From: Deltaproteobacteria bacterium
GTDB taxonomy: Bacteria; Desulfobacterota; DSM-4660; Desulfatiglandales; Desulfatiglandaceae
Assembly: GCA_013349725.1 (NCBI GenBank)
Contig: DUZB01000065.1
Coordinates: 5,623 to 13,323 of the forward strand
DNA: 7,701 nucleotides
Direction of reading: 5' to 3'
The notes under the pieces were generated by a model. The model did no database searches and was not told the origin of the DNA. It saw only the letters and a list, made by a program, of their open reading frames with translations. Below, piece by piece: positions 1 through 7,701 of this stretch (position 1 is the first letter of the stretch; each line of letters begins with the position of its first letter). A program made the translations under genes and the position numbers.

Positions 1-109
1 GTCAAGGCGAAGTGCAGCAATTCTCATTTTTATATTTCTGTGCAAAGTAAGCGGCAAACACCCCGGGCACACGAAAAGGGAAAATCCGCTGCAAAGTCTC
101 AGTCCCTGC

Positions 110-138
110 TTGACAAGCAATCATGGGTTTCGTAGGAT
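110..138 (+). promoter_or_regulatory. Sigma-70-like promoter of the rhodanese-YceI gene
   Basis: A perfect TTGACA (-35, 110-115) is followed by a 17-base spacer and TAGGAT (-10, 133-138, four of six consensus bases). Transcription would begin near 145, giving a leader of about 70 bases before the GTG at 216. An upstream in-frame ATG at 123 lies inside the spacer, which argues against that ATG being the start. A small inverted repeat TCTC-CGC-GAGA (138-148) straddles the end of the -10 box and could be an operator half, but its arms are only four bases. Inference from sequence only. Confidence 0.6.
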
Positions 139-215
139 CTCCGCGAGAAAGCCTAAAGTCGCAGGCAGGCAAATTTTTAAAGATAACATTTTTTGGAAAA
201 GGATGGGGGTATCTT

Positions 216-1160
216 GTGAAAATTGACCATAAATTCAATGTTATTTCCCCGGAAGATCTCTTTCGCAGGATGAACGAGAGCAAGGATTTTCACCTGATCG
301 ACACGCTTACGCATGATCATTTTGAGAAAGTGCACCTGCCCCACGCAAGAAATGCCTGTGTCTTTGAAGTCACATTCATGAAGCAACTGAAAAAAATTAC
401 GCGGAACAAGAACGCGGAAATCATTCTTTACGGTTCAAGCGCAAAAAGCATGGATGCCATAAAGGCGGCCGAAAAGCTGAACCGGGAAGGATATATTCAG
501 ATCAGCATTTTAAACGGAGGCCTTGAAAGCTGGCGGGCTTCGGGATTTGCCCTGGAAGGAAATGCGCCCCTTGACCCTGATGACCCTGAAACCACCCTTA
601 CCCTTGAAAACGGCGTCTACAAAGTGGATACCAATCAAAGCCTTATCGAATGGATCGGAAGGAACCCGGATAACAAGCACTTCGGCACAGTCAGAATTTC
701 AGAGGGAGATCTTACGGTGAAGGATGGACTTCTGAGCGGCTATTTCGAAGTAGATCTGAATTCCCTCGAAAATATCAATCTGGAAGGAGATAAACTGCAC
801 CCGGTATTGATTGCCCACCTGAAATCAGATGACTTTCTTTTTGTCAAAAATTTCCCGAAAGCCTCCTTTACCATAGAAAACTCGAGACCCGCAAAGGACC
901 CGGTCCTTACCAGCCCGAACCATGAAGTCACCGGAACGTTGAGTTTGAGGGGAGTAGAAGTAAAACAGACCTTTTCGGCAACGATAACAAGACCCGCAGA
1001 AGGTGGTCTTGTGGCCCAGGCCCAGTTCGATATGGATCGAACACGATGGGGCATCATTTATGGATCCGCCCGCTTTTTTGAGCATCTGGGAATGCACCTG
1101 GTTTTTGACATGATCAATATTCAAATCAGAATCGTTGCACACCTCGCACCTGAAAAATGA
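216..1160 (+). CDS. Rhodanese-like/YceI-like fusion protein, catalytic Cys absent
   Basis: The protein has 314 residues if it starts at the GTG at 216, which has a purine-rich GGATGGGGG just upstream. Longer starts would lie in the promoter. Residues 1-115 look like a rhodanese domain: 'HLID' strand, the 'H-LPHARN' region, 'IILYGSS' at 69-75 and the closing 'LNGGLESWRASG' at 99-110. Active rhodaneses carry the persulfide-forming Cys in the loop after that strand; here the position is Gly73 and no Cys follows, so sulfur transfer is unlikely. The only cysteine is Cys48. Residues 133-312 match a YceI-type lipocalin-like beta barrel, a family that binds polyisoprenoid or amphiphilic ligands. YceI proteins are often periplasmic, but I see no signal peptide, so this one should be cytoplasmic. 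It is transcribed towards hgcB, with 139 bases between the two stop codons, in which I see no clear terminator. Its link to the metal genes is positional only. The domain call is good; the function is unknown. Confidence 0.82.
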   Translation: MKIDHKFNVISPEDLFRRMNESKDFHLIDTLTHDHFEKVHLPHARNACVFEVTFMKQLKKITRNKNAEIILYGSSAKSMDAIKAAEKLNREGYIQISILNGGLESWRASGFALEGNAPLDPDDPETTLTLENGVYKVDTNQSLIEWIGRNPDNKHFGTVRISEGDLTVKDGLLSGYFEVDLNSLENINLEGDKLHPVLIAHLKSDDFLFVKNFPKASFTIENSRPAKDPVLTSPNHEVTGTLSLRGVEVKQTFSATITRPAEGGLVAQAQFDMDRTRWGIIYGSARFFEHLGMHLVFDMINIQIRIVAHLAPEK

Positions 1161-1299
1161 AACATCCCCTCCAAAAAAGGGCTTGAACGTATGAACAATG
1201 ATAAGACGGAACCTGCCCTGCCAACCGGTCCCCACCAGATTCATTTGGAGAGCCGGATAAGTTGCGCTCCATTTGAAAAACGTACTCATCGTCGGATCT

Positions 1300-1647
1300 T
1301 TAACAACAACCCGCGCTGAGCTTTCCTTTCGTTTCGGTCTTTTTCATTCCTGCATCTTCATCGGGTTCTATCACACAGCAGCAAGAAGATCCCTTCCGGC
1401 CTAAGGCGGAATTGATAACCGCTGCGGCACATCCCACGCCCGCCTTCACATACACAGCTTCCACCGGACAATTTCTGGCGCAGGCGCCGCATTCCATACA
1501 CAGGTCCCTCTGCTCAATGCCGGCGCAGCCGTTATTCATGGCAAACACCTGGTGGGGACAGACCGCAAGGCATTCACCACAACCCACACATTTCTCCCGG
1601 TCCAATTGAAGAGTAACCACGTCCCTCAGATAGATCAGACTTCCCAT
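1300..1647 (-). CDS. hgcB: HgcB, 2x[4Fe-4S] ferredoxin of mercury methylation
   Basis: HgcB supplies low-potential electrons to the corrinoid of HgcA and is thought to help bring Hg(II) to it. The 115-residue protein has two ferredoxin motifs: C20-x2-C23-x2-C26-x3-C30-P and C50-x2-C53-x2-C56-x3-C60-P. These are followed by 'GVGCAAAVI' at 70-78, whose Cys73 corresponds to the additional conserved Cys of the HgcB family, and a C-terminal vicinal pair Cys114-Cys115. That arrangement separates HgcB from ordinary bacterial ferredoxins. An extra Cys triplet (89-91) sits before an acidic and lysine-rich linker, and the protein is somewhat longer than the roughly 95 residues I recall for HgcB. The ATG at 1647 has AGGAG eight bases upstream (1660-1656), which touches the hgcA stop codon, so the two genes are tightly coupled. 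It is the last gene of the arsR1-hgcA-hgcB operon. Confidence 0.92.
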   Translation of the reverse strand: MGSLIYLRDVVTLQLDREKCVGCGECLAVCPHQVFAMNNGCAGIEQRDLCMECGACARNCPVEAVYVKAGVGCAAAVINSALGRKGSSCCCVIEPDEDAGMKKTETKGKLSAGCC

Positions 1648-1659
1648 ATTATATTCTCC

Positions 1660-2850
1660 TTAAACTGCGAACCGCGAACCTACCCACAGGCATAAACCAG
1701 CAATAGCTCCACCAATCTCCAGGGGTACCGCCCATTTCATCTCTTTTCTAACCCCTGAAAGAGAGGTGTAGGTGGAGGCGCCGGTAAAATTCATAGCCAG
1801 GTAGGCCGAAAGAGAGGGAATCAACAGAAACCATGCCAGAATTTCGGGCCAATCTCTCCAGTTGGTGAAAAACCCTGTCCGAAAGGCCGCAAAGAGGATT
1901 GCGGTAATCAAACCCATGATCAGCCCTTTCACTGAAAATGCCCTGCCGGGCAGCCAGGGCAACAGGATCGGCGTCAAAACAGCGCCGGAAGCCAACGCGC
2001 CCAAAAGGGAAAAGACGGCAAAGAGTCCGTAACGGAGCGTTCCTGACCAGAACCCGGCGTCCCCACCCAGACCGCCTAACAAGAAGAACCCCGGAATCAT
2101 GATCAGCGTCCATTTGAGGGCCCCCACCAGTTCAACGGGCACAAGAACGGTCCTTTCCCGGAGAGAGAACGTCTTTCGGCGCATTTCCGGCGTGGCCTTC
2201 ATCCCCGCATCCAGAAATGCGGGCAGATCCGCCGCATCAATGGGACCATAGATCGCCTTGAAGCCGGAAAGCTTTTTTACCTGGTAGGCCGCAACCCCCG
2301 GACCGGCAAGCTGCGGGAGAATCACCTCCCGGTGATCCACAATCCGATCCAGTTGACTGAACCCGATACGCCGAACCAGTTCTTCCGTACTGAAGGCGCC
2401 CTTCCCGGCCGCGCACCACACGTTTATGCCATCCGTATCAAGAACCAGCATCCAGGCGTTTCGCCCGGGAAGGGATTCCCGCAACCGGTCAAAGCTCATT
2501 TTGTAATTGGCCGTAATCAGAACGGGATCGGATTTTCCCGGGTTCCCTAAACCATAAAGACCCGGATCAACGGTATATGCCATTCGTTTGACACCCCACC
2601 TGGCCTTGAACGTTCCCCAGTGGTCCGCTCCAGCCAACGTTGAAGATATGCGGGGAACGGGACCCACGGCCGTAGAGACGGTTCCCGAGACAAAAGGCTG
2701 GTCTGTTGATGGGAGGCTCAACTGAGCCTTCTCTTTTGAGGGTCAGCAGCTGCCTGAAGGATTTCCAGAAGGAGGAGGCCCTATGGGGAAAAGGCCGCCA
2801 TTGATGCTGCCGGGCTTGACATCCACAACGTTTTTCGTTTCCAGATTCAT
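1660..2850 (-). CDS. hgcA: HgcA, membrane corrinoid protein of mercury methylation; probable selenoprotein
   Basis: HgcA carries a methyl-cobalamin and transfers the methyl group to Hg(II). The minimal frame starts at TTG 2721 (353 residues); with the TGA at 2745-2743 read as selenocysteine it starts at ATG 2850 (396 residues). In the short numbering the N-terminal corrinoid domain holds the family signature 'NVWCAAGKG' at 100-108, with Cys103 the expected cobalt ligand, preceded by 'VLITANYKMSFDRL' (67-80). From about residue 185 there are roughly five hydrophobic segments, and 'STYTSLSGVRKEMKW' near the C-terminus is also typical of HgcA. The extended arm is Pro/Gly-rich and would place Cys35-Sec36 next to each other. 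For the long form: the strong SD at 2865-2859, the start 14 bases after arsR1, the frame continuity and a SECIS-like hairpin. For the short form: AGAAGG just upstream of TTG. The HgcA identity is nearly certain; the Sec extension is likely but unproven. Confidence 0.9.
2714..2729 (-). promoter_or_regulatory. SECIS-like hairpin downstream of the hgcA UGA
   Basis: On the coding strand AGGCTC (2729-2724) pairs perfectly with GAGCCT (2719-2714) around the four-base loop AGTT (2723-2720). The loop begins 19 bases after the TGA. Bacterial SECIS elements usually have a short stem with the apical loop roughly 16-37 bases after UGA and a G among the first two loop bases; here the second loop base is G. 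The alternative TTG start (first base 2721) falls in the loop, so the structure could instead modulate initiation there. Confidence 0.55.
2743..2745 (-). other. Candidate selenocysteine (UGA) codon in hgcA
   Basis: This in-frame TGA is the only interruption between the ATG at 2850 and the hgcA stop at 1662-1660. It follows codons for PSGSC, so recoding would give a vicinal Cys-Sec pair and then PSKEKAQLSLPSTDQPF, leading into the recognised HgcA domain. If it is a true stop instead, positions 2850-2743 encode a 35-residue leader peptide ending in Cys. Deltaproteobacteria include many selenoprotein-rich species, which makes recoding plausible. The window itself contains no selA, selB, selC or selD. 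Confidence 0.62.
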
Positions 2851-2858
2851 CTTTTCAA

Positions 2859-2865
2859 CTCCCCC
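2859..2865 (-). promoter_or_regulatory. Strong ribosome-binding site for the extended hgcA start
   Basis: GGGGGAG lies eight bases upstream of the ATG at 2850 and begins on the last base of the arsR1 stop codon TAG (2867-2865). It is better placed and stronger than the purine stretch preceding the TTG at 2721. Ribosomes finishing arsR1 could restart directly here, which supports real translation from 2850 whether the product is a selenoprotein or a leader peptide. Confidence 0.7.
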
Positions 2866-3239
2866 TATTCCGACGTGCCGGACTCTCCACGGATAAAACT
2901 CTCAAGGAGATTCATATAATACTCAAAAACGCCATTTACTGTACAGTAGCAGACCCGTGGCCCATCAATCTCCCCTTGAACCCACCCTGTTTCCTTCAGA
3001 ATCTTCAGGTGCTGGGAAACACTGGACTGGGCCAGGGGGAAGGCATTCACAATATCTCCGCACACGCAACGCTGCCCGGCAGGTTTGTTTTCCAGCATTC
3101 GAACGATCTCTACCCGAACAGGATGGGCAAGGCCCTTGGACAGTTCGGAAAGACTCTTTTTCCTGCTTTCCAAAGAATTTCCCTCTGGATTCCCGCACTC
3201 CGCCAGCTGATTCATGCGCTGTAACATCCCTTCATTCAT
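2865..3239 (-). CDS. ArsR/SmtB-family repressor heading the hgcAB operon
   Basis: A winged-helix regulator of 124 residues, somewhat longer at the N-terminus than compact ArsR proteins. The fold is recognisable from 'LSKGLAHPVRVEIVRMLE' (33-50) and the recognition helix 'AQSSVSQHLKILKETGWV' (70-87), followed by the wing 'GEIDGPRVCYCTV'. Candidate thiol ligands are Cys58-x-Cys60 ('RCVCGDI', at the site used for As(III)/metal binding in ArsR) and Cys97-x-Cys99 in the wing; Cys15 lies in the N-terminal extension. The sensed ligand cannot be told from sequence, but arsenite, Hg(II) or an organometal fits the cysteines. The ATG at 3239 is preceded by GGGG five bases upstream, a modest site; an internal ATG at 3227 or 3215 cannot be excluded. 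It is the first gene of the operon, 14 bases before the extended hgcA start, and probably represses its own promoter. ArsR-like genes next to hgcAB are known in methylators. Confidence 0.9.
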   Translation of the reverse strand: MNEGMLQRMNQLAECGNPEGNSLESRKKSLSELSKGLAHPVRVEIVRMLENKPAGQRCVCGDIVNAFPLAQSSVSQHLKILKETGWVQGEIDGPRVCYCTVNGVFEYYMNLLESFIRGESGTSE

Positions 3240-3293
3240 TTAAACCCCATCGCCGCTATAAATATTCCAGAGCTCACCATCCATCTATCGTTA

Positions 3294-3309
3294 ATCGTAG
3301 ATATACGAT
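3294..3309. promoter_or_regulatory. ArsR-type operator palindrome
   Basis: ATCGTA-GATA-TACGAT is a perfect six-base inverted repeat with a four-base spacer. A second, wider repeat TATCGT (3286-3291) / ACGATA (3305-3310) overlaps it. AT-rich imperfect dyads of this size are typical ArsR/SmtB operators. The site overlaps the -10 box (3313-3308) of the arsR1-hgcAB promoter and extends into the expected start of transcription, so a bound repressor would block RNA polymerase. That ArsR1 is the protein bound is inferred from adjacency. Confidence 0.7.
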
Positions 3310-3336
3310 AATACATCTCCTGTACGGAACTGTCAA
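3308..3336 (-). promoter_or_regulatory. Near-consensus promoter of arsR1-hgcA-hgcB
   Basis: On the minus strand a perfect TTGACA (3336-3331) is separated by exactly 17 bases from TATTAT (3313-3308), five of six matches to TATAAT. Transcription would begin near 3301, giving a leader of about 60 bases before the arsR1 ATG. Such a strong promoter needs a repressor, which the overlapping palindrome supplies. Confidence 0.8.
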
Positions 3337-3397
3337 GTTTTTTTCACACACAGGCGTGAAGCGCCACCAACCTCATCATTATCCATGCAGTGTTTTT

Positions 3398-3425
3398 CCA
3401 ATTTCAAGTTTCGAGTTTCCAGTTT
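3398..3425. repeat. Short tandem array of four degenerate heptamers
   Basis: Four consecutive seven-base units, CCAATTT, CAAGTTT, CGAGTTT and CCAGTTT, share the pattern C-N-A-R-TTT. They lie in the roughly 170-base gap between the two divergent promoters, upstream of both -35 boxes. No function is evident. They could be decayed simple-sequence repeat or helically phased AT tracts; nothing else in this gap looks like a gene. Confidence 0.55.
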
Positions 3426-3508
3426 CTTTCAGTAATTGGCGGTTATTCAGGGGCGAGCGGAGCAGGTTTCGAATTAAGTTCAGAATCGCCGACAACGAAA
3501 AAACCTCC

Positions 3509-3537
3509 TTGACATCCCAATCGGGAACATATATATT
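3509..3537 (+). promoter_or_regulatory. Near-consensus promoter of arsR2 and possibly the downstream cluster
   Basis: TTGACA (3509-3514), a 17-base spacer and TATATT (3532-3537) form a strong sigma-70-type promoter. Just after the -10 box lies CATT-A-AATG (3539-3547), a small palindrome at about the start of transcription, and ACATATA (3527-3533) recurs before the permease gene at 3931-3937. Either could be part of an ArsR2 operator; that part is weak. Confidence 0.75.
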
Positions 3538-3562
3538 CCATTAAATGCATATAGGAGCCACA

Positions 3563-3907
3563 ATGAAAGAATTTATTGAAGTGATGAAAGCCCTTTCCGA
3601 TCCCAACCGGGTCAGAATTTTGAAGATGCTCCAGCACCGCTCCATGTGTGTTTGTGAGATTCAAGCAGGACTGGGAATTTCGCAGCCCACCGTATCCAAA
3701 CACCTGAAAAATCTCGAAAGGGCGGGGTTGGTTTCTTTTGAGAAAGACGGCCTATGGGTAAACTATTTTCTCGCTGATGGGCGTAAAAGTCCATACGCTG
3801 GAGTCCTTCTTGGGAACCTGAGACACTGGCTTGAAGACGACGAGGCTGTTTCGCTGCTTCTCGGAAAACTTCCCGAAATACGAAGAGAAAAAATCTGCAA
3901 AAAATGA
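3563..3907 (+). CDS. ArsR-family metal/metalloid-responsive repressor
   Basis: A compact winged-helix regulator of 114 residues when started at the ATG at 3563, which has AGGAG five bases upstream (3553-3557). An in-frame ATG at 3545 has no such site and sits about where transcription begins. The helix-turn-helix is clear: 'MKALSDPNRVRILKML' (8-23) and 'GISQPTVSKHLKNLERAGLV' (38-57). 'MCVCEI' places Cys29 and Cys31 at the alpha-3 thiol site of classical ArsR (ELCVCDL), and Cys112 lies near the C-terminus as a possible third ligand, so arsenite or another soft-metal species is the probable inducer. It is distinct from ArsR1, which has a different length and wing and an extra wing Cys pair. It is divergent from the hgcAB operon and precedes the permease by 101 bases, so it probably controls the permease-thioredoxin cluster and itself. 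Confidence 0.9.
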   Translation: MKEFIEVMKALSDPNRVRILKMLQHRSMCVCEIQAGLGISQPTVSKHLKNLERAGLVSFEKDGLWVNYFLADGRKSPYAGVLLGNLRHWLEDDEAVSLLLGKLPEIRREKICKK

Positions 3908-3927
3908 TTTTTTTTGCGCGTAATACA

Positions 3928-3956
3928 TTGACATATAGTTATTTATAGATTGTTAG
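3928..3956 (+). promoter_or_regulatory. Possible secondary promoter/operator before the permease gene
   Basis: TTGACA (3928-3933) is present, but the hexamer 17 bases further (TGTTAG) matches the -10 consensus poorly. The stretch between is AT-rich and holds a repeated TATAG (3934-3938 and 3944-3948) plus the ACATATA element also found at the arsR2 promoter. It may be a weak promoter with an ArsR site, or only an operator remnant. Low confidence. Confidence 0.3.
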
Positions 3957-4008
3957 TGCGGCTACCTGGGCGCAAGAATGGTGCCTGCTGGTGAAAGGAG
4001 TCTGAATC

Positions 4009-5181
4009 GTGAAGGAACGTTGGAAACTGCTGATTATTGTGCTGACATTTGTCGCGGCCTATTATGTACCCTGGGCGGATCCGGTTATTCGCCGGTCCGG
4101 TCTGGAGGCCTTTCTGATGCTCCAAGAATATGCCAGGGAACACGTGTTGACTTGCCTCATTCCCGCATTTTTTATTGCGGGGGCTATTGCTGTATTTGTG
4201 TCCCAGGCATCGGTTCTTAAATATTTCGGGGCCACGGCCAAGAAAATCCTCTCCTATTCGGTGGCTTCAATTTCTGGAACCGTGCTGGCGGTCTGTTCCT
4301 GCACCGTGTTGCCCCTTTTTGCGGGGATTTATACGCGGGGCGCCGGTATCGGCCCGGCCACGGCTTTTCTCTATTCAGGCCCAGCCATTAACGTGTTGGC
4401 TATCGTGCTAACAGCCAGGATACTTGGATGGCAATTGGGGCTTGCCAGGGCTATCGGCGCGGTCTTTTTTGCGGTCGTCACCGGTCTGCTTATGGCCTTT
4501 ATTTTTCGGAAGGACGACGCTGCAAGGGCCAAAGGGGAGATCTTCCTGCCGGAAGACGAGGGACAGGGACGGACCCTTGCCCAGGATGGGCTCTTCATGC
4601 TTACGATGGTGCTCATTCTGATCTTTGCCGCCTTTGCCAGACCGGCCGAAGGCTCAACCGGTGTTTGGCCGTTCATATTCGCCGCCAAATGGTACATCAC
4701 CGCCGGGCTCCTGGTCATTTTAGGGTTTATGCTGAAAGCCTGGTTCGTCAAAGAGGAACGGGTCACCTGGGTCCAGTCCACCTGGGGATTCATGAAACAG
4801 ATCTTTCCGCTCCTTGGCGCGGGCGTCCTGGTGGCGGGTTTTATGCTGGGAAGGCCCGGACATGCCGCCCTGATCCCCGACCAGTATATTGAAGGACTCG
4901 TGGGGGGGAATTCCCTCTGGGCCAATCTCTTTGCTTCGGTCTCCGGAGCCCTCATGTACTTTGCCACCCTTACGGAGGTGCCGATTCTTCAGGGGCTCCT
5001 CGGCGCCGGCATGGGCAAAGGACCAGCTCTCAGTCTGCTTTTGGCAGGACCCGCCCTCTCGCTTCCCAACATGCTGGTAATCGGAGGAATCATGGGAGCG
5101 AAAAAGACAGCGGTTTTCTGCGGCATTATTGTGGTTTTATCGACCATTGCCGGGATGATCTTTGGTTGGATTGCAGGATAA
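4009..5181 (+). CDS. DUF318/ArsP-type permease
   Basis: An integral membrane protein of 390 residues with about eight to ten hydrophobic segments, split by a charged cytoplasmic loop around residues 167-192. It matches the permease family PF03773 (DUF318), which includes ArsP, an efflux permease for trivalent organoarsenicals. Visible hallmarks are 'VCSCTVLPLFAGIYTRGAGIGPATAFLYSGPAINVLA' split over residues 95-132, with Cys96 and Cys98 in the membrane as candidate metal or metalloid ligands, and 'LTEVPILQGLLGAGMGKGPA' near 321-340 with the following 'AGPALSLPNM'. The GTG at 4009 has AAAGGAG eight bases upstream. The next gene, a small thioredoxin, begins 18 bases after the stop; this permease-plus-CxxC pairing is frequent in the family. 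Export of a methylated or free soft metal is the likely role, but the substrate is not determined by sequence. Confidence 0.88.
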   Translation: MKERWKLLIIVLTFVAAYYVPWADPVIRRSGLEAFLMLQEYAREHVLTCLIPAFFIAGAIAVFVSQASVLKYFGATAKKILSYSVASISGTVLAVCSCTVLPLFAGIYTRGAGIGPATAFLYSGPAINVLAIVLTARILGWQLGLARAIGAVFFAVVTGLLMAFIFRKDDAARAKGEIFLPEDEGQGRTLAQDGLFMLTMVLILIFAAFARPAEGSTGVWPFIFAAKWYITAGLLVILGFMLKAWFVKEERVTWVQSTWGFMKQIFPLLGAGVLVAGFMLGRPGHAALIPDQYIEGLVGGNSLWANLFASVSGALMYFATLTEVPILQGLLGAGMGKGPALSLLLAGPALSLPNMLVIGGIMGAKKTAVFCGIIVVLSTIAGMIFGWIAG

Positions 5182-5199
5182 AATTAAAGGAGGTAAAAT

Positions 5200-5433
5200 A
5201 TGGAAATTAAAGTGTTGGGTCCTGGCTGCCCCAAGTGCCAGAAAACGGAAAAGATCGTGAAGGAAGTTGTATCGGAGTTGGGTGTTTCCGCAAAAATCGT
5301 CAAAGTGACCGATACCATGGAAATTGCCAAGCATGGCGTTTTCGGAACCCCAGCCGTCGTGGTGGATGGTGAGGTGAAAAGTGTGGGCAAGATCCCATCC
5401 GCAGATGAGATCAAATCCTGGATTCAGAAGTAA
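5200..5433 (+). CDS. Small thioredoxin/glutaredoxin-like protein (CPKC)
   Basis: A 77-residue cytoplasmic thioredoxin-fold protein of the archaeal/bacterial mini-redoxin type (TM0996/MTH895-like). The active site is Cys10-Pro-Lys-Cys13 after the first strand 'MEIKVLGPG', and the conserved cis-proline is in 'GTPAVVVDGEV' (Pro51). It is at the usual length for the family. The ATG has an excellent AAAGGAGG site seven bases upstream. Members are often encoded beside DUF318 permeases, as here, and are thought to reduce disulfides or pass thiol-bound metal; the exact partner is unknown. The CxxC could chelate a soft metal as well as do redox work. Confidence 0.9.
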   Translation: MEIKVLGPGCPKCQKTEKIVKEVVSELGVSAKIVKVTDTMEIAKHGVFGTPAVVVDGEVKSVGKIPSADEIKSWIQK

Positions 5434-5462
5434 CCCAAAATAAAAAGAGAGAGGAAACGGAA

Positions 5463-5894
5463 ATGGCCGAAGATTGTTGTGCGACCAATGGAAATGTTAT
5501 GATCCTGGCCTGCGCGGGAGGTTCTAATGTGGGGCAGCTTTCAAATCAGGCTGCGGTGGAGTTGACCCAGGAGGGGTTCGGGAAAATATTTTGTCTTGCG
5601 GGCGTCGGTGGACACCTTTCAGGCTTTGTGCAGTCCGCCAGGGATGTGCCTCAAATGGTGGCCATCGATGGGTGTTCCGTCGGTTGTGTCAAAGCCATCC
5701 TGGAGCACGCGGAGGTCCCCTTGAAACAGTACCTGGTCCTGACGGATCTGGGGATCGAAAAAAACAAGAATTTTAATCTCGCAAGGGCGGATGTTGAAAA
5801 GGTCAAGACAGCTGTAAAGGCGTCGACCGGGGGAAGTGCTGCAAACGGGCAACCGTCCGGCAAAACGTCTTCGGGGAGCTGCTGCAACTGCTAA
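5463..5894 (+). CDS. DGC-domain putative metal-binding protein with Cys-rich tail
   Basis: A 143-residue protein of the DGC-domain family (PF08859, putative zinc-binding). The core runs from about 11 to 118: 'VMILACAGGSNVGQLSNQAA' with Cys17, 'IFCLAGVGGH' with Cys44, the name-giving Asp69-Gly70-Cys71 in 'VAIDGCSVGCVKAILE' with Cys75, and the closing 'LVLTDLGIEKNKNF'. Beyond the core is a flexible Gly/Ser/Lys tail ending in SSGSCCNC (136-143), and the N-terminus has a second vicinal pair, Cys5-Cys6. No signal peptide is seen. The extra thiols at both ends suggest soft-metal capture or transfer. It lies 29 bases after the mini-thioredoxin, preceded by GAGAGAGGAAACGG as a ribosome-binding region. 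Role in the cluster is inferred: cytoplasmic metal buffer or donor near the permease. Confidence 0.85.
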   Translation: MAEDCCATNGNVMILACAGGSNVGQLSNQAAVELTQEGFGKIFCLAGVGGHLSGFVQSARDVPQMVAIDGCSVGCVKAILEHAEVPLKQYLVLTDLGIEKNKNFNLARADVEKVKTAVKASTGGSAANGQPSGKTSSGSCCNC

Positions 5895-5922
5895 ATATTT
5901 CTCCAAAAAGAAAGGATAATTC

Positions 5923-6849
5923 ATGACCGGAAAACCGATGACATGGGGCTTGGCTCTTTTGTTGATCTCAGCCTTTTTCTATTCAACACCGTGGGTCCGA
6001 GATGCAGGGGCTGAAGGATTGCCTAGTGTAGAGGAGTCGTATCCAGGCCTGGCTACGGGATTTCTCAAGTCGGCCACACTCGCAGAGATGGACAAAGAGA
6101 CCCTCCTTCAGGGCGATGGAGTCGAGATTCAGGCCTCCTTTGCGGAGAAGGATTTTGGACAGGCACCGCCTGAGATTCGGAAAGGATTGGAAAAAAATAT
6201 GTTCTTCCTTCTGGAGCAGAAGGCGATCTTGGAGTTCATTAAACAGGATGCTGAAACCATGGGCATTTCAGTGAAGCAGCCTGAGCAAGAAATGGTTCGG
6301 GCATACGTGAACCAACTGACAAAGGATCTGACCGTAACCGAAGCCGAGATGCGCACCTTTTACGACGGCAATAAAGAGATGGTGGGCGACACGCCTTTTG
6401 AGCAGGTCAAGGGCAGCATTGAGCCGTTTTTGCTCCAACAGAAAAAACAGGAAGTCGTGGAGGCCCATATTGCAAATTTAGGGAAAGGGGCCCATGTGCG
6501 GCTGAACCGAGATTGGGTGAAAAAACAGGCCCAACTGGCCCTGGACAACCCGGTGGATCAGGCTCGCATGTCCGGCAAGCCGAGTATGATCGAATTTGGC
6601 TCTACGGGGTGTGTTCCGTGCGATATGATGCAACCCATATTGGAGAATCTCAGGAAGAAATTTCCGGATAAACTCAACGTGGTCTTCGTGCATGTAGGGG
6701 AAGATAAGATGCTTGGCGCCCGTTTCGGTATCCGTGTCATTCCGGTCCAGGTCTTCTACGATGCCAAAGGGAAAGAAATTTTCAGGCATCAGGGTTTTTA
6801 TGCGGAAAAAGAGGTGCTGAAACAGTTGAAAAAGATAGGGGTGGAGTAA
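5923..6849 (+). CDS. Exported SurA-N-like domain fused to thioredoxin (CVPC)
   Basis: A 308-residue protein with an N-terminal hydrophobic segment (8-20) and a plausible signal-peptidase site near 'DAGAEG' (27-32), so it should act outside the cytoplasmic membrane. Residues about 60-205 are helical and charged, resembling the N-terminal chaperone region of SurA/PrsA-like peptidyl-prolyl isomerases; I see no parvulin domain. Residues about 215-308 form a thioredoxin domain with Cys230-Val-Pro-Cys233 and 'IRVIPVQVF', giving cis-Pro274. The last 45 residues closely resemble those of the next gene's product, so the two thioredoxin domains are probably paralogous. AAAGGA precedes the ATG by six bases. 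Electrons would come from the CcdA protein encoded downstream. Substrate unknown; a thiol reductase keeping a surface or periplasmic protein reduced is likely. The SurA-like assignment is moderate. Confidence 0.82.
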   Translation: MTGKPMTWGLALLLISAFFYSTPWVRDAGAEGLPSVEESYPGLATGFLKSATLAEMDKETLLQGDGVEIQASFAEKDFGQAPPEIRKGLEKNMFFLLEQKAILEFIKQDAETMGISVKQPEQEMVRAYVNQLTKDLTVTEAEMRTFYDGNKEMVGDTPFEQVKGSIEPFLLQQKKQEVVEAHIANLGKGAHVRLNRDWVKKQAQLALDNPVDQARMSGKPSMIEFGSTGCVPCDMMQPILENLRKKFPDKLNVVFVHVGEDKMLGARFGIRVIPVQVFYDAKGKEIFRHQGFYAEKEVLKQLKKIGVE

Positions 6850-6853
6850 AATA

Positions 6854-7273
6854 ATGACAAAGAAAACACGAACCATAGCCCTTGGTGTGGTGGCCCTGAT
6901 GGGCATCATCGGTGTCTTGAGTTTCCAACTTTCCGGTCGCTCATCGGAGGAACCCACTCCATCAGATGCACAACCGGCCGGCGTTGTTCCGGTCAAGGGG
7001 ATGGTGACCATGGTGGATCTGGGCGCGGACTCCTGTATCCCATGCAAAATGATGGCGCCCATCATTGAAAAGCTCGAAAAAAACTATCGAGGAAAGGCGG
7101 CCATTGTTTTTATTGATGTTTGGAAAGACAAGGAACCGGCCAGGCGTTTCGGTATCCGCGCTATTCCCACCCAGATATTCTTCGATAAGAACGGTAAAGA
7201 AGTCCATCGCCACGTCGGCTTCATGGCAGAAGCGGACATTATTTCGCAATTAGAAAAAATGGGCGTCAGCTAA
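6854..7273 (+). CDS. Membrane-anchored thioredoxin (CIPC)
   Basis: A 139-residue protein with a basic start and one hydrophobic anchor (about 8-26), then a short Ser/Pro linker and a thioredoxin domain from about 45. The active site is Cys61-Ile-Pro-Cys64 ('SCIPCKMMAPIIEKLEKNY') and cis-Pro105 is in 'RFGIRAIPTQIFF'. The domain should face the periplasm. It begins four bases after the preceding stop, with GGGGTGGAG overlapping that gene's end, so translation is coupled. The C-terminal part is similar to that of the preceding fusion protein, including the shared 14-base stretch CGTTTCGGTATCCG, a sign of tandem duplication. Placed directly before CcdA, it is the likely direct electron acceptor of that membrane reductase. 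Confidence 0.9.
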   Translation: MTKKTRTIALGVVALMGIIGVLSFQLSGRSSEEPTPSDAQPAGVVPVKGMVTMVDLGADSCIPCKMMAPIIEKLEKNYRGKAAIVFIDVWKDKEPARRFGIRAIPTQIFFDKNGKEVHRHVGFMAEADIISQLEKMGVS

Positions 7274-7311
7274 AGGCGCAACCACCGCGAAAACGAGACT
7301 GGAGATCATTG

Positions 7312-7701
7312 ATGCTGGAAACATTTTTTCTGACCGTCAACGAATGGATTGCAGGCGGCACGGCCATTGCCGCGTTAGGTTGTTTTATCTGGGGCATGAT
7401 CAGCGTGGTATTCAGCCCCTGTCATCTGGCTTCCATTCCTTTGATCGTCGCCTATGTGGGCGGGCAGGAAACGCTCTTAAAACCGAGACAGGCCGCCTGG
7501 TATTCCGTGACATTCACCGTGGGGCTTTTTATCACCATTGCACTCATCGGTACTATCTGCACTTTGTTAGGTCGAATGCTCGTCTTTTGGCTGAATGGTT
7601 TCCGGAGTTCGCTGAACATCTGGATAAAATGGATGAAACCTACAAGCAAATGCGAACCATCGATGAAAAGACCTATCAATTCATCTGCTTCGCCCTGGCC
7701 A
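7312..7701 (+). CDS. CcdA/DsbD-type thiol-disulfide membrane transporter, C-terminally disrupted
   Basis: The ATG at 7312 has GGAG seven bases upstream. The first 90 residues are good CcdA (DsbD transmembrane domain, PF02683): a first helix around 17-34, 'VVFSPCHLASIPLIVAYVGG' (32-51) with the redox Cys37, and a helix 'SVTFTVGLFITIALIGTICTLLGRML' split over 65-90. CcdA carries electrons from cytoplasmic thioredoxin to extracytoplasmic thioredoxins, fitting the two genes before it. After residue 90 the frame stays open to the window end but turns into Lys/Ser/Trp-rich sequence unlike a membrane protein, while another frame becomes convincing coding sequence from 7581. The family is about 220-240 residues with a second redox Cys in a later helix, which is missing here. 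A deletion or assembly junction near 7575-7590 is the simplest reading, so this copy is either non-functional or an artefact. Confidence 0.75.
   Translation, partial: MLETFFLTVNEWIAGGTAIAALGCFIWGMISVVFSPCHLASIPLIVAYVGGQETLLKPRQAAWYSVTFTVGLFITIALIGTICTLLGRMLVFWLNGFRSSLNIWIKWMKPTSKCEPSMKRPINSSASPWP
7581..7701 (+). CDS. Carboxymuconolactone-decarboxylase-like protein, fragment
   Basis: This frame (+2 relative to CcdA) reads RLLAEWFPEFAEHLDKMDET and then KQMRTIDEKTYQFICFALA up to the window edge. The pattern of a charged helix, 'IDEKTYQFICFALA' and presumably a following CxxH helix is that of the AhpD/CMD fold (PF02627), whose members are thiol-dependent peroxidases or hydrolases. No ATG or ribosome-binding site precedes it. 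The only start in reach is TTG at 7587, so the true 5' end was probably lost at the junction with ccdA. The gene continues beyond the window. Family assignment from about 40 residues is tentative. Confidence 0.5.

Follow-up and report, generated by a model that had tools for sequence, protein, structure and literature searches.

A predicted selenoprotein form of the mercury methylation protein HgcA with a putative metal-binding N-terminal arm

The window, a stretch of 7,701 nucleotides from a deltaproteobacterial genome assembly, carries on its minus strand an hgcAB gene pair with a regulator gene directly upstream. The features on which the following analysis rests are:

1300..1647, minus strand: hgcB, encoding a dicluster ferredoxin with GVGC and a C-terminal Cys-Cys (NF040864, 118.9 bits; cut-off 99)
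1660..2850, minus strand: hgcA, full frame of 396 residues with predicted Sec36; ATG at 2850-2848, stop at 1662-1660, one in-frame TGA
2714..2729, minus strand: SECIS-like hairpin with a 6-bp stem (AGGCUC/GAGCCU) and the loop AGUU (2723-2720), 19 nt after the UGA
2719..2721, minus strand: TTG, start of a 353-residue form; eighth codon after the UGA, spanning hairpin loop and stem
2728..2850, minus strand: Pro/Gly/Ser-rich N-terminal arm of HgcA, predicted to be disordered in a structural model
2743..2745, minus strand: UGA codon, read as Sec, residue 36
2746..2748, minus strand: TGC codon for Cys35, the vicinal partner of Sec36, directly preceding the UGA
2859..2865, minus strand: GGGGGAG, a Shine-Dalgarno-like site 8 bases before ATG 2850
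2865..3239, minus strand: gene for an arsR-family regulator, directly upstream of hgcA (PF01022; NF033788, 57.7 bits; cut-off 55)

The profile search identified the product as HgcA (NCBIfam NF040863, 453.8 bits against a curated cut-off of 275). Its corrinoid-binding motif is GINVWCAAGKG, and Cys146 is invariant in a 48-row alignment. An earlier note on this DNA, made from the letters alone, had described a frame from ATG 2850 to 1660 with a lone TGA at 2745-2743, a Cys codon before it and GGGGGAG ahead of the start; all of these coordinates hold, and GGGGGAG (2865-2859) shares base 2865 with the end of the arsR stop codon TAG (2867-2865). The long frame places 43 residues ahead of TTG 2721, and the arm sequence around the pair reads ...PSGSC-U-PSKEKAQLSLP. 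The HgcB of the window has Cys in its GVGC motif and no Sec there.

We compared the locus with the best 80 genome loci matching HgcA, of which more exist; the UGA and arm counts are raw, with kinship among loci ignored. A UGA occurs at the place of Sec36 in 44 of the 80, one of them from Delta proteobacterium NaphS2 (L050). Its distance from the NVWC motif is the same as in the window in 38 of these 44 loci and within two codons of it in five more, and in the last (L033) unknown bases lie between. The codon immediately before the UGA encodes Cys in 36 of the 44. Among the 33 loci without UGA that have a readable arm, 28 carry Cys-Cys or Cys-x-Cys (one Cys-Cys in 16, two in 6, CxC in 6), four have other Cys and one has none; the remaining three of the 36 non-UGA loci comprise a further CxC arm (L079) and two arms cut at a contig end (L040, L047). 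Database proteins gave a consistent picture. Among the 120 homologues listed of 7997 matched, 109 are annotated to start downstream of the Sec36 place, and nine have Cys-Cys at the place of the pair, seven of which were aligned without a gap between pair and core; in P0097 the Sec place is occupied by a Cys with no Cys before it, P0017 has no Cys, and P0025 was placed by eye. Aligning HgcA N-termini, as the earlier note had proposed, reveals Cys-Cys or UGA at the place of the pair in homologues, and the upstream extension, whose absence from close relatives with a well-conserved start at 2721 would have counted against the reading of the note, is conserved in relatives. A search of viral contigs found no relative.

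The arm proved both widespread and variable across the phylum. In a sample of 395 genomes, HgcA was matched at an E value of 1e-60 or better in 115, with 117 matches; 114 of these were examined, G207, G297 and G327 being left out as cut by contig edges. The 114 loci divide into 44 with UGA, 65 without and five not readable (L132, L143, L144, L209, L214). In the class to which the genome of L001 belongs, one TGA occurs in 13 of 22 matches above 300 bits. Six automatic UGA calls (L134, L189, L210, L212, L216, L097) were dropped as upstream stops. Four N-terminal HgcA fragments were also seen: L111 runs into unknown bases, L112 is cut off where its contig ends, the CU arm of L113 continues into divergent sequence, and L114, also at the end of a contig, matches only distantly.

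In all 188 rows, known duplicates left out, there are 83 UGA and 96 non-UGA genes, to which L050 and L148 add two with UGA. The 83 UGA genes encode Cys-Sec in 68 cases, the reversed order Sec-Cys in four (L117, L136, L147, L150), a Cys within six residues in eight and no nearby Cys in three. Non-UGA arms fall into 26 with one Cys-Cys, 30 with two to four, 13 with CxC, 9 with other Cys and 18 with no Cys (29, 27, 13, 9 and 18 under a second, stricter start rule). The arm start was taken by rule as the first ATG, which misreads L177 and L201 under the first rule and L178 and L201 under the second; L178 and L201, counted among the 18 of the second rule, have Cys-Cys further upstream in the open frame, so that 16 to 18 of the 96 arms are Cys-less. 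Four Cys-only arms (L168, L174, L193, L208) have at least three Cys-Cys pairs (four overlapping pairs each, with CCC counted twice). The mean number of Cys per arm is 1.57 in UGA genes versus 3.16 in non-UGA genes (1.51 versus 2.83 under the second start rule). By rule, the core is preceded by fewer than 20 residues in 11 of the 96 non-UGA genes, a figure that includes two or more misread rows. A tree built from 180 core sequences requires 25 changes of the UGA label, at least five of which are forced by well-supported branches, the direction of change not being readable from the tree.

Downstream of the UGA, the hairpin of the window (-8.7 kcal/mol at a spacing of 19; -11.3 kcal/mol for the 48-nt fold) agrees with the bSECIS rules as listed in PMC13188914, namely a loop of 3-9 nt, a stem of 4-16 bp, a G at loop position 1 or 2, a distance of 16-37 nt from the UGA and an MFE of -7.5 or lower: the G is second in its AGUU loop, the stem has 6 bp and the distance is 19 nt. 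Covariation was assessed over 45 UGA sequences, comprising the window, 41 of the 44 UGA loci, and L082, L085 and L101. Over the six pairs, 92.2% of hairpin cells are paired, the loop G is invariant and in five of the pairs both partners vary; the outermost pair does not form in 20 of the 45 sequences. The covariation score of 0.247 was reached by none of 500 shuffles, and every slid version of the hairpin scores lower. In these shuffles, which do not remove the effect of relatedness, values as high as those observed occurred in 0 of 500 cases on four measures and in 2 of 500 on a fifth.

In the larger set the criterion was an uninterrupted hairpin with a G in its loop, a spacing of 16-37 and an energy of -5 kcal/mol or lower. 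It is passed by 76 of the 83 UGA genes versus 13.5 expected from shuffles, and by 18 of the 96 non-UGA genes versus 16.9 expected; seven UGA genes fail it. The commonest spacing is 19 nt (53 of the 76 passing UGA genes), and the distant CUGP group keeps the hairpin despite a sequence unlike that of the window. The mean z-score of the whole fold is -1.24 in 42 UGA sequences versus -0.03 in 32 others, and only -0.54 in 33 more distant UGA genes. Rfam at gathering thresholds gave no match in the window, which we took as uninformative for bSECIS. A sequencing error or a pseudogene was considered as the source of the UGA and rejected, because the codon recurs in 44 of the 80 loci together with a covarying hairpin.

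SelB scored over its cut-off in 72 of the 80 relatives' genomes, and the earlier note had named a lack of selenocysteine machinery in the genome as fatal to its reading. As a discriminating correlate of the UGA, however, SelB failed: it is present in 39 of 44 genomes with UGA and in 33 of the remaining 36, where no UGA was counted, and thus permits Sec insertion without telling the two groups apart. The tRNA-Sec search covered 42 of the 44 UGA genomes (L016 and L077 were left out) and exceeded the cut-off in 35, 33 of them with at least 68 bits. Each of the 42 genomes has at least one of SelB and tRNA-Sec, so that as far as relatives' genomes are concerned the machinery is there. Among 14 control genomes, SelB was over its cut-off in two and tRNA-Sec in five; given that controls also exceed it, tRNA-Sec scores near the cut-off, such as 47.0 in G031, carry little weight.

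Together, the conserved UGA, the Cys-Cys homologues, the covarying SECIS hairpin and the Sec machinery of relatives support the main proposal of the earlier note, that HgcA is here a Cys-Sec selenoprotein. With the hairpin at 2729-2714 as its signal, decoding of the SelB type almost certainly places Sec36 beside Cys35 at UGA 2745-2743; the insertion itself we infer from these sequence comparisons.

This kind of HgcA is already known. A review of 2026 lists HgcA under NF040863 with the motif CU, citing Haft & Gwadz 2023, and also lists an HgcB selenoprotein motif, GVGU (PMC13188914); a PNAS paper of 2024, citing the same work, describes certain hgcA and hgcB homologues as possible selenoproteins (PMC11588087). 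The earlier note had mentioned a tie between vicinal Cys-Sec proteins and organometal gene clusters without placing HgcA among them, and these two sources supply that link. The window holds a further example, of the same family and with the same Cys-Sec motif as the listed form, with no difference in kind established from the review's entry. The main text of the GOS paper of 2008 (PMC2398784, apparently reference 61 of PMC13188914) makes no mention of CO dehydrogenase, acetyl-CoA synthase, a gamma subunit or corrinoid, and the attribution to it found no confirmation there. What is added here to the entries of the review and the PNAS paper is the presence of the UGA in 44 of 114 phylum loci, the Sec-Cys reversal, the arms with multiple Cys-Cys (more than a quarter of Cys-only arms) and at least five changes of the trait.

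In the AlphaFold model of the single chain, built with the 48-row alignment, residues 1-41 have a pLDDT below 50 and are followed by the corrinoid domain, after which come five long helices (230-258, 267-295, 305-323, 331-359 and 364-395). These C-terminal helices match the five-helix transmembrane domain of HgcA and are putatively membrane-spanning. Residues 142-152, the region of Cys146, also fall below 50, and low pLDDT alone is therefore no proof that the arm is disordered. The biochemically studied HgcA of Pseudodesulfovibrio mercurii ND132 is alike in its corrinoid domain with a conserved Cys, its five-helix transmembrane domain and its partner HgcB, but differs in that the corrinoid Cys is residue 93, as numbered in PMC7305189, versus 146 in the window, with about 53 fewer residues in front, a difference that takes in the Cys-Sec arm. 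The large (gamma) subunit of CFeSP shares corrinoid-domain homology (PDB 2h9a, 4c1n, 4djd); the match is limited to HgcA residues 92-217 or less, leaving the arm and the transmembrane part unmatched.

The published HgcAB model offers a frame for what the arm may do. In the proposal of PMC7305189, HgcB ferries Hg(II) or CH3Hg+ on a disordered tail with a Cys-Cys pair, and the product is released by an exogenous thiolate, which might be a Cys of a protein. The HgcB tail resembles the arm in being flexible, in its vicinal Cys and in its proposed passing on of Hg(II) or CH3Hg+ (PMC7305189), and differs in belonging to the partner protein, at the opposite terminus, and in using Cys only. A Cys-Sec pair on a predicted disordered arm ahead of the corrinoid domain could likewise act as a flexible tether, whose selenol-thiol pair would bind Hg(II) and/or CH3Hg+ and exchange the metal with the Cys-Cys tail of HgcB. 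The arm might assist in passing Hg(II) on to the methyl-corrinoid; alternatively, it might take the product off HgcB at the release step. The role suggested in the earlier note, tight binding of Hg(II) by a flexible arm, would be compatible with this. That the arm is such a tether is, by a narrow margin over even odds, what we favour, both the metal binding and the step in the cycle being read from the comparisons above. The points that we counted towards it are the Sec-Cys order, the small shifts in position, the arms with two to four Cys-Cys, the lower number of Cys in UGA arms, the low pLDDT of the arm in the model and the Hg-carrying role proposed for the HgcB tail. Considering that Cys-less arms, about ten near-absent arms and the shorter HgcA of ND132 exist, the arm is not required for methylation generally, and we infer that it is accessory rather than essential. 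For the explanation as a whole, a selenoprotein HgcA with an accessory arm that putatively binds metal, we estimate a probability of about 0.6.

Vicinal Cys-Sec pairs can form a selenylsulfide. The pair might thus be a redox switch, or face a reductase and protect or reactivate the corrinoid, instead of serving as a metal ligand; vicinal pairs are compatible with redox control, and the window holds thioredoxin-like genes at 5200-5433, 5923-6849 and 6854-7273. However, relatives of these genes were found by tblastn in just three to four of the best 80 loci, many of which are short, and arms with two to four Cys-Cys, shifted pairs or CxC resemble the multiplication of ligands more than one defined redox centre. 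Given that order, position and number of the pair are all tolerated, a ligand tether is favoured over a precise redox centre, and we consider the redox role rather unlikely. A pair serving arsenic or another soft metal(loid) in place of mercury would fit the ArsR gene adjoining hgcA, the divergent block of ArsR, ArsP, ArsE-type thioredoxin and DGC genes in the window, and L011, where an ArsP 85% identical to that of the window lies beside hgcAB. The arm pair is widespread, whereas ArsP relatives occur in five and DGC relatives in two of the 80 loci, and a same-strand ArsR relative lies just upstream of hgcA in one of the 69 loci with enough upstream sequence, which makes an arsenic role improbable.

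Two further alternatives concern the start of the protein. If translation began at TTG 2721, the UGA would end a short frame upstream in the usual way, and the similarity seen ahead of the TTG would be incidental. The database starts downstream of the pair in 109 of the 120 listed homologues (of 7997 matched) agree with this, as judged from annotated proteins, but nine annotated homologues have Cys-Cys there, the UGA recurs in 44 of 80 loci, the hairpin covaries around an invariant loop G and ATG 2850 has a Shine-Dalgarno-like site. We regard such a start as extremely unlikely; with UGA 2745-2743 read as Sec, the 353-residue form would be a truncation. It is also conceivable that both forms are made, with Sec insertion giving armed HgcA and a stop at the UGA followed by a restart at TTG or GTG giving an armless protein, in a ratio set by selenium. 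In 49 of 84 UGA genes, GTG (26) or TTG (23) stands as the eighth codon past the UGA, and a start-type codon lies within 12 codons in 55 of 84 UGA genes versus 37 of 96 non-UGA genes. Yet 29 of the 84 have none within 12 codons, and conservation of the eighth codon needs no start function, since the SECIS loop at a spacing of 19 nt dictates this codon; we consider the production of both forms improbable. A bolder version, to which we likewise give little credence, is a selenium-tuned mercury tether that evolution has freely rebuilt, with one Cys-Sec or Sec-Cys pair or several Cys-Cys in a disordered arm. Given the GTG or TTG that the SECIS loop imposes at its usual spacing, failure of Sec insertion at low selenium might then lead to a restart and armless HgcA, and the supply of selenium would determine the form produced.

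Whichever step the Cys-Sec arm may serve, the protein that bears it is the maker of environmental methylmercury. If much of the phylum's HgcA starts with a Sec arm that is trimmed in databases, armless models and activity studies would miss a likely mercury ligand. Mercury and selenium are antagonists, and selenium supply would in that case be a testable link in this antagonism. The covarying hairpin and the switching among Cys-Sec, Sec-Cys and multiple Cys-Cys leave the role of the arm open to simple loss experiments.

Some observations on the neighbourhood stand apart from the arm. The divergent block at 3545-7273 encodes ArsR, an ArsP_1 permease, an ArsE-type thioredoxin, a DGC-domain protein ending in SCCNC and two thioredoxin-fold proteins. 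The five ArsP relatives among the 80 hgcA loci have their closest member, at 85% identity, in L011, and a conserved arsR or arsenic neighbourhood of hgcA, which we had considered, is not general among these loci. A rhodanese and YceI fusion (123-1160) is convergent with hgcB and had no counterpart in a tblastn search of the 80 loci. At 7309-7701, a pair of ORFs that overlap in different frames continues past the end of the window; the first, which may be frameshifted, has a weak DsbD/TsoB profile match far below the cut-off. Finally, at L011:11487-12137 an HgcB (NF040864, 118.1 bits) continues through an in-frame UGA (YCVEUGYLERA...) and ends in Cys-Cys. The extension is an Rdx/SelW-type domain with CxxU (PF10262, 46.5 bits, cut-off 22.6; TIGR02174, 38.5 bits, cut-off 34.2), and the gene apparently encodes an HgcB-SelW fusion selenoprotein, a type of Sec-containing HgcB other than the listed GVGU.
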